Of a DNA stretch of 64,000 nucleotides, positions 1-64,000 are shown one piece after another. Positions within the stretch are counted from its first letter, which is position 1. The number at the start of each line of letters is the position of its first letter. The DNA is from Halopelagius inordinatus. GTDB taxonomy: Archaea > Halobacteriota > Halobacteria > Halobacteriales > Haloferacaceae. The translations under genes were made by a program, and so were the position numbers. Below the pieces are notes generated by a model that did not search any database, had not been told where the DNA came from, and was given only the letters and a program-made list of their open reading frames with translations. The stretch spans positions 496,001 to 560,000 of the forward strand of contig NZ_FOOQ01000002.1 in the NCBI RefSeq assembly GCF_900113245.1, written 5' to 3'.

Positions 1-21
1 CCTTCGCTCCTAACTCCGCCC

Positions 22-531
22 GTGGACAGAGACCGGCTTCTGGTGGGCCTCGCCGCGGTGTTTACAGGTCTCACTACGCTTCTCGTCGTTCTCGCGTTCG
101 CCTACCAGCCGTTTCTCCTGTTCGTCGCGGTGCCGTTCGGCGCGGTCACCTACTTCCTTTGGTACGACGCCACCGGCCGCCTCGAAGAGCGGACTCGGCG
201 GCGGACGCGCCGCCGGGCGCGGAGAGACCGACGGGCCGCCGACGCGGCGCGCGGACCCGACGACTTCGCGGGCTTCGGACCGGGTCGGCGGGCGACGGGC
301 GCGGGCGGGACGACGGACGGCGGACGGCGGACGGCCGCGGAACCGCGACGCTCCGACGAACCGTCGGAGACCGAGGCCCGTCGGACGCTCGGCGTCGATT
401 CGGACGCCAGCGACGACGAGGTGCGGCGGGCCTACCGCTCTCGGGTCAAAGAGGTTCACCCCGACACCGACTCCGGCGACGAGGAGAGCTTCAAGCGCGT
501 CAACCGCGCGTACGAACGGCTCAGCGACTGA
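22..531 (+). CDS. Membrane-anchored J-domain protein
   Basis: Predicted 169-residue co-chaperone. Two hydrophobic segments at about residues 8-45 anchor it in the membrane. A strongly basic arginine-rich stretch (about 58-75) and a low-complexity linker follow. A C-terminal J domain (about 120-169) carries the diagnostic HPD tripeptide in KEVHPDTDS and ends KRVNRAYERL. J domains stimulate the ATPase of DnaK/Hsp70; which Hsp70 this one serves is not visible. The GTG at 22 is chosen because it leads straight into the first membrane segment. The upstream region lies outside the window. Confidence 0.8.
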   Translation: MDRDRLLVGLAAVFTGLTTLLVVLAFAYQPFLLFVAVPFGAVTYFLWYDATGRLEERTRRRTRRRARRDRRAADAARGPDDFAGFGPGRRATGAGGTTDGGRRTAAEPRRSDEPSETEARRTLGVDSDASDDEVRRAYRSRVKEVHPDTDSGDEESFKRVNRAYERLSD

Positions 532-702
532 CCTTCGATTCGACCGTCGCGAGGAGTCGCCGCGGACGAACGTAGTCGTGATAGAGAATGTCATCCCACG
601 CTCGATACCGTACGTAGCGGCGACGTGAGAGCAGTACTCTATTGTGATATGGATAACCACATCACGGAAAGGGTTTTAGCGGACGGTTACCTACCCGCGG
701 CC

Positions 703-2322
703 ATGAGCGCGGACCGGGCCGTACTCGAAAAGGCCCTACAGCGCGGCGAAGAGGAGGGAGGCAGCATCGAGTTCAAGGAGCGACTCTCCCGAGACGTCCA
801 CCTCGTGGACGGGCGGATGGAGAGTCTGGCCGCCCAACTCCGGCACCGCGTCCTGTCCGGCGACGGCACAGCGACGTACGTGGTCGGCGTCACCGACGAC
901 GGCGGCATCGCGGGCATCACCCCCGCCGCGTTCTCCGAATCGATGGACGTCCTCTCTTTGCTGGCCGAAGAGGCCGGCGCACACATCGAAGACGTAGAGA
1001 CGTGGGGCGTCGGCGAGGACGGCGCAGAGCGCGGACTCGTCGGCGTCGCCACCATCTGTGAGGGTGCCGTCCTCGACGTCGACGACGACCACATCGTCGT
1101 CGGCACCGCGGGTCACGTCGACCACGGGAAGTCCACGCTCGTGGGGTCTCTCGTCACCGGACAGGCCGACGACGGACAGGGGAGCACCCGCGGGTTCCTC
1201 GACGTGCAACCGCACGAAGTCGAACGCGGCCTGTCTGCGGACCTCTCGTACGCCGTCTACGGCTTCGACGACGAGGAGGGGCCGGTCCACATGGACAACC
1301 CCCACCGGAAGTCGGACCGCGCGCGAATCGTCCAAGAGGCGGACCGCCTCGTCTCCTTTGTCGATACCGTGGGTCACGAACCGTGGCTTCGGACGACGAT
1401 TCGCGGACTCGTCGGGCAACGACTCGACTACGGCCTCCTCGTCGTCGCCGCCGACGACGGGCCGACGAAGACGACGCGGGAGCATCTCGGCATCCTCTTG
1501 GCGATGGAACTACCGACGCTCGTGGCCATCACCAAGGCGGACGCGGTGTCTGCGGACCGCGCCCTCGAAGTCGAACGGGAAGTCGAGAGAGTCCTGCGGG
1601 ACGTGGGTCGGACGCCGCTTTCGGTCGAACGCTACGGCGTCGAGACGGCGATAGAGGAGATAAGCGACTCCGTCGTCCCCGTCGTCCGCACGAGTGCGGT
1701 GACGATGGAGGGGATAGACGCCTTAGACGACCTGTTCGACGGACTGCCGAAAACCGTCTCGGAGGCCCGCGAGGACTTTCGGATGTACATCGACCGCTCG
1801 TACTCCGTGACGGGCGTCGGCGCCGTCGCCTCCGGGACGGTCAACTCGGGCAGCGTCGAGGCGGGCGACCAACTCCTCGTCGGCCCGATGCCCGACGGGT
1901 CGTTCCGCGAGGTGGAGGTTCGCTCCATCGAGATGCACTATCACAGAGTGGACCGCGCGACGGCCGGACGCATCGTCGGCATCGCACTCAAGGGAATCAA
2001 AGAGGCCGAGTTAGAGCGCGGGATGGTGCTCGTGCCGGCGGACGCCGACCCGAACCCGGTCCGGTCGTTCGAGGCGGAGGTGATGGTTTTGAACCACCCG
2101 ACGCGCATCCAAGACGGCTACGAACCGGTCGTCCACTTAGAGACGCTGAGCGAGGCCGTCGTCTTCCACCCCGAGGGGGGGCAACTGCTCCCGGGCGACA
2201 CCGGAACCGCCACGGTGGAGTTCAAGTTCCGCCCGTATCTCGTCGAGGAGGGCCAACGGTTCGTCTTCCGCGAGGGCCGGTCGAAAGGCGTCGGGACGGT
2301 CACCGACGTGACCGGCGACTGA
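703..2322 (+). CDS. GTPBP1-family translational GTPase
   Basis: A 539-residue EF-Tu-like GTPase. The P-loop GTAGHVDHGKST lies at about residues 134-145, the G3 motif is DTVGHE, and TKAD serves as the G4 base-recognition motif. Beta-barrel domains follow and end in the EF-Tu domain III-like stretch VEFKFRPYLVEEG. An N-terminal region of about 125 residues precedes the G domain, as in eukaryotic GTPBP1/2 and their archaeal relatives, which are linked to translation or RNA surveillance. The start at 703 is supported by a TATA-like TTTTAG at 674-679, giving a leaderless mRNA. Upstream in-frame codons would lie before the promoter. Confidence 0.88.
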   Translation: MSADRAVLEKALQRGEEEGGSIEFKERLSRDVHLVDGRMESLAAQLRHRVLSGDGTATYVVGVTDDGGIAGITPAAFSESMDVLSLLAEEAGAHIEDVETWGVGEDGAERGLVGVATICEGAVLDVDDDHIVVGTAGHVDHGKSTLVGSLVTGQADDGQGSTRGFLDVQPHEVERGLSADLSYAVYGFDDEEGPVHMDNPHRKSDRARIVQEADRLVSFVDTVGHEPWLRTTIRGLVGQRLDYGLLVVAADDGPTKTTREHLGILLAMELPTLVAITKADAVSADRALEVEREVERVLRDVGRTPLSVERYGVETAIEEISDSVVPVVRTSAVTMEGIDALDDLFDGLPKTVSEAREDFRMYIDRSYSVTGVGAVASGTVNSGSVEAGDQLLVGPMPDGSFREVEVRSIEMHYHRVDRATAGRIVGIALKGIKEAELERGMVLVPADADPNPVRSFEAEVMVLNHPTRIQDGYEPVVHLETLSEAVVFHPEGGQLLPGDTGTATVEFKFRPYLVEEGQRFVFREGRSKGVGTVTDVTGD

Positions 2323-2403
2323 CCACCGCGACGTGACGAGCGGAGCCGCCGGTTCGTTCACGAACGAGTGAACGTTTTTATACGTGCCGCAGAGAGGCGA
2401 CGT

Positions 2404-3231
2404 ATGGAAGTCTGCGGGTACGAGTTCGAGACGGTCGGTCGCCTCGACCCCGACCGAACCGACGGCGGCGTCGTCGCCGTCGCCGTCCCACAACGAGAGT
2501 ACGGCGCACACGAACAGAGTTCGGTCCACCCCGACGGGTGGGGCCCGTTCTGTCGATTCGAACTCCGCTCGGACCGAGCGTCGCGTCCGGGCGTCTACCT
2601 CGTCACGGTGGACGATGAAGCGGTGTACGTCGGCGAGGCGTCCGACCTCGGAGAGCAGTTCACCGACGGCTACGGAGACGTCGCGCCCGCCGACTGCTTC
2701 GAGGGCGGCGACCGACGGGCGTGCCGGGTGAACACGGAGGTGTTCCACGCCGCCCGGGCGGGGCGGGACGTCCACGTCCACCTCCACTCGACGGCCGATT
2801 TCGAGGGGACGAAAGCGGAGAACGCGGCGCTTCGCCGCGTCATCCGCGGGGACCTGCTGTCGGCGTTCGACGCCGCGTGGAACCGCGAGGGCGGCGACGA
2901 GGCGTTCGCCGACGCGATGGCCGACGCGGACGCGAGAACGCCGGCGAACGCCGAGGGGACGGGGTCACCGCCGAGCGGGAAGTACAGAGCGCTGTACGAC
3001 TATCTCGCGGGCCACGAGTTCGACCGGGTCCGACTCTCCTTTGCGGAACTCGAAGCCGTCCTCGGCGCGGCCGTCCCAGACTCCGCGCGGAACTGGCGGC
3101 AGTGGTGGACCAACAGCGAGGAGTCTCACCCCCACGCACGGAGTTGGCTGCACGCGGGGTACGAGGTGGCGTCGCTATCGCTCGGCGACGAACTCGTCAT
3201 CTTCGAGCGACGCATTCCCGACGGACGCTGA
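2404..3231 (+). CDS. GIY-YIG-like domain fused to DUF7662-like domain
   Basis: A 275-residue protein with two recognisable parts. Residues about 60-160 resemble a GIY-YIG nuclease fold: GVYLVTVDD then AVYVGEASDL, with later GTKAENAALRR. Residues about 190-275 match the pattern I know as DUF7662: KYRALYDYL, then PDSARNWRQWW, then HARSWLHAGYEV and a final VIFER. The TATA-like TTTTTATA at about 2376-2383, some 24 nt before the ATG, supports a leaderless start at 2404. Function unknown. The pair suggests nucleic-acid processing, but the full catalytic set of a GIY-YIG enzyme is not secure by eye. Confidence 0.75.
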   Translation: MEVCGYEFETVGRLDPDRTDGGVVAVAVPQREYGAHEQSSVHPDGWGPFCRFELRSDRASRPGVYLVTVDDEAVYVGEASDLGEQFTDGYGDVAPADCFEGGDRRACRVNTEVFHAARAGRDVHVHLHSTADFEGTKAENAALRRVIRGDLLSAFDAAWNREGGDEAFADAMADADARTPANAEGTGSPPSGKYRALYDYLAGHEFDRVRLSFAELEAVLGAAVPDSARNWRQWWTNSEESHPHARSWLHAGYEVASLSLGDELVIFERRIPDGR

Positions 3232-3555
3232 CGGGCGAGGCGCGCCTCACGACGGAGGCGCCACGCGACGGGGGAAAGACCCCCGGTCTAGTCTCTTTTC
3301 GACGTTATTTCACCGCGAACTACCAGACTCAGTTTATTATACGTGATACGACAGTTTGACGAATATATACGTTCTCGCTCTCAGCCCTCGTTCAGTGAGA
3401 CCGGGCGCTTTAGCTCTGTAGGTGCATAAAACTACGGTTAATCGTAGTCAGGTGCAACGACGACCGGGAGTTTTCGAACATTAAACATGGACTATCTATT
3501 CTCCGATAATGTAGGATAAATTTTATATTACTGTACGCTGCGTTACAATTTGCAG
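3232..3555. other. AT-rich intergenic region without a gene
   Basis: No credible gene. The stretch is markedly AT-rich for this genome, with TATA-like runs near 3337-3370 and 3511-3530; the last is placed to drive the carboxypeptidase at 3556. It also holds a perfect 6-6-6 inverted repeat, ACTACG-GTTAAT-CGTAGT (3431-3448), flanked by direct copies of GGTGCA at 3421 and 3451, which could be a regulator site. Confidence 0.5.
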
Positions 3556-4752
3556 ATGGAACTTGACAGACGGACAACGCTTAAAGCGCTCGGCGGGGTC
3601 GTTGGACTGAGTTCGCTCGGTTCGGCACCTGCTCTCGCTACAAGCAACGACGACGACTACGACGAACAGACAATCGCTCTCGATTACCTCGCGAACGACG
3701 ACCTTCTGGACAACGACGAACTGCAGACCATCCTCGAGAGCCTCGCTGACACGTACTCTCATTGGGTCAGCCTCGAACAGATCGGCGAGTCGAACCAGGG
3801 TCGTCCCCTCTGGGCGATTCGACTCGTCAGTCCCGACGCCGAGGACCCGACCGAAGTGGCGGCGGTAGCCAGCCAACACGGCGACGAAATTATCGTAGAC
3901 GAGGGCCTTCTGTCGGCCGCACACTACCTCCTCGACGAGGAAGAGGAGGGTCGAGAGTGGCTCAAACACGTCGCAGTCAACATCGTCCCGCGGGTGAACC
4001 CGGACGGGTTCGTCGCTCGCCAGCGGTACAACGTCGACACCGACGCTCCGGAACGCGGTTCGGGCGACGACATCTTCGGCGGCGACGCCGGCTTCTTCAC
4101 CGCCGGCGAACCGAACATCGGGTGGGACATCAACCGGTATCACTGGCCCGACTGGGAGGACAGTCCGACCTACCAGACCGCCCCCGACGAGTATCCGGAG
4201 AACCCGGTGCCCGAATCGCGGGCGATGCTCAATATGGTCGACGAACGCGACCCAGAGTGGATCATCGACTTCCACCGGCAGGGCGAGTACGTCGTGGACT
4301 ACGACTTCGAGTTCGACCCGGAGAACCCAGACCGGGAACCCGAGAGCGAGTATCCCCCGGACCCGGACGACCCCGGCGGAGGCGACATCGTGACGGCCTC
4401 GGTGTTTTGGCCCATCAACGAGGGCGTCTCCGATGACACGCAGAACCTCTCGAAGCAGATGGCGTACACGATATACGACGAACTCTCCGAGTACGACCAG
4501 GCCAACGTCACGCGGTACCCCGGCGGAACGTACGGCGGCATCGCCCGCAACGGCTACGGACTGCAGGGACTCGGAAGCGTCCTCTTCGAGTTGAGTCAGG
4601 GAACGCTCGGCGATCGAGAGTACCGCATCCAACAGGCGATGGACGGCCTCCTCTCGGTCGTGGAGGCGACCGCCAACGAATCGCTGTACGACGTCGACCC
4701 GGACAACGTGACGGAACTCCCCGAACGCGGCGACTACTTCCCCGTCGAGTAG
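3556..4752 (+). CDS. Tat-exported M14 zinc carboxypeptidase
   Basis: A 398-residue predicted extracellular metallopeptidase. The N-terminus [14 protein letters not shown] is a twin-arginine-type signal, with cleavage likely after ALATS. Metal-ligand candidates are H108 and E111 in QHGDE and H240 in [14 protein letters not shown] sits between them. The late glutamate E345 in VLFELSQG fits the catalytic base of M14 carboxypeptidases. The domain is complete. An in-frame TTG lies two codons upstream, but ATG 3556 gives the tidiest signal peptide. An acidic proline-rich insertion (about 252-276) looks like a halophilic surface loop. Confidence 0.88.
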
Positions 4753-4953
4753 TTCGGTTCCCGACGGAACTATTTTTGCGGCGCGAGAATCCGACTCCGC
4801 CCGCACCGGCCGGTACGCGAACTTCCGGTCTCTCTCACAGAGATGCAAGGAGGAAGCCCACGGCTGTAGCCGTAGAAAGAATCCAACAAGCCCCGAACCA
4901 AACCACGAACGATAGTAGGCCGACTCCCGCATGCCAGTGGTATAATCAGTCGA

Positions 4954-5345
4954 TGAAAGACCGCGAACACCGTTGGATGCAGGACGAACTACACCGAGCC
5001 TCGAACCGGATTCTCGAAGAAGCCCGCAACCACGAGTGTACGCATATCGCGTTCGAGAATCTGACCGATATTCGCACGCGGATGGCTGGTGCGAAGCGAT
5101 TCCACGCATGGGCGTTCCGACGCCTCTGCCAGTACGTCGAGTACAAGGCTGAGATGTTCGATATCGAGGTCGAGCAGGTGAGTCCCGCAGATACGTCTCA
5201 GCGGTGTTCGTCGTGTGGGTTTACCCACGAGAAAATAGGCGGTCGAAGCACCGGTTCGTGTGTCAGAAGTGCGAGTACGAACTGAACGCGGATTACAACG
5301 CGAGCAAGAACATCGCTCGCAAATTCTCAAGAGACTCCACTCGGG
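4954..5345 (+). pseudogene. tnpB: tnpB remnant (C-terminal part, frameshifted)
   Basis: The C-terminal third of an RNA-guided TnpB nuclease. The first frame reads [14 protein letters not shown], the RuvC-II glutamate motif [10 protein letters not shown], and [19 protein letters not shown] with the first zinc-finger cysteine pair. A net frameshift near 5230, in a run of A residues, moves the rest into another frame, where [19 protein letters not shown] supplies the second cysteine pair and the RuvC-III aspartate. The N-terminal domain with the first RuvC aspartate is missing. Inactive as a protein. Confidence 0.85.
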
Positions 5346-5488
5346 GCAGAAGTCTTCGGGTGGAGGCGCACCCTGTCAGTGTGCGCTACCGTCAGGGACG
5401 CTGAACCTGAACGGCGATTTCCACGCCTCCGTCGTTACGACGGCAGAAGGCGAGTCCACTGACAAGCCCACGACTTCAGTCGTGGGTT
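5345..5488 (+). ncRNA. Putative omegaRNA/sotRNA region at IS right end
   Basis: The segment between the tnpB stop zone and the right-end hairpin is the part that, in intact relatives, is transcribed as the TnpB guide RNA, known in Halobacterium as a sense-overlapping transcript. It contains several complementary segments, for example GAGGCGCACC against GTGCGC, and the terminal hairpin at 5467-5486. I infer the RNA from position only. Expression in a decayed element is unproven. Confidence 0.35.
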
Positions 5489-5979
5489 ACTGACTCCGCC
5501 AGCACGTACCCGCCGTCTCGCTTTTCGGCCGCGCCCAACAGGACGAACCACTCGAGTACCGTCTCGGTTCGGTCGCGCCATATCACCCGCCACTCGTCGG
5601 GGTTCTTGTGGTGTTCCCACGTCGGAACCCGGTCCTCGAACGCCTCGAACGCCTCGTCTGCGGTCGTCGGGTCCGCAGAGAGCATCGAGAGCACCTCCTG
5701 CGCCCCGAAGATTCGCTCGCGGAACGCCCGGCGGAGGTGGGCGGGCGTCGGGTCGGTTCGGCGCCGGACGAAACTCCCCGACTCGGTTTTCGCCGCGAGT
5801 TCGAGAGCGCGCAGGAAAGTGAGCCACGTCCGAGCGACGTCCCGACTCCGGAAGTCGAGGCGGCGCATCAAGCGCGCACAGCAGTCGTCTTCGGACCCGG
5901 GAACGAGAGGGACGGCGCGTTGCGCGTCGGGCACCCCGTCCAGAGACGCCGGGGGAGCGGGGACGAGTTTGAACCTCAC
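5476..5979 (-). CDS. Hypothetical protein; C-terminus encoded by IS end
   Basis: A 167-residue mostly helical protein of unknown function. Recognisable blocks are RSRDVARTWLTFLRALELA and EAFEDRVPTWEHHKNPDEW. The GTG start at 5979 follows the mch stop by 4 nt, so the two are probably co-transcribed. The last codons, reading ESVTHD-stop, lie inside the right end of the neighbouring IS element, and the stop codon sits in its hairpin loop. The insertion has therefore replaced the original C-terminal end, probably by only a few residues since YVLAES still looks native. Confidence 0.7.
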   Translation of the reverse strand: MRFKLVPAPPASLDGVPDAQRAVPLVPGSEDDCCARLMRRLDFRSRDVARTWLTFLRALELAAKTESGSFVRRRTDPTPAHLRRAFRERIFGAQEVLSMLSADPTTADEAFEAFEDRVPTWEHHKNPDEWRVIWRDRTETVLEWFVLLGAAEKRDGGYVLAESVTHD

Positions 5980-5983
5980 GGGC

Positions 5984-6928
5984 CTACGTCCGCAGGTCGA
6001 ACGACTCCGCGAGGAGTTCCTCGTCCGTCTCGCCGAACACGTGCGTCGGCCCGTTCACCACGTCGATGGTCACCTTCGCGGGTGCGAACACCTCGGCGGG
6101 AACGTCGTAGAAGTCCCACCCCGCGTCGTCGAATATCTGCTCGAACGGCTTGCCGTACTCCTCGCGTGCGGTGGAAGGCACCCGGTCGAACTCATCGAAC
6201 TCCTCGGCGACGGTGAGGTGGACTTCGCCGCCGTACGCGAGTGCGTCGTTCGTCCGGCCCATCGCGACGCCCTCGTCGTAACTGACGGGCGCGAGCGGTG
6301 CCGACCCGAACGCCGAGAGGATGTCCCGCGGGTCGTACCCCAACTCGAAGAGGCGGAAGACGGCGAGTTCGGCGGCGCGGGCCGCGGTGGTGACGCTTCC
6401 GACGGTGGACCCGGAGGCGAACGTCGGCAAGAAGACGCCGCTGGGTTCGACGCCCGCCGTCTCGGCGACGTGCTCTGCGACGTTGTCGTCCGGCAGGTCG
6501 ATGGCTTCGACCGCCAACACGGTCAGGTCGAACTCGTCGTAGTAGCCGACCGCCTGGAACTCGTCTTCCTCGCCGACGAGGGCGCGGGCGGGGCCGGAGC
6601 CGAGTCCGTCGAACTCGGGGTCCTCGAAGGTGAGTTCCCATCCGGCCTTCTGCGAGCAGAGCACCGCGACTGCGGGGTGGTCGGTCTGGAGTTCGACGTG
6701 GGGTATCGGCGCGCCCGCCACCTCGTCCATCCGGGTCTGCACCGTCGCGAGACCCGCCGTCTGTATCTCCGCGAGGAGGAGTCCCGCCTCGACGCCGCCC
6801 TCCGCGTCCACGCCGAAGTCGAGCACCGTCGCCCCCGAGTCCAACTCGTAGGGGACGACGCGGAGTTCGTCGGCGAAGTCGATGGCCTCGTCGACTAGTT
6901 CGACGGCCATCCGATTGATAGATTCCAT
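5984..6928 (-). CDS. mch: Methenyltetrahydromethanopterin cyclohydrolase
   Basis: A 314-residue complete Mch, which interconverts methenyl- and formyl-tetrahydromethanopterin in C1 metabolism. In non-methanogenic haloarchaea it probably works on a tetrahydrofolate or pterin one-carbon pool. The characteristic N-terminus MESINRMAVELVD, the block TVQTRMDEVAGAPIPHVEL and the C-terminal block PAKVTIDVVNGPTHVFGE are present. TTTAGG at about 6950-6956 gives a TATA-like box some 22-27 nt upstream of the ATG. Confidence 0.92.
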   Translation of the reverse strand: MESINRMAVELVDEAIDFADELRVVPYELDSGATVLDFGVDAEGGVEAGLLLAEIQTAGLATVQTRMDEVAGAPIPHVELQTDHPAVAVLCSQKAGWELTFEDPEFDGLGSGPARALVGEEDEFQAVGYYDEFDLTVLAVEAIDLPDDNVAEHVAETAGVEPSGVFLPTFASGSTVGSVTTAARAAELAVFRLFELGYDPRDILSAFGSAPLAPVSYDEGVAMGRTNDALAYGGEVHLTVAEEFDEFDRVPSTAREEYGKPFEQIFDDAGWDFYDVPAEVFAPAKVTIDVVNGPTHVFGETDEELLAESFDLRT

Positions 6929-6998
6929 GGGCGGTGGTTCGTCGTCACGTCCTAAAGGAGTTGGTAGTTCGGCGACGGACGGGAACCGAGAGCGACGG

Positions 6999-7316
6999 TT
7001 ACTCGTCTCTCTCCCGCTTTGCGGGGCGGCCGAGATGCTCCTCTACCGCCGCGACTTTGTCGGCGGCGCTCGCGTCGGAGGCGCGTTTGTCGTCTATCTT
7101 CAGAACCGTGCTGACTCTGTCGGCGTCCACCGCCTCGTGGGCCGCCTCGACGGCGTCGAAGAGAGTACCCACGTCGTCCGCCTCTATCACCGTCCCCATC
7201 GGGTTCGTCTCGTAGGAGACGTCGAACTCGTCTAAGGCGGCGACCGCCTTCGCTACTTGGTCGGACATGCTCCCCTCGACGACCGGTGCGACGCTCAACA
7301 TGGCGACAACTGTCAT
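6999..7316 (-). CDS. MTH1187-family thiamine-binding protein
   Basis: A 105-residue cytosolic protein of the UPF0045/DUF77 family, known to bind thiamine or hydroxymethylpyrimidine-like ligands. The family start MTVVAMLSVAPVVEG is intact, followed by SYETNPMGTVIEAD and a C-terminal helix with KVAAVEEHLG. The ATG at 7316 is chosen because the family signature starts there; the 22 upstream in-frame residues are basic and unlike the rest. It may act as a thiamine sensor or buffer. Confidence 0.85.
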   Translation of the reverse strand: MTVVAMLSVAPVVEGSMSDQVAKAVAALDEFDVSYETNPMGTVIEADDVGTLFDAVEAAHEAVDADRVSTVLKIDDKRASDASAADKVAAVEEHLGRPAKRERDE

Positions 7317-7443
7317 GCGCCGACGTACGCGCGGCCGGACCTTGAGCGTGCGCCCCCGCGGAGAGTAGCGTAACTCGTACACTCACCCATCGAGGAATTA
7401 AACCGTACGCTGACTTTATGCTCTGCGGGCTCGTATATCCCCT

Positions 7444-7641
7444 ATGACCTCCACATCGTCTCTCCACCGCACCGTCCCGCGACGGCGCCCGCGCGCCGTC
7501 GTCGACCCGCGCCCCGACGTCGACGTGGGGCCCGAGACGGCCGCAAGCGAACGCTCTCGACCCGCACCCGCCCGCCCCACCGCCGAGGTGTCGCCTCGCC
7601 GCGCCACCGCAGAAATCGACGGCAGAACGGACGTCCGCTAA
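7444..7641 (+). CDS. Possible small basic protein
   Basis: A 65-codon frame with no recognisable domain, rich in Arg, Pro and Thr. The only support is a TATA-like TTTATG at 7415-7420, 24-29 nt before the ATG, which would suit a leaderless gene. Its basic, low-complexity composition is unlike confirmed genes here, so this could equally be a transcribed non-coding stretch. Confidence 0.3.
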   Translation: MTSTSSLHRTVPRRRPRAVVDPRPDVDVGPETAASERSRPAPARPTAEVSPRRATAEIDGRTDVR

Positions 7642-7758
7642 TCGAACAGTCGAAGCGTCGCGCGCGCAGGTTCGCCCCGACCGTTTCGGGCCGACCCGCG
7701 AGTCGGGCGTCGGCGGCGAGCGCCCTCTTTTTAGCGTTCGCGTCCGTCTCCCCGGCGT

Positions 7759-8034
7759 ATGTACCTCTCTCACCCCGTTCGACGAATGTGCGACGACCCG
7801 ATGCCCGACGAGACGGCGTCGCTCGTCGTCGAACCCGACGGCGACGCGGGGGCGAACCGTGCCGCGATGGAATCGACGCTCGAAGACGTGGGAGGGTCGA
7901 TAGAGGACGAACTCCGTTTCGGGTCGTTTCTCGTGACACTTCCCGAAGAGAACGTCTCGACGCTCTGTTCGAGAGACGGACTCGCGCGCGTGGAGACGGC
8001 GGACACGCTGGGACTCGGTATCGAAAAGGAGTGA
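7759..8034 (+). CDS. Small conserved-looking acidic protein
   Basis: A 91-residue acidic protein with typical haloarchaeal composition and no domain I recognise. The middle reads ESTLEDVGGSIEDEL and RFGSFLVTLPEENVSTL, like a small alpha/beta fold of alternating helix and strand. A TATA-like TTTTTAG at 7728-7734 precedes the ATG by about 25 nt. Monocistronic. Confidence 0.6.
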   Translation: MYLSHPVRRMCDDPMPDETASLVVEPDGDAGANRAAMESTLEDVGGSIEDELRFGSFLVTLPEENVSTLCSRDGLARVETADTLGLGIEKE

Positions 8035-8162
8035 GTCGCGCGCCTCGGGTCGCTTCTGCGCTCTCGGAGACGACCGGGCGGTCGGACGACCGCTGAGCAC
8101 GTATATACCAGCCACCGTATAGGTAGTATTATGTATATGTTCGATATTTATCAGGCCGGATA

Positions 8163-9257
8163 ATGGAGAGGCCTCGGGAACCCGTGCTCGTGATGCTTTT
8201 CGGCCTTATATTCGCCGCCGTTATCAGTATCGAAATCCTCGTCGTCTCTCTCGGGCCGTACCCGATGTCTCCCGAGTTCGTCATCGGACTCGCGACGGGG
8301 ATACCGGCCGCCCTCGGATTGCTCGTCGGCGGGTACGAACTCTCTCGACGCCCGTTTTCGCCCGAGCGACAGGACCGAGTTCTGAAGTGGTGTCTCGGCG
8401 GAACCGTCGTCTTCGTCGCCGTCAACGTCGGCATGATGCTCGCGATTCCCCCGGCCACCCCGTTCGAGATGGTCGGATGGTTGCGGTGGGCCGCCAGTCT
8501 CGGCGGCGGTACCGGGTTTCTCATCGGGTTCTACGAGGCGAAGGCGATTCACCGAGAGGCGGTCGCCCAACGGTCCGCCGTCCGTGCCGAGGAACTCGAA
8601 CACCGACGAGAACTGCTCGACTACCTCAACGCGTTGCTTCGCCACGAGGTTTTGAACACCGCGAACGTCATCGAGGGGTACGCGGAACTGCTCGAAGACA
8701 CCTCCGAGGAGGGAACGCCGACGAGGAAGTACGCGGGCATCATCGGTCGGCAGACCACGGACCTCACGAGAGTCACGAAGGACGTGCGGATACTGCTTCG
8801 GACCGTCGAAGAGGAACCGATCCTGCATCGGACGAATCTCAGCGAGGTGCTGAACGACGAACTCGTCAAGATAACCGACCGCTACGAGGGCGTCGAGACC
8901 GACGTGACCGTTCCCGAGGCCGAGGAGACGTACGTTCGCGCGGACGACCTACTTCGACGGATATTCTCGAACCTGCTTTCGAACGCCGTAGAGCACAACG
9001 ACGCTCCGACGCCGCGCGTTTCCGTGACGGTATCGACGACGGAGGAGACGGTAGTCGTCCGCGTCGCGGACAACGGCCCCGGCATCCCGGAGGCGGAACG
9101 CGACGGACTCTTCGACACGACGACGGGCGGCCGAGACCACGGAATCGGTCTGACCATCATCGGGCGGTTGGCGGAACGCTACGAGGGGAGCGTCGAACTC
9201 ACCGAAACCGGGCCCGACGGAAGCGTGTTCAGCGTCGAACTCCCGCGGGCGGAGTAG
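8163..9257 (+). CDS. Membrane histidine kinase
   Basis: A 364-residue sensor kinase. Four hydrophobic segments lie in residues 8-125. The dimerisation and phosphoacceptor box is LLRHEVLNTANVIEGYAELL, with phosphoacceptor H161. It is followed by an N-box FSNLLSNAVEHND, a G1 box DNGPGIPEAE and a G2 box HGIGLTIIG. No PAS or receiver domain is present, so sensing is probably through the membrane part. No response regulator lies next to it. The upstream 60 nt are AT-rich with several TATA-like motifs. Confidence 0.88.
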   Translation: MERPREPVLVMLFGLIFAAVISIEILVVSLGPYPMSPEFVIGLATGIPAALGLLVGGYELSRRPFSPERQDRVLKWCLGGTVVFVAVNVGMMLAIPPATPFEMVGWLRWAASLGGGTGFLIGFYEAKAIHREAVAQRSAVRAEELEHRRELLDYLNALLRHEVLNTANVIEGYAELLEDTSEEGTPTRKYAGIIGRQTTDLTRVTKDVRILLRTVEEEPILHRTNLSEVLNDELVKITDRYEGVETDVTVPEAEETYVRADDLLRRIFSNLLSNAVEHNDAPTPRVSVTVSTTEETVVVRVADNGPGIPEAERDGLFDTTTGGRDHGIGLTIIGRLAERYEGSVELTETGPDGSVFSVELPRAE

Positions 9258-9372
9258 CGGTCGCCGACGGATTCGACCCAGACATTTGTTTGTTCCGCGC
9301 GCACGCACGACGACGCCCGCGCGGTCGTGAGACCGAAGCGCACACGGCGGTCACGCCCGAACGGTGACTACG

Positions 9373-10113
9373 ATGAAACGCGACGCGCCCCCATTCGAGA
9401 ACGGCGACGAGGTGACTCTCTCGACGGGACAGACGGTCGAACTCCCCGCGTACACGCGTGCGACGATGTCCGGCGTCGTCCTCCCGGCGTCCCGGACGCG
9501 GGTCGCGGACCTCCTGCCGCCCGGACTCTCCCCGGTGCGTGCGGGGTTCGGCACCGGCGCGGTCGGGTTTCTGAGCGTCGAATACCACGACATCGGCCGC
9601 GGCGCTCTCGACCCGTACGACGAGTTCGCCGTCATCCTCGCCGCGAGGCCCGACTCCCGCACCGGCGTCGCGTCTCTCTCCGTGCCGACGGGAATCGAGG
9701 GATACGTCTGGTACATGCCGGTCACGACCGAACCGGCCCGCGCCTTCGGCGACGAGATATGGGGCTACCCGAAGGTGGTCGCCGAGGTAGAGATAACGGA
9801 GGAAGACGGACACCGGCGCACGACGGTTACGGCGGACGGCGAACGAGTCGTCACGATGGCGGTGGAGAAACCGCCGACCGTGACGCGAGAGGAGACGATA
9901 ACCGCCTACACGGAGATGGACGGCTCACTCCTCGGAACTCGGGGCGACCTGTCGGGAGAGATGGGCGCGTGGCCCTTCAGTCGCCGGTTCGCCTACTCTC
10001 TGGGAGACCACCCGAAAGCCGAGACGCTTCGGGGACTCGAACTCGGCGACCGAGCGTTCGGCCGGTTTTACGCCGACGGCGAGGTGGTGTTCGGGGCCGG
10101 GAACGCGGTGTAA
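9373..10113 (+). CDS. Acetoacetate decarboxylase-family protein
   Basis: A 246-residue member of the ADC superfamily. The signature EIWGYPKVVAEVEI is present, as are the lipophilic N-terminal block SGVVLPASRTRVADLLPPGL and VGFLSVEYHDIG. True acetoacetate decarboxylases use a Schiff-base lysine; K in GYPKV may not be that residue, so substrate and even decarboxylase activity are uncertain. A GTG three codons upstream (9364) is an alternative start. Flanked by a histidine kinase and tRNA-Gly, with no operon partners. Confidence 0.75.
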   Translation: MKRDAPPFENGDEVTLSTGQTVELPAYTRATMSGVVLPASRTRVADLLPPGLSPVRAGFGTGAVGFLSVEYHDIGRGALDPYDEFAVILAARPDSRTGVASLSVPTGIEGYVWYMPVTTEPARAFGDEIWGYPKVVAEVEITEEDGHRRTTVTADGERVVTMAVEKPPTVTREETITAYTEMDGSLLGTRGDLSGEMGAWPFSRRFAYSLGDHPKAETLRGLELGDRAFGRFYADGEVVFGAGNAV

Positions 10114-10171
10114 CGAACGTGAGTCGAGACGGGACCGTACCTATCGCTCGACGGTGTTGGTTCGAGAGAAG

Positions 10172-10242
10172 TGCGCTGGCTGGGATTTGAACCCAGGTTG
10201 TGACCATGGCAAGGTCACGTGATACCACTACACTACCAGCGC
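10172..10242 (-). tRNA. tRNA-Gly(GCC)
   Basis: A 71-nt cloverleaf read on the minus strand. The acceptor stem is GCGCTGG/CCAGCGC with discriminator A. The anticodon arm GTGACC-TTGCCAT-GGTCAC places GCC in the loop. The T arm contains GGTTCAAATCC. CCA is not encoded. No intron. Confidence 0.96.
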
Positions 10243-10259
10243 GTGTGTGGTCTGCGTCT

Positions 10260-10292
10260 GCATTAATCGGTAATGCCGGGTTCATAAATAAG
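10260..10292 (-). promoter_or_regulatory. tRNA-Gly promoter with inverted repeat
   Basis: A TATA-like box (CTTATTTATG on the minus strand, 10283-10292) lies about 40 nt upstream of the tRNA. Between it and the tRNA is a perfect 6-5-6 inverted repeat, GCATTA-ATCGG-TAATGC (10260-10276), at about the expected transcription start. Confidence 0.5.
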
Positions 10293-10474
10293 ACTTGCGA
10301 ATCGGGGCGAAAATCGGCCGATAACGTGGGTGTTCGTCCCGTGGTTCATCCACACACGAAAGTCCCGGCGACGGGGGTGTGAAGCCCTCACAGCCCGAAG
10401 CGCGAGTCGCTAGGCTTTTAATCACGCTTCAGGTAGTGGGAGTACAGTCTAGACGTGACGATGAAGGGCCCGGT

Positions 10475-11311
10475 ATGACACTCAGCGTACTCGTGCCGTC
10501 CTCCCTCGTCCGGGAAGCCGAAGACAAACGCGAGGCAACTCGCAAAATCGGCTACGTCGCCCGCGCGGCGACGGTGTTCCGGGCAGACCGGCTCGTCGTC
10601 TTCCCCGACGGGGAAGGCGAACGGCGCTGGGGAGGCGGGTTCGTCGAAACCGTGCTTCGGTACGCCGCCACGCCGCCGTACCTCCGAAAGGAGGTGTGGG
10701 GGCGGCGCGAGGAACTGGAGTACGTCGGTGTCTTACCACCCCTGCGCGTCCCGTCTACGACCGGCTCCGAATCAGACGATTCGGGGTCGTTACAACAGGG
10801 AATCGTGACCGAGGTCGGACCTGACGGTCGCGTTCGGGTCAATTGCGGAATGCAACACCCGGTCTCCCTCTACACCCCATCGGATATGGAGGTGCGAGAG
10901 GGGGAGCGCGTCGCCATCAGGATCTCTTCGCGAGAACCGGTCCGTGCGCGGATCGTCGACGAACCCCTCCCGGGTTTCGACGTGTCCCGCGCGGGCCTCG
11001 AAGAAGCGCTCGACCGCCCCGACGCAGGTGTCGCCATCGCGACGTCGCGCTTCGGGGAACCGTTGACGGTCGGAAGACTGGCGGACCTCTCGCCCCGCAT
11101 CGAGCGGGCGGGAGCGACCGTCGTCTTCGGGTCGCCCGGGCGAGGGCTTCCGGAAATCCTCGGCATCGACGCCGAGGAGGTGTCAGTCGAACCCTCCGAC
11201 GGTCCGGGGTTCGACCTCTGGCTCAATACGATTCCGCGACAGGGCAGCGAGGTGGTGCGAACCGAAGAAGCGATGTTCGCGTCCCTCTCCCCCCTGACTC
11301 TCACGGAGTGA
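10475..11311 (+). CDS. SPOUT-family RNA methyltransferase
   Basis: A 278-residue putative RNA (uridine-N3) methyltransferase of the archaeal/eukaryotic SPOUT1-like family. The N-terminal part carries RKIGYVARAATVFRADRLVV and the block ATPPYLRKEVWG. An inserted OB-like segment (GIVTEVGPDGRVRVNCG) follows. The C-terminal knot region contains VVFGSPGRGLPEIL and ends WLNTIPRQGSEVVRTEEA. It is the first gene of the ribosomal cluster, 4 nt from uL3, so it is probably co-transcribed and may modify rRNA. ATG 10475 is used; the upstream in-frame residues are not family-like. A TATA-like TTTTAATC lies at about 10414. Confidence 0.85.
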   Translation: MTLSVLVPSSLVREAEDKREATRKIGYVARAATVFRADRLVVFPDGEGERRWGGGFVETVLRYAATPPYLRKEVWGRREELEYVGVLPPLRVPSTTGSESDDSGSLQQGIVTEVGPDGRVRVNCGMQHPVSLYTPSDMEVREGERVAIRISSREPVRARIVDEPLPGFDVSRAGLEEALDRPDAGVAIATSRFGEPLTVGRLADLSPRIERAGATVVFGSPGRGLPEILGIDAEEVSVEPSDGPGFDLWLNTIPRQGSEVVRTEEAMFASLSPLTLTE

Positions 11312-11315
11312 AAAC

Positions 11316-12332
11316 ATGCCACAACCAAGCAGACCACGAAAGGGTTCGATGGGCTACAGCCCGCGCAAGCGTGTGGATTCCGAAATCCCGCGCATCCGCT
11401 CGTGGCCCGACGACGACGGGTCGCCGGGTCTCCAGGGCTTCGCCGGCTACAAAGCTGGAATGACCCAAGTGATGATGGTCAACGACCAGTCCGACTCCCC
11501 CCGCGAAGGGATGGAGGAGGCTGTTCCGGTGACCGTCGTCGAGACCCCACCCATGCGCGCGGTGGCCCTTCGAGCCTACAAGCAGACGGCGTACGGAACG
11601 CAACCGGTGACCGAAGTCTGGGCGTCCGAGTTCGACGACGAACTCGACCGCGTCCTCGACCTCCCGAACGAGGACAGCTTCGAGGACGACGCAGAGGAAC
11701 TCCGCTCTCTCTTCGACGAGGGCGAAGTCGACGACCTGCGTCTCATCGCTCACACGGTCCCCGGTTCAATGAAGAACATCCCCAAGAAGAAGCCCGACGT
11801 CATGGAGAACCGCATCGGCGGTGGCTCCCTGCAGGAACGGCTGGACTTCGGTCTCGACCTCCTCGAAGAGGGCGGCGAGCACGCGATGTCCGACGTGTTC
11901 CGCGCAGGCGAGTATCTCGACGTCGCGGGCGTCACGAAGGGGAAAGGTACCCAAGGCCCCGTCAAGCGGTGGGGCGTCCAAAAGCGGAAGGGCAAACACG
12001 CACGTCAGGGATGGCGGCGCCGAATCGGTAACCTCGGTCCGTGGAACCCCTCGCGTGTTCGCTCGACGGTCCCCCAGCAGGGACAGACCGGCTACCACCA
12101 GCGGACGGAACTCAACAAGCGCCTCATCGACATCGGTGAGGGCGACGAGGCGTCCGTAGACGGCGGTTTCGTCAACTACGGCGAAATCGACGGCTCGTAC
12201 GCGCTCGTGAAGGGTTCGCTGCCGGGCCCGAACAAGCGCCTCCTGCGCTTCCGCCCGGCCGTCCGACCGAACGACCAACCGCGCCTCGACCCCGAGGTGC
12301 GCTACGTCTCTACGGCATCGAACCAGGGATAA
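11316..12332 (+). CDS. rpl3: Ribosomal protein uL3
   Basis: A 338-residue large-subunit protein of archaeal length. Visible family blocks are RPRKGSMGYSPRKR near the N-terminus, LQGFAGYKAGMTQVMM, and the peptidyl-transferase-proximal region KGKGTQGPVKRWGVQKRKGKH followed by GNLGPWNPSRVR. It starts 4 nt after the methyltransferase stop and is followed after 3 nt by uL4, the usual archaeal order. Confidence 0.97.
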   Translation: MPQPSRPRKGSMGYSPRKRVDSEIPRIRSWPDDDGSPGLQGFAGYKAGMTQVMMVNDQSDSPREGMEEAVPVTVVETPPMRAVALRAYKQTAYGTQPVTEVWASEFDDELDRVLDLPNEDSFEDDAEELRSLFDEGEVDDLRLIAHTVPGSMKNIPKKKPDVMENRIGGGSLQERLDFGLDLLEEGGEHAMSDVFRAGEYLDVAGVTKGKGTQGPVKRWGVQKRKGKHARQGWRRRIGNLGPWNPSRVRSTVPQQGQTGYHQRTELNKRLIDIGEGDEASVDGGFVNYGEIDGSYALVKGSLPGPNKRLLRFRPAVRPNDQPRLDPEVRYVSTASNQG

Positions 12333-12335
12333 CCA

Positions 12336-13082
12336 ATGAAGGCAACAATTCGCGACCTGAACGGCGAAGAGGCGGGCACGCTCGACCTGCCCGAGGTCTT
12401 CGAGACGCACTACCGTCCGGACCTCATCAAGCGTGCAGTCCTCGCCGCGCAGGCCAACCGAAAGCAGGCGTACGGCTCCGACCCCTACGCCGGGATGCGG
12501 ACTCCCGCAGAGTCCATGGGTAGCGGTCGCGGCATGTCCCACGACCCGCGCCAGAACGGCGTCGCCCGACGCGTCCCGCACGCAGTCTCCGGCCGCAAGG
12601 CGCACCCGCCGAAGGCCGAGAAAGAGCAGGGGAAGGACATCAACAAGAAAGAGCGCAAACTCGCCGTCCGGTCGGCACTCGCCGCCACGGCGGACCCCGA
12701 ACTCGTCGCAGAGCGAGGACACCGGTTCGACGACGGCGTCGAACTCCCCCTCGTCGTTTCCGACGAGTTCGAGGACCTCGTGAAGACGAAGGAGGTCGTC
12801 TCCTTCCTCGAATCCGTCGGCGTCTACGCGGACGTCGAACACTCCGAGGACAACAAGAAGATCAAGGCCGGACAGGGGAAGGCCCGCGGTCGCAAGTACA
12901 CGCGCCCGAAGTCTATCCTGTTCGTCACGAGCGAGGAACCGTCGAAGGCGGCGCGTAACCTCGCAGGCGTGGACGTCGCGACGGCCTCCGGGGTCGACGC
13001 GGAGGACCTCGCGCCCGGCACGCACGCCGGTCGCCTGACGGTCTTTACCGAGAGCGCCCTCGAGGAGGTGGCCGACCGATGA
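12336..13082 (+). CDS. rpl4: Ribosomal protein uL4
   Basis: A 248-residue archaeal uL4. The exit-tunnel loop region is visible as KQAYGSDPYAGMRTPAES then GRGMSHDPRQNGVARRVPH. The C-terminal domain reads KYTRPKSILFVTSEEPSKA and GVDVATASGVDAEDLAPG. The stop overlaps the uL23 start by 4 nt (ATGA at 13079), indicating translational coupling. Confidence 0.97.
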   Translation: MKATIRDLNGEEAGTLDLPEVFETHYRPDLIKRAVLAAQANRKQAYGSDPYAGMRTPAESMGSGRGMSHDPRQNGVARRVPHAVSGRKAHPPKAEKEQGKDINKKERKLAVRSALAATADPELVAERGHRFDDGVELPLVVSDEFEDLVKTKEVVSFLESVGVYADVEHSEDNKKIKAGQGKARGRKYTRPKSILFVTSEEPSKAARNLAGVDVATASGVDAEDLAPGTHAGRLTVFTESALEEVADR

Positions 13083-13330
13083 GCATCATCCGTCACCCCC
13101 TCGTCACCGAGAAGGCGATGAACGAGATGGACTTCGACAACAAGCTCCAGTTCATCGTCGATCTCGACGCGGCCAAGCCCGACATCGTCGAAGAGATCGA
13201 ATCGCGCTACGAGGTGTCCATCGAGAAGGTCAACACGCAGGTGACCCCGAAGGGCACGAAGAAGGCAACCGTCCGTCTGAGCGAGGACGACGACGCGCAG
13301 GAAGTCGCCTCTCGAATTGGGGTGTTCTAA
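13079..13330 (+). CDS. rpl23: Ribosomal protein uL23
   Basis: An 83-residue protein near the tunnel exit, where SRP docks. The family N-terminus SIIRHPLVTEKAMNEMD is followed by KLQFIVDLDAAKPDI and VEKVNTQVTPKGTKKATVRL-like strands. It overlaps uL4 by 4 nt and is separated from uL2 by 2 nt. Confidence 0.97.
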   Translation: MSIIRHPLVTEKAMNEMDFDNKLQFIVDLDAAKPDIVEEIESRYEVSIEKVNTQVTPKGTKKATVRLSEDDDAQEVASRIGVF

Positions 13331-13332
13331 CA

Positions 13333-14061
13333 ATGGGACGACGAATTCAGGGCCAACGTCGCGGACGCGGCACGCCCACGTTCCGGGCGCCGTCGCACCG
13401 CTACAAGGCCGAACTGTCGCACAAGAAGTCCGAACAGGAAGATACGATCTCCGGCGAGATCGTCGACATCGAACACGACCCCGCACGCAGCGCACCCGTC
13501 GCGGCGGTCGAGTTCGACGACGGCGACCAGCGTCTCGTCCTCGCACCCGAGGGCGTCGCGGTCGGCGACACGATCCAAGTCGGCGTCTCCGCGGAGATCA
13601 AACCCGGCAACACGCTCCCGTTGGCCGAGATTCCGGAAGGAGTCCCGGTCTGTAACGTCGAGAGCCAAGTCGGAGACGGCGGGAAGTTCGCCCGCGCCTC
13701 GGGCACGAGCGCGCAGCTTCTGACCCACGACCGCCGCGTCGCGGTCGTCAAGCTGCCCTCGGGCGAGGTCAAGCGGCTGAACCCCGAGTGCCGCGCTACC
13801 ATCGGCGTCGTCGCCGGCGGTGGCCGCACCGAAAAGCCGTTCGTCAAAGCAGGAAACAAACACCACAAGATGAAGGCGCGAGGCATCAAGTGGCCGCGGG
13901 TTCGCGGCGTCGCCATGAACGCGGTCGACCACCCGTTCGGTGGCGGTGGCCGCCAGCACCCCGGCCGCCCGAAGTCCGTCTCGCGCAACGCACCGCCCGG
14001 ACGCAAGGTCGGCGACATCGCCTCCAAGCGCACCGGTCGCGGCGGCAAAGGAGGCAACTAA
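13333..14061 (+). CDS. rpl2: Ribosomal protein uL2
   Basis: A 242-residue uL2. The conserved peptidyl-transferase region VRGVAMNAVDHPFGGGGRQH is intact, with the usual C-terminal basic tail GRKVGDIASKRTGRGG. The N-terminal MGRRIQGQRRGRG is the archaeal form. Two non-coding nucleotides separate it from uL23 and three from uS19. Confidence 0.97.
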   Translation: MGRRIQGQRRGRGTPTFRAPSHRYKAELSHKKSEQEDTISGEIVDIEHDPARSAPVAAVEFDDGDQRLVLAPEGVAVGDTIQVGVSAEIKPGNTLPLAEIPEGVPVCNVESQVGDGGKFARASGTSAQLLTHDRRVAVVKLPSGEVKRLNPECRATIGVVAGGGRTEKPFVKAGNKHHKMKARGIKWPRVRGVAMNAVDHPFGGGGRQHPGRPKSVSRNAPPGRKVGDIASKRTGRGGKGGN

Positions 14062-14064
14062 ACC

Positions 14065-14490
14065 ATGAGTTCGGAATACCGTACCGGCCGTGAAGGTGAG
14101 GAGTTCACCTACCGCGGCTACACGCTCGACGAGCTGCAGGAGATGGAGCTCGAAGAGGTAGTGGAACTGCTGCCCGCACGCACGCGGCGAACCATCAAGC
14201 GAGGGCTCTCGACCCAACACGAGAAGCTCCGTGCAGAAGCTCGCGAAGCGGACGCACAGGAGACGGCCGACTCGCCCCTCCGGACGCACCTCCGCGACAT
14301 GCCCATCCTGCCGTCGTTCGTCGACAAGACGTTCGCGGTCTACAACGGGCAGTCGTTCGAGCGCGTCCGCATCGAACCCGAGATGATCGGGCACTATCTG
14401 GGCGAGTTCCAGCTGACTCGTAACTCGGTCGAACACGGGCAGGCCGGTATCGGCGCGACCCGGTCCTCGAAGTTCGTACCGCTCAAATAA
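14065..14490 (+). CDS. rps19: Ribosomal protein uS19
   Basis: A 141-residue small-subunit head protein. The core is [20 protein letters not shown] then [19 protein letters not shown]. An acidic and helical N-terminal extension of roughly 70 residues ([20 protein letters not shown]) is the archaeal/eukaryotic type absent from bacterial S19. Followed by uL22 after 3 nt. Confidence 0.96.
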
Positions 14491-14493
14491 CCC

Positions 14494-14955
14494 ATGGGAA
14501 TCAACTACAGCGTCGAGGCCGACGCGGACACCACCTCCAAGGGGATGCTCCGCGACCGGCCCGTAAGCCTCAAGCACAGTAAGGCCATCTCGCGTGCCAT
14601 CAAGGGCATGACCGTCGAGGAGGCCGAGGAGTACCTCGAGGCCGTCATCGACGGCGACCGCTCCGTCCCGTTCAAACAGCACAACACCGGTGTCGGACAC
14701 CGCTCCGACATCGAGGGCTGGGACGCCGGGCGCTACCCCGAGAAGGCATCGAAGGCGTTTCTCGAACTCCTTCAGAACGTCGCCTCGAACGCCGACGAAC
14801 AGGGGTTCGACGGGCGTTCGATGGAGATCATGCACGTCGCGGCACACAAAGTGGGCGAACAGCAGGGCCGAAAGCCCCGCGCGTTCGGCCGTGCGGACCC
14901 GTTCAACACCACGCTCTGTGACGTCGAACTCATCGTCGAGGAGGTCGAAGAATAA
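14494..14955 (+). CDS. rpl22: Ribosomal protein uL22
   Basis: A 153-residue large-subunit protein lining the exit tunnel. Family blocks are SLKHSKAISRAIKGMTVEEA, the extended hairpin region VGHRSDIEGWDAGRYPEKAS and the C-terminal HVAAHKVGEQQGRKPRAFGR. Its stop overlaps the uS3 ATG at 14955 by 1 nt. Confidence 0.96.
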   Translation: MGINYSVEADADTTSKGMLRDRPVSLKHSKAISRAIKGMTVEEAEEYLEAVIDGDRSVPFKQHNTGVGHRSDIEGWDAGRYPEKASKAFLELLQNVASNADEQGFDGRSMEIMHVAAHKVGEQQGRKPRAFGRADPFNTTLCDVELIVEEVEE

Positions 14956-15893
14956 TGGCTGACGAACACCAGTTCATCGAAGACGGACTTCAGCGCTCGC
15001 AGATAGACGAGTTCTTCGCGGACGAACTCGGCCGCGCCGGCTACGGCGGCATGGAGGTCGCAAAGACCCCGATGGGGACGCAGATAGTCCTCAAAGCCGA
15101 GAAGCCGGGTATGGTCATCGGTAAGGGCGGAAAGAACATCCGCAAGGTGACCAAAGCGCTCGAGAACCGATTCAACCTCGACGACCCCCAGATCGACGTC
15201 CAAGAGGTCGACGAACCCGACCTCAACGCGCGAATCGTCGCCGACCGCCTCGCCAACGCGCTCGAACGCGGTTGGTACTTCCGTAAGGCGGGTCACACGA
15301 CCATCGACCGCATCATGGACGCCGGCGCACTCGGCGCCGAAATCGTCCTCGCGGGGAAGGTCACGGGCGCACGCTCGCGCGTCGAGAAGTTCAACCGCGG
15401 CTACATCAAGCACAACGGCGAACCCGCCCAGACCATCGTCGACGAGGGTCAGGGCGTCGCCGTGATGAAACTCGGCACCATCGGCGTGAACGTGAAGATC
15501 ATCCCGCCGGGAGCCAAACTGCCCGACGACTTCGAGATCGACGACGAGGCCGAGGTCGAACCCGTCGAGCAGGCCGCAGAGACCGAAGGCGTCGAGGACC
15601 TCCTCGAAGACGAACCCGAGGAAGTCCCCGATGTCGAACAGGAAGACGTCGAGGTTCCCGACGAGGACCCATCGGAGGTCATCGACGAGGAGATCGTCGA
15701 GGAAGTCGTCGAAGCCACCGACGAGGCTCCCGCCACCGAAGGCGAGGAGGAAGTCGAGGTCGACGAACCCGACGAGGAGGAACTCGACGAACTCGACGAA
15801 GACGTCGAAGAAGAGGCCGAGAACCTCGTTGCCGAGATGGAAGAGGCAGACGAGGGCGACGCCGACGCCGACGAAGAGGAAACGGAGGAGTAA
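14955..15893 (+). CDS. rps3: Ribosomal protein uS3 with long acidic tail
   Basis: A 312-residue uS3. The KH domain is clear (KPGMVIGKGGKNIRKVTKAL), followed by the S3 C-terminal domain ending in IIPPGAKLPDDFEI. About 110 further residues are almost entirely Glu, Asp, Val and Pro, roughly doubling the acidity of the protein. Such tails occur in haloarchaeal S3 and probably reflect salt adaptation. Followed by uL29 after 3 nt. Confidence 0.96.
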   Translation: MADEHQFIEDGLQRSQIDEFFADELGRAGYGGMEVAKTPMGTQIVLKAEKPGMVIGKGGKNIRKVTKALENRFNLDDPQIDVQEVDEPDLNARIVADRLANALERGWYFRKAGHTTIDRIMDAGALGAEIVLAGKVTGARSRVEKFNRGYIKHNGEPAQTIVDEGQGVAVMKLGTIGVNVKIIPPGAKLPDDFEIDDEAEVEPVEQAAETEGVEDLLEDEPEEVPDVEQEDVEVPDEDPSEVIDEEIVEEVVEATDEAPATEGEEEVEVDEPDEEELDELDEDVEEEAENLVAEMEEADEGDADADEEETEE

Positions 15894-15896
15894 TCC

Positions 15897-16112
15897 ATGG
15901 CGATACTCTACCCTGAAGAGATCCGAGACATGACTCCCGCCGAACGGGAGGCGGAAGTCGAGGACCTCGAAACCGAACTGCTGAACACGAAGGCCGTGCA
16001 GGCGGCCGGCGGCGCGCCGGAGAACCCCGGTCGCGTCAGCGAACTGAAGTCGACTATCGCGCGCATCAAGACGATTCAGCGCGAAGAAGGCGACTTCGAC
16101 GAAGAAAACTAG
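15897..16112 (+). CDS. rpl29: Ribosomal protein uL29
   Basis: A 71-residue two-helix protein at the tunnel exit. Recognised by the N-terminus [20 protein letters not shown] and the second helix [20 protein letters not shown]. Forty-four non-coding nucleotides separate it from rnp1, the widest gap inside this operon. Confidence 0.95.
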
Positions 16113-16156
16113 TCGGGCCGCCTGCGTCTGGCGACTCCGACGAGGAATATCGAACG

Positions 16157-16573
16157 ATGGCACTGACACCCGAAACCCTCACGCGACACGAACTCAACGG
16201 CCTCCGCGTGGAGGTCGTGGACGCCGCGAACCCCGACTTGGTCGGGATAGCGGGGCGTATCGTCGTCGAGACGATGCGTACGCTGCACGTCGATACGGGG
16301 AGTCGGGTCAGTCAAGTGCCGAAGCAGGGAACGACTCTGCGGTTCGAGATTCCGTCGACAGACCCCGATACGGGGTCCGTGCATACAGATGAAGCCGCCG
16401 ACGTCGAGAAGGCGTCGGGGACCGCGTCCAAACTTCCCTCGGAAACTGCCGGCTCATTCGCCGGTCAGTCTGACGGTTGCCAGGGCGCGGCCTACGTTAC
16501 GGTGGATGGCGCACGTCTGCTCTCACGACCCGCCTTGCGAACAGAGAAGGCAGGTGACTCAACATGGCGATAG
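16157..16573 (+). CDS. rnp1: RNase P protein component 1 (Rpp29/Pop4)
   Basis: A 138-residue RNase P subunit homologous to eukaryotic Pop4/Rpp29, which helps the RNase P RNA process tRNA 5' ends. The Sm-like core is seen in [37 protein letters not shown] and [11 protein letters not shown]. After a low-complexity insertion the terminal strand [19 protein letters not shown] is present. It overlaps the uS17 start by 10 nt. Its place between uL29 and uS17 is conserved in archaea. Confidence 0.93.
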
Positions 16574-16890
16574 GACTGAACGTAGAAGAACCGGAGGAGG
16601 CTTGCTCCGACGAGAACTGTCCGTTCCACGGGACGCTTTCCGTGCGAGGACAGACGCTCGAGGGTACGGTCGCCTCCACAGATATGGAGAAAACCGTCGT
16701 TGTGGAACGCGAATACGACGTTCGCGTCCCCAAGTACGACCGCTACATGAAGCGGCGTAGTCGCATCCCCGCCCACGCACCGCCGTGCGTGGACCTTGCG
16801 GAGGGCGACACGGTGCGCATCGCAGAAACCCGACCGCTTTCGAAGACCAAGGCTCACGTCGTGGTCGAAGTCGTCGGAGGTGACGACTGA
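16564..16890 (+). CDS. rps17: Ribosomal protein uS17
   Basis: A 108-residue OB-fold 16S rRNA-binding protein. The archaeal signature [20 protein letters not shown] is followed by [20 protein letters not shown] and [18 protein letters not shown]. The start overlaps rnp1 by 10 nt and the stop overlaps uL14 by 1 nt. Confidence 0.96.
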
Positions 16891-17288
16891 TGGAAGCACT
16901 GAAGGCAGACGTCACGAAGGGCGTCGGCCGAGGTTCGCTCATCAACTGCGCCGACAACACCGGCGCGCGCGAACTGAAGGTCATAAGCGTGGCCGGCTAC
17001 TCGGGAACGAAGAATCGACAGCCCAAAGCGGGCATCGGTAACAAGGTCACCGTCTCGGTGACCAAGGGGACGCCGGAGATGCGTCGCCAAGTGCTCGAAG
17101 CCGTCATCATTCGCCAGCGGAAATCCATCCGCCGGCCCGACGGCACGCGCGTGAAGTTCGAGGACAACGCCGCCGTCATCATCGACGAGATGGAGGAGCC
17201 TCGCGGGACCGAGATCAAAGGCCCCATCGCGCGCGAAGTTGCCGAGCGCTTCGGAAGCATCGCGTCCACAGCGACGATGATCGTATAG
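16890..17288 (+). CDS. rpl14: Ribosomal protein uL14
   Basis: A 132-residue protein at the subunit interface. Family blocks are [20 protein letters not shown], the basic stretch [19 protein letters not shown] and the C-terminal [20 protein letters not shown]. Three nucleotides separate it from uL24. Confidence 0.97.
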
Positions 17289-17291
17289 ACA

Positions 17292-17654
17292 ATGACGACA
17301 CAACCAAACAAACAGCGAAAACAGACGCAGAACGCGCCTCTGCACGAACGGCAAAAGCAGGTCCGCGCGACGCTGTCCGGCGACCTCAGAGACGAGTACG
17401 GACAGCGAAGCGTCCGCGTCAACGTCGGCGACACGGTGGAAGTGCTCCGCGGCGACCACGCCGGAACGGAAGCCGAAGTCGTCTCCGTCGACCTCAAAGA
17501 CGCGGTCGTTCACGTCGAAGACGTGACCGTCGCGAAGGCCGACGGCGAGGAAACGCCTCGCCCGCTCGATTCGAGCAACCTTCGCGTCGTCGAACTGGAC
17601 CTCGAAGACGAACTCCGCGAGGCGCGTCTCGAAGAAGGAGAGGATAACGAATGA
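17292..17654 (+). CDS. rpl24: Ribosomal protein uL24
   Basis: A 120-residue KOW-domain protein. It shows [20 protein letters not shown], the KOW motif region [20 protein letters not shown] and [20 protein letters not shown]. Its stop overlaps the eS4 ATG by 4 nt. Confidence 0.96.
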
Positions 17655-18361
17655 CGCGACACCAGAAACGACTGTCGGCCCCGAACTCGTGGCCGATCGA
17701 GCGGAAAGAGAACACGTTCACGGTCAAAGCCGGTGCCGGACCGCACGGTGAGTCGGGGGTCCCCCTGCTCATTCTGCTGCGCGACGTGCTCGGCTACGTG
17801 GACTCGAAAAAGGAAGCGCGCTACGCGCTCAACGAGGGCAGCGTCCTCATCAACGGCGACACGGTCAGCGACGAACAACGTCCCGTCGGGATGTTCGACA
17901 TCGTCTCGTTCGCCCAGAGAGGAGAGCACTTCCGCGTCTTCCCCGAGCAGGGCGGACGCCTCGCGCTCACCCCCATCGACGCCGACTCGGCCGACAGCCG
18001 TCTCGGCAAGATCGTTCGCAAGCAGAACGTCTCGGGCGGCGCGACGCAGTTGACGCTCCACGACGGCGCGAACATCCGTCTCGAAGGCGACGACGAGGCA
18101 GCCGACTACCACACCGGCGACTCTCTCGTCGTCGACAACGAGACCAAAGAGATCGTCGCTCACTTCCCCTACGAGGAAGGCGCACTCGTGACGGCCGTCG
18201 ACGGCACCCACTCGGGGGAAGTCGGCACCGTCTCGGAGATCATCGTCACGCCCGGCAGCGGAGACAACGCCGTGGCCGTCGAGACCGAGGACGGAGCGTT
18301 CGAGACCGTCGAACAGTACGTCGTCGTCATCGACGAGAACTTCACGGGTGATGAGGAATGA
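17651..18361 (+). CDS. rps4e: Ribosomal protein eS4
   Basis: A 236-residue small-subunit protein found in archaea and eukaryotes only. Blocks seen are [20 protein letters not shown], an S4-type RNA-binding segment ([20 protein letters not shown]) and a C-terminal KOW-like region. Starts and stops both overlap neighbours by 4 nt. Confidence 0.96.
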
Positions 18362-18879
18362 GCGAATCCGCAGAGTTCCACGAGATGCGCGAACCGCAGA
18401 TCGAGAAGGTCGTCGTCCACATGGGCGTCGGCGAAGGCGGTCGCGAACTCGCGAACGCGGAAGACATCCTCGAGGACATCACGGGCCAACAGTCCGTGCA
18501 GACGCTCGCATCGAGCGACGCGACGCCGTTCGGCGCTCGTCGGGGCGACCCCATCGGTACGAAGGTCACCCTCCGCGACGAGACGGCAGTCGAGTTCCTC
18601 GAGACCGCACTCCCTCTCGCGAACCTCCGACGGAGGATGTTCGACGAGACGGGGAACTTCAGCTTCGGTGTCGAAGAACACACCGAGTTCCCCTCCCAGG
18701 AGTACGACCCGCAGATCGGTATCTACGGGCTGGACGTGACGGTCAACCTCGTCCGCCCCGGATACCGAGTGAAGAAGCGTGACAAGGTCACGCGCTCGAT
18801 TCCGAACGCACACCGCATGACGGTCGACGACGCCGTCGCGTTCGTCGAATCCAACTTCGACGTGGAGGTCACAGAATGA
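18358..18879 (+). CDS. rpl5: Ribosomal protein uL5
   Basis: A 173-residue 5S rRNA-binding protein. The opening [19 protein letters not shown], the block [20 protein letters not shown] and the signature [20 protein letters not shown] are complete. Overlaps eS4 and uS14 by 4 nt each. Confidence 0.97.
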
Positions 18880-19052
18880 GCGAAAGCGAAACAGAACAGA
18901 CGGGCGAGCACGCCGCGCGGCGTACTGGCCAAGAGAAGGAATGTCGCCGCTGCGGCCGCAAGCAGGGCCTCGTCGGCAAATACGACATCTTCCTCTGTCG
19001 CCAGTGCTTCCGCGAGGTCGCTCGCAGCATGGGATTCAAGAAGTACCGATAG
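18876..19052 (+). CDS. rps14: Ribosomal protein uS14 (zinc-binding, short)
   Basis: A 58-residue protein easily missed because of its size. The C+ type zinc site is two CxxC pairs, in [10 protein letters not shown] and [10 protein letters not shown], and the C-terminus SMGFKKYR is typical. The ATG at 18876 overlaps the uL5 stop (ATGA). Three nucleotides separate it from uS8. Confidence 0.96.
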
Positions 19053-19055
19053 ACT

Positions 19056-19448
19056 ATGGCAGGAAACGACCCACTCGCTAACGCTCTCGCAGGCGTGAAC
19101 AACGCCGAGAGCGTCGGGCATCTGTCCCACACGGTACAGCCCGCCTCTAACGTAATCGGCTCCGTGCTCGAGGTCTTCTACGACCGCGGGTACGTCGACG
19201 GCTTCGAGTTCGTCGACGACGGCAAAGCCGGTACGTTCGAGGTCGAACTGAAAGGCGCAATCAACGAATGTGGCGCCGTCAAGCCCCGCTACTCCGCGGG
19301 CGCAGATGAGTTCGAGAAATGGGAGAAGCGATTCCTCCCCGCCCGAGACTACGGGACGCTCATCGTCACGACGAGTCACGGCGTCATGAGCCACTACGAT
19401 GCCCGCGAACAGGGCATCGGTGGTCAGGTAATCGCCTACGTCTACTGA
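19056..19448 (+). CDS. rps8: Ribosomal protein uS8
   Basis: A 130-residue 16S rRNA-binding protein. It shows the N-terminal block [17 protein letters not shown], the archaeal middle [20 protein letters not shown] and the C-terminal [20 protein letters not shown]. Confidence 0.97.
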
Positions 19449-19452
19449 GCCA

Positions 19453-19989
19453 ATGAACCGAATCGAAATCGACATTCCGGACGACGTCTCGGCCGAGGTG
19501 AAGAACCTCGATCTTACCGTGGAGGGACCGAACGGCAGCGTCACCAAGACGCTTTGGTATCCCGACATCAGCGTCAGCGTCGATGGCGACTCCGTCGTCA
19601 TCGAATCCGACGAGTCGGACGCGAAGACGAACGCCACGGTTGGAACGTTCGAGAGCCACGTGACCAACATGCTTCACGGCGTCACCGAGGGGTGGGAGTA
19701 CAAGATGGAAGTCTTCTACGCCCACTTCCCGATGCAAGTGAACGTGAACGGAAGCGAGGTTGTCATCGAGAACTTCCTCGGCGAGAAAGCGCCGCGGCGC
19801 GCGAAGATCCGCGGTGCGACAGACGTACAGATAGACGGCGAAGACATCACGCTGTCCGGCCCCTCCAAGGAGGACGTCGGACAGACCGCCGCAGACATCG
19901 AACAGCTCACGCGCGTCAAGGACAAAGACCAGCGCGTGTTCCAAGACGGTGTCTACATCACAGAGAAGCCACAGTTGGGTGGTGCCTAA
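19453..19989 (+). CDS. rpl6: Ribosomal protein uL6
   Basis: A 178-residue protein with the two tandem beta-alpha domains of uL6. Markers are LTVEGPNGSVTKTLWYPDIS, HVTNMLHGVTEGWEYKMEVF and VVIENFLGEKAPRRAKI, ending in VFQDGVYITEKPQLGG. Directly abuts eL32. Confidence 0.97.
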   Translation: MNRIEIDIPDDVSAEVKNLDLTVEGPNGSVTKTLWYPDISVSVDGDSVVIESDESDAKTNATVGTFESHVTNMLHGVTEGWEYKMEVFYAHFPMQVNVNGSEVVIENFLGEKAPRRAKIRGATDVQIDGEDITLSGPSKEDVGQTAADIEQLTRVKDKDQRVFQDGVYITEKPQLGGA

Positions 19990-20697
19990 ATGTCCGACGA
20001 CGAAATCCAGGAACTCGAAGACATCAGCGGCGTCGGGCCCTCGAAAGCCGAGGCGCTCAACGAGGCTGGCTACGAGACGATAGAAGACGTGAAGGCGGCG
20101 AGCCAGTCGGAACTGGCCGACGTGGACGGCATCGGTAACGCCCTCGCGGCCCGCATCAAGGCCGACGTCGGCGGACTCGAAGTCCAAGAAGAGACCGAGG
20201 CCGAAGTCGAAGACGAAGGCGAAGAGGAAGCCGACGCCGAGGAGGACGTCGAGACGGAACTCCGTCCCCGCGGCCACGCCGACAAGACGCCCGAACTCGA
20301 CGACGAGAAGGCGGCCGCACTCGCACAGAAGCACCGCGAGGGCAAGCCCGCCTTCCGGCGACAGGACTACCACAAGAAAAAGCGCACGCCCGAATCGTGG
20401 CGGCGCCCGCGCGGCGGCCTCTCGAAGCAGCGCCGCGGCGTCAAAGGCAAGGGTCCGAAGGTCGAAGCGGGCTTCCGTTCGCCGAAGGCCGCTCGAAACC
20501 TGCACCCCTCCGGATTCGAGGAGGTCCGCGTGCACAACACGGACGACCTCGAAGGCGTCGACCCGGCCACCGAGGCCGTCCGCATCGCCTCCGCCGTCGG
20601 CGCTCGCAAGCGCGAGCGCATCGAGGAGGAGGCCGAGGACCGCGAGATTCGCGTCCTCAACCCCACCTACGTCGAAGTCGAGGTGAGTGAGGAATGA
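19990..20697 (+). CDS. rpl32e: Ribosomal protein eL32 with N-terminal HhH domain
   Basis: A 235-residue protein in three parts. Residues about 5-58 form a double helix-hairpin-helix domain ([20 protein letters not shown] and [19 protein letters not shown]). An acidic linker follows (about 60-90). The C-terminal eL32 core contains [20 protein letters not shown], then [20 protein letters not shown] and [19 protein letters not shown]. The extension resembles DNA/RNA-binding HhH domains and is known in haloarchaeal L32e. The stop overlaps eL19. Confidence 0.95.
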
Positions 20698-21146
20698 CCG
20701 ATCTGAAGGCACAGCGCCGGATGGCTTCCGACGTCTTGGACGTCGGCAAGAGCCGCATCTGGTTCGACCCCGAGGAACAGGCAGAGATTGCAGAGGCCAT
20801 CACGCGCGAGGACATCCGCGAACTCGTCGATCAAGGCACGATTCGCGTCGAAGACGCGAAGAGCAACTCCAAGGGTCGTGCCCGCGAGCGCGCGGAAAAG
20901 CGCGCCTACGGCCACCGCAAAGGCCCCGGCTCCCGCAAAGGGAAGGCCGGCGGCCGGAAGAACAAGAAAGACGAGTGGGTCAGTCGAATCCGCGCCCAGC
21001 GCCGTCGCCTGAAGGAGCTTCGGGACGACGGACCGCTGACGCCGACGCAGTACCGCACGCTGTACAACAAGGCGTCCGGCGGCGAGTTCGACAGCGTCGA
21101 CCGACTCGAATCGTACATCAAGAACAACTACGACGTGGAGATCTAA
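20694..21146 (+). CDS. rpl19e: Ribosomal protein eL19
   Basis: A 150-residue archaeal/eukaryotic protein. Family signature: [20 protein letters not shown], then the basic helix [20 protein letters not shown] and [20 protein letters not shown]. Overlaps eL32 by 4 nt; 2 nt separate it from uL18. Confidence 0.97.
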
Positions 21147-21148
21147 CA

Positions 21149-21703
21149 ATGGCGACAGGACCACGCTACAAGGTGCCTATGCGTCGCCGCCGCGAAGTTC
21201 GGACGGACTACCACCAAAGGTTGCGCCTGCTGAAATCGGGCAAGCCCCGCCTCGTTGCTCGCGTGAGCAACAAGCACATCAGGGCGCAGCTGGTCTCGCC
21301 CAGTCCGGACGGCGACACGACGCACGCTGCCGCAAGTTCCGAGGACCTCGAAGAGTACGGCTGGGAAGCCCCCACGGGCAACATCCCCAGCGCGTACCTC
21401 ACGGGGTATCTCGCGGGCCTGCGCGCACGCGAAGCCGGTCTCGAGGAGGCGGTCCTCGACATCGGCCTCAACACGGCTACCCCCGGCAACAAGGTATTCG
21501 CAGTACAGGAAGGTGCAATCGACGCAGGGCTCGAAATCCCCCACAACGAAGCGGTACACGCCGAGTGGCCGCGTAACCGCGGCGAGCACATCGCCGACTA
21601 CGCGGAACAGCTCGACGAGCCGCTCTACAGCGGGGAGTTCGACGCCACCACACTGCCCGAGCACTTCGACGACGTGCTCGCGCGACTTCAGGAGGACGAA
21701 TGA
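21149..21703 (+). CDS. rpl18: Ribosomal protein uL18
   Basis: A 184-residue 5S rRNA-binding protein of archaeal length. The N-terminus [20 protein letters not shown] and the core [19 protein letters not shown] are clear. ATG 21149 lies 2 nt after the eL19 stop; the upstream in-frame sequence is the shadow of eL19. The stop overlaps uS5 by 4 nt. Confidence 0.97.
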
Positions 21704-22347
21704 GCCAACGTAACGACAACGGCTGGGAGCCGCGCACGCGGCTCGGCCGCATGGTACAGAACGGAGACGTCACGTCCATGGACCAAGCGCTCGAGACCGG
21801 ACTTCCGCTCAAGGAGTCCGAAATCGTCGACCAGCTCCTCCCCGGACTGGACGACGAGGTTCTCGACATCAACATGGTCCAGCGCATGACCGACTCGGGT
21901 CGGCGCGTGAAGTTCCGCTGCGTCGTCGCAGTGGGTAACCGCGACGGCTATCTCGGCTACGCCGAGGCGCGAGACGACCAGGTCGGATCGGCCATCCAGA
22001 AGGCCATCGGCGTGGCGAAGCTCAACATGATCAAAGTCGACCGCGGGTCGGGTTCGTGGGAGGACTCCGCGGGCGGCGTGAACTCGCTGACTCGGAAGGC
22101 CACCGGTAAGGCCGGCTCCGTGACGGTCGAGATCATGCCCGCCCCGCAGGGTCTCGGTCTCGCGGCCGCGGAGACGGTCCGCAACATCCTCGAACTGGCC
22201 GGCGTGCAGGACGCTTGGACCCGTTCGAACGGCAACACCCGTACGACGGTCAACCTCGCGAAGGCGACGTACAACGCGCTGCAGAACGCGTCGCAGTCCC
22301 GGGTTCCCCGCCGTGCGCGGAGAGTTCAGCAGGAGGCGGACGAATAA
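21700..22347 (+). CDS. rps5: Ribosomal protein uS5
   Basis: A 215-residue protein of the small-subunit decoding region. The dsRBD-like half shows [20 protein letters not shown]; the C-terminal half shows [20 protein letters not shown] and [20 protein letters not shown]. Overlaps uL18 by 4 nt and uL30 by 1 nt. Confidence 0.97.
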
Positions 22348-22811
22348 TGCAGGCTATCGTCCAACTCCGCGGCGACGTCAACATGAGCGACGCCGTCCGC
22401 GACACGCTGAAGATGCTGAACGTCCACAGCGTCAACCACTGTACGTTCGTCCCGGAGACGGAGACGTACCGCGGCATGATCACGAAGGTCAACGACTACG
22501 TCGCACACGGTGAGCCCACCGTCGACGCCGTCGAGACCGTGCTGCGAAAGCGCGCAGAGCCCGAAGAGGGCGCGGCCGACGTGGACGACGAGTGGGTCTC
22601 GGAGAACACCGACTACGACGACCTGTCTGCGCTCGCGCAGGCCATCGTCGACGAGGAGACGACGCTCCGCGAACAGGGCGTCTCGCCCGTGCTCCGACTG
22701 CACCCGCCGCGCGGCGGCCACCGCGGCCAAAAGCACGTCACGAAAGAGGGCGGTCAACTCGGAAAGCATACCACAGAGCAGATAGACGAACTGCTGGAGG
22801 ATATGCGATGA
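22347..22811 (+). CDS. rpl30: Ribosomal protein uL30
   Basis: A 154-residue long-form archaeal uL30. Blocks are QAIVQLRGDVNMSDAVRDTL, LNVHSVNHCTFVPETETYRG and the C-terminal LRLHPPRGGHRGQKHVTKEG. ATG 22347 overlaps the uS5 stop. The stop overlaps uL15. Confidence 0.97.
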   Translation: MQAIVQLRGDVNMSDAVRDTLKMLNVHSVNHCTFVPETETYRGMITKVNDYVAHGEPTVDAVETVLRKRAEPEEGAADVDDEWVSENTDYDDLSALAQAIVDEETTLREQGVSPVLRLHPPRGGHRGQKHVTKEGGQLGKHTTEQIDELLEDMR

Positions 22812-23314
22812 CGTCCAAGAAACGACGCCAGCGCGGGTCTCGCACCCACAGCGGCGGCAGTCACAAGAACCGGCGCGGAGCCGGTCACCGTGGCGGCCGC
22901 GGCCGTGCGGGACGCGACAAACACGAGTTCCACAACTACGAACCGCTCGGCAAACACGGCTTCACGCGCCCGGAAGACGCCCAAGACACCGTCGTCGAGG
23001 TCAAAGTCCAAAAGCTGGACGAAGACGCCGCGCTGCTCGCGGCCGACGGCCTCGCGGAGAAAGACGGCGACGCCTACGAAATCGACGCTCGCGACGTGGC
23101 CGAGGACGGCCACGACGTCGACGTCGTGAAAGTGCTCGGCGGCGGGCAGGTCCGACAGGAACTGCACGTCGTCGCCGACGCGTTCACCTCGGGTGCGGTC
23201 GAGCTCATCGAATCGGCAGACGGTAGCGCCGAACTCTCGGAACGAGCCGAGAGAAAGGCAGAAGACGAAGCCGAAGAAGATAACACAGACGACGAGGAAG
23301 GCTCCGACGAGTAA
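22808..23314 (+). CDS. rpl15: Ribosomal protein uL15
   Basis: A 168-residue protein. The glycine- and arginine-rich N-terminus SKKRRQRGSRTHSGGSHKN and RRGAGHRGGRGRAGRDKHEF is typical. A core with YEPLGKHGFTRP follows. The last 25 residues form an acidic tail (EDEAEEDNTDDEEGSDE). Three nucleotides separate it from secY. Confidence 0.97.
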   Translation: MTSKKRRQRGSRTHSGGSHKNRRGAGHRGGRGRAGRDKHEFHNYEPLGKHGFTRPEDAQDTVVEVKVQKLDEDAALLAADGLAEKDGDAYEIDARDVAEDGHDVDVVKVLGGGQVRQELHVVADAFTSGAVELIESADGSAELSERAERKAEDEAEEDNTDDEEGSDE

Positions 23315-23317
23315 ATC

Positions 23318-24784
23318 ATGGGATGGAAGGAGGCCGCCGAACCGGTGCTGACGCGGATGCCCGCAGTCCAGCGTCCGGAGGGACACGTTCCGTTCCGCCG
23401 GAAGCTCGTCTGGACAGCCGGCATCCTCGTGATGTACTTTTTCCTCACGAACGTCACGCTATTCGGACTGGACACGACGTCTTCGACTGACTTGTTCGGA
23501 CAGTTCCGAAGTATTCTCGCTGGACAGCAGGGGTCGATACTGCAGTTGGGTATCGGTCCCATCGTCACGGCGAGCATTGTCCTGCAGCTTTTGGGCGGCG
23601 CCGACCTGCTCGGGTTAGACACGGACGACCCGCGCGACCAGGTGCTGTACCAGGGCCTGCAGAAGCTTCTGGTCGTCGTGATGATCTGTCTGACCGGGCT
23701 GCCGATGGTCTTTGCGGGCGGGTTCCTGCCCGCGGATCAGGCCGTCGCGCAGTCGTTCGGCATCGGCGTCGGTGGCGTGAAGACGCTCATCTTCGCGCAG
23801 ATGTTCGTCGGCGGCGTCCTCATCCTGTTCATGGACGAAATCGTGAGCAAGTGGGGGGTCGGCTCCGGTGTCGGCCTGTTCATCATCGCAGGCGTCAGCC
23901 AGCAGCTCGTCGCCGGACTGTTCAGTTGGCAGGCGCTCGGGGGTAACTCCGGGTTCTTCCCGACGTGGTTCGGCATCCTCACCGGTGCCGCAGACATCGG
24001 GTCGCCGCTCTCGCCGGGCGGACTGTCCGACATCTTCCTCGGACAGGGGCAACTGCTCGCGCTCGTCACGACGGTGCTCATCTTCGCAATCGTCGTGTAC
24101 GCAGAGAGCGTCCGCGTGGAGATACCCCTCTCGCACGCCCGCGTGAAGGGTGCCCGCGGTCGCTTCCCGGTGAAGCTCATCTACGCGAGCGTCCTGCCGA
24201 TGATCCTCGTCCGCGCGCTTCAGGCCAACATCCAGTTCCTGGGTCAGATCCTGAACAACTCGTGGAGCGCGATGCCCGCGTGGCTCGGCGCGTACAACGG
24301 CGGACAGGTCACGGGCGGCCTGTTCTACTACCTCGCGCCGATTCAATCGCGGGCAGACTGGATGTGGTTCCTCGGGTTCACCTCCGCGGACCCCGCCCAG
24401 ATAATCGTCCGCGTGCTCATCGACCTGACGTTCATGATCGTCGGTGGCGCTATCTTCGCCATCTTCTGGGTCGAGACGACGGGGATGGGCCCCGAGTCGA
24501 CCGCACAGCAGATTCAAAACTCCGGGATGCAGATTCCCGGCTTCCGACGGAACCCGCAGGTCATAGAGAAGGTGATGGAGCGGTACATCCCGCAAGTGAC
24601 CGTCATCGGCGGCGCACTCGTCGGTCTGCTCGCGGTCATGGCGAACATGCTCGGCACCATCGGTCAGGTCTCCGGGACGGGACTGCTGCTTACGGTCTCT
24701 ATCACGTACAAACTGTACGAGGAGATTGCAGAGGAGCAACTCATGGAGATGCACCCGATGATGCGCCAGATGTTCGGCGATTAA
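23318..24784 (+). CDS. secY: Protein translocase subunit SecY
   Basis: A 488-residue channel subunit of the Sec61/SecY translocon, with about ten membrane helices. The plug and pore region shows GQQGSILQLGIGPIVTASIV. The cytosolic loop carries YAESVRVEIPLSHARVKGAR, and the C-terminal EEIAEEQLMEMHPMMRQMFG is archaeal. It is the last gene of the operon. In many archaea adk follows; here a hairpin terminator and IS debris follow instead. Confidence 0.97.
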   Translation: MGWKEAAEPVLTRMPAVQRPEGHVPFRRKLVWTAGILVMYFFLTNVTLFGLDTTSSTDLFGQFRSILAGQQGSILQLGIGPIVTASIVLQLLGGADLLGLDTDDPRDQVLYQGLQKLLVVVMICLTGLPMVFAGGFLPADQAVAQSFGIGVGGVKTLIFAQMFVGGVLILFMDEIVSKWGVGSGVGLFIIAGVSQQLVAGLFSWQALGGNSGFFPTWFGILTGAADIGSPLSPGGLSDIFLGQGQLLALVTTVLIFAIVVYAESVRVEIPLSHARVKGARGRFPVKLIYASVLPMILVRALQANIQFLGQILNNSWSAMPAWLGAYNGGQVTGGLFYYLAPIQSRADWMWFLGFTSADPAQIIVRVLIDLTFMIVGGAIFAIFWVETTGMGPESTAQQIQNSGMQIPGFRRNPQVIEKVMERYIPQVTVIGGALVGLLAVMANMLGTIGQVSGTGLLLTVSITYKLYEEIAEEQLMEMHPMMRQMFGD

Positions 24785-24825
24785 CGTTACATCGTAACGA
24801 AACCGGGATTCGGTCCCGGATTCTT
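24785..24825 (+). terminator. Terminator after the ribosomal operon
   Basis: Two inverted repeats lie directly behind the secY stop: CGTTAC-ATC-GTAACG (24785-24799), then CCGGGA-TTCGG-TCCCGG (24803-24819), followed by pyrimidine-rich ATTCTTC. The second is a strong hairpin. Archaeal termination depends mainly on the U tract, which is short here, so efficiency is uncertain. Confidence 0.5.
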
Positions 24826-24844
24826 CATTACGCTTTCATCATCG

Positions 24845-25190
24845 CCGGTCGCCGTCACAGAAACACCGTAGAGCCATCAGTGTACCTCGCACCACGCGTC
24901 TCACGCCCCCAAGACGCGCTCGCCGGGGATTTCGCGGAGTGGCTGCACGGTCTCGGTGTCGGAACGGTGATCGTCGGCGACCGTTCGGATGTCCTGCAGA
25001 AGCACTCGTGCAGAGTGAACGAGGGGACCCACCAGTTCTGGAGCCACGGTCGCTTCCGTCGGCGACTTTGTGAAGTAGTGGAGAAAGAGGACGGCATCAG
25101 GGCCCGAGATGTCTCCGAACCCGACTCCTCCTCGGTGGACCCGGACGGATCACCCACGCGGAGGACGTCCGACCCAACAGGGGTGAGAGA
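24845..25190 (+). pseudogene. tnpB: Second tnpB remnant (IS1341-like)
   Basis: One open frame without a start encodes a piece of a TnpB protein of a different subgroup from the first remnant. FAEWLHGLGVGTVIVGDRSD, then VNEGTHQFWSHGRFRRRLCE and DGIRARDVSEPDSSS match the RuvC-II to zinc-finger region of haloarchaeal TnpBs, where the normal text continues TSQTCPECG. The cysteines are lost here (VDPDG), and both ends are missing. It lies between the secY terminator and the histidine kinase stop codon. Confidence 0.7.
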
Positions 25191-25193
25191 AAT

Positions 25194-27869
25194 TCAAGCT
25201 CGAAAGGTCGAAACGCCGGTGATCTCGAAACGCGCTCCGCTGGCTTCGCCGTCGGCGTCGGTAATCTCGATTTCCCAACCGTGGGCGTTGACGATCTCCT
25301 TCACGATGCTGAGACCGAATCCCGTTCCTCTCCGCGTAGTCGAGTATCCGGGGTCGAAGACAGTCTCCAGATCCTCCGAGGGAATTCCGGGGCCGTCGTC
25401 CTCGAAGTAGAATCCACCGGCGAGTTCACCGATCGTCACCGTTACGTCGGAACCACCATGTTCGATCGCGTTTCGGAAGAGGTTCTCGAACATCTGCATC
25501 AGGCGGCTCCGGTCGGCTCGGGTCTTCGTTTCGGCGGTCACGTCGAGCGTCGCGTCCTCCGTCTCGACGTTGGCCCAGCATCGCCGCGCGAGGTCGCCGA
25601 TATCGACCGGCTCGAGTTCCTGCACGCGGTCTCCCTCGCGGGCCAGTGTCAGGAGATCGTCGATGAGCGCGTCCATCCGTCCGAGCGCGCGATCGACTGC
25701 GTCCAGATCCTCGTTGTCACACGTCTCGCGGGCCAGTTCCAGTCGCCCTTCGGCCACCTGGAGCGGATTCCGGAGGTCGTGACTGACGAGGCTGGCGAAC
25801 GCCTCCAAGCGGTCATTCTGACGCATCAGTTCCCCTTCGCGGGCGCGTAACTGTTCTGTCTGTTCGACCTGTTCGAGTGCCGATTCGACGTTTCCAGCGA
25901 GCAGTTCGCCGAACACGAGGTCTTGCTGATCGAAAGCCGCTGGCGTTTCCGAGCCGGCAATCAAGGTTCCGTAGTCGCCGATCGGGAGGTGGAGTTCGCT
26001 TCGGATAGACGATTCTGGGTTGTAGATATCCGGATCGTCGTGGATGTCGTCGACGGCCAGCGGTTCGCCGGCTTCGAAGACTCGCCACGCGATGCTATCG
26101 CTCTCCGTGAACGCCGGTGGATCGCCGATGAGGTCGTACACGGTGTCCGTAACGGCTCGCGGCACGAGCGCCGATCTCGCGTCGTCGTATAGGTGGATGG
26201 CGCTTGCTTCCATCCCCAGAACCTCGGCTGCCGCGTTCACACCGATCTCGACGACCTCGTCGCGGGTTTCCGCAGCCATCAGATCTTGAGTCGTCGTGTT
26301 GAGGGATTCGAGCCGGGTTTCGCGTCGCTTGCCGTCGGTGACGTCGCGGTACACCCAGAGATGACCCTCGCCCTCGGGGAGTTCGATCGGCTGATAGCTT
26401 CGCGTGAACGTCCGGCCGTCGCGAAGGCGGATTTCGTCGTTCTGCACCGGGTCGCCGTCGGTCACGAGTCCCTCGGTTCGCTCGACGAACGCCTCCGGTT
26501 CAGTGAGCATCTCGCCGGCATCCACAGCGAGCGCAGAGCAGTCGGAACCGACGATCTCGTGGGGTATCCCCGGTAAGTCGAAGAGGTCGAAGAAACGGTC
26601 GTTGACGGTGACGACATCCCGCGAGGCGTCCTCGACGAGGACGCCCACCGGGAGCGTGTCCAGTAGCGTCGACTGGACGGCGTTGGCCTCCTCTAATTCC
26701 CGTTGGTACTTCCGCTGGTCGGTGACTTCGCGATCGGAGATGATCAGCGAGACGACCTCGCCGTCGTCGTCCGTGACCGGTCTGATCACGCCCTCGATGA
26801 CGTATGGATCACCACTGGGGTCGACGAGGTCGAGGTCGAACTCGACGTACTCGCCGCCCGCCGCGCGATCGATCCAGTCTCTGATCTGTTGTCGAACGCT
26901 CTCGGAGTGCCCGAACCACGGGGCGTCCCAGAACGGTTCGTCCGTGATCTCGCCGAGAGTGACATCGACGTAGTCCATCGCCGTCTGGTTGATGTCGAGG
27001 ACTGTGCCGTCGGTGTCGAGCAGTCCGACGAGGATGTTCGGGTCGTTGAAGATAGCCTGGTAGCGACGCTCTTTCTGCTCGAGTTCACGTTCGTGTTCTC
27101 GCTGGTCAGTAACGTCGGTGGCGATTCCGAGCACCGCCCGTCCGCCGGTCTCACCGAAGTCGTAGGGGAGCATCCGCGGTTCGAAGATGTGGACGTCGCC
27201 GTCCGAGTCGGGTATCTCGATGCCCGGAAAACTCTTCATCCGCCCTTCGTCGAGCACAGCAGCGACGTTCTCGTTGAACTCCTCGGCCGTCGCATCGGGA
27301 AGCACGTCGGCGACGTTACTGCCCTCGATGTCTGCGGCGGTCGTATCGTGGAAATCCGCGAGTACCTGATTTGCGAGCAGGTACGTCCCGTCGGAATCGA
27401 CGACGTGGAGAAGCAGTGGAAGCGAGTCGATCAACTCCCGAAGGCGCCGTTCGTTGCGCTCGACCAGCCGGCGCGACCGCTCTCGCTCGACGGCGTTGGC
27501 GATCCGATTTGCCAGTACCGCGTACTGATCGGTGCCGGACTCCTTCTGGAGGTAGTCGGTGACGCCGGCCGAGATGGCGTCGCTGGCGACTTCCTCGGAA
27601 CCCTTGCCCGTGAACAGGATAAAGGGCAGGTCCGGCCGATCATCGCGAACCGCCTCGAGGAACTCGAGACCGGACTGCCCCGGCATATCGAAGTCCGAGA
27701 CGACACAGTCGTACTCGTCGTCGGACAGGAGCGACAGTCCCTCGCTCGCGCTGGCGGCAGTTTCGACGACGAACCGGTCGTCTTCGCGCCGCAGAAACTC
27801 TGCGGCCATTTCAACAAAATCCGACTCGTCGTCGACGTGGAGAACGCGGATTTCTGAATCAGGAAACAT
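25194..27869 (-). CDS. REC-PAS-PAS-PAS-GAF histidine kinase
   Basis: An 891-residue soluble hybrid sensor. The N-terminal receiver domain has VDDESD, phospho-acceptor D59 in VVSDFDMPG and K89 in FTGKG. Three PAS regions follow (about 140-255, 260-385, 390-515; for example DSLPLLLHVVDSDGTYLLAN). A GAF region lies at about 520-670. The kinase core has H697 in FASLVSHDLRNPLQ, N-box FENLFRNAIEHGG, DDGPGIP and GTGFGLSIVKEI. This resembles haloarchaeal Bat/HTR-like sensors without an HTH. Codons look richer in GAT and ATC than the neighbours, and tnpB debris abuts its 3' end, so acquisition by transfer is plausible. Confidence 0.9.
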   Translation of the reverse strand: MFPDSEIRVLHVDDESDFVEMAAEFLRREDDRFVVETAASASEGLSLLSDDEYDCVVSDFDMPGQSGLEFLEAVRDDRPDLPFILFTGKGSEEVASDAISAGVTDYLQKESGTDQYAVLANRIANAVERERSRRLVERNERRLRELIDSLPLLLHVVDSDGTYLLANQVLADFHDTTAADIEGSNVADVLPDATAEEFNENVAAVLDEGRMKSFPGIEIPDSDGDVHIFEPRMLPYDFGETGGRAVLGIATDVTDQREHERELEQKERRYQAIFNDPNILVGLLDTDGTVLDINQTAMDYVDVTLGEITDEPFWDAPWFGHSESVRQQIRDWIDRAAGGEYVEFDLDLVDPSGDPYVIEGVIRPVTDDDGEVVSLIISDREVTDQRKYQRELEEANAVQSTLLDTLPVGVLVEDASRDVVTVNDRFFDLFDLPGIPHEIVGSDCSALAVDAGEMLTEPEAFVERTEGLVTDGDPVQNDEIRLRDGRTFTRSYQPIELPEGEGHLWVYRDVTDGKRRETRLESLNTTTQDLMAAETRDEVVEIGVNAAAEVLGMEASAIHLYDDARSALVPRAVTDTVYDLIGDPPAFTESDSIAWRVFEAGEPLAVDDIHDDPDIYNPESSIRSELHLPIGDYGTLIAGSETPAAFDQQDLVFGELLAGNVESALEQVEQTEQLRAREGELMRQNDRLEAFASLVSHDLRNPLQVAEGRLELARETCDNEDLDAVDRALGRMDALIDDLLTLAREGDRVQELEPVDIGDLARRCWANVETEDATLDVTAETKTRADRSRLMQMFENLFRNAIEHGGSDVTVTIGELAGGFYFEDDGPGIPSEDLETVFDPGYSTTRRGTGFGLSIVKEIVNAHGWEIEITDADGEASGARFEITGVSTFRA

Positions 27870-28309
27870 GTGGATGATGTGGGAAACAGCTCTGAATCGT
27901 TAGCTAATCAAGGTAATCAGAGTTTAAAGAGTTGCTGACAGATGCCGGGTAAGGAGAGTACGGACACGGGAACGGTCGTTCTACTTCGTCCGTGGATGAG
28001 TGACTGTGGCCCGACTCGTCGTCTGCATCTTCGCGGGGCTGTACCCGGCATCGTTTTCACTCGCACCAACGAGAACACGGAAACACGGCACGAAAACGAA
28101 CCGGCTGGTCTCGACGCCAACGAAGCCGCCCAAAAATCAGGGTACGGTAGTCCAACGGCGTACGGTCGGCCCCGCGGACGAAGACGCGGCATACGTCGGC
28201 GACGTACGCGATGCGACGCGGGCGACGTCACTACGAGGTCTATCGGAGGTCGGTACTCACACGCTCCGTTTCCGGTCCGCGGAAGCAGTCGAAACCGCGA
28301 AACTGGCTA
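27870..28309. other. Intergenic region, no supported gene
   Basis: About 440 bp. The first 60 bp are AT-rich and contain the likely promoter of the kinase on the minus strand (CTTTAAACTC around 27920). The rest is open in several frames, but every frame is basic and low in Asp and Glu, unlike real genes here. I see no domain. It may be degraded coding sequence. Confidence 0.4.
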
Positions 28310-29104
28310 CTACGCCCCCAATTCGGTCATCTCGACTAACGGATGGTGGCCGTCGTCGTTCACCTCCACGTCCGCCAGCGAGTCCAATCCGCCGAGGCGC
28401 GCTATCTTCCGGAGGCCGAGATTCGGCACCTCCGTCGGGTCGACGACGAGGACGTAAGCGCGCATCTCCTCGATGTCGAGTTCGCGCGCCGCGAGAGCGC
28501 GGTGGTGGCCGTCGACGAGGAGCGTCTCCTCCCCGTAGACGAGGGTGATAAGCGGTTCTGCGAGCCCGTGTTCGAGTTCGTACGCGCGGCCGTCTAACTC
28601 GTCGGCGTACACCTCTCGCTGGGTGGGTATCAGCTCTGAGATCACGACGACGTCCTCCTCGACGCCGACGGCGGCGTCGTGCGTCGATTCGAGCATCCGC
28701 CGGGTGCTCTCGACTTTCGAGGGCGTGGTGCGTTCGATCTGACTCCGAACCACGTCGGCGTTCGAGACGACGCCGAGGAACGCCTCCTCGTCGTCGACGA
28801 CGGGGAGAAACTGGTGGCCCGTCCGGAAGATGACTCGGGCGGCGTCCTGCAGGGTCATCTCCGGGCGCGCGACGACGAGATTCCGACTCATCACCGCGCG
28901 AACTGATTCGTCGCCGTGGACGCCGAGTAGGTCTATCGCCCCGACGAACCCCGCGAGGCGGCCGTCGTCGTCGAGAACCGGCAAGCCCCCGTACCGAGAC
29001 TGAGACCGCAATCGGTCGACGACGTCGGTAACCCACTCGTCGGGGTGGGTCGTCTCTACCGCCTCTGTCATGTAAGCCTCGACGCGGATGTCGTCGAACT
29101 CCAT
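28310..29104 (-). CDS. CBS-pair plus ParB-like nuclease domain protein
   Basis: A 264-residue protein. Two CBS motifs occupy about residues 5-120 (VEAYMTEAVETTHPDEWVTD and ARVIFRTGHQFLPVVDDEEA), a module that usually binds adenosyl ligands. The C-terminal part is a ParB/Srx-like domain with the signature VDGHHRALAARELDI. ParB-type folds can hydrolyse CTP or act as nucleases or kinases; which applies is unknown. The ATG at 29104 is decided by GGAGGTG about 8 nt upstream. ATG 29113, in frame, would overlap that Shine-Dalgarno-like site. Confidence 0.85.
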   Translation of the reverse strand: MEFDDIRVEAYMTEAVETTHPDEWVTDVVDRLRSQSRYGGLPVLDDDGRLAGFVGAIDLLGVHGDESVRAVMSRNLVVARPEMTLQDAARVIFRTGHQFLPVVDDEEAFLGVVSNADVVRSQIERTTPSKVESTRRMLESTHDAAVGVEEDVVVISELIPTQREVYADELDGRAYELEHGLAEPLITLVYGEETLLVDGHHRALAARELDIEEMRAYVLVVDPTEVPNLGLRKIARLGGLDSLADVEVNDDGHHPLVEMTELGA

Positions 29105-29201
29105 CGGGGGCATCACCTCCCGTTGGTTCTCAGAGACCCTATAATCGACCCCCCGTTCGGAGCCGGGGTTCGTTTTCACACGCGATAATCGGGCGGGCAG
29201 G

Positions 29202-29207
29202 TTTATG
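29202..29207 (+). promoter_or_regulatory. TATA-like box before the hairpin-rich stretch
   Basis: TTTATG within GGTTTATGTAAC, on the plus strand in an otherwise GC-rich stretch. Transcription would start near 29230. No convincing protein-coding gene begins there. Confidence 0.4.
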
Positions 29208-29229
29208 TAACATCCCGGGACACTCTCAG

Positions 29230-29545
29230 ATGTCGGTGAGCGGACGTGGCTTCCCCAACCCTGCGTCCACGGTGCCGACGTGGCACGGACGTCTCCCCGG
29301 ACGTTCACTCGCGTGCGAACGCACGCGACCATCCACCACACTGTGCCGAGGCGTTCCCCGCGAACGCCGCCGTCGGGCGTCGTCTCTCGTCCGGCGGGCA
29401 GTCGAGCGCCGCACGCGCGGCGACACCCCAGACGGAACGCTCTCCCCGGGGCGTCTCCGTCTCCGTCCCACCCTACCGGGTCTGAATCCGCCTACCGATT
29501 CGGAGTTCCGGTCTCGACCGTTCGCGGGGTGGCTTCGTTTTCTCA
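29230..29545 (+). ncRNA. Candidate structured non-coding RNA
   Basis: About 315 nt with no acidic, haloarchaeal-looking reading frame on either strand. A TATA-like box lies 23-28 nt upstream and a T-rich CGTTTTCTC at its 3' end. Compact hairpins follow one another: a bulged CGTCC-GTGCC/GGCAC-GGACG (29264-29291), a perfect 8-bp stem with GAAC loop (29309-29328), a 7-bp stem (29350-29368), a 6-bp stem with ACGC loop (29407-29422) and GAATC/GATTC (29484-29501). I could not match it to RNase P RNA or SRP RNA. GC-rich DNA forms hairpins easily, so this is a hypothesis. Confidence 0.3.
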
Positions 29546-29595
29546 CGAACTGTCGCGCGGCAAACGTTTAGCCGCTGCCCTCCGAAGCGGATATC

Positions 29596-29943
29596 ATGAA
29601 CGGCGCAATCACCGGCGTGGAGGGCGAACTCCGGAGCAACGGAATCAGCGTCGAGTCGCTGGACACGGGCGAAGAGAGGGTCGAACTCGTCTATCTGACC
29701 GCGTTTCCCGGCGAGAGCGTGAACCACACCGAAATCGGACGCGCCCTCAGGACGTTCGTCGGGCGAGTGGAAGCCGACCAGTGGGAGCCGAAACGGGTCG
29801 ACGCCACCGTCCTCCGCGCCGAGGGCGACGTCCAGGGGACGTGGCGCGCCGAAGCCGACTGGTTCCGGAAGTACGACCGGTACGAACTGAGCGACGAGGA
29901 CTTCTCGGAACTCGTGTTGAACACGCTGGAGGGAGACGAATGA
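29596..29943 (+). CDS. Hypothetical acidic protein
   Basis: A 115-residue acidic protein with no domain I recognise. It reads as strands then helices: RVELVYLTAFPGESVNHTEI, RALRTFVGRVEADQW and DWFRKYDRYELSDEDFSELV. TATA-like CGTTTAG at about 29565-29571 lies some 25 nt before the ATG. It overlaps the next gene by 4 nt, so the two are translationally coupled. Confidence 0.75.
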   Translation: MNGAITGVEGELRSNGISVESLDTGEERVELVYLTAFPGESVNHTEIGRALRTFVGRVEADQWEPKRVDATVLRAEGDVQGTWRAEADWFRKYDRYELSDEDFSELVLNTLEGDE

Positions 29944-30947
29944 GCCGACCCACCTGCCGCGGCGACTGGAAGCGCGCAGAGCGACGAGAGCGAGTCAGAG
30001 ACGGAACGACGGAGAAAACGTCGGAGCGAGCGTCGAGTCGGCGACGCCACCCGTCGAGATACGAGTTCTCGAAGGTGACGATGGGCTTCGAGAGCGCCGG
30101 AGAGCGCTGTACGGGGTGGCTCTACCGCCCCGACCGTCCGGCCGACCCGCCGGTCGTCGTCATGGCGGGCGGCATCGCCTCCGAACGGTCGTTCGGACTC
30201 CCGGCGTACGCGGAGCGACTGGCCGAGGCGGGCTACGCCGTCTTCCTGTTCGACTACCGGAACCACGGCGACAGCGAGGGGGAACCGAGAAACCTCGTCT
30301 CCCCGTCGCGGCAGCGAACCGACTGGGAGGCGGCCATCGCGGGCGTCAGGGAGAGAGACGGCCTCGACACCGGGCGACTCGTCCTCTGGGGGACCGAACT
30401 CGGCGGCGGACACGCCTTAGACGTGGCCGCGGACGACGCCCGCGTCCGAGCGGTCGTCGCACAGACGCCCGTCCTCTCGGGGCGGTCGCTCCTGACCGCG
30501 AACGGCTACGGATACCTCGCGAAAGGCGTCCTCGCGGGCGTCCGCGACAGAGTCCAGTCGCTCGTCGCCGGGCCGCACACCGTCTCCGTGACGGGCGACC
30601 CCGAGGAGTCGGCGTTGCTCTCGACGCCCGGCGCGCGGGCGGGCTACCTCGATTTGGTCCCCCCGACCTCCGAGTGGGAGAACCGACTGCCCGCCCGGTC
30701 GCTGCTCTCTCTCGCGACGTTCTCGGCCGGCGACGACGCCGAATCCATCGCCTGTCCGGTCATGTTCGTCGCCGGAACCCGAGACGATATCGTCCCCGCC
30801 GCGTCCGTCGAGTCGGCGGCGGACTCCGTGTCGAACGCGACGTTCGTTCGCTTGCCCGCGTCCCACTTCGATTTCTACGAGGGCGCGCAGTTGGCGCAGG
30901 CCGTCGGTCACGGCGTCGCCTTCCTCGACGGCGTCCTCGACTCTTGA
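29940..30947 (+). CDS. Alpha/beta hydrolase with Glu at nucleophile elbow
   Basis: A 335-residue protein. A basic N-terminal extension of about 45 residues precedes an alpha/beta-hydrolase fold: oxyanion-loop region VVVMAGGIASERSFGLP, FDYRNHGDSEGEPRN, and the acid and base regions GTRDDIVPA (D282/D283) and ASHFDFYEG (H309). The nucleophile elbow reads LWGTELGGGH, so the expected catalytic Ser (GxSxG) is Glu153. It may be inactive, use another chemistry, or bind rather than cleave. ATG 29940 overlaps the preceding stop. Confidence 0.85.
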   Translation: MSRPTCRGDWKRAERRERVRDGTTEKTSERASSRRRHPSRYEFSKVTMGFESAGERCTGWLYRPDRPADPPVVVMAGGIASERSFGLPAYAERLAEAGYAVFLFDYRNHGDSEGEPRNLVSPSRQRTDWEAAIAGVRERDGLDTGRLVLWGTELGGGHALDVAADDARVRAVVAQTPVLSGRSLLTANGYGYLAKGVLAGVRDRVQSLVAGPHTVSVTGDPEESALLSTPGARAGYLDLVPPTSEWENRLPARSLLSLATFSAGDDAESIACPVMFVAGTRDDIVPAASVESAADSVSNATFVRLPASHFDFYEGAQLAQAVGHGVAFLDGVLDS

Positions 30948-31081
30948 GTCCCGTCGACCGGAGGTGAGTTCGGGTGTAGTCTTCGACCTCTCGCCGCACC
31001 CGTCGTGAGGAGACGCGCCCCCGCGGACGAACGCCGACCACCGATATCTCTATCTCCTCGGACGACGTTCCTATCTCCGTC

Positions 31082-31576
31082 GTGATTATTCATATTCGCA
31101 AGACAGTCAGTGCCGTCTTCGTCGCGTTACTCCTCTTCTCGGCGGTCGCGGTGCCCGCCGCGGCCCAGAGCGACGAATCGAACGCCGAACCCTCCACGTA
31201 CGAGACGTTCGTCGCGATGGCGGACCTGTACAACGAACAGGCGGCGTCGCTCGACCTCGGCGTCGCGGAGAGTCTCCTCGCCGGCCAGCGAGTGAACGCC
31301 TACATCTCGGACGGTGCCGCGGTGGAGTCGTTCTCCTTTGCCCTCGACGATCAGATGCGCATCGTCGATATCTCGCCCGACCCCGACTCGGACGCGACGG
31401 TCCGCTTCGAAACCGACCGCGCCACAGTCGAGCGAATCGTCGAGTCGCCCAACCCCGCCGACGCGTTCGGCACCGCCGTAGTGAACGACGACATCAGGAT
31501 CGAGGGCGAATCCGGGAACGTCGTCTCGCAACTCGTCTGGTCGGTCGCGAACGTGCTCAAGGGCTTCCTGTTCTGA
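31082..31576 (+). CDS. Secreted hypothetical protein
   Basis: A 164-residue protein with a Sec signal peptide (hydrophobic VSAVFVALLLFSAVAVPAAA, likely cleavage after AAAQS or PAAA). The mature part is acidic. It contains a segment reminiscent of small lipid- or sterol-carrier-type folds (NAYISDGAAVESFSFALDDQ, then TVRFETDRATVERIVESPNP), but I cannot assign a family. It starts with GTG. Confidence 0.6.
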   Translation: MIIHIRKTVSAVFVALLLFSAVAVPAAAQSDESNAEPSTYETFVAMADLYNEQAASLDLGVAESLLAGQRVNAYISDGAAVESFSFALDDQMRIVDISPDPDSDATVRFETDRATVERIVESPNPADAFGTAVVNDDIRIEGESGNVVSQLVWSVANVLKGFLF

Positions 31577-31679
31577 GCGTCCGAAGCGGACCCCGGCGGC
31601 GGTTTCGACGCCCTCCGTTGTCTCGGCGGATTCGGACGCGTGCGTGACCTTCTTGACCGCGGGGCGCGACCCTCAACCG

Positions 31680-33017
31680 ATGACCGCGACGCGAACTGTC
31701 GAACTCGAAGGCCACATCATCGACTCGGGGATGATGCAACGAGCCTTCGGTATCGTGATGGACCTCGATGGGTCGTTCGAAGTCGAGGAGTTCGATGTGG
31801 GAAAGCACAAAGACAAGACGTCGTACTGTCGGATGTCGATAAGCGCCGACACGCAGGAGACGTTGCAGGAGATTCTCCACGAACTGCACCAAAACGGGGC
31901 GAACCTCACCGACCCGGTGGACGCGCACGTCGAACCCGCGCCCGCCGACAGAGTCGTCCCGCACGGCTTTTACTCCACGACCAACCACCCCACGGAGGTC
32001 CGATACGACGGCGAGTGGATCGGCGTCGAGAACATCGAGATGGACTGCGCGATAGTTCTCGAACCCGACCCGGACGGGAGAGAGGAACCGCGAGCGTACA
32101 CGAAGGTGCTGAACGGTATCGAGGAGGGTGACCTCGTCGTCACGGACGAGGCGGGCATCCGCGTGCAACCGCCCGAACGCCCCCGCGACTCCTCGGGTCC
32201 GTTCGGCTTCATGCAGGGCGGCGTCTCCTCCGAGCGACCCTCCGAATCGCTCATCGAACAGGTCGCAGAGGCCATAGAGGAGACGAAAGCCGAGGGCGGG
32301 AAGGTGTTAGTCGTCGCCGGCCCGGCACTCGTCCACTCGGGCGGGGCGTTGGACCTCGCGCGCCTCATCCGCGAGGGGTACGTCGACATGCTTTCGGCGG
32401 GCAACGGCTTCGCCACCCACGACATCGAACACGGCCTCTACGGCACCTCTCTGGGCATGGACATGGAGACGATGGAACACCCCCGGAAGGGCCACAAACA
32501 CCACATCTACACGATAAGCGAGGTCATCCGCGCCGGGGGCATCGCGGAGGCCGTAGACGAGGGACTCGTCGAAGAGGGCGTGATGTACGAGTGCGTCGAA
32601 AACGACGTGCCGTACGTCCTCGCGGGGTCGATTCGCGACGACGGTCCCCTCCCCGACACCATCACCGACGCGGTGGAGGCGCAAAACGCCATCCGCGAAC
32701 AGGCCCACGAGGCCGACATGGTGTTGATGCTTTCGACTCTGCTTCACTCCGTCGCCGTCGGCAACTGCCTCCCGTCGGACGTCCGCGTCGTCTGCGTGGA
32801 CATAAACCCCGCGACGGTGACGCAACTTCTCGACCGAGGGAGTTCCCAAGCCATCGGCATGGTGACCGACATCGGCACGTTCGTCCCGACGCTGGCGGAC
32901 AAGATTCTCGGTCCCGCGGCGGAGGGCGAGACGGACGGCGACGGCTACTACGAGACCGACGGCGGTGCCGATGACGACTCCGACCACGGCGGCGGACACC
33001 CCTGCGGCGGGAACTGA
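31680..33017 (+). CDS. Ornithine cyclodeaminase (nickel-pincer type, TIGR00300)
   Basis: A 445-residue archaeal enzyme of the TIGR00300/LOR-SDH-domain family. A Methanococcus member was shown to be an ornithine cyclodeaminase (ornithine to proline plus ammonia) dependent on nickel-pincer nucleotide. Family markers: the N-terminus ELEGHIIDSGMMQRAFGIVM, then KVLVVAGPALVHSGGALDLA, LSAGNGFATHDIEHGLYGTS and HPRKGHKHHIYTISEVIRAG. The C-terminal tail is acidic and ends HGGGHPCGGN, rich in possible metal ligands. The cofactor assignment is family knowledge, not visible in sequence. A larC gene lies at 62343-63722. Confidence 0.82.
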   Translation: MTATRTVELEGHIIDSGMMQRAFGIVMDLDGSFEVEEFDVGKHKDKTSYCRMSISADTQETLQEILHELHQNGANLTDPVDAHVEPAPADRVVPHGFYSTTNHPTEVRYDGEWIGVENIEMDCAIVLEPDPDGREEPRAYTKVLNGIEEGDLVVTDEAGIRVQPPERPRDSSGPFGFMQGGVSSERPSESLIEQVAEAIEETKAEGGKVLVVAGPALVHSGGALDLARLIREGYVDMLSAGNGFATHDIEHGLYGTSLGMDMETMEHPRKGHKHHIYTISEVIRAGGIAEAVDEGLVEEGVMYECVENDVPYVLAGSIRDDGPLPDTITDAVEAQNAIREQAHEADMVLMLSTLLHSVAVGNCLPSDVRVVCVDINPATVTQLLDRGSSQAIGMVTDIGTFVPTLADKILGPAAEGETDGDGYYETDGGADDDSDHGGGHPCGGN

Positions 33018-33082
33018 CCACCGTCGTCGGCCCGCGAGCGGTCGGCCCAACGCTTATTCGAGTTCCGACCCTCTCTGAGGGG

Positions 33083-33247
33083 ATGGGCCTGTTCAGGGAA
33101 GCCGGAAAGAAGTTCGAGGAGACGAAGCGGTCGTTCACGGGCGGGGACGGCGACGAGTACGTCTGTCGCGCCTGCGAGAAACGGCTGACGGAACGGTACG
33201 AGCACTGTCCGCACTGCGGAGAGGCGGCCGTCGAACCGGCCGCGTGA
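33083..33247 (+). CDS. Small zinc-ribbon protein
   Basis: A 54-residue protein with an N-terminal amphipathic helix (MGLFREAGKKFEETKRSF) and a C-terminal zinc ribbon with two CxxC pairs, VCRACEKR and HCPHCGEA. TATA-like CTTATTCG at 33053-33060 precedes the ATG by about 25 nt. Function unknown; such mini zinc proteins are common in haloarchaea. Confidence 0.75.
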   Translation: MGLFREAGKKFEETKRSFTGGDGDEYVCRACEKRLTERYEHCPHCGEAAVEPAA

Positions 33248-33248
33248 C

Positions 33249-33653
33249 TCACTCCACCGTCTCCAGCGGAACGACGGCCATCGGAACGTTCGCGTTGAGG
33301 AGGACGTCCTGTGCCGTGCTTCCGAACACTATCTTCGCCGTCGGATTGCGCTTTCTGATTCCGATGACGAGTTCGTCCGCGTCCACCTCCTCTGCGCACT
33401 GAATGAGGTCCGTCGCCGGGTCGTTGCCGCGGACGAACTGGTGGGTTTCGACGGTGCAGATAGCGCCGAGGCGCGAACTGACCGCGTTGAGCGCGTCGTT
33501 GCCGTCTCGGGTGTCTTTGCCGTCCGTCTGGTCGCCCCCGACGTGGGAGTTTACCGCGTGGACGGTGTCGCCGTCGTCGAGTCTCCCGTCGAGGTAGTCA
33601 CAGAGTTTCGCGCTTCGGTGGACCGAGTTCGTCCCGAGTACGTACGTGGTCAT
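33249..33653 (-). CDS. Universal stress protein family
   Basis: A 134-residue UspA-fold protein. The nucleotide-binding signature near the C-terminus is present (ELVIGIRKRNPTAKIVFGST), with ANVPMAVVP closing the fold. The start at 33653 is chosen because the fold's first strand begins with TTYVLGTNS; the longer in-frame version adds a non-family segment. It converges with the zinc-ribbon gene, with 1 nt between their stops. Confidence 0.85.
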   Translation of the reverse strand: MTTYVLGTNSVHRSAKLCDYLDGRLDDGDTVHAVNSHVGGDQTDGKDTRDGNDALNAVSSRLGAICTVETHQFVRGNDPATDLIQCAEEVDADELVIGIRKRNPTAKIVFGSTAQDVLLNANVPMAVVPLETVE

Positions 33654-33760
33654 ACTGGTCAGGTCGTCCAGATACGTGATAAGTACGTCGTCGCCGGCGG
33701 TCGTTCTCCCGTGACCGAACGTACACAAGATATATACCACGAACTCCTGTCGGTCGTCGT

Positions 33761-34783
33761 ATGAACCGCGACGCCGCCCTGGCAGGCGCGGCCGTCGGGG
33801 TAGTCCTCGTTGCCCTCCTCGCTTCGGTGGCTTTCCCCGGCGTCCTCGCCGACCCGACGGAAGACGACCCGGTCCGACCGGGACCGGTCCGCATCTCGGA
33901 GGTGAACATCGGGGCCGACGACGCAGACGTCCGCGGAGGGACGGTCACCCTCTCGGTGGACACGCGAATCGAACACCGCGGGAACCCGACGGAGAACGTC
34001 ACGCTCCTCGTCCGCGCCGTCGACGCGGAGTCGGGCCTCGTCGAGACGACCCAGACCGTACGCGTCGGCACCCTCCGCGACGAGGCCGAAACCTCCGTGA
34101 CAGCGAACGTCACCGTCGAACGCGAAGGCGGCTACCACGTGGAGACGGTGCTCTATCAGGACGACCGCCGCGTGGACGAGGACGGCAAGACGGTGAGCGG
34201 TCTGGAGGCGTTGACGCCCGCGTACGCCCAGACCGACGTCCGGTTCTCGGAGGGCGACGCGCTCCCGCCACTCTCGTTCTCCGTCGCGGAAGCCGACGCC
34301 GGTAACAACCGGACGACGCTCGAACTCGCCGCGTCGCTGACGAACAGTGGCGACGGCCGGTCGGAGGACCTTCGAGTGCGGTTCGTCCTCCGGCAGGCCG
34401 ACTCGAACATCGTCGCCGCCCAGACGGCCACGGACGTCGGCGCGATTCGTCCCGGGCGGACGGCGACGACGACGACGCGGGTGACCGTCCCGCGGAACTA
34501 CAACTACTACGTCGACGCCGTGTTGCTGAAAGACGGCGTCGTCGTCGATACCGCCCGCACGGCGGCGAACTTAGACCCGACGAAGCGAATCAGCGTCAAC
34601 GAGACCGAAGAGGACGTCGAACTCCGCGTGGAGGACTTCGAAGGCGGCGGGAGCGACGGCCGCGGCGAGTACACCGAATCGCCGGCGTACGGAACGGAGA
34701 CGTCCACGCCCGGATTCGGCCCGGTCGCCGCCCTCGTCGCACTCCTCGCGTCGGCGCTTCTCGCTCGGAGGTGGACCCAATGA
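33761..34783 (+). CDS. Surface protein with PGF-CTERM anchor
   Basis: A 340-residue exported protein. It has an N-terminal signal or anchor segment (AALAGAAVGVVLVALLASVA) and tandem Ig-like/CARDB-type beta domains with repeated patterns such as VNIGADDADVRGGTVTLSVD and LELAASLTNSGDG. The C-terminus TPGFGPVAALVALLASALLA then RRWTQ is a PGF-CTERM tail, the signal processed by an archaeosortase for lipid anchoring in the S-layer. It overlaps the next gene by 4 nt. Confidence 0.82.
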   Translation: MNRDAALAGAAVGVVLVALLASVAFPGVLADPTEDDPVRPGPVRISEVNIGADDADVRGGTVTLSVDTRIEHRGNPTENVTLLVRAVDAESGLVETTQTVRVGTLRDEAETSVTANVTVEREGGYHVETVLYQDDRRVDEDGKTVSGLEALTPAYAQTDVRFSEGDALPPLSFSVAEADAGNNRTTLELAASLTNSGDGRSEDLRVRFVLRQADSNIVAAQTATDVGAIRPGRTATTTTRVTVPRNYNYYVDAVLLKDGVVVDTARTAANLDPTKRISVNETEEDVELRVEDFEGGGSDGRGEYTESPAYGTETSTPGFGPVAALVALLASALLARRWTQ

Positions 34784-35100
34784 CGGATACTAACGCAGAC
34801 TCAGACCGCGACGGCACCGACACCCAACCGAACGGCAACGCGCGAGAGAAGGCCGCCGCAGCGGAGGACGACCGGTCCACGGCGGAGACGCTGAAGCGGT
34901 ACCTCAACTACGCCGTTCTCGCGGGGTTGATACTCGTCGCGCTGGTTTCGGTCTTCCAGTTGTACTCGGCGGTGACGCGGACGATACACACCTTCGTCAC
35001 CCCCGAGTACCGCGCGCCGTTTCTCGCGGCGTTCAACCTCGTCGTCTTGCTCGTCGCCGCGTTGGGCGTCTCGCTCCAACTGAAGCGACTGCAGGGCTGA
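34780..35100 (+). CDS. Two-TM membrane protein
   Basis: A 106-residue protein. The N-terminal 40 residues are hydrophilic and acidic. Two membrane helices follow (YAVLAGLILVALVSVFQLYS and AFNLVVLLVAALGVSLQL). The ATG at 34780 overlaps the stop of the PGF-CTERM gene, so they form a coupled pair and may act together at the cell envelope. I recognise no family with confidence. Confidence 0.75.
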   Translation: MTDTNADSDRDGTDTQPNGNAREKAAAAEDDRSTAETLKRYLNYAVLAGLILVALVSVFQLYSAVTRTIHTFVTPEYRAPFLAAFNLVVLLVAALGVSLQLKRLQG

Positions 35101-35161
35101 CGGCGACGGACTGCCGACGATACTGCACACGCTTTTCACACGGCCTCGCGTCGGAGGCCAC

Positions 35162-36478
35162 ATGGCAGACTTCCTCTTCGTCTCCGCCGACGCCGCGTTG
35201 ATAACCGACCTCGCGTGGCAGGTTCACCGAGAGGGCCACGACGTCAAGTACTACATCGAAGCCGAGAGCGACCGCGAAATCGGCGACGGGTTCGTCCCCA
35301 AGACCGACGACTGGCGCGCGGAGGTGGAGTGGGCCGACGTCATCATCTTCGACGACGTCTGGGTCGGGTCCGACGTCGGTACCGGCCGGTTGGCGCGGGA
35401 CCTCCGCGCGGAGGGCAAGGCCGTCGTCGGCGGGACGCCGAACACCGACCGCTTAGAGGAGGACCGCGGGTACGCGATGGACATCCTCGAAGACCACGGC
35501 GTCGAGACTATCGACCACCACGTCTTCGAGGACTTCGACGCCGGCATCCAGCACGTCGAAGAGAACCCCGCGCCGTACGTTATCAAGCCGCTTGGAGAGG
35601 TACAAAACGTCAAGCGACTCCTCTACGTCGGCAACGAGGACGACGGCAGCGACGTCGTGGACGTCCTCCGCGCCTACAAGAAAGCGTGGGGACACCGGAT
35701 GAAGGGCTTTCAGTTACAGCGGAAGGTCGAGGGCGTGGAAATCGCCATCTGCGGGTTCTTCGACGGCGACCGGTTCATCGACCAGGTCAACTTCAACTTC
35801 GAGCACAAGAAACTGTTTCCGGGGAACATCGGCCCCTCGACGGGTGAGATGGGCACCTCGATGTTCTGGGGCGGTCGGAACAGACTGTTCGAAGAGACCC
35901 TCGGGAGACTCGAACGCTGGCTCGCGGCGGAGGGGTACGTCGGGAGTATCGACGTGAACTGCATCGTCAACGAGACCGGTATCTACCCCTTGGAGTTCAC
36001 CCCGCGGTTCGGCTACCCGACCATCGCCCTGCAGGAGGAGTCGTTCGAGTCCGACACCGGGCGGTTCTTCTACGACCTCGCGCACGGCAACGACCCCGAA
36101 CTGGAGGTTCACCGGGGGTTCCAAGTCGGCGTCAGGGTCGTCCTCCCGCCGTTCCCGTTCGACGACGAAAAGACGTACGACGAGAACTCTCGGAACGCCG
36201 CGGTCGTCTTCGACACCGAGAGCCGCGACGGAATCCATCTGGAAGACGCAAAAAGGCTCGACGGGCAGTGGCGCGTCGCCGGGGAGAGCGGCATGCCTCT
36301 CGTCGTGACGGGGAAAGGAGAGACGATGCGGGAGGCGAGAGCGCAGTGCTACGGGCGGATAGACGACATCATCGTCCCCAACCTCTACTACCGGGACGAC
36401 ATCGGCGAACGGTGGACGGACGGCGAGGGCGACAGACTGCAGGCGTGGGGCTATCTCGGGCCGCGGTCTCGGCGGTAA
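35162..36478 (+). CDS. PurD-like ATP-grasp ligase
   Basis: A 438-residue protein of the phosphoribosylamine-glycine ligase (GARS) superfamily. An N-terminal pre-ATP-grasp domain (DFLFVSADAALITDLAWQV) leads to ATP-grasp motifs such as PYVIKPLGEVQNVKRLLYVG, NEDDGSDVV and YVGSIDVNCIVNE with PLEFTPRFGYPT. Several details differ from a classical PurD, including the long GFQLQRKVEGVEIAICGFFD stretch. It could therefore be a paralogue with another substrate. No purine genes lie nearby. Confidence 0.7.
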   Translation: MADFLFVSADAALITDLAWQVHREGHDVKYYIEAESDREIGDGFVPKTDDWRAEVEWADVIIFDDVWVGSDVGTGRLARDLRAEGKAVVGGTPNTDRLEEDRGYAMDILEDHGVETIDHHVFEDFDAGIQHVEENPAPYVIKPLGEVQNVKRLLYVGNEDDGSDVVDVLRAYKKAWGHRMKGFQLQRKVEGVEIAICGFFDGDRFIDQVNFNFEHKKLFPGNIGPSTGEMGTSMFWGGRNRLFEETLGRLERWLAAEGYVGSIDVNCIVNETGIYPLEFTPRFGYPTIALQEESFESDTGRFFYDLAHGNDPELEVHRGFQVGVRVVLPPFPFDDEKTYDENSRNAAVVFDTESRDGIHLEDAKRLDGQWRVAGESGMPLVVTGKGETMREARAQCYGRIDDIIVPNLYYRDDIGERWTDGEGDRLQAWGYLGPRSRR

Positions 36479-37300
36479 TCAGACGACCGCCAACCACGCG
36501 AGGAGGACGACGACGCCGCCGACGGCGGTGCTGGCGACGGCGTGGATTCGAAGTCTGTCCAAGAGGGCGTGCGCGTCGCCGTTCACCGTCAACAGGTCGT
36601 GAATCTCGCTGCCGATTTCGCACCGGGGGAGAAAGTCCATCGCGACGTGGAGGAACACGCCCGCGGCGAACCCGAAGACGAGTCCCCGAATCGGGGGGGC
36701 GGCTGGGATGGCGACGGTACTCGACAGAATCGCCGCGATGCCGACGCCCGACGCCGGGACGAGGAGGACGGAGACGGGGCGCGCGTCCGCGGCGAGGCGT
36801 CGCGCGGCGGCGTACCCCGCGGGTCCTTTGTGCGAGACGATGGCGACGCCGAGAAGCGGACCGAGTTCGGGCATGTTTCCGTAGATGATACCGATGATAG
36901 CGCCCGCGGAGAACGCGTGCGCGGTCAGTTCGGCCACGGTGCGGTCCATCGGGAGGTCCATGTGCGCGAGTCGGTGACCGACGGTGTGCGAGGCGAATCC
37001 CGCGAGCAGTCCGAACGCGATGCCGAACCCGCCCCACTGCGGGTGCTGTCCGACGGCCTGCGGGACGAGAAACACCGCAGCGCTCGTCACCATCGCGCCA
37101 CTCGCGAGTCCGTACCCCCACACTAACGCGTTGGCCTGTTCGCCGACCGCACGCGCGCCGAGGGGTGCCGCAAGCGCCATCGCGAGGAACGCGACCCACG
37201 AGATGCCGAGGAGTTTCCACGACCCCGAGACGGCCGCGTACACGGAGAACGCCGCCAACACCCCGGTGATTACCAAGCCGAGACGAGATATCCGGTTCAC
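36479..37300 (-). CDS. ZIP-family metal transporter
   Basis: A protein of about 273 residues with roughly eight membrane helices. The metal-binding helices show HRLAHMDLPM, ELTAHAFSAGAIIGI and AIVSHKGPAGYAAARRL, the ZIP helix IV/V histidine pattern, with HVAMDFLPRCEIGSEIHD later. ZIPs import zinc, iron or manganese into the cytosol. GTG 37300 is chosen because TATA-like TTATTAAC lies about 25 nt upstream; an in-frame GTG at 37336 would precede that promoter. The stop abuts the PurD-like gene stop. Confidence 0.8.
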   Translation of the reverse strand: MNRISRLGLVITGVLAAFSVYAAVSGSWKLLGISWVAFLAMALAAPLGARAVGEQANALVWGYGLASGAMVTSAAVFLVPQAVGQHPQWGGFGIAFGLLAGFASHTVGHRLAHMDLPMDRTVAELTAHAFSAGAIIGIIYGNMPELGPLLGVAIVSHKGPAGYAAARRLAADARPVSVLLVPASGVGIAAILSSTVAIPAAPPIRGLVFGFAAGVFLHVAMDFLPRCEIGSEIHDLLTVNGDAHALLDRLRIHAVASTAVGGVVVLLAWLAVV

Positions 37301-37309
37301 TATGTGAAC
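37295..37309. promoter_or_regulatory. Palindromic operator candidate at ZIP start
   Basis: A perfect inverted repeat, GTTCAC-TAT-GTGAAC, covers the likely start codon and transcription start of the ZIP transporter gene. Placement at the start site suits repression. The regulator is unknown; a metal sensor of the DtxR/SirR type would be a reasonable guess. Confidence 0.4.
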
Positions 37310-37378
37310 TTGAGCATTGAGGTTAATAACAGTCACGCTGTCGAGTTCGAGGCGGGAGTCGGCCGTCGGACCGACTCG

Positions 37379-38080
37379 TCACCGCGACGCCCGTTTCCAC
37401 GTCCGGAGGTCGATGCGCTCTCCGTCGAGTTCCTCGGCCGGGAGGTCCGTCGCCGCCCACGAGAACATCGGCGCGACGTCGCTCGGGTCTCTGCCCTGCC
37501 CGCCCGAGAGGTCCGTCGCGACGAACCCCGGGTCGAGGACGCCCACGGCCGCCTCGGTGTCGGCGGCGAACTGGCGGGCAACCCCCTCGACGGCCGCTTT
37601 CGAGACGCCGTAGGTCCCCATCCCCGGTTTCGGGTCGGCGGCGATGGAGCCGGACGGCACGAGGACGCGTCCGCTCTCGCGGAGGTGCGGGAGCGACTCT
37701 TTGACGGCCGCGAAGACGCCGCGGACGTTCGTCCGCATCGTGTCGTCGAACCGCGCGTAGGGTTCCTCGCCGACCGGCATCGACCCGGGCGACCCGTGAT
37801 TTACGGCCGCGCACGGGACGACGACGGCGATTTCGTTTCCGTCGTTCGCTCGGGCGGCCGTCGCCATCAGTCGCTCTACGTCGAACTCGTCGCGGACGTC
37901 CGCGCGAACCGCCGTCGCCGACCCCGGTTCGTCGATGGATTCGACGACATCCCCGAGTTCGTCCGCGTCGCGCGCACACCCGACGACGTGTGCGCCCGCC
38001 GCCGCGAACTCCCGCAGTACCGCCTCGCCGATGCCCCGACTCGCTCCCGTCACGACGACAGTCTCCCCGAGTACGTCCAT
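37379..38080 (-). CDS. Short-chain dehydrogenase/reductase
   Basis: A 233-residue Rossmann-fold oxidoreductase. The nucleotide site is VVVTGASRGIGEAVLREF, the catalytic pair is YGVSK (YxxxK), with a preceding Ser in LVPSGSIAAD and TNVRGVF in the middle. C-terminal PGFVATDLSGG is typical. In CAAVNHGSPG the usual NNAG motif is altered to CAAVN, which is uncommon. Substrate unknown. Transcribed in the same direction as the ZIP gene but upstream of its own promoter. Confidence 0.85.
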   Translation of the reverse strand: MDVLGETVVVTGASRGIGEAVLREFAAAGAHVVGCARDADELGDVVESIDEPGSATAVRADVRDEFDVERLMATAARANDGNEIAVVVPCAAVNHGSPGSMPVGEEPYARFDDTMRTNVRGVFAAVKESLPHLRESGRVLVPSGSIAADPKPGMGTYGVSKAAVEGVARQFAADTEAAVGVLDPGFVATDLSGGQGRDPSDVAPMFSWAATDLPAEELDGERIDLRTWKRASR

Positions 38081-38182
38081 ACGCCCGATTCGGTCGCGGA
38101 GGAGGTAAAACCAGTCCGCCGAGGCTGAAACGGCCGTTTGTCCTAACGCGAGCTATTTGTCCGTCGAACTGAACGAACGCGT

Positions 38183-39034
38183 ATGGTCGATATCGACTCG
38201 GAAACGCTGTTCAACGCCGCGGCGGCCGCTCTCGCCACCGTCGCGGTGCTGTTTTTCGTCTTCAACGTCGAGGTGGGGTACTCGCCCGTCTCGAAGACTG
38301 CGCTCGTACTGCTGTTTCTGACGGGCGTGTTCGCTCTCTCTCAACGGACCGACGACTACCAACTGACGCTCCTCGGGTACGGCGTCCTCGTCGTCTCCGG
38401 CGTCGGCCTGTTCTTCGACGCGGTGAGCACGTTCGACGTGGGCGACCTCTCGACCGTTCTCGGCCTGTTGGTCGCCGCGGGCCTCCTGTTTTTCGCCCGC
38501 ACCCGCCTCGACGAGGACGACCGCTTCGTCACGGGGCGGCAGGCGACGTACGCGGTGGGCGTCGTCGCGGCGTGCGTCGCCGTCGTCCTCGTCGTCGACG
38601 TCGCAACCGGCGGTCTCACGTACGAACTGCGCCCGGCGAGCGACGTCGAGTATACGGAATCTCACGAGGAGGAGATGCGAGTCGCGTCCGTCGTCGTGAC
38701 GAACCCGACGCCGCTTCCGGAACGCGTCGAGACGCCGAACTACGGGGTGTGCGCCGCGGGCGACTGGAGCGAGTTCGCGCCGCCGTCGGAACCGGGCCGA
38801 CCGGAACGCGACGCCGATATCGACGCGTACGTAGACGACGGCTACAACGACCACGTCCTCGGGTTCGAGACGAAGACGTACCCCGTTCGACTCCACATCC
38901 GCGGCGCGAACCTCACGGGCGAGACGTTCCCCGTCCGAACCACCGCCGACTGTCCGGACGAGGAGACGGGCGCTCCCTACGTCGCTCTCTTCGAGTCCGG
39001 CCGACGGTCGAACGGTTATCGAGTCGCGGCGTAA
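38183..39034 (+). CDS. Five-TM membrane protein with outer domain
   Basis: A 283-residue protein. Five membrane helices lie in residues 10-150 (for example TLLGYGVLVVSGVGLFFDAV and YAVGVVAACVAVVLVVDVAT). About 130 residues of soluble acidic domain follow, containing two cysteine sites (YGVCAAGDWS, TTADCPDEETG) that could pair outside the cell. No family recognised. It stands just upstream of the carotenoid genes but crtD has its own promoter. Confidence 0.75.
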   Translation: MVDIDSETLFNAAAAALATVAVLFFVFNVEVGYSPVSKTALVLLFLTGVFALSQRTDDYQLTLLGYGVLVVSGVGLFFDAVSTFDVGDLSTVLGLLVAAGLLFFARTRLDEDDRFVTGRQATYAVGVVAACVAVVLVVDVATGGLTYELRPASDVEYTESHEEEMRVASVVVTNPTPLPERVETPNYGVCAAGDWSEFAPPSEPGRPERDADIDAYVDDGYNDHVLGFETKTYPVRLHIRGANLTGETFPVRTTADCPDEETGAPYVALFESGRRSNGYRVAA

Positions 39035-39066
39035 GTCACGGACTCCGCCCGCCTGTAGTCAGTTCC

Positions 39067-39072
39067 TTTATA
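39067..39072 (+). promoter_or_regulatory. TATA box of the crtD-lyeJ-cruF operon
   Basis: TTTATA inside CCTTTATACTTTCC, 25-30 nt before the GTG of crtD. It fits a leaderless transcript beginning at the start codon. It also fixes the crtD start, since upstream in-frame codons fall before the promoter. Confidence 0.6.
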
Positions 39073-39096
39073 CTTTCCACGTCCGTAACCCGGTAC

Positions 39097-40599
39097 GTGA
39101 ACTCTCTATCTGACCTGCGTTCGCTCGCGGACGCTACCGTCGTCGTCGTCGGCGGGGGGTTCGGCGGCCTCTCGACGGCGTGTTACCTCGCCGACGCCGG
39201 TGCCGACGTGACTCTCGTGGAGAAAAACGAGCAACTCGGCGGGCGGGCCAGTCGTCTCGAACGGGACGGCTTTCGGTTCGACATGGGTCCGTCGTGGTAT
39301 CTCATGCCCGACGTGTTCGAGGACTTCTTCGGGCGGTTCGATCGGACTCCCTCGGACTACTACGAACTGACGAGACTCGACCCGAACTACCGCATCTTCT
39401 TCAAAGACGGCGACAGGGTCGATATGGTCCCCGATTTGGAGGTGAACAAGGAGACGTTCGAGTCGTACGAACCCGGTGCGGGAGAGAAACTCGACGACTA
39501 CCTCCGCAAATCGAAGCGAAACTACGAACTCGGGATGGAGCATTTCGTCTACGAGGACCGGACGACGCTCTCGGACTTTCTGGACCTCACCGTCGCGAAG
39601 AACGCGTGGGGGCTCTCTCTCATCGGGTCGATGCAGGACCACGTCGAACGCTACTTCGACCACCCGAAACTCCAGCAGATAATGCAGTACACTCTCGTCT
39701 TCCTCGGGGGCGCGCCGAACAACACGCCCGCGCTCTACAACCTGATGAGCCACGTCGATTTCAACATGGGCGTCTACTACCCCGAGGGAGGCATCGGCGG
39801 CGTCGTAGACGGCATCGCCGAACTGGGCGAGGAACTCGGCGTGACGTTCCGGACGGACACGCCCGTCTCGGAGATTCGAGGACGGGAGGGCGCGTTCGTC
39901 GTGCGGACGGAAGGAGACGAGGAGTTCTACGCCGACTACGTCGTCAGCGACGCGGACTACCGCCACACGGAGATGGACCTGCTTCCGCCCGAAAAGCGCC
40001 AGTACGACGCCGACTACTGGGACTCGCGGACGTACGCCCCCTCGGCTTTCCTCCTCTATCTCGGCGTCGAAGGCGACGTCGAACCCCTCGAACACCACAC
40101 GCTCGTTCTCCCGACGGACTGGAACGACCACTTCGAGACGATATTCGAAGAGCCGTCGTGGCCCGAGGACCCCGCGTACTACCTCTGTGTCCCCTCGAAG
40201 ACCGACGACACCGTCGCGCCCGAGGGTCACAGCAACCTGTTTGCGCTCGTCCCCGTCGCCGCCGGACTCGAAGACACCCCCGAGAGGCGCGAGCAGTTCC
40301 GCGAACTCGTCCTCTCCGACATCGAGGAGAACACCGGAGTGGAGCTCAGAGACCGAATCGTCGTCGAGGAGACGTTCTCCGTCGACGACTTCACCGACCG
40401 CTACAACAGCACGCAGGGGACGGCGCTCGGATTGGCGCACACGCTCCGACAGACCGCGCTCTTCCGCCCGCCGCACCACTCGAAGGAGGTAGAGGGGCTC
40501 TACTTCACCGGGTCGTTCACGACGCCCGGCATCGGCGTGCCGATGTGTCTGATAAGCGGGCAACTGACCGCCGAGGCGATGGCGGAGCGAATCGACTGA
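39097..40599 (+). CDS. crtD: Carotenoid 3,4-desaturase
   Basis: A 500-residue FAD enzyme of the phytoene desaturase family. The N-terminal dinucleotide site is VVVVGGGFGGLSTACYLADA with GADVTLVEKNEQLGGRASRL. The C-terminal FAD motif region reads GLYFTGSFTTPGIGVPMCLI. The order crtD-lyeJ-cruF is that shown for bacterioruberin synthesis in Haloarcula japonica, where CrtD desaturates the elongated intermediate at C3-C4. The assignment rests on family plus order; a phytoene desaturase (CrtI) is the alternative. The start is GTG. One nucleotide separates it from lyeJ. Confidence 0.85.
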   Translation: MNSLSDLRSLADATVVVVGGGFGGLSTACYLADAGADVTLVEKNEQLGGRASRLERDGFRFDMGPSWYLMPDVFEDFFGRFDRTPSDYYELTRLDPNYRIFFKDGDRVDMVPDLEVNKETFESYEPGAGEKLDDYLRKSKRNYELGMEHFVYEDRTTLSDFLDLTVAKNAWGLSLIGSMQDHVERYFDHPKLQQIMQYTLVFLGGAPNNTPALYNLMSHVDFNMGVYYPEGGIGGVVDGIAELGEELGVTFRTDTPVSEIRGREGAFVVRTEGDEEFYADYVVSDADYRHTEMDLLPPEKRQYDADYWDSRTYAPSAFLLYLGVEGDVEPLEHHTLVLPTDWNDHFETIFEEPSWPEDPAYYLCVPSKTDDTVAPEGHSNLFALVPVAAGLEDTPERREQFRELVLSDIEENTGVELRDRIVVEETFSVDDFTDRYNSTQGTALGLAHTLRQTALFRPPHHSKEVEGLYFTGSFTTPGIGVPMCLISGQLTAEAMAERID

Positions 40600-40600
40600 G

Positions 40601-41443
40601 ATGGCGGCGGCCGGACGACTCAGATACCTCCTGACGCTCTCTCGCCCCCGGTTTTGGCTCTACCTCGCGGGGCCGATGCTCGTCGGCGTCGCCTTCGCCG
40701 CCGAAACCGTCCCCGAGTTGTACGACCCCGGCGTCGCCGTCGCCGTCGCGTACTTCCTGCTCCCGGCGAACGTCTACCTCTACGGCGTCAACGACGCCTT
40801 CGACGCCGAGATAGACGAGTCGAACCCGAAGAAAGAGCGGAAGGAGGCGCGGTGGCGAGACGACGGCGTCGTCAGGGCAGTCGTCGTCGCCTGCGGACTG
40901 CTCGGTGCGGTACCGTTCGCCGTGCTCCCGTCGCTAGCGTGGCCGTACCTCGCGGGCTTTCTCTTCCTCGCGACGGAGTACAGCGCACCCCCGCTTCGGT
41001 TCAAGACGACGCCGTTTCTCGACTCCCTCTCGAACGGCCTGTACATCCTCCCCGGTGCCGCCGCCTACGCTGCCGTCTCCGGCTCTCACCCCCCGGCCGC
41101 CGCCCTCGCGGGCGCGTGGTTCTGGGCGATGGGGATGCACACGTTCTCTGCGATTCCCGACGTCGAACCGGACCGCGCGGCCGGAATCCGAACGACCGCG
41201 ACGTTCCTCGGCGAGCGACGGACGTACGCGTACTGTTTCGGCTGTTGGGCCGCCGCCGCCGTCGGCTTCGCACTCGTCGACGTGCGCCTCGGCGCGGTGC
41301 TGTCTGCGTACCCCGTCGCCGTCGCGGCCGTCTTCCGGTCGGACGTGGACGTCGAACGCGCGTACTGGTGGTACCCCGTGTTGAACACCGTCGTCGGGGC
41401 GACGCTCACCCTCGGCGCGCTTTGGAGGCTGGTCAATGGGTGA
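40601..41443 (+). CDS. lyeJ: Lycopene elongase / 1,2-hydratase
   Basis: A 280-residue UbiA-type membrane prenyltransferase with about eight helices. Both Asp-rich motifs are present: NDAFDAEIDESNPKKE and SAIPDVEPDRAAGI. In haloarchaea the enzyme adds C5 units to lycopene and hydrates the 1,2 double bond, making the C50 skeleton of bacterioruberin. It starts 1 nt after crtD and overlaps cruF by 8 nt. Confidence 0.9.
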   Translation: MAAAGRLRYLLTLSRPRFWLYLAGPMLVGVAFAAETVPELYDPGVAVAVAYFLLPANVYLYGVNDAFDAEIDESNPKKERKEARWRDDGVVRAVVVACGLLGAVPFAVLPSLAWPYLAGFLFLATEYSAPPLRFKTTPFLDSLSNGLYILPGAAAYAAVSGSHPPAAALAGAWFWAMGMHTFSAIPDVEPDRAAGIRTTATFLGERRTYAYCFGCWAAAAVGFALVDVRLGAVLSAYPVAVAAVFRSDVDVERAYWWYPVLNTVVGATLTLGALWRLVNG

Positions 41444-42293
41444 GTCAGACACGGCGTTGGCCGACCGACTCCCGAAGACGCGCGCGGAGTGGGAGCGGAC
41501 ACTGGACCGACTCGTCCGCGAGAACCGCTTTACCGTCGCGGTGGTCTTCCCGCTGAACGGCGCGATACTGCTCGTCGCGAGCGCCGAGGGACTCTTGCCG
41601 GACCCGCTCGCGTTCAACCCCGCGCTCGTGTTGTTCGGAACGCTCGTCATGCGCGCTCCCCTCGTCGTCGGTGCGTTTCCGCTGACCGACCGGCGGGCGG
41701 CGACGGGCGTGTCGATTCTGGCGCTGTACGCCTACGGAATCGAGTACGTCGGCGTCCGCACGGGACTTCCCTACGGGGAGTTCTTCTACGGCGTGGAGTT
41801 GGGACCGACGCTCGGCGGCATCCCCCTCGGCTTGCCCGTGTTCTTCCTGCCGTTGGTGATGAACGCCTATCTGCTCTGTCTGTTACTGCTCGGAGAACGC
41901 GCGCGGAACGGGGCGGTTCGACTCCTCACCGTCGTCGCGACGGTGTTGGCGATGGACCTCGTCTTAGACCCCGGAGCGGTCGGACTCGGCTTTTGGGTCT
42001 ACCCCGGGGGCGGCGCGTTCTACGGCGTCCCGCTCTCGAACTACGCGGGATGGCTGTTGAGCGCGAGCGTCGCCGTCGCCGTCCTCGATTGGGCGTACGA
42101 CCGACGCGCACTCGTCGCCCGGCTCGAACGCTGCGAATTCATGCTCGACGACATGGTCTCTTTCGTCATCCTCTGGGGCGGCATCAACGCCTGGTTCGGC
42201 AACTGGATTCCGGTGGCCGTCGCCGCGCTGTTCGGCGTCGGACTGCTTTCGACCGACCGGTTCGACTCGCGACTTCTCGATATCGGACGGTAA
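41436..42293 (+). CDS. cruF: Bisanhydrobacterioruberin hydratase
   Basis: A 285-residue membrane protein of the CruF/DUF422 carotenoid family with about seven helices. Markers: GIEYVGVRTGLPYGEFFYG, LGGIPLGLPVFFLPLVMNAY and MDLVLDPGAVGLGFWVYPGG. It catalyses the final hydration to bacterioruberin in haloarchaea. Overlaps lyeJ by 8 nt; converges with crtB. Confidence 0.9.
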   Translation: MGESDTALADRLPKTRAEWERTLDRLVRENRFTVAVVFPLNGAILLVASAEGLLPDPLAFNPALVLFGTLVMRAPLVVGAFPLTDRRAATGVSILALYAYGIEYVGVRTGLPYGEFFYGVELGPTLGGIPLGLPVFFLPLVMNAYLLCLLLLGERARNGAVRLLTVVATVLAMDLVLDPGAVGLGFWVYPGGGAFYGVPLSNYAGWLLSASVAVAVLDWAYDRRALVARLERCEFMLDDMVSFVILWGGINAWFGNWIPVAVAALFGVGLLSTDRFDSRLLDIGR

Positions 42294-42300
42294 ACGGTCG

Positions 42301-43338
42301 CTACTCCCCTCGCGTGAAGTACCGAAGCCAATCGGAGACGCGCCTGCCGACGACGGCGGGCGCGGCGAGCGACCACGACGGTTCCCGACCCGAGGGGCCG
42401 TGCTCGCGCCTCCCGCGAGCGGTCTCTCGGGGGTACGGAACGTCGCTCACCTTCCGGAAGACGGTTTCCGGGTCGCGTTCGACCGCCCAGTAGAGCCGCG
42501 TCTTCGCGAGCAACAGGAGTTTTCGATCGGTGGAGAGAGACGGCGTCGTAGAGAGCACGTCGTAGTCACGTTTGCGAATCTCTCGGTGGTGGTCCGCGTA
42601 CAACACCGCCGCGAGCAAGACGGCGAACTGGCAGTCGTCCGGCAGATGTCGGATACCGGCGACCCCCCGTCGGTAGAGTTCCTCCGTGCGGCGCAGTTCC
42701 TCGCGCATCGCCGCGCGGAAGTTCTCGTCGCAGTCGAACGCGAGCAGTTGCGCTTCGGTCACGCCGTGTCGTTCGAGCGTCTCTCCGGGGAGGTAGACTC
42801 TGTCGCGTTCGACGATGTCCTCGCGCACGTCGCGCAGGAAGTTCGACATCTGGAACGCCTCGCCGAGTGCCGTCGCGTGCGGAAGCGCCTTCCGTTCGGC
42901 CGCGTCGCCGGGGTCCATGATGGCGGTCATCATCCGACCGACCGCCGCCGCCGACCCGTCCATGTACGCTTCCAGTTCCTCGTAGGTCTCGTATCGACTC
43001 GTCTCGATGTCCGACAGCATCGCGTCGACGAACACGTCCACGTCGGAGTCGGGCACGTCGTACTCAGCACACAACTCTGCGAACGCCGAGAGCACCGGGT
43101 CGTCCGTTTCTCGCCGTCCGAGAGCCGCCTCTCGGAGGCGCTCTAACTCGGCCCGTTGCTCTCGTGGCGTCGCGCCGTCGGCGTCGTCTACGACTTCGTC
43201 CGCGACGCGAAAAAACGCGTACAGTACGTACGTCGCGCGCCTGACTCGCCGCGGGAGGACGCGCGTCGCGAGATGAAACGTCTTTCCCGTCTTGCGTTGT
43301 ATCTCCTTGCTCTGTCGGACGTGGTCACGCCTCACCAT
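42301..43338 (-). CDS. crtB: Phytoene synthase
   Basis: A squalene/phytoene synthase of 345 residues, which condenses two geranylgeranyl diphosphates. The two Asp motifs are FRVADEVVDDADG and NFLRDVREDIVERDRVYLPG. The start MVRRDHVRQSKEIQRKTGKT is chosen over an ATG seven codons upstream because family homology begins there. Its tail-to-tail position against crtD-lyeJ-cruF, 7 nt apart, groups the C40 precursor step with the C50 tailoring steps. Confidence 0.92.
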   Translation of the reverse strand: MVRRDHVRQSKEIQRKTGKTFHLATRVLPRRVRRATYVLYAFFRVADEVVDDADGATPREQRAELERLREAALGRRETDDPVLSAFAELCAEYDVPDSDVDVFVDAMLSDIETSRYETYEELEAYMDGSAAAVGRMMTAIMDPGDAAERKALPHATALGEAFQMSNFLRDVREDIVERDRVYLPGETLERHGVTEAQLLAFDCDENFRAAMREELRRTEELYRRGVAGIRHLPDDCQFAVLLAAVLYADHHREIRKRDYDVLSTTPSLSTDRKLLLLAKTRLYWAVERDPETVFRKVSDVPYPRETARGRREHGPSGREPSWSLAAPAVVGRRVSDWLRYFTRGE

Positions 43339-43488
43339 CGTCGACGTAGTCGCGGCCACACGTCTCCCTGAACACTCGTCCCCTCAGACATGGTACTACC
43401 TGTCTAGTGATTACAACGACATAACAGTTGGTGTCGGATCGAAACGTTCTTGAGACTGGGATCGGACGACTGCGCGGTCGTCTCGAAA

Positions 43489-43605
43489 TTACCAGAACGT
43501 GTCACTACAGTCGTAAACGACGCCGTGTCGCGGGCAGACGTACTTGCAGTGGCGACGGTGCATCGATTCGCCGCACAGTGGGCAGGGGCGGCCCGACGGG
43601 TCCAT
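43489..43605 (-). CDS. Mini zinc-finger protein (HVO_2523-like)
   Basis: A complete 38-codon gene. The protein opens MDPSGRPCPLCGESMHRR and closes HGVVYDCSDTFW. It carries CPLC, HC, VCPRH and a last Cys, enough ligands for one or two zinc sites. This matches the pattern of haloarchaeal mini zinc fingers such as the HVO_2523 family, from memory. It lies downstream of the nrdJ terminator. Confidence 0.75.
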   Translation of the reverse strand: MDPSGRPCPLCGESMHRRHCKYVCPRHGVVYDCSDTFW

Positions 43606-43653
43606 ACCGACGACGACGGGCGCGCCGCACGTCACTGTTTCTTTCCGGCGTCG

Positions 43654-43676
43654 GGAAGAGAAGAAGAGAGAAAAAC
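43654..43676 (-). terminator. Pyrimidine-rich terminator of nrdJ
   Basis: Read on the minus strand, GTTTTT is followed by CTCTCTTCTTCTCTTCCC, starting about 20 nt after the nrdJ stop. A U-rich tract of this kind is the usual archaeal termination signal. Confidence 0.6.
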
Positions 43677-43694
43677 GACGGCGTCTCGCTCAGT

Positions 43695-46600
43695 TCAACA
43701 CTCCGACCAGCCGCAGGACTCGCAGGTCTTGCAGCCTTCGGAGTAGTACAGCGTCATGCTACTGCACTCGGGACACTCGGGGCTCTCGCCCGCCGCGAGT
43801 AAGTCGTCCATCGCGTCGGCCTGTGCGCCCTCGGCGGCGTCCGGGGAGTCCGCGACTGCCGCGCCGCCGTCGGCTTCGGGTTCGGTGTCGCCGGCGCCGG
43901 CGTCGCGGGAGAGTTCGGTCAGGTTCTGCTGTTGTGGGTACCCCTCGTCTATCTCGCCGTCGAGATAGCGGCGCATCGCCGTGCCGATGGCGTCGGGGAT
44001 GGAGTTTATCTGCTCGCCTTTGTCCCAGGCGACTTTCGGGCTGCGGATGCCCTGCAGTTCGCTCGCGATTTCGCTCGGGTCCACGCCCGTCCGGAGCGCA
44101 GTCGAGATGGTCTTTGCGAGCGCTTCCGTGAAGGACGCGGTGAAACCGCCGGAGTTGCCGATGTTGGCGAACAGTTCGAACGGCTGGTTGTTCGCGTCCT
44201 CGTTTATGTTGACGTACAGTTTCCCGTAGCCCGTGTCGATGCGCTGGGTGACGCCGTAGAGGACGTCGGGACGCGGACGCTTCGAGCCGAGTTCCACGTC
44301 GCCGTCGGCCTCCGCGAGGAGGCGTTCGACTTCGCCGTCGAGTGCGGCGCGGACGTTCTCGTTGTCGAGGAAGCCCTCCAGACCGCCGAACACCTCTTCC
44401 ATCTGTTCGACGAGAGTCTCCGCGGCCTCGCCCTCGTCGGCGAAGTCGGCGTTCTTCGCGCGCGTCGTCAGCACCTGCTTCGAGCGGGTGCCGTCGCGGT
44501 AGACGGTGACGCCCTTGCCGCCGTTCTTGTAGATGTAGCGGTACACCTCGTCCATGTCCTCCCGCGTCGCGGAGTTCGGGAAGTTACAGGTCTTCGAGAT
44601 GGCGGAGTCGACGCCGTTCTGACAGGCGCACTGCACGGCGGCGTGCTGTTTGCCCGTCAGGTCCGAGGTGACGACGAACAGTTCGGAGATGGCCGCCGGA
44701 ACGGTCGAAAGCGAGGAGACGCCGTCGAACTCGTTTTTCGACATCTGCTCTTGGGCCTCCCGCTTTACCTCCTCTACGTCGATGTCGTTGGCCTCCAAGA
44801 CGCGGAGGAAGTAGTCGTCGAACTCGACGAGCATCTCGTCGCCCTGCACGTCGTCGGAGACGTTCTTGTAGTAGGCGACGTTGTAGATGGGCTCACAGCC
44901 ACCGGTCGTGTTACCGATCATCGAGGTGGTGCCCGTCGGCGCGATGGTCGTCGTGTTGTGGTTCCGAAGCGCGAAGCCCTCCGCCCAGTCGTCGGCGTCG
45001 AGGCCGGTCTGCTTTTCGAACCACTCGCGGTACTCCGTGGGGTTCGCGTACTTCGAGTCGCCCCAGTCGGCGAAGTTGCCGCGTTCCTCCGCGAGTTCGT
45101 GGCTGGCCCACTTCGACTCGTGGTTGATGTGGGTCATCAACTGCTCTGCGACTTCGTTTCCGGCGTCGGAGCCGTACTCGATGCCGAGTTGTATGTACAG
45201 TTGCGCCAGCCCCATGATGCCGAGGCCGATCTTGCGCATGTCGCGCACCTTCTGTTCTATCTTCTCGACGGGGAAGTCCGACATCGTGACGACGTTCTCC
45301 AAGAAGCGCGTGCCGTACTCGATGCGGTGGTCGAACTCCGCCCAGTCGATGGCCTCTTCGAGGAAGGCGTCGACGGCGTCGTCGAAGGTGTCGTAATCGT
45401 CGCCGTGGTCGTCGTACCAGACGCGCCAGTCGGGCGCGTCGCCGCCCGCGACCGTCGAGAGGTTGATGTGACCCAGATTGCAGGCTTCGTACTCTTCGAG
45501 CGGCTGTTCCCCGCAGGGGTTCGTCGCCAAGATTCGGTGGTCGGGGTGCTCCTCCACGTCGAAGGAGTGCTCTTTGTTGACGCGTTCGAGGTAGATGACG
45601 CCGGGTTCGCCGTTCTCCCACGCGCCCTCGACCATGTGGTCCCACAGTTCCTCGGCCGGAACGGAGAGAACTTCGCCGACTTCGACGTGTTCGCCGAGAC
45701 CGAACATGTCGTATATCTCTTTGGTCTCCGGCGTCGCGACGTGCGGTTCCTCGGTTCGCGGGTTCGTGAAGGTGAACTCCTCGCCTTCGAACAATGCGTC
45801 CATGAAGTCGTCGGTGACGCCGACGGAGATGTTGAAGTTAGAGAGGTGACCTTCGACGGCGTTGCGGAGATGCTTGGGGACGCGCCCCTCCTCGTCTATG
45901 AGTTCGCGCGCCTCTTCGAGTGCGTCCGCAAAGGAGTTGTGCGTGAAGTCGTCGGGGTCGTTCAGGCGAAGCGAGTGCGCGAGAGAGACGTCCTTGTTCT
46001 TCGAGTGGATGAACTGGATGACGTCGGGGTGGCTGACGCGCATGACGCCCATCTGGGCACCGCGGCGCGCGCCGCCCTGTGCGATGGTCTCGCACATCTG
46101 GTCGTACGTCCGCATGAACGTGATGGGACCGGAGGCGATGCCACCGGTCGAACCGACGGCGTCGCCGTACGGGCGAAGTTTCCAGAAGGCGTACCCCATC
46201 CCGCCGCCGGACTGGAACACCTCGGCGGCTTCCTTCGCCGTCTGGTGGATGTCGGTGATGTCGTCGCCGGGCGAATCGACGAAACAGGCAGAGAGTTGCT
46301 GCAGTTCGTCGCCCGCGTTCATGAGCGTCGGCGAGTTCGGCATGAAAGAGAGCGACTCCATCATCTCTTGGAACTCCTCGCGCTTTGCTTCGACTTCGGT
46401 GCGAATCTCGTCGGGGAGTTCGGGGACGATGGTGTCGTACGCGAACTTGTTGACGTTGTAGACAGAAAGCGTCGTCTCCGCGTCGTCTTCTGCGGTAGTC
46501 CCCGTCCCGAACACCTCCGCGGCGAGTTCGTCGCGCCGCGGGTGTCCCGGCTTCAGTTGGTCGGGCGTGACGGTGACGTCGGTGTCGCGCCGGTCCGCCT

Positions 46601-46814
46601 CGTAGACGGCTTCCGCGAGTGCGATGTTCTTCGCGACGCGAGCGAACAGTTCCTCTTGGGACTCGACGAGTTCGCCGTCGGCGTCCTTTCGGAGATAGCG
46701 CGCCGGCAGAATGTTGTGGTAGGCGTTGGCGGTCAGGCGGTCCTCGAGCGTCTCCCCCTCGGTGCGCTTTATCGGCAACTGCAGCTCGTCCGCCGAGATA
46801 TCCGAGCGACTCAT
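43695..46814 (-). CDS. nrdJ: Class II (B12-dependent) ribonucleotide reductase
   Basis: A 1039-residue adenosylcobalamin-dependent reductase that makes all four deoxynucleotides. The active site shows SPTLMNAGDELQQLSACF (first active cysteine), NPCGEQPLEEYEACNLGHIN (thiyl Cys and Glu) and APTGTTSMIGNTTGGCEP (phosphate loop). After the barrel come a TSCPD-type domain and an Asp/Glu/Ala-rich linker. A C-terminal redox tail has CPECSSMTLYYSEGCKTCES. No B12 riboswitch is visible upstream. Confidence 0.95.
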   Translation of the reverse strand: MSRSDISADELQLPIKRTEGETLEDRLTANAYHNILPARYLRKDADGELVESQEELFARVAKNIALAEAVYEADRRDTDVTVTPDQLKPGHPRRDELAAEVFGTGTTAEDDAETTLSVYNVNKFAYDTIVPELPDEIRTEVEAKREEFQEMMESLSFMPNSPTLMNAGDELQQLSACFVDSPGDDITDIHQTAKEAAEVFQSGGGMGYAFWKLRPYGDAVGSTGGIASGPITFMRTYDQMCETIAQGGARRGAQMGVMRVSHPDVIQFIHSKNKDVSLAHSLRLNDPDDFTHNSFADALEEARELIDEEGRVPKHLRNAVEGHLSNFNISVGVTDDFMDALFEGEEFTFTNPRTEEPHVATPETKEIYDMFGLGEHVEVGEVLSVPAEELWDHMVEGAWENGEPGVIYLERVNKEHSFDVEEHPDHRILATNPCGEQPLEEYEACNLGHINLSTVAGGDAPDWRVWYDDHGDDYDTFDDAVDAFLEEAIDWAEFDHRIEYGTRFLENVVTMSDFPVEKIEQKVRDMRKIGLGIMGLAQLYIQLGIEYGSDAGNEVAEQLMTHINHESKWASHELAEERGNFADWGDSKYANPTEYREWFEKQTGLDADDWAEGFALRNHNTTTIAPTGTTSMIGNTTGGCEPIYNVAYYKNVSDDVQGDEMLVEFDDYFLRVLEANDIDVEEVKREAQEQMSKNEFDGVSSLSTVPAAISELFVVTSDLTGKQHAAVQCACQNGVDSAISKTCNFPNSATREDMDEVYRYIYKNGGKGVTVYRDGTRSKQVLTTRAKNADFADEGEAAETLVEQMEEVFGGLEGFLDNENVRAALDGEVERLLAEADGDVELGSKRPRPDVLYGVTQRIDTGYGKLYVNINEDANNQPFELFANIGNSGGFTASFTEALAKTISTALRTGVDPSEIASELQGIRSPKVAWDKGEQINSIPDAIGTAMRRYLDGEIDEGYPQQQNLTELSRDAGAGDTEPEADGGAAVADSPDAAEGAQADAMDDLLAAGESPECPECSSMTLYYSEGCKTCESCGWSEC

Positions 46815-47319
46815 CTACTGTACCCCCGTCCCAGCACCCCGGTGCCGGGTGATTTCGAATCCGATGGCTAACTCAGTTCCGTTCATTGTAACGATGGCTT
46901 GTGAATGGAGGCGCGTCCGTTAAGGCTTCGGTATCAGGCACTGGCGGACAGAAAGCCTCACAAATCTGTCACGCGTTCCGAACCCCGCTCGCCCGCATCC
47001 ACAGTACGGTACGTCCGTACGGCCCGGCCGGACATAACAGTATTCAGACCGGGGTGAAAGTAGTCTCGTGGAGAACGAAATCGGGAGACGGGACCGCCGC
47101 GTCCAGAAGAACAGATGGGGGGTTCGGTGCCCGGTTTCGACTCCGACGACCGGCGAGCACGCGACGCGAGTTCGTATATGTACCCCCGTCGAAGAACCAG
47201 AGGTCGAACAGCTGATAGGTTCCGGAGAGTTCTCCGGCGGCGGCCGCGAAACCGTCCGTTCGCCGGTCAGTCGGGACGCGTATACATACTCCCACAGACT
47301 TATTCTCTCTCACGTCGAA
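46815..47319. other. Divergent intergenic region
   Basis: About 505 bp with no supported gene. It holds the nrdJ upstream region on the minus strand and that of the small membrane protein on the plus strand. A perfect 6-5-6 inverted repeat, GTACGG-TACGT-CCGTAC, sits at 47004-47020 next to another palindromic run (GGCCCGGCCGG). Frames crossing it are basic and unconvincing. Confidence 0.4.
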
Positions 47320-47571
47320 ATGTTCGATATGTCTCTCCCGTTCGCGTCGGTCCTCGGTCAGATGCTCGCCGCGTGGGCGACGCTCCCCCTCCAACTGGGC
47401 GGACTGTTAGAGACCCAACTCGGTCAGTTGCTCGTGGCCGTCGTCGCCATCGGCGTCGTCGTCCTCGTCGGACGCATCGTCCTCAAGGTGGCGTGGCGAC
47501 TCGTGACGATAGCCGTCGTGATCATCGCCCTCCTGTTTCTCCTCTCGACGCTGGGCATCAACGTCCTCTGA
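47320..47571 (+). CDS. Small two-helix membrane protein
   Basis: An 83-residue protein made almost entirely of hydrophobic segments: SVLGQMLAAWATLPLQLGGL, then LLVAVVAIGVVVLVGRIVLK and TIAVVIIALLFLLSTLG. TATA-like CTTATTC at 47298-47304 supports the ATG at 47320. Function unknown. Confidence 0.65.
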   Translation: MFDMSLPFASVLGQMLAAWATLPLQLGGLLETQLGQLLVAVVAIGVVVLVGRIVLKVAWRLVTIAVVIIALLFLLSTLGINVL

Positions 47572-47861
47572 ACCCGAAGCCCGTCACGCGGCGAATTCGG
47601 CCGCTTCGCTGTTCCGACTCGACCGGACGTTCCGACCACGCCTGGCCGTTCCGGTCGCGACAGTTCCGAACCGAGTCGTCGTGAACGTACACGCACGTAC
47701 CAGTCGATAGCGGGTGCCGTTCTCGCCGCAGACGTTACCACAGTTTTACGCGGTCCGACGGCGTCGAACGCGCCGAGCGAACCCAGCGAGAGGGTAGCCC
47801 ACCCGCACCGACGCCGCGGTATCGGACGAATCACCGAGCCTCGTGCCCGGACCACCGACCC

Positions 47862-48410
47862 TCACGTTCGGGTCGCCGAGCGAGTGTCGTCGTGGTCGGC
47901 CTGCCACCAGAGGGCGGCCGCGAACGCCAGTCCGCCCAGGAACAGCCCCCAGTTGGCGACGGGGCTGTTGTACCAGATCACGTCGATTCCGAGCGATTGC
48001 CGGTAGAGGGGCCAGAACGGCTCGATGGAGTCGGCGATGTCGGGCGCCGAGAGGATGTCGGCCGAAAGATGGGCGAGACCGGCGACGAACACCGCGCCGA
48101 TGCCGTAGGCGTAGCGGTTCCCGACGCCGGTCGCCGAGATATAGTTGTCTTCGAGCCACGGAACGACCCACTTACCGAGGACCGCGCCGATGGCGACGGC
48201 GGCGACGCTCACGAAAAGCACCGTGTGAACGACGCCGTGGTGTTTGACTCCCGCAAACGCCTGTGACAGCCAGAGATCGACGTCCGGTAAGAGCGAGAAC
48301 GGAACGCCGAGCGCCACGAATCCGAGCGCGGTTCGGTCGTCGTACACGAGCCAGCCGACGACGACGAGCCATATCAGCCCCATTCCGATGTGACCGATGA
48401 TGTCCACCAT
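47862..48410 (-). CDS. YdjM-like metal-dependent hydrolase, membrane
   Basis: A 182-residue membrane protein of the LexA-regulated YdjM/DUF457 family. Family histidines and acids are visible in the N-terminal MVDIIGHIGMGLIW, PDVDLWLSQ, VKHHGVVHTVLF and the later HLSADILSAP. Four to five helices. The start at 48410 is used because the longer frame adds a non-family segment with Cys and Pro. Its exact role is unclear. Confidence 0.75.
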   Translation of the reverse strand: MVDIIGHIGMGLIWLVVVGWLVYDDRTALGFVALGVPFSLLPDVDLWLSQAFAGVKHHGVVHTVLFVSVAAVAIGAVLGKWVVPWLEDNYISATGVGNRYAYGIGAVFVAGLAHLSADILSAPDIADSIEPFWPLYRQSLGIDVIWYNSPVANWGLFLGGLAFAAALWWQADHDDTRSATRT

Positions 48411-48539
48411 GCAGTCCCGATAGGACGCGGAAGCAGGATGTAGTTGGTGGCAGGTTCGCGGGGTCGGCTCCCGCGGCGGCGACGCTCGGGACGGCAAAGC
48501 CACCACCTACAAGGACGTCTCAGCCATACCGTGACCGAG

Positions 48540-49361
48540 ATGAGTCAGACTGGAGTCGTCGGACAGGAGATCGGCCACACTATCCGTCAGCTGATTCCGT
48601 CGGAGCTACTACCCGTTTTCTTCGTTATCACGTTCTTCGGCGGCGTCGGCTTCCTGCTCGTGGCGTTTACCCTCGATTACTGGTTCCTCGACGCGAAACG
48701 CGGCGCGCACTCGCTCGGAGTGGCCGTCGCCGGTGCCGGGTTGGTCGTCGCTCTGAAGGCGTTCTTCGGCGAACCGCGGCCGTCGGTGGACGTCGCGGCC
48801 ATCCCCGCGTCCGGGTTCGCGTTCCCGAGCGGACACGCGACGATGTCGACTGTCGCCTACGGCCTGCTGGCGTACGACCTGCGGAAGAGCACGTGGCGCG
48901 TGCGGTTCGCCGCCGCCGCAGTGGTCGTCTCTCTCATCTCGCTCTCTCGGGTCGTTTTGGGCGTTCACTACGTGAGAGACGTCGTCGCGGGCGTCCTGTT
49001 CGGGTCGCTGTTCCTGCTCGGCGGGCTATCGCTGACGAAACACGTCCCGCGCAAGGCGTTCTGGTTGGCCGCCGCAGTCGGCACCGTCGCCCTCGCCGTC
49101 AGCGGAGGCAGCGGAGACGGACTGGCCGTCTTCGGCGCGTCGGTCGGCGGGGCCCTGACGTGGGAACTTCTCGATGGCTACCCGTCTGTCGGGTCGCGCC
49201 GCGGTCGCGCCGTCCTCGTCGTCGGCGTCCTCCCCCTCCTCGCAGTCGTCGGGTACGTGGCGACGCGACTCAGTCCCCCGCCCGTCGCGGTGGTTATCCT
49301 CGCGGGCGTCGTGACGTCGGCGATACTCTCGGCTCCGAAACTCGTCAAACGCGTCGCGTAG
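48540..49361 (+). CDS. PAP2-superfamily membrane phosphatase
   Basis: A 273-residue integral membrane phosphatase. All three PAP2 motifs are present: KAFFGEPRP (K-x6-RP), FPSGHATMS (PSGH) and SRVVLGVHYVRDV (SR-x5-H). They act on lipid phosphates or undecaprenyl-like diphosphates facing outward. A GTG three codons upstream (48531) is an alternative. It is divergent from the YdjM-like gene, sharing a promoter region of about 130 bp. Confidence 0.88.
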   Translation: MSQTGVVGQEIGHTIRQLIPSELLPVFFVITFFGGVGFLLVAFTLDYWFLDAKRGAHSLGVAVAGAGLVVALKAFFGEPRPSVDVAAIPASGFAFPSGHATMSTVAYGLLAYDLRKSTWRVRFAAAAVVVSLISLSRVVLGVHYVRDVVAGVLFGSLFLLGGLSLTKHVPRKAFWLAAAVGTVALAVSGGSGDGLAVFGASVGGALTWELLDGYPSVGSRRGRAVLVVGVLPLLAVVGYVATRLSPPPVAVVILAGVVTSAILSAPKLVKRVA

Positions 49362-49386
49362 TGCCGGGCGACCGCTCTGTCGGATT

Positions 49387-50007
49387 TCAGGCGACGACCC
49401 GGTTTGCGACGACGGTTCGCAGGAAGTTGGCGACGACGTCGTGACCGACGGCGGTCAGAACGCTCTCGGGGTGAAACTGCACGCACTCTATCGGGTACTC
49501 GCGGTGGCGGATACCCATCACCAAGTCGACTCCCTCGTGGTCCGTCGTCGCGGACACCTCGAAGCAGTCGGGCACCTCGGTGGCGACCAGCGAGTGATAT
49601 CGTCCCGCCTGAAAGCCCTGTTCGAGACCCGCGAAGACGCCGCGTCCGTCGTGGTCGACGGGGTACGCCTTGCCGTGGATGGGTTCCGGCGCGTGGCCGA
49701 CGGTGCCGCCGTAGGCGTACACCGCGGCTTCGAGTCCGAGACAGACGCCGAGCGTCGGAACCTCCGTCGAGAGCGTCGTCAACACCTCCGTCGTCACGCC
49801 CACGTCGCGGTCGTTCTTCGGGTGGCCCGGCCCCGGACTGATGACTATCGCGTCCGGGTCGAGGCTCCGAATCTCCTCGATAGAGGCGGTGTTCTTCCGG
49901 ACGACCACCTCGACGGGGTCGCCATCGATTCTGCGCTCGGAGAAGTACTCGACGAGGTTGTACGTGAACGAATCGTAGTTGTCCACGACGAGAAGTCGCA
50001 GCGTCAT
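49387..50007 (-). CDS. trpG: Anthranilate synthase component II (glutaminase)
   Basis: A 206-residue class I glutamine amidotransferase supplying ammonia to TrpE. The N-terminus LLVVDNYDSFTYNLVEYF and ISPGPGHPKNDRDVG are typical. The catalytic Cys lies in GVCLGLEAAVYAYGG and His-Glu in CVQFHPESV. After the Cys the usual GHQ is GLE, an unusual variant. Its ATG overlaps the trpE stop by 4 nt. Last gene of trpDFEG. Confidence 0.93.
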   Translation of the reverse strand: MTLRLLVVDNYDSFTYNLVEYFSERRIDGDPVEVVVRKNTASIEEIRSLDPDAIVISPGPGHPKNDRDVGVTTEVLTTLSTEVPTLGVCLGLEAAVYAYGGTVGHAPEPIHGKAYPVDHDGRGVFAGLEQGFQAGRYHSLVATEVPDCFEVSATTDHEGVDLVMGIRHREYPIECVQFHPESVLTAVGHDVVANFLRTVVANRVVA

Positions 50008-51647
50008 CGGGGGACCCCCCCGGCCGCCGCGGACTCGTCGGGTTCGCGTTCGATTCGCTCGACTGCGGCGAGGACGCCCCGCATCTTCTGTTCTGTCTCC
50101 TCGTACTCGGAGGTGGGGTCGCTGTCGGCGACGATGCCCGCCCCCGCCCTGACCGTGATGGTGTCCTCGTCGGCCCCTCGTCGGACCGTCGCGGTGCGGA
50201 TGACGATCGCGAAGTCGGCGTCGCCGGACCACGAGTAGTAGCCGACGCCGCCGCCGTAGACGCCGCGGGGCGTCAGTTCGAGCTCGTCGATTATCTCCAT
50301 GGCGCGCACCTTCGGCGCGCCCGTGAGCGTCCCCGCGGGGAACGTCGCCCGGGTGGCGTCGAAGGCGTCGTTCTCGGCCGCCAACCGCCCGGTGACGGTC
50401 GATTCGATGTGTTGAACGTGGCTGTACTTCAGGACGTTCATGAACTCCTCGACGCGGACGCTTCCGGGTTCCGAGACGCGGCGCACGTCGTTGCGCGCGA
50501 GGTCCACGAGCATCGTGTGCTCGGAGCGTTCCTTCGCGTCCGCGAGCATCTCGCCGGCGAGGCGGCGGTCCTCGACCGGACTCGTCCCCCGGGCGCACGT
50601 CCCCGCGATGGGGTTCGAGACGACGCGCCGACCCCGCACGGAGACGAGCGTCTCCGGACTCGCACCGACGACGACTCGGTCGTCGTGGCGGAGCAGATAC
50701 ATGTACGGCGAGGGGTTGACCTCCCGAAGCGCCTCGTACAGTCCCATCGGGTCGACGGAACCGCGGAGTTCGCGCACGCGGGAGACGACGCCCTGATAGA
50801 TGTCGCCGTCGAGGACGTGCTGTTTCGTCCGCCGGACGGCGTCTTCGTACTCCGCTTGCGGGCCGGCCGTCTCGCCCGACCGGACGAACCCGCCCGTCTC
50901 GGGCTCTTCGGCCGCCGCGAGCGTTTCGGCGACGGCGCGCGCCTCAGACAGCAGTTCGTCGTACACCGCGTCGGCGTCGTCGTCGGGACCGACAACGGGC
51001 GTAAACACCAGTCTGACCGTCCCCTCGGCGTGGTCGAACGAGACAGTCCGCGTCGTCAGGACGAACTCTGCGTCGGGGACCGGCGAGTCCGGGCGTTCGA
51101 CGCCCACTTCTTCGAGCCAGAGGTCGTACACCGCCTCGTACGCGAGGAATCCGACGAGTCCGCCTCGGAGCCGTTGCCGTTCGTCCTCGGGAAAGCCAGC
51201 GCGCGGGAGGTTCGGGAGCGCGGTTCGCAGGTGGTCGAGGACGTCGTCGCTCGCCTCGTCCTCGCGCCGAGCGTCCGAACAGGCCTCTTCGACGACTTCG
51301 GCGGCGCGCCCGCCGAGGGTCTCTACGTCGGTTCCGTCCGGGCCGACGGTGACGACGGCTTCGGGGTCGTAGCCGACGAAGGAGTACCGCGCGTGTCTGT
51401 CGGTGTCCGCGCCCCCGTCGGCCGCGAACGCGCCGTCGGGGTCCGAGGAGGGCGTCTTCTCGGCGCTCTCCAGGAGGAAGCCGTAGTCGCTTCGGTCAGA
51501 GAGGGCGGCGTAGGCCGCAAGCGGCGACGCGGTCGGCAGGTCCGCGGTCAGGTGCGCGACGACTCGGTCGTCCCGGTCATCGAGGAGCGTCGCGAACTCC
51601 TCGCGCGACCGAGAGAGCGAGACGGTCGAAGGAGGGTCGTCGCTCAC
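50004..51647 (-). CDS. trpE: Anthranilate synthase component I
   Basis: A 547-residue chorismate-using enzyme. The N-terminal domain has LRGGLVGFLAYEAVYDLWLE. The catalytic domain shows GDIYQGVVSRVRELRG, NPIAGTCARG, VDLARNDVRRV, FPAGTLTGAPKVRAMEIIDE and GGGVGYYSW. The GTG start at 51647 overlaps the trpF stop (GTGA). In GDIYQGVVSR the usual Gln-Val-Val pattern of chorismate-binding enzymes is slightly altered. Coupled on both sides. Confidence 0.94.
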   Translation of the reverse strand: MSDDPPSTVSLSRSREEFATLLDDRDDRVVAHLTADLPTASPLAAYAALSDRSDYGFLLESAEKTPSSDPDGAFAADGGADTDRHARYSFVGYDPEAVVTVGPDGTDVETLGGRAAEVVEEACSDARREDEASDDVLDHLRTALPNLPRAGFPEDERQRLRGGLVGFLAYEAVYDLWLEEVGVERPDSPVPDAEFVLTTRTVSFDHAEGTVRLVFTPVVGPDDDADAVYDELLSEARAVAETLAAAEEPETGGFVRSGETAGPQAEYEDAVRRTKQHVLDGDIYQGVVSRVRELRGSVDPMGLYEALREVNPSPYMYLLRHDDRVVVGASPETLVSVRGRRVVSNPIAGTCARGTSPVEDRRLAGEMLADAKERSEHTMLVDLARNDVRRVSEPGSVRVEEFMNVLKYSHVQHIESTVTGRLAAENDAFDATRATFPAGTLTGAPKVRAMEIIDELELTPRGVYGGGVGYYSWSGDADFAIVIRTATVRRGADEDTITVRAGAGIVADSDPTSEYEETEQKMRGVLAAVERIEREPDESAAAGGVPR

Positions 51648-52330
51648 GACGTGGCCTCCTCTCTCTCGTCTCGCCCGTCGCGTCGTTCGAGGGCGTCGCC
51701 CGCCGCCGTCGCGTTTCGGACGAACGCTCGGACCGCGTCGTGGGCCTTCACGCCGCCCTCGGCTTCGACACCGCTGGCCACGTCGACGGCGTAGGGTCGG
51801 ACCGTCCGGACCGCTTCGGCGACGTTGTCTGGCGTCAACCCGCCCGCGAGCGTCACGGGCGCGTTGAGCGTCTCGACCACCTCGGCCGTCGCCGCCCAGT
51901 CGTGGGTCTCGCCCGTCCCGCCCGCGCCGTCGTCGGAGACGGAATCGACGAGGACGCCGTCGACGACGTGCGCGATGGCGCGGGCGCGGGCGGACGAGTC
52001 CGGGTCGACGACTGCGACGACGCGGGCGTCCGTCTGCGCGCTGATTCGCTGGAACTCGTCCGCCTCGAAATCGCCGTGCAACTGTAGGACGTCGGGCGAG
52101 GCGGCCGCCGCGAGTTCGACCGCTCGGGTCGCGGACGACGGCATCGAGACGAGCGTCGTCGTGAGGAACGGCGGTGCGGCGTCGAACAGCGTCGAGGCGC
52201 GCGAGAGCGACACCTCGCGCGGCGTGTCCACGGTCACCTCGGAGATGACGCCGACGGCGTCCGCACCGGCGTCGTCGACGGCGCGGAGGTCAGATTCGGT
52301 CGTGACGCCGCAGACTTTCACCCGCACCAC
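51644..52330 (-). CDS. trpF: Phosphoribosylanthranilate isomerase
   Basis: A 228-residue TIM-barrel enzyme of tryptophan synthesis. The N-terminal catalytic Cys is in VKVCGVTTESDLRAVDDAGA; VLQLHGDFEADEFQRI and the C-terminal phosphate loop VTLAGGLTPDNVAEAV with DVASGVEAEGGVKAHDAVRA follow. The start is GTG. It begins 3 nt after trpD. Confidence 0.93.
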   Translation of the reverse strand: MVRVKVCGVTTESDLRAVDDAGADAVGVISEVTVDTPREVSLSRASTLFDAAPPFLTTTLVSMPSSATRAVELAAAASPDVLQLHGDFEADEFQRISAQTDARVVAVVDPDSSARARAIAHVVDGVLVDSVSDDGAGGTGETHDWAATAEVVETLNAPVTLAGGLTPDNVAEAVRTVRPYAVDVASGVEAEGGVKAHDAVRAFVRNATAAGDALERRDGRDEREEATS

Positions 52331-52333
52331 GGG

Positions 52334-53371
52334 TTACGCCTCCACCTCGGATTCGGCGTCGGCGTCGTCCGCGTCCGCACGGAGGTCTTCGAGTTTTGCC
52401 GCCGCCGCGTCGGAGTCGATGGCCTCGGCGGCGACGTCGACGCCCTCCGCGATGGAGTCTGCGAGTCCGGCGACGTACACCGCCGCGCCCGCGTTCGCGA
52501 GGATGATGTCCCGCTTTGGACCCGTCACGTCGCCGCGGACGATGCCGCGCAGGTCCGCCGCGTTCTCTTGGGGGGTGCCGCCGCCGACCGCTTCGACGGG
52601 CGCGGAGTCCAGCCCGATATCGACGGGCGAGAGCGTGTACTCCTCGATGGTGTCGCCGTCGACTTCGGCGACCACCGTCTCGTCGTGGAGGGCGATCTCG
52701 TCCATGCCGGATCCGTGGACGACGAGGGCGCGTTCGACGTCCATGTGCGAGAGTGCGCGCGCCAGAAGGGGGACGAGGTCGGGGTCGTAGACGCCGACAA
52801 CCTGCGCTTGCGCGCCCGCGGGGTTCGTCAGGGGGCCGAGGACGTTGAACAGAGTGCGCATGCCGAGTTCCTTTCGCGGGCCGATGACGGCCTTCATCGC
52901 GGGGTGAAACACCGGTGCGAGCATGAAGCCGATGCCGTCGCGTTCGATGGCCTCCTCGACGGACGGCGGTTCGGCCTCGACGTTCACGCCCGCGACGTCG
53001 AGAACGTCCGCGCTCCCCGACGAGGAGGAGACGGAGTAGTTGCCGTGCTTTGCGACGGCCGCGCCCGCCCCGGAGGCGACTATCGCGCTGGTCGTCGAGA
53101 CGTTGATGGTGTTGTAGTCGTCGCCGCCGGTGCCGCAGGTGTCGACCAGCGGTTTCCGGTCGGGTTCGATGGTCCGCGCGGCGTCGCGCATCCCCTGTGC
53201 GAATCCGGCAATCTCGCTCTCGGTCTCGCCTTTCGATCTGAGCGCCGTCAGAAGCGCACCGATCTGCGCCTCCGTCGCGTCCTCGAAGACGAGGCGTGCG
53301 GCCTCGCGAGACTGTTCGAGCGTCAGGTCCTCGCCCTCCGTCGCGCGTTCGATGTAATCCTGAAGCGTCAT
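52334..53371 (-). CDS. trpD: Anthranilate phosphoribosyltransferase
   Basis: A 345-residue enzyme. The PRPP site is LVDTCGTGGDDYNTINVSTT; KHGNYSVSSSSGSADVL, FNVLGPLTNPAG and MDEIALHDETVVAEV follow. It has an acidic C-terminal tail of about 25 residues. First gene of the trpDFEG operon; trpCBA is elsewhere, as in Haloferax. ATG 53371 fits the family N-terminus; the longer in-frame version reads through the promoter. The small palindrome TACA-A-TGTA (53401-53409) lies 30 nt upstream and might be an operator. Confidence 0.94.
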   Translation of the reverse strand: MTLQDYIERATEGEDLTLEQSREAARLVFEDATEAQIGALLTALRSKGETESEIAGFAQGMRDAARTIEPDRKPLVDTCGTGGDDYNTINVSTTSAIVASGAGAAVAKHGNYSVSSSSGSADVLDVAGVNVEAEPPSVEEAIERDGIGFMLAPVFHPAMKAVIGPRKELGMRTLFNVLGPLTNPAGAQAQVVGVYDPDLVPLLARALSHMDVERALVVHGSGMDEIALHDETVVAEVDGDTIEEYTLSPVDIGLDSAPVEAVGGGTPQENAADLRGIVRGDVTGPKRDIILANAGAAVYVAGLADSIAEGVDVAAEAIDSDAAAAKLEDLRADADDADAESEVEA

Positions 53372-53653
53372 GTGGTGACCACCGATGTACTGGTTCGGTA
53401 TACAATGTACAAATTCGTTCATCGGCTTAAGCGTGTCGGAGGTGAAGGGAGGCGGCGAGGAGACGCCAAATTCGTGCGGAACGGTGACGAATCTCGGTGT
53501 GAGTTCGAAGCACGGAATCGCCGTCTCGGTCCACCGTGCGGTTCTCGATCGGCGAAATCGGGAGACGGACATCCAATCCGAAACCTTCAATTACGTCCCC
53601 GGGATACGAACTAATGCGCTCAGACAGGGCGCGTCAGCACGCACGAACCGGAC

Positions 53654-53728
53654 GGGTTGGTGGTCTAGTCTGGTTATGACACCTCCTTGACATGGAGGAG
53701 GCCGGCAGTTCAAATCTGCCCCAACCCA
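53654..53728 (+). tRNA. tRNA-Val(GAC)
   Basis: A 75-nt cloverleaf. Acceptor stem GGGTTGG/CCAACCC, discriminator A. The anticodon arm CCTCC-TTGACAT-GGAGG gives anticodon GAC. T arm GGCAGTTCAAATCTGCC. CCA is not encoded; no intron. Its 3' end is repeated 123 bp downstream. Confidence 0.96.
53707..53728 (+). repeat. att-like direct repeat, copy in tRNA-Val
   Basis: The last 22 nt of the tRNA, from AGTTCAAATC to the terminal CCAACCCA. An identical copy stands at 53830-53851. A repeat of a tRNA 3' end is the usual mark of tyrosine-recombinase integration. Confidence 0.75.
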
Positions 53729-53829
53729 TTTTCTGATTCCTCGCAACGACGAGCGAAGCGAGGAGTCCGTGGAATTGAAGACGGTACGGGAGATTTTGAA
53801 CTCGGGAGCGACGCGAGCAGAGCGACCAA

Positions 53830-53851
53830 AGTTCAAATCTGCCCCAACCCA
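53830..53851 (+). repeat. att-like direct repeat, displaced tRNA 3' end
   Basis: A 22-nt perfect copy of the tRNA-Val 3' end. The 101 bp between the copies hold no integrase and no gene, so this is a scar or a nested att site. The accessory zone begins here. Confidence 0.75.
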
Positions 53852-53926
53852 CTCTCTTATACGTGATATCGGCTGTTTAGTCAATTCTCTTTCAACTAAC
53901 CACTTCGAGAGTAGGGGGTGGTCGGC

Positions 53927-54049
53927 GTGAGCCGGACCGTCGAACTGGAGCCCCCCATCTGCGACTTCTGCGGGTGCTACATTACCGACCCGGACCAGCA
54001 GTGTCCGGCTCTCGACCACAGGCTCTCCTCGAACACGAGGGGACCTTGA
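53927..54049 (+). CDS. Small zinc-finger protein
   Basis: A 40-codon gene starting with GTG. The protein has CDFCGCYIT and, twelve residues on, QQCPALDH, a possible C2C-H zinc site. Similar mini proteins (PPxCxFC near the start, CPALD later) are frequent on haloarchaeal plasmids and proviruses, from general knowledge. GGGGGTGG lies about 8 nt before the start and may serve as a weak ribosome site. Confidence 0.55.
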   Translation: MSRTVELEPPICDFCGCYITDPDQQCPALDHRLSSNTRGP

Positions 54050-54120
54050 AGAGTGAAATCGTGGTCCGAGCCAACATCCCCGGGCGCGTCTCGCCGCAGT
54101 AACGCTCCGCGTCTCTCCTC

Positions 54121-54948
54121 TCACTCGGACCCACACGCACTCTCCCGAAGCACCCCCACTCCTTCATCGACGTACACATTCGCGTCGGCGAAGGGGTGCG
54201 CTTCGACCCAAAACGTCTCCACCTTACCACAGAACCGGTATCGATGCCCGAGAAAGTGCTGGTCACCCATCTGCTCGCGCGGCGGGCCCACTCCCTCGGA
54301 GACGTGCCGGACACCCCGAATCTCGCGAATCGACACCTCGTCGTCGGCGCGGAAGTCCCCCCACCGCGTGTCGGCGGCGACGCCTCCGCCGGGGATTTTG
54401 AGCTGGTACTCCAGGGGGCCGTTGGCGGCAATCGTCACCGAATACGGCGTGGTGTCGCCGCAGACGGCCGTCACGTTCTCGTCGCCGGTGCGCTCGCCAT
54501 TCACGTAGACGTGGACGTCGATATCGATATCTGAATCGGCATGCCCGCCCGCGCCACTCGCCGCCTCGGGGTCGGGCTGGACGTCGAGACACATCGGCGC
54601 GCCGCCACACCCGACCAAAAACCGGTCGCCCACGTAGATGGGCCCGCCCGCCGTCTCGGGGGTGAGTGTCTCGGTAACCCACTCGCCGACCGCTGTGTCC
54701 GCGACTCGGGCGGCCGTCTCATCGTCAGCGCGGAAGTCCCCGCCCGTCCGGTCGGCTTCGAGCGCGCCCGCGACGCTCAACGCGTAGTCGGTAGGCCCGT
54801 TCGCGGTAATCGTGAGCGTATGCAGGTCGCCCTCGTCCGTCGTCGCCGACGCAGTCGCCGGGGTAGGCGTCCCCAGACTCCCGAGGACGCCCACACCGAC
54901 GACACCCTGCCCGAATCGCCGTCGGGTGGGTGTGTGTGTTTGTGGCAT
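54121..54948 (-). CDS. Tat-exported protein with internal duplication
   Basis: A 275-residue predicted extracellular protein. The N-terminus TRRRFGQGVVGVGVLG is a twin-arginine signal. The mature part contains two copies of a domain of about 110 residues. Copy 1 has TITANGPTDYALSVAG then GGDFRADDETAARVAD; copy 2 has TIAANGPLEYQLKIPG then WGDFRADDEVSIREIR. In each copy a block with GDRFLVGCG or GHRYRFCG leads to a VYV strand. Acidic. No family recognised. Beta-rich binding or lectin-like folds are possible, but this is speculation. It lies in the zone next to the tRNA scar. Confidence 0.7.
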   Translation of the reverse strand: MPQTHTPTRRRFGQGVVGVGVLGSLGTPTPATASATTDEGDLHTLTITANGPTDYALSVAGALEADRTGGDFRADDETAARVADTAVGEWVTETLTPETAGGPIYVGDRFLVGCGGAPMCLDVQPDPEAASGAGGHADSDIDIDVHVYVNGERTGDENVTAVCGDTTPYSVTIAANGPLEYQLKIPGGGVAADTRWGDFRADDEVSIREIRGVRHVSEGVGPPREQMGDQHFLGHRYRFCGKVETFWVEAHPFADANVYVDEGVGVLRESACGSE

Positions 54949-55050
54949 GGCCGTAGTGACACGTCAGAGACACATAACGCTCTGGCCATGTAGCGGCGAC
55001 TGTCGGCTGTGCTGTCTCGTATGCCTTCTGACGGTCAGTTTCTAATCTAC

Positions 55051-55143
55051 TCATAGAACGATGCTAGCAACCACAATCCCCGCGATCACGAGAAGAACGA
55101 AGAAAGCTGGGGCCATCACTTTCTCGAAACATCTTAGCCCCAT
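55051..55143 (-). CDS. Possible 30-residue membrane peptide
   Basis: A short frame reading MGLRCFEKVMAPAFF then VLLVIAGIVVASIVL, essentially one membrane helix with a basic N-terminus. The inner ATG at residue 10 could be the start. No ribosome site is obvious; a weak TATA-like GTATTTC lies about 25 nt upstream. Unproven. Confidence 0.35.
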   Translation of the reverse strand: MGLRCFEKVMAPAFFVLLVIAGIVVASIVL

Positions 55144-55314
55144 GGGAGCGCCGATATCGCGAAATACCCATCCTCCAGTTTCACTTATCGCGGTACACGA
55201 AGGCGGCCTACACCTGCCCTCGGTCACGCAGTCCTCGAGGGAACGGGGAGTCTGTGGTGCCGCGTCACCGACTCGGCCGGGGACTTGCGCTAGGAGACGA
55301 ACACTCGCGGAGAC

Positions 55315-55518
55315 TCACTCGTCGTCGGCGACGTCCTGCGTCACAGAGCGCTGGGACCGCCGGTCGAAGACGAGACTGGCGACGATGAACCCCAGACTGA
55401 AGAGGAGAAGCCCGACGAGGTGCCACATATCCGACGCGGCGACGCCGAGGAGTCCCCCGAGCAGTATCCCGAGACCGATTCCCGCGGCGTACGCGCCCCA
55501 CAGCGTTTCGTTCACCAT
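55315..55518 (-). CDS. Small two-TM membrane protein
   Basis: A 67-residue protein with two helices (AAGIGLGILLGGLLGVAAS and HLVGLLLFSLGFIVASLVF) and a charged C-terminal tail (DRRSQRSVTQDVADDE). Typical haloarchaeal composition and a clean start make it likely real. Function unknown. Confidence 0.65.
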   Translation of the reverse strand: MVNETLWGAYAAGIGLGILLGGLLGVAASDMWHLVGLLLFSLGFIVASLVFDRRSQRSVTQDVADDE

Positions 55519-56199
55519 CGGTACGCACCACGTCGCACGCGTGTGTTATCGGTCGCTCTCGCGGCGTCGAGCGGTCCCGCCACCGCGTCACCGACGGTTC
55601 TCATCGTAGGTCCTCCGGACGTTCGCGAACGTCCGCCGCGGCAGTCCGGCGTTTTCCGGAGGCGACGCCGCCGCGTACGTCACTGCGGTTCAACGTCCGG
55701 ATTCTGATACGTTCGATGGCTGGTTCAGAGAGCACGGTCACACCTCGCCTTCAGGAGTGTTGTTTTCATCGGTTCGCCAGGGCCCACGTCTCCTAATTCA
55801 ACTGAGATATTCTGGAGGGGAAGCTCCGGAAAGTCGTCCTCGGCGCTCCCCTTCGGTCCGGGCCGGGCGATTATCACGGCTCTACGGAGGAGAGTAGATA
55901 CCCGCCGCGACGCCACACCGAGTCACAACAGGACCGAGCACGCGGCGGTCGAACCGCAACATTCTGACAAAGACGGGTGAACGTCTCGATCGCGCGTCGA
56001 GACGACAGATCGAACCCGTGTATCATCTCGTGCCGGGCGACGTCGTCCGAAAAGACACGGCATCTGACACAATACACACCATACGTCGTAATATTCTGCC
56101 GACAGATTAGAGACGAGGAGAGAAACGAAGGAATACTAGGAACTACGTCACCTGATTAGGGGAATATTTATTTCTGTGACATGACAGCCCGAAAACGCG
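55519..56199. other. Intergenic region, no secure gene
   Basis: About 680 bp. Two short minus-strand frames (55725-55916, containing PLQNISVELGDVGPGEPMK, and 55874-56077) have partly acidic composition but overlap each other and resemble no family I know; they may be fragments. The last 120 bp are AT-rich. ATATTTATTT at 56163-56172 is the likely TATA box of the asparaginase gene. Confidence 0.4.
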
Positions 56200-57435
56200 A
56201 TGAGAGGAAACGAAGGAGACGGAAGTTCGAAGAAAGACGGAGATACCGGTAGTTTCATGCCGAAAAGGCGAACGTTTCTCAAGCTGACCGGCGCGGTCGG
56301 CGGGGGTGGACTGCTGGCGGATTCGAGCGTCGCGAAAACCACCGAGGAGGTTCTCAGCCGGACGGAGACGCCGAGCGTAGAGGAGCAACCGGAGGTGAGA
56401 GTGATCGGCACCGGCGGTACCATCGCGAGCACGGAAGGTGCGGCCGACGACGGCGGTTACGACCTCTCGGAACGGGCCGAAGCGATCGTCGGATCGGTTC
56501 CGGTTCTGGACGAGTTCGTCGACATCTCCTACGAGCAGGTCGCACAGAAAGGGAGTTCGAGCCTCCTCGTCGAGGACTACGTCAACGTCGCCAAAGCGGC
56601 CAGACAGGCCGAACGCGACGGGGCCGACGGCGTGGTCGTCACCCACGGGACCGACGCGATAGAGGAGGACGCCTACTTCAACGACCTCGTTTTGGATCTC
56701 GACATCCCGGTCGCGTTCGTCGGGGCACAGCGCGCCGCCGACGCCGTGAGCGCCGATGGTCCGTCGAACCTCGTCACCGCGGCGCGGTTGATAACGCGCC
56801 GAGAGTTCCACTTGAAGGACGAGCCAAGCGGCGTGTACGTGGTGTTGAACGAGACAGTCCACGCGGCGCGCGACGTGACGAAGACCCACACGACGAAGCT
56901 TGAGACGTTCGACTCTGGACCGGCGGGACCGATTGCGGTCTTCACCGACAACCAACTCGTTCTCTACCGGGACCCCGGAAGCTACTCGGCTGACCTCTCA
57001 GACAGCGACCTGGACGCGATGTCGGACCTAACCGTTCCCATCGCCACCACCGGTGCCGGGGCGGACGCCTACCTGATCGAACAGGCCGTCGCGGGGAAGT
57101 ACGACGTCGACGGAATCGTCATCCAGGCCACGGGCTGGTGGGGTGGAATCGCACCGGAGATGGACGACGCGACGGAGGCGGCGCTCGAGAAGGGCATTCC
57201 GGTCGCTCGGAGCACGCGCGTTCACTGGGGGCCGATGAACCCGGGGTACGACCCCGAACCGGATTCGATCGTCGTCATGGCAGACCTGCCGGCGTGGAAA
57301 GCCCGCCTCCACGTGATTGCGGCCCTCCCGACGACCGACGGCTTGGGAGATACGGAGACCCAAGAGGCGATTCGAGACACGATAAAAGAGGGCGGCCAGT
57401 ACGGGAAAGGTACCGTCGCGCCGTCGACGCTCTGA
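56200..57435 (+). CDS. Tat-exported L-asparaginase (type II-like)
   Basis: A 411-residue asparaginase. The Tat signal MPKRRTFLKLTGAVGGGG begins at residue 20, so the true start may be the ATG at 56257. The enzyme part has both catalytic threonine motifs: VIGTGGTIASTEGA and VVTHGTDAIEEDAYF (usual HGTDT is HGTDA here). VAFVGAQRAADAVSADGPSN corresponds to the substrate loop. It converts asparagine to aspartate plus ammonia outside the cell, or acts on a related amide. Monocistronic. Confidence 0.9.
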   Translation: MRGNEGDGSSKKDGDTGSFMPKRRTFLKLTGAVGGGGLLADSSVAKTTEEVLSRTETPSVEEQPEVRVIGTGGTIASTEGAADDGGYDLSERAEAIVGSVPVLDEFVDISYEQVAQKGSSSLLVEDYVNVAKAARQAERDGADGVVVTHGTDAIEEDAYFNDLVLDLDIPVAFVGAQRAADAVSADGPSNLVTAARLITRREFHLKDEPSGVYVVLNETVHAARDVTKTHTTKLETFDSGPAGPIAVFTDNQLVLYRDPGSYSADLSDSDLDAMSDLTVPIATTGAGADAYLIEQAVAGKYDVDGIVIQATGWWGGIAPEMDDATEAALEKGIPVARSTRVHWGPMNPGYDPEPDSIVVMADLPAWKARLHVIAALPTTDGLGDTETQEAIRDTIKEGGQYGKGTVAPSTL

Positions 57436-57562
57436 CGGTCGTGCGGAATCGGGTCGAAAGAAGCGTCGCGGGGTGACTCCACCGGACGCCGCCCGCGGCG
57501 TCTCCCGGAGCGCGAACCCCGCCTCGTCGAGAGGGAGACGGCGGACGGAGCGACTGTCCGCC

Positions 57563-57829
57563 TCAGTTCTCCGAATCGCTCGGGGCGTCCGCCTCCTCGA
57601 GGCGTATTCGTCCGTCGCCGTAGACGACGATGTCACACCCGAGATAGCGGAAGCGAAGTTCCGAGTCCGCACCCACCGCACCGGCGTCCGCGAACGCGTC
57701 CAGTACGTCGGGGTCGATAACGTTCGAGAGAGGTTCGATATTCAAGGGGTCCGCGTCCAGACAGTCCGCCACTCGCTCGACCACGGTAACAGAAGTACGG
57801 TGATAATAGTTGTCTGTCGGGGAGTTCAT
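57563..57829 (-). CDS. HalOD1 output-domain protein
   Basis: An 88-residue stand-alone HalOD1 domain. The pattern SVTVVERVADCLDADPLNIE, then PLSNVIDPDVLDAFADAG and a closing strand pair (FRYLGCDIVVYGDGRIRLEE) matches the haloarchaeal output domain 1, common as a single-domain protein or at the end of response regulators. ATG 57829 is chosen over the longer frame because the upstream part is basic and non-family. TATA-like GATATAC lies just upstream. Confidence 0.85.
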   Translation of the reverse strand: MNSPTDNYYHRTSVTVVERVADCLDADPLNIEPLSNVIDPDVLDAFADAGAVGADSELRFRYLGCDIVVYGDGRIRLEEADAPSDSEN

Positions 57830-58112
57830 CCAAAGTATATCCTCGGTTTCAGGGAGGGTCACCCGGTATACATATCTTTTGGCGGACGTTATCCGATATC
57901 TGAGATACTTCGATCGAAACACTAGTTTAAGTTTTCCGACAACAGTTCGGCAAATTGTAAACCCAGGTGCGCTCTTACCTCTCACGAGGTGGGGACTACG
58001 GTTCCTCGAGACTATCGTCGGCCGAGGCGGACGCGCCCCTCTCGTGGACGGACGCCTAGTAGAGAGACGAACAACGGTCACGGACGAACCGGATTCGGCC
58101 AGAAGGTTAATA

Positions 58113-58143
58113 TATCATGAGTTAAGAGTAAGATATCATGATA
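58113..58143. promoter_or_regulatory. Twin palindromic operator before trmB
   Basis: Two copies of TATCATGA with starts at 58113 and 58134. The second is part of a perfect palindrome, TATCATGATA. The copies are 21 bp apart, two turns of the helix, in an AT-rich patch that includes TATA-like TTAATATA (58107-58114). This is the layout expected of an autoregulatory site. Confidence 0.5.
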
Positions 58144-58197
58144 GTAATGAATACGAATATGTCTGGGATGCGTGACTCGGAGTGAGGACGGAGCACG

Positions 58198-58995
58198 ATG
58201 GTATCGAAGGCTGAGATTACAGAGTCCCTGACCGAGTTGGGTCTCACCGAGTACGAGGCTCGGTGCTACGTGGCCCTGACTCAACTCTCCCGCGGGACCG
58301 CAAAGGAAGTAAGCCAGATATCGGACGTCCCCCAGTCTCGGGTGTACGACGTGACCGAACGGTTGCACAAACAGGGACTCATCGATATCCAAGAGTCCGA
58401 ACCGAGAGCGTTCATCGCGATGCCGCCTTCGGTCGCACTGAAGCGACTCCGACAGGAGTACGACGAACACATCGAGAAGGCGGGCCAAAAGCTGGCGGAA
58501 CTCCAGTCCAGAGAGACGGACGACGAGGGCGTCTGGAAGATAGCGACCGAAGCGGACGTCGCCCTCCGCGCGCAGATGCTGATCGAAGAGGCCGCAGAGG
58601 AGGTGTATCTGTCCGTCGGGGACGGAACTCTCCTCGGCGACGAACTCCTCGACGAACTCGCGGACGCCTGTGGCCGCGGCGTCTCCGTGTTCGTGGAAGT
58701 CCCCTCCGAATCCGCCGCCGACCGAGTCGAAACGAGAGTCTCTGACGCGCGGGTTGTCGACTCCCGGGCGCCGTTCCCCGCGGATCAGTCCGACGGTTCG
58801 GGGCCCGGTCGGTTGCTGTTGGTCGACCGAGAGGCGGTCCTGTTGAGCGAACTGAGAGAGGGACTGGTTCCCGAAGCCAGAGCGGAGTCCGGCATGTGGG
58901 GACGGAGCGTCGGCCACGGACTCGTCGCGTGGTTGCGACCGTTCCTCGTCTCTCGCATCGAAACCCTCGGGTTCGACGACGAGGACGCGTCATAA
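58198..58995 (+). CDS. TrmB-family transcription regulator
   Basis: A 265-residue regulator. The N-terminal winged helix shows LTELGLTEYEARCYVALTQ, GTAKEVSQISDVPQSRVYDV and RLHKQGLIDIQES. A coiled coil (about 85-110) and a C-terminal PLD-like or TrmB effector domain (VWKIATEADVALRAQMLIEE, EVYLSVGDGTLLGDELLDE) follow. TrmB proteins sense sugars or other metabolites. No sugar genes lie adjacent; the upstream palindromes suggest self-regulation. Confidence 0.88.
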   Translation: MVSKAEITESLTELGLTEYEARCYVALTQLSRGTAKEVSQISDVPQSRVYDVTERLHKQGLIDIQESEPRAFIAMPPSVALKRLRQEYDEHIEKAGQKLAELQSRETDDEGVWKIATEADVALRAQMLIEEAAEEVYLSVGDGTLLGDELLDELADACGRGVSVFVEVPSESAADRVETRVSDARVVDSRAPFPADQSDGSGPGRLLLVDREAVLLSELREGLVPEARAESGMWGRSVGHGLVAWLRPFLVSRIETLGFDDEDAS

Positions 58996-59176
58996 CCCGA
59001 CGTAGACGGAGTGACGGCGTACGACGTTCTCGACGCCCCGCCGCAGTCTCGTTCGTGACGCTCTCTGACCTGCCTCGATAGCTGATTCACCCGATTTCGT
59101 TCGATTTCGCCCGCTCTCGGGGGCGAACCGCCCGATATCCGGCGACGGTCGCTCTCTCGCATCCGTGACAATATAT

Positions 59177-59209
59177 CTCATTTTCAGTATCTAGGGTATT
59201 GAGAATGAG
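59177..59209. promoter_or_regulatory. Inverted repeat in CBS-HPF promoter
   Basis: Arms CTCATTTTCAGTATC (59177-59191) and GGTATTGAGAATGAG (59195-59209) pair at 12 of 15 positions. The left arm begins right after the TATA-like ATATAT (59171-59176), so a protein on it would cover the transcription start. It could also fold in the 5' leader. Confidence 0.45.
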
Positions 59210-59248
59210 ACAAAGTTTCAAGACTGAGCGCGGAGTATCCGAAGGTGG

Positions 59249-59255
59249 AGGACTC
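59249..59255 (+). promoter_or_regulatory. Ribosome binding site deciding the CBS-HPF start
   Basis: A GGTGGAGG-type site (about 59244-59251) lies roughly 8 nt before ATG 59259. It favours that start over the in-frame ATG at 59205, which sits inside the inverted repeat. Leadered mRNAs with such a site are a minority in this window. Confidence 0.5.
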
Positions 59256-59258
59256 GTT

Positions 59259-60401
59259 ATGGATATTACTAATATCGCCACTCCCGATTTCGTGGAAGTC
59301 GACGCCGGAAAACGGCTCGGCAAGATTCGTTCGATCTTCGACCGCGAGAAACCGCGGGGTATCATCGTGACGGAAGACGGAGCGTACGCGGGGGTCATCG
59401 GCGAGAAGCAACTCGTTCGCTCGCGGATGGAAGACGACACGAAGGCGTCGGCGGTGATGACGTCCGCACCGCGTCTCGACCGCCACGAGGACGTCCGCGA
59501 AGCGGCGCGGATGCTCGTCGAGGGCGACACGAAGATTGCCCCGGTGTACGAGGGTGAGAAACTGTACGGAATCGTCACCGGCGACGACATCCTCGAAGCC
59601 GTCTTAGAGAGTCTCGACGCCATCACCGTCGAGGACATCTACACCGAAGACGTGGTGAGCGTCGGCGAGAAAGCCCACGTCGGACAGGCCATAAACCGCC
59701 TCCGAGAACACGGCGTCTCTCGGCTTCCGGTCGTCGACGAACGCGGTGACCTCGAAGGCATCCTGACGACGCACGACATCATCGACTTCGTCGTACGCGA
59801 CGACAGGCGACAGGGGCGCGGTGACCGACGGGGCGACTTAGACCGGATGCTCGACCTGCCGGTGTACGACCTGATGAGCGCACCCGTCATCACCGCGCAA
59901 CCGGGCGAACTGGTCCGCGACGTGGTCTCCCGGATGTTCGAAAGCGAGATCTCGGGACTCGTCGTGACGCCGACGGACACCGAGAACGAAGTCTCGGGCA
60001 TCGTCACGAAGACGGACGTGCTCAGAGCGCTCACCTTCACCGAGGAACAACAGATGGACGTTCAGATAACGAACATCGACCTCTTGGAGGCTCTGACGCG
60101 CGAGGACATCGTCGCGGACATCACGAGCGTCGTGGACAAATACCAGAAGATGCAGGTCCACCACGCTCACGTCCGCTTCCACGAACACAAAGAGAAACTC
60201 CGCGGTACGCCCCTCATCCAGTGCCAGATTCGCCTCCGCACGAGTCACGGCCAACTGGCGGGGAGTGGCGAAGGATACGGCTCCGAACACGCCTTCCACG
60301 TCGCACTCGACAAACTCGAACGGAACGTCCTCGAGAAGAAAGGCGTCAACGCCGACGAGAAATACCGCGGCCAACTCGTCCGCAAACTCGGCGACCTCTG
60401 A
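59259..60401 (+). CDS. CBS-domain protein fused to HPF/RaiA-like domain
   Basis: A 380-residue protein. Four CBS motifs fill about residues 1-260: DITNIATPDFVEVDAGKRLG; ASAVMTSAPRLDRHEDVREA; TVEDIYTEDVVSVGEKAHVG; and YDLMSAPVITAQPGELVRDV. The C-terminal 110 residues resemble the hibernation-promoting factor fold (VQITNIDLLEALTREDIVAD, HHAHVRFHEHKEKLRGTPLI, EHAFHVALDKLERNVLEKK). The layout suggests a ribosome-silencing protein gated by an adenosyl ligand. That role is inferred. Confidence 0.85.
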   Translation: MDITNIATPDFVEVDAGKRLGKIRSIFDREKPRGIIVTEDGAYAGVIGEKQLVRSRMEDDTKASAVMTSAPRLDRHEDVREAARMLVEGDTKIAPVYEGEKLYGIVTGDDILEAVLESLDAITVEDIYTEDVVSVGEKAHVGQAINRLREHGVSRLPVVDERGDLEGILTTHDIIDFVVRDDRRQGRGDRRGDLDRMLDLPVYDLMSAPVITAQPGELVRDVVSRMFESEISGLVVTPTDTENEVSGIVTKTDVLRALTFTEEQQMDVQITNIDLLEALTREDIVADITSVVDKYQKMQVHHAHVRFHEHKEKLRGTPLIQCQIRLRTSHGQLAGSGEGYGSEHAFHVALDKLERNVLEKKGVNADEKYRGQLVRKLGDL

Positions 60402-60435
60402 GAGAGGCGACCGTCGCGCCCGAACAGGTCTTTTT

Positions 60436-60687
60436 TCAGTCCGACGATGCGAGCGTCGGTTTCGCCGCCGACCGAACGGTTCGGACCGTCGGTGCGTCGT
60501 CGCCGGTCGTCCACGAGACGTCGAACGAGGCGTCTATCTCGACGATGCGGTCACAGGGAACGCACTGGTAGACGGCGAACTCGCCGCCCATCCGCGGTCC
60601 GTCGGAGACGGACGCGCCCGCGGGCGCGCCGCACGTCGGACAGACCGGTCGCTCTCCGCCTACTTCTCTCCGGGTCATCGAAGACAT
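60436..60687 (-). CDS. Small zinc-ribbon protein
   Basis: An 83-residue protein with two cysteine pairs, PVCPTCGAPA and YQCVPCDRIV, followed by a strand-rich tail (IDASFDVSWTTG). TATA or ribosome site not clear. An in-frame internal ATG (MTRREVGG) gives a version three residues shorter. Function unknown. Confidence 0.7.
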   Translation of the reverse strand: MSSMTRREVGGERPVCPTCGAPAGASVSDGPRMGGEFAVYQCVPCDRIVEIDASFDVSWTTGDDAPTVRTVRSAAKPTLASSD

Positions 60688-60742
60688 ACTAGACGGACGC
60701 GTTCCGAGGAGATAACCGTATCTCGCCGGGGCCGGAGCGCTC

Positions 60743-61438
60743 TCAGACCTCCGCCATCTCCAGTCCGGCGTCGGTGATTCTGAACGTGACGGTCTCTCCG
60801 GCGGGTTTCGCGCGGTGTTTCTCCAAGGTGGCGCGCCGGTTCCCGCCGCGGAAGCGGTCGAGGCGGACGACGGCCCCCGTCCAGTGTTCGAGGGTGTGGC
60901 CGCCGAGCGCTTTCGCTCGGTCGGTGTCGGGGTCGGTGAACACCTGATTCGTGACGACCACCGCGAGGTCGTGTTTCCGCGCGAGAGAGAGCAGATGCGT
61001 CACCTGTCGGGCGACTCGACGAAGCGACTCGCCGCCGTCGCCCTCGGCGGTGCGTTCGAGGCGGTAGAAGCCGGTCGCACTGTCGAGGACGACCAAGTCC
61101 GCCTGCTCTGCGAACTCGGCGGTGTCGCGGACGGCCTCCTCTTGTTCTTCGAAGTCGTGCGCCTCGGAGATGATGAGTCGGGAGGTGACCTCCTCTACGG
61201 ACTGGTCGTCTCCGGCGGCGTGTTCCGCGAGTTGACGGAAGCGGTCTATCGACAGGCCCTCGGTGTCGATGTAGACGACGGTCCCCCCCGCGGCCGCCGC
61301 GCGCACGGCCGCCGAGAGCGCGACGTTCGTCTTCCCCGCGGCAGGCGCCCCGTACACCTGCGTGACGGTGCCGCGTTCGAACCCGCCCCCGAGCAGGTCG
61401 TCCAGTTCGCGACACCCGGTGGTGAGTGCTTCGGACAC
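60743..61438 (-). CDS. radB: DNA repair and recombination protein RadB
   Basis: A 231-residue RecA/RadA paralogue without the N-terminal HhH domain. Opening TGCRELDDLLGGGFERGTV, Walker A VYGAPAAGKTNVAL, Walker B ADLVVLDSATGFYRL and C-terminal FRGGNRRATLEKHRAKPAGE are clear. RadB assists RadA-mediated strand exchange; the Walker A GAPAAGKTN is standard for RadB. Divergent from the RNase H-like gene at 61547. Confidence 0.94.
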   Translation of the reverse strand: MSEALTTGCRELDDLLGGGFERGTVTQVYGAPAAGKTNVALSAAVRAAAAGGTVVYIDTEGLSIDRFRQLAEHAAGDDQSVEEVTSRLIISEAHDFEEQEEAVRDTAEFAEQADLVVLDSATGFYRLERTAEGDGGESLRRVARQVTHLLSLARKHDLAVVVTNQVFTDPDTDRAKALGGHTLEHWTGAVVRLDRFRGGNRRATLEKHRAKPAGETVTFRITDAGLEMAEV

Positions 61439-61546
61439 GGGATGACGTGAGAGTCGTCTGCCGAAAAAGCCCCCGGTCCGGCGTTCTCCCGCCCCGCGTC
61501 GGCGGGGCGCGACACGTTTTACACCTCCGACGGCGAATCAGACGCC

Positions 61547-62296
61547 GTGATAGTCGTCGCTACCGCAGATTTCGAACTCTACCACGACGTGGTCGGGGAA
61601 CTCCGCGACCGAGGAGTCTCGTTCACCACCGTCGAACCGGACGGGGAGTTGCCCGATGGCACGGAGGTGGTCATCGTCTCGCCGACGGACGATATTTCGG
61701 TTCCGGCGGACGCGGAGACGGTCGTCGCCGCGTCCGACGAGGCCCGAACGGCGGTCGAAGAGGCCGTCGCGGTGCTTCGCGGCGACGGCGGGCGGACCGT
61801 CGTCGGCGTCGACCCCGGCACCCGGCCGGGCGTCGCGGTTCTCGTCGGTGAGACGGTGGTCTCTGCGTTTCACGTCCCACTCGCGGACGCGGTTGAGACG
61901 GTTCGCCGCGAAGTCGAAGACGCTCCGGACGCCGTCGTCAGAGTCGGCGACGGCGCGCGCATCCAAGGGGCGACCATCGTCAACGAACTCGAAGACGTGA
62001 CTGTCGAACTCGTCGACGAGACGGGGACGACGCCGTATCTCGGCACCGGCGCACGGGGGATGGGCGACGTCCTCGCGGCGGTCAACATCGCCCGGCGGAC
62101 GGGCTCTGTCGTCGATTCCCGCGACGTCGAACCGACGGCGGGCGAACTCCAGCGAATCAAAGACCGCTCTCGACACGAGTCCGACGACAACCGCACCATA
62201 GACGAGGGACTCGCCCGCCGGGTGGCCGCGGGCGAACTGACCGTCCAAGAGGCACTCGACGAGCATCGGGTCCGCAGAGATTCGTCCGAGAAGTGA
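61547..62296 (+). CDS. RNase H-fold (RuvC-like) protein
   Basis: A 249-residue protein. Residues 85-190 look like an RNase H-like fold: first acid in VVGVDPGTRPGVAVLVG (D89), then VVRVGDGARIQGATIVNELE and VELVDETGTTPYLGTGARG, where E or D could complete an acidic site. The N-terminal 80 residues are a separate alpha/beta region. The C-terminal region is helical and basic (LARRVAAGELTVQEALDEHR). Family unknown to me; nuclease activity is a guess. It shares an upstream region of about 110 bp with radB. Confidence 0.7.
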   Translation: MIVVATADFELYHDVVGELRDRGVSFTTVEPDGELPDGTEVVIVSPTDDISVPADAETVVAASDEARTAVEEAVAVLRGDGGRTVVGVDPGTRPGVAVLVGETVVSAFHVPLADAVETVRREVEDAPDAVVRVGDGARIQGATIVNELEDVTVELVDETGTTPYLGTGARGMGDVLAAVNIARRTGSVVDSRDVEPTAGELQRIKDRSRHESDDNRTIDEGLARRVAAGELTVQEALDEHRVRRDSSEK

Positions 62297-62342
62297 GAAG
62301 AGACGCGCGGCGGAGCGACTGAAACCCGGGGCAGAACGCCCG

Positions 62343-63722
62343 CTAGTCGCGGACGGCGGACTCGGCGCGGCGCATGACCTCTCGGACCGGGAGGCCAGTC
62401 TCGCGGGCGACTGCGAGGGCGTCGTCGTACTCGGGGCTGTAATCGTACGCTTCGCCCGTCTCGTCGGAGGCGACTTTCACCGCCACGTCGTGCGCGTCGC
62501 CGTCGATATCGAGCGTCGCCGTCCGGAACTCGCGGGCGGCGACCCACCGGTGTCCGGCCCCGTGTTCGCGGATTCCCAACGTCCCCGTCTCGACGGCGAG
62601 TCGGTGCGCGACGCGTTCTGCGTCCTCCGGTCGGACGACGACTTTCACGAGGTGGCCGGGACGGGACTTTTTCATCGTCGCGGGCAGGACGGTCACGTCC
62701 CGCGCGCCCGCCTCCGTCAGCGACTCCTGCAGACCGCCGAGGAGTTCCGGCGTCGCGTCGTCGACGTTGGTCTCTAAGACGGTTATCTCGTCGCGCGCGA
62801 GGCGTCCGGAACCGTCGCCGACGAGGGCCCGGAGGACGTTCGGGTGGTCCGGGAACTCCCACCCGCCCGCGCCGTACCCCGAGGAATCGACGGTGAGGGG
62901 CGGCAACGAATCGACGCTCTCGGCGAAGTGCGCGAGGATGGCCGCGCCCGTCGGCGTGAGCAGTTCCGCCTCCACGGGGCCGCCTTTCATCGCCCAGTCG
63001 GCGCGTTCGGCGACTTCGACCACCGCGGGCGCGGGCACGGGGTACGTTCCGTGACTCATCGTCGTCTCGCCGCCTCCGGCCGCGACGGGCGTCGTCACCA
63101 CGCGTTCGACGCCGAGGTCGGAGACGAGAAGGCACGCGCCGACCACGTCGGCGATGGCGTCGTCCGCGCCGACTTCGTGAAAGTGCGTCTCGTCTATCTC
63201 CGTGCCGTGGACCGACGCCTCCGCCTCGCCCAAGATTCGGAACACCGCCTTCGCGTCCGACTCGACGCCCGAAGGCAGGTCCATCGACTCGACGAGTTCG
63301 ACGACGTCGGCGTAGGAACGGTGCGGGCCGTGCCCCTCCGCGGGCGTCTCTTCGCCGTGGTCGTGGTCGTGGGAGTCGTCGCCGTGACGGTGGTGACCGT
63401 GAGCGTCGCTATCGTCGTGAGTGTGATCGTGGGAGTCGTCGCCGTGATGGTGGTGATCGTGGGCGTCATCACCGTCGTGAGTGTGACCGTGAGCGTCCCC
63501 GTCGTTGTGGGTGTGGTCGTCTCCCTCCTCGCTACCGTCGACGAGGACGCGGACGTTCGTGGCGGCGATGCCGTTCTTCTCGGCGACGCCGACGTTGTAC
63601 CGAACGTCGAGTGCCTCCTCGACCACAGAGAGGACGGACCGGTCGGCACCGGCGGCGAGCAGAGAGCCAAGAATCATGTCACCGCTCGCACCCATCCGCC
63701 CGTCGAACGCGAGTGTACGCAT
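62343..63722 (-). CDS. larC: LarC nickel insertion protein
   Basis: A 459-residue cyclometallase that installs nickel into pyridinium dithiocarboxylate mononucleotide, the nickel-pincer cofactor. Family markers: RTLAFDGRMGASGDMILGSL, HFHEVGADDAIADVVGACL, GTYPVPAPAVVEVAERADWA, ELLTPTGAAILAHFA and ETNVDDATPELLGGLQESL. Residues about 70-135 are an exceptional His/Asp-rich insert, suited to binding nickel. It is one continuous gene, without the frameshift seen in Lactobacillus larC. It diverges from the CDC48-like gene. Confidence 0.92.
   Translation of the reverse strand: MRTLAFDGRMGASGDMILGSLLAAGADRSVLSVVEEALDVRYNVGVAEKNGIAATNVRVLVDGSEEGDDHTHNDGDAHGHTHDGDDAHDHHHHGDDSHDHTHDDSDAHGHHRHGDDSHDHDHGEETPAEGHGPHRSYADVVELVESMDLPSGVESDAKAVFRILGEAEASVHGTEIDETHFHEVGADDAIADVVGACLLVSDLGVERVVTTPVAAGGGETTMSHGTYPVPAPAVVEVAERADWAMKGGPVEAELLTPTGAAILAHFAESVDSLPPLTVDSSGYGAGGWEFPDHPNVLRALVGDGSGRLARDEITVLETNVDDATPELLGGLQESLTEAGARDVTVLPATMKKSRPGHLVKVVVRPEDAERVAHRLAVETGTLGIREHGAGHRWVAAREFRTATLDIDGDAHDVAVKVASDETGEAYDYSPEYDDALAVARETGLPVREVMRRAESAVRD
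63361..63480 (-). repeat. 60-bp tandem repeat encoding the His-rich insert
   Basis: Two head-to-tail 60-bp units (63361-63420 and 63421-63480), differing at only a few positions, with a partial third unit beyond. Each encodes about 20 residues of the GDDSHDH-type histidine and aspartate text in LarC. Copy number is likely to vary by slippage or recombination. Confidence 0.8.
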
Positions 63723-63907
63723 GTCCGAACGGAGGCGTCGAGTCGTGAAAACCGTGCGGTATTCGGTGTCGGAGTCGGTAGGGATTAGTAGCCCCGCGGC
63801 GTACTGTGCCAGTAAGTGTCACGAGAGAGTTTTGCGGCGCTACCAGCGGTCAGGGAAGCACTTAACACTCGTCGTGACCGAACCCGAGGCATCCCCGCGA
63901 GACAATC

Positions 63908-64000
63908 ATGAACGAAGTTCAACTAGAAGTGGCGAAGGCGTACCCGAACGACTCGGGCCGCGGTATCGCCCGTCTTGACCCAGACACGCTGCTCCATCTG
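63908..64000 (+). CDS. CDC48/VCP-like AAA ATPase, N-terminal fragment
   Basis: The first 31 codons only; the gene runs off the window. The start [17 protein letters not shown], then [14 protein letters not shown], matches the N-domain of haloarchaeal CDC48-type AAA+ unfoldases. TATA-like CTTAACAC lies at 63860-63867, implying a leader of some 15-20 nt. The assignment is by resemblance of this short stretch only. Confidence 0.75.

Follow-up and report, generated by a model that had tools for sequence, protein, structure and literature searches.

Protein families are usually either catalytic or pseudoenzymes. Within the alpha/beta-hydrolase fold, some described proteins dispense with the nucleophilic serine: in carboxy-lyases of this fold a D/E-H dyad does the work without Ser, CGI-58 is a Ser-less protein of the same fold (PMC11878206), and VdtD, a fungal stereochemistry-directing protein, has Asp at the nucleophile position and was judged non-hydrolytic (PMC6600887). 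Our literature search turned up no pertinent report of a Glu nucleophile in this fold, nor of the haloarchaeal family considered here, a member of which lies in a 64,000-nucleotide stretch of the Halopelagius inordinatus genome (the window). The features of this locus are as follows.

29596 to 29943, forward strand: gene for a 115-residue protein, a conserved partner that matches nothing in Pfam or NCBIfam; the stop of this gene overlaps the ATG of the hydrolase gene (ATGA)
29940 to 30947, forward strand: gene for a 335-residue alpha/beta-hydrolase-fold protein with Glu at the nucleophile position (reading frame, Pfam, AlphaFold2 model)
30168 to 30173, forward strand: G77-G78, in the oxyanion-hole loop that follows beta3; relatives have His, Pro, Asn or Gly at position 77, and 99-100% of Ser orthologues have G78
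30390 to 30410, forward strand: nucleophile elbow G151-T-E153-L-G-G-G157 (reading frame, alignment, model)
30396 to 30398, forward strand: E153, codon GAA; the sister species L002 and each of the six sequences of the genus g25 have GAC (Asp) here
30477 to 30479, forward strand: S180, just after beta6; Asp in 96-97% of Ser orthologues (alignment, model)
30720 to 30728, forward strand: F261-S262-A263; nearly invariant Y-R-P in Ser orthologues (alignment)
30783 to 30785, forward strand: D282, triad acid after beta7; Asp in 192 of 196 aligned homologues (and model)
30864 to 30866, forward strand: H309, triad base after beta8; His in 192 of 196 aligned homologues (and model)

The protein encoded at 29940-30947 on the forward strand, whose translation contains LVLWGTELGGGHALD, matches the Pfam profiles Abhydrolase_1/6, Hydrolase_4 and DLH above cut-off, and its elbow reads W-G-T-E-L-G-G-G-H. 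Since a GxSxG elbow needs Ser (or Cys) and Glu153 stands there instead, it is not a classical serine hydrolase. An AlphaFold2 model of residues 40-335, computed from an alignment of 95 sequences (pLDDT 96.5, pTM 0.94), places E153 (model residue 114) in the sharp turn exactly between the strand at 104-113 and the helix at 115-126, with D282 in the loop following the next-to-last strand (model residues 235-240) and H309 in the loop following the last (261-266). The core beta-sheet with its elbow, the acid after beta7, the His after beta8 and the Pfam clan profiles all assign the protein to the alpha/beta-hydrolase superfamily. Indeed, the sequence-only reading, which had pointed to a G-T-E-L-G-G elbow with Glu replacing Ser and to an intact triad Asp and His, is borne out by the reading frame, by Pfam and by the model; its proviso that the elbow might lie elsewhere in the fold falls away, since the model places it at the canonical strand/helix turn.

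The homologues compared here come from Haloferacaceae, in which the gene is present in 158 of 170 genomes at E <= 1e-30, and from the order, in which 131 of 392 genomes carry it; a scan of the named genomes with the hydrolase protein returned three loci only. Glu as a fixed, conserved nucleophile is ruled out by the 196 aligned homologues, in which site 153 is Ser in 138, Gly in 34, Asp in 22, Ala in one and Glu in one, the protein in the window. As a further ground for refutation, the sequence-only reading had named a prevalence of Ser among homologues with a misread in this genome, a case that is only partly relevant. Ser is in fact the majority residue, but the close relatives (seven sequences besides the window, from two genera) all carry Asp and none Ser. 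Because Asp, encoded by GAC, occupies the site both in the sister species, which is 86% identical over the core, and in every sequence of the nearest other genus (g25, two of them named Halogeometricum), Glu153 is a one-base, one-species D-to-E change inside an Asp clade. Ser codons at the site are nearly all TCN (136/138), from which GAC or GGC lies two changes away via Ala or another non-Ser residue. The mutational path may therefore have led from Ser through Ala or some other non-Ser intermediate to Asp or Gly; one orthologue, L014, has Ala at the site (codon GCG).

To place these residues in time, trees were built without site 153, using FastTree and, for 81 rows, IQ-TREE with a mixture model. 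Ser lies at the base, six changes between Ser and non-Ser are needed, and at least four of these are forced by starred (strongly supported) branches, so that Ser appears to have been lost about six times, to Gly, Asp or Ala. The Ser-less lineages comprise four with Gly (15 sequences of one large genus; 12 of g24; three of g11/g14; and L026, whose sister has Ser), one with Ala (L014) and one with Asp, namely the window/g25/g6 clade together with the g3 group. Within the window/g25/g6 clade, Asp is found in 17 of the 20 sequences other than the window, and three g6 members (L041 and L012/L065) have Gly. A single loss, with all Ser-less sequences in one clade, was rejected (p-AU 3e-67), as was a clade of the Asp/Glu rows alone in a test that omitted the Gly rows nested among them. 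A clade uniting the Asp core with the g3 Asp group is compatible with the data (p 0.51), and Asp at 153 may therefore have arisen once. Some genomes whose main copy has Gly carry an additional family copy with Ser, placed in the outgroup clade (L101 and L128, in G077 and G073).

Purifying selection is unchanged in lineages without Ser. Within Ser-less groups pairwise dN/dS (NG86) is 0.11-0.36, against 0.16-0.35 within Ser groups; between the window and its sister species it is 0.26. By these measures the gene is not decaying, with L145 (G134) an apparent exception: this divergent orthologue on a long branch has the elbow LCGVDLGCG and has lost the catalytic Asp region. Other active-site residues fared differently, as seen when 103 ingroup Ser orthologues were compared with 57 Ser-less ones. 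In the former, conservation is 99-100% for G78, N248 and P263 and 96-98% for D180, Y261 and R262; in the latter it is 42-60% for all six. D282 and H309, in contrast to these, are still 98% conserved in the Ser-less set, and the Asp-His pair persists in 56 of 57, so the family retains the dyad without Ser. In one Gly-bearing member, L068 (G107), the triad Asp has become Gly and the His Gln.

The subset of conserved residues lost differs between Ser-less lineages. For example, the protein in the window has S180, F261, S262 and A263 but retains G78 and N248, Gly lineages have Glu, Asp or Thr in place of the oxyanion G78, and L026, a recent loss, retains everything except Ser. Loss of Ser is suggestively linked in these alignments with erosion of other conserved sites; an independent-pairs test gave nearly all pairs in one direction, with four starred pairs and six in total, too few for significance. 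The group g27 keeps Ser though D180 and N248 are gone, and the link is therefore not absolute.

In 131 loci, whose elbows have Ser, Asp or Gly (33 of the 34 Gly-bearing loci among them), the 115-residue gene adjoins that of the hydrolase; in the loci examined it lies on the same strand just upstream. Its protein has ten invariant residues (Y33, T35, P38, E46, G48, R74, W83, W89, S104 and V107) and a model with pLDDT 91.7; Pfam, NCBIfam and fold searches for its function gave nothing significant. Downstream of the hydrolase, at 31644-33017, is an ArgZ-like LOR/SDH gene, an order retained in many Haloferacaceae loci (59 within the 1.5 kb examined).

On balance, we think it somewhat probable that this protein, which belongs to the Ser-less part of a haloarchaeal alpha/beta-hydrolase family with vertical inheritance and nearly always one copy per genome, has a task that is independent of a covalent nucleophile. 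An ancestral Ser-His-Asp hydrolase would have lost Ser, and with it probably its classical hydrolase activity, in the ancestry of this genus and its neighbours; site 153 would then have changed to Asp, and from there to Glu in this one species. The retained His309-Asp282 pair might act as a general acid/base or keep a ligand in place in the former active-site pocket; an acidic side chain at 153 would be tolerated or would tune that pocket. Co-expression with the 115-residue protein is probable, and a physical association with it possible. Against this reading, Asp and His could be retained for structural reasons, one Gly-bearing member lacks them both, and the co-erosion association involves few independent pairs. 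More tentatively, the gene pair may be essentially universal in haloarchaea with a function that never needed Ser, such that Ser was lost repeatedly to Gly, Ala, Asp and Glu while the Asp-His dyad carries some reaction.

The main rival to an Asp-His-using function is a pure pseudoenzyme, in which the fold has no role beyond scaffolding or binding, with the 115-residue protein as one possible partner, and neither Glu153 nor the rest of the pocket performs any chemistry. The sequence-only reading had likewise considered a non-enzymatic binder equally possible. Such a protein could accept Gly, Asp, Ala or Glu for Ser in different lineages under unchanged selection, as well as the replacements of the oxyanion Gly78, and the conserved operon partner and the precedents of VdtD, neuroligins and thyroglobulin agree with it. 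We nevertheless regard it as unlikely, given that nearly all Ser-less sequences keep the Asp-His pair although residues of comparable conservation have drifted.

Very improbable is an acidic covalent nucleophile, with Asp and then Glu taking over as in haloalkane dehalogenases and epoxide hydrolases. The acid-His-acid triad is in the correct topological places, and Asp prevails in the window/g25/g6 clade. In those enzymes, however, an Asp nucleophile would be fixed in the clade, and here it has given way to Gly in three g6 members and to Glu in the window; the HGxP oxyanion motif is replaced by MAGGIASER; and the titles of the top 50 PDB fold matches, of which 7qjm, DcsB, GrgF, PA2218 and YcjY are the nearest, include no dehalogenase or epoxide hydrolase, nor do the sequence matches listed. 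A GHDxGG elbow, typical of haloalkane dehalogenases and epoxide hydrolases, occurs in two other proteins of this genome (L202 and L207). Another hydrolase-fold gene of this genome, L209 (G000:C1:188659-189312), has Gly at its elbow (GAGLGG) and is possibly a further Ser-less member. The change from Asp to Gly within the Asp clade, the retention of Asp and His and the drift elsewhere therefore make a covalent Glu or Asp nucleophile unlikely, and the earlier, implied notion of an exceptional Glu nucleophile gives way to a single-species change from Asp, in a protein whose sister lineages have Gly or Ala and whose nearest solved structures are Ser/Cys hydrolases. Ongoing decay or a sequencing error, for which one could cite the restriction of Glu to one genome and the degenerate L145, is scarcely credible given the intact reading frame, the dN/dS against the sister species, the near-ubiquity of the gene in the family and a sister already Ser-less with Asp; a GAC-to-GAA misread, though conceivable, would still leave Asp at the site.

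Glu153 would thus be the tail of a longer story of repeated nucleophile loss in a conserved haloarchaeal gene, a recurrence invisible from any single sequence and the notable feature of the family. One orthologous gene has several independent losses within one archaeal family, Ser-bearing sister species serve as controls and selection is unchanged; it therefore amounts to a natural experiment in the loss or alteration of catalysis by hydrolase folds. A further lesson is that these haloarchaeal proteins should not be annotated as hydrolases.

Among known systems, the closest is alpha/beta-hydrolase '202' of Chloroflexus sp. MS-G (7qjm), a solved structure that is, over the entire length, both the best sequence match (E 9e-26) and the best fold match (TM 0.87, 31% identity), but whose elbow, GISLGG, has Ser in place of Glu. 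The next best folds, the DcsB thioesterase (7d78/7d79), GrgF (6lzh), PA2218 and YcjY (TM 0.81-0.88, about 20-22% identity), include aligned elbows with Ser (WGMSFGG in DcsB) and Cys (WGLCFGG in GrgF). The best NCBIfam profile is that of the UilS N-acyl-homoserine lactonase (NF047920, E 4e-33), and the score of 115.5 bits against a cut-off of 400 places our protein outside the UilS type. VdtD, a serine-hydrolase relative with Asp for Ser that was aligned with lipases, cholinesterases and neuroligins (PMC6600887), resembles this family in its elbow residue, and the D/E-H dyad carboxy-lyases and CGI-58, which also lack a catalytic Ser, belong to different families. Loss of the serine itself has precedents in all three.
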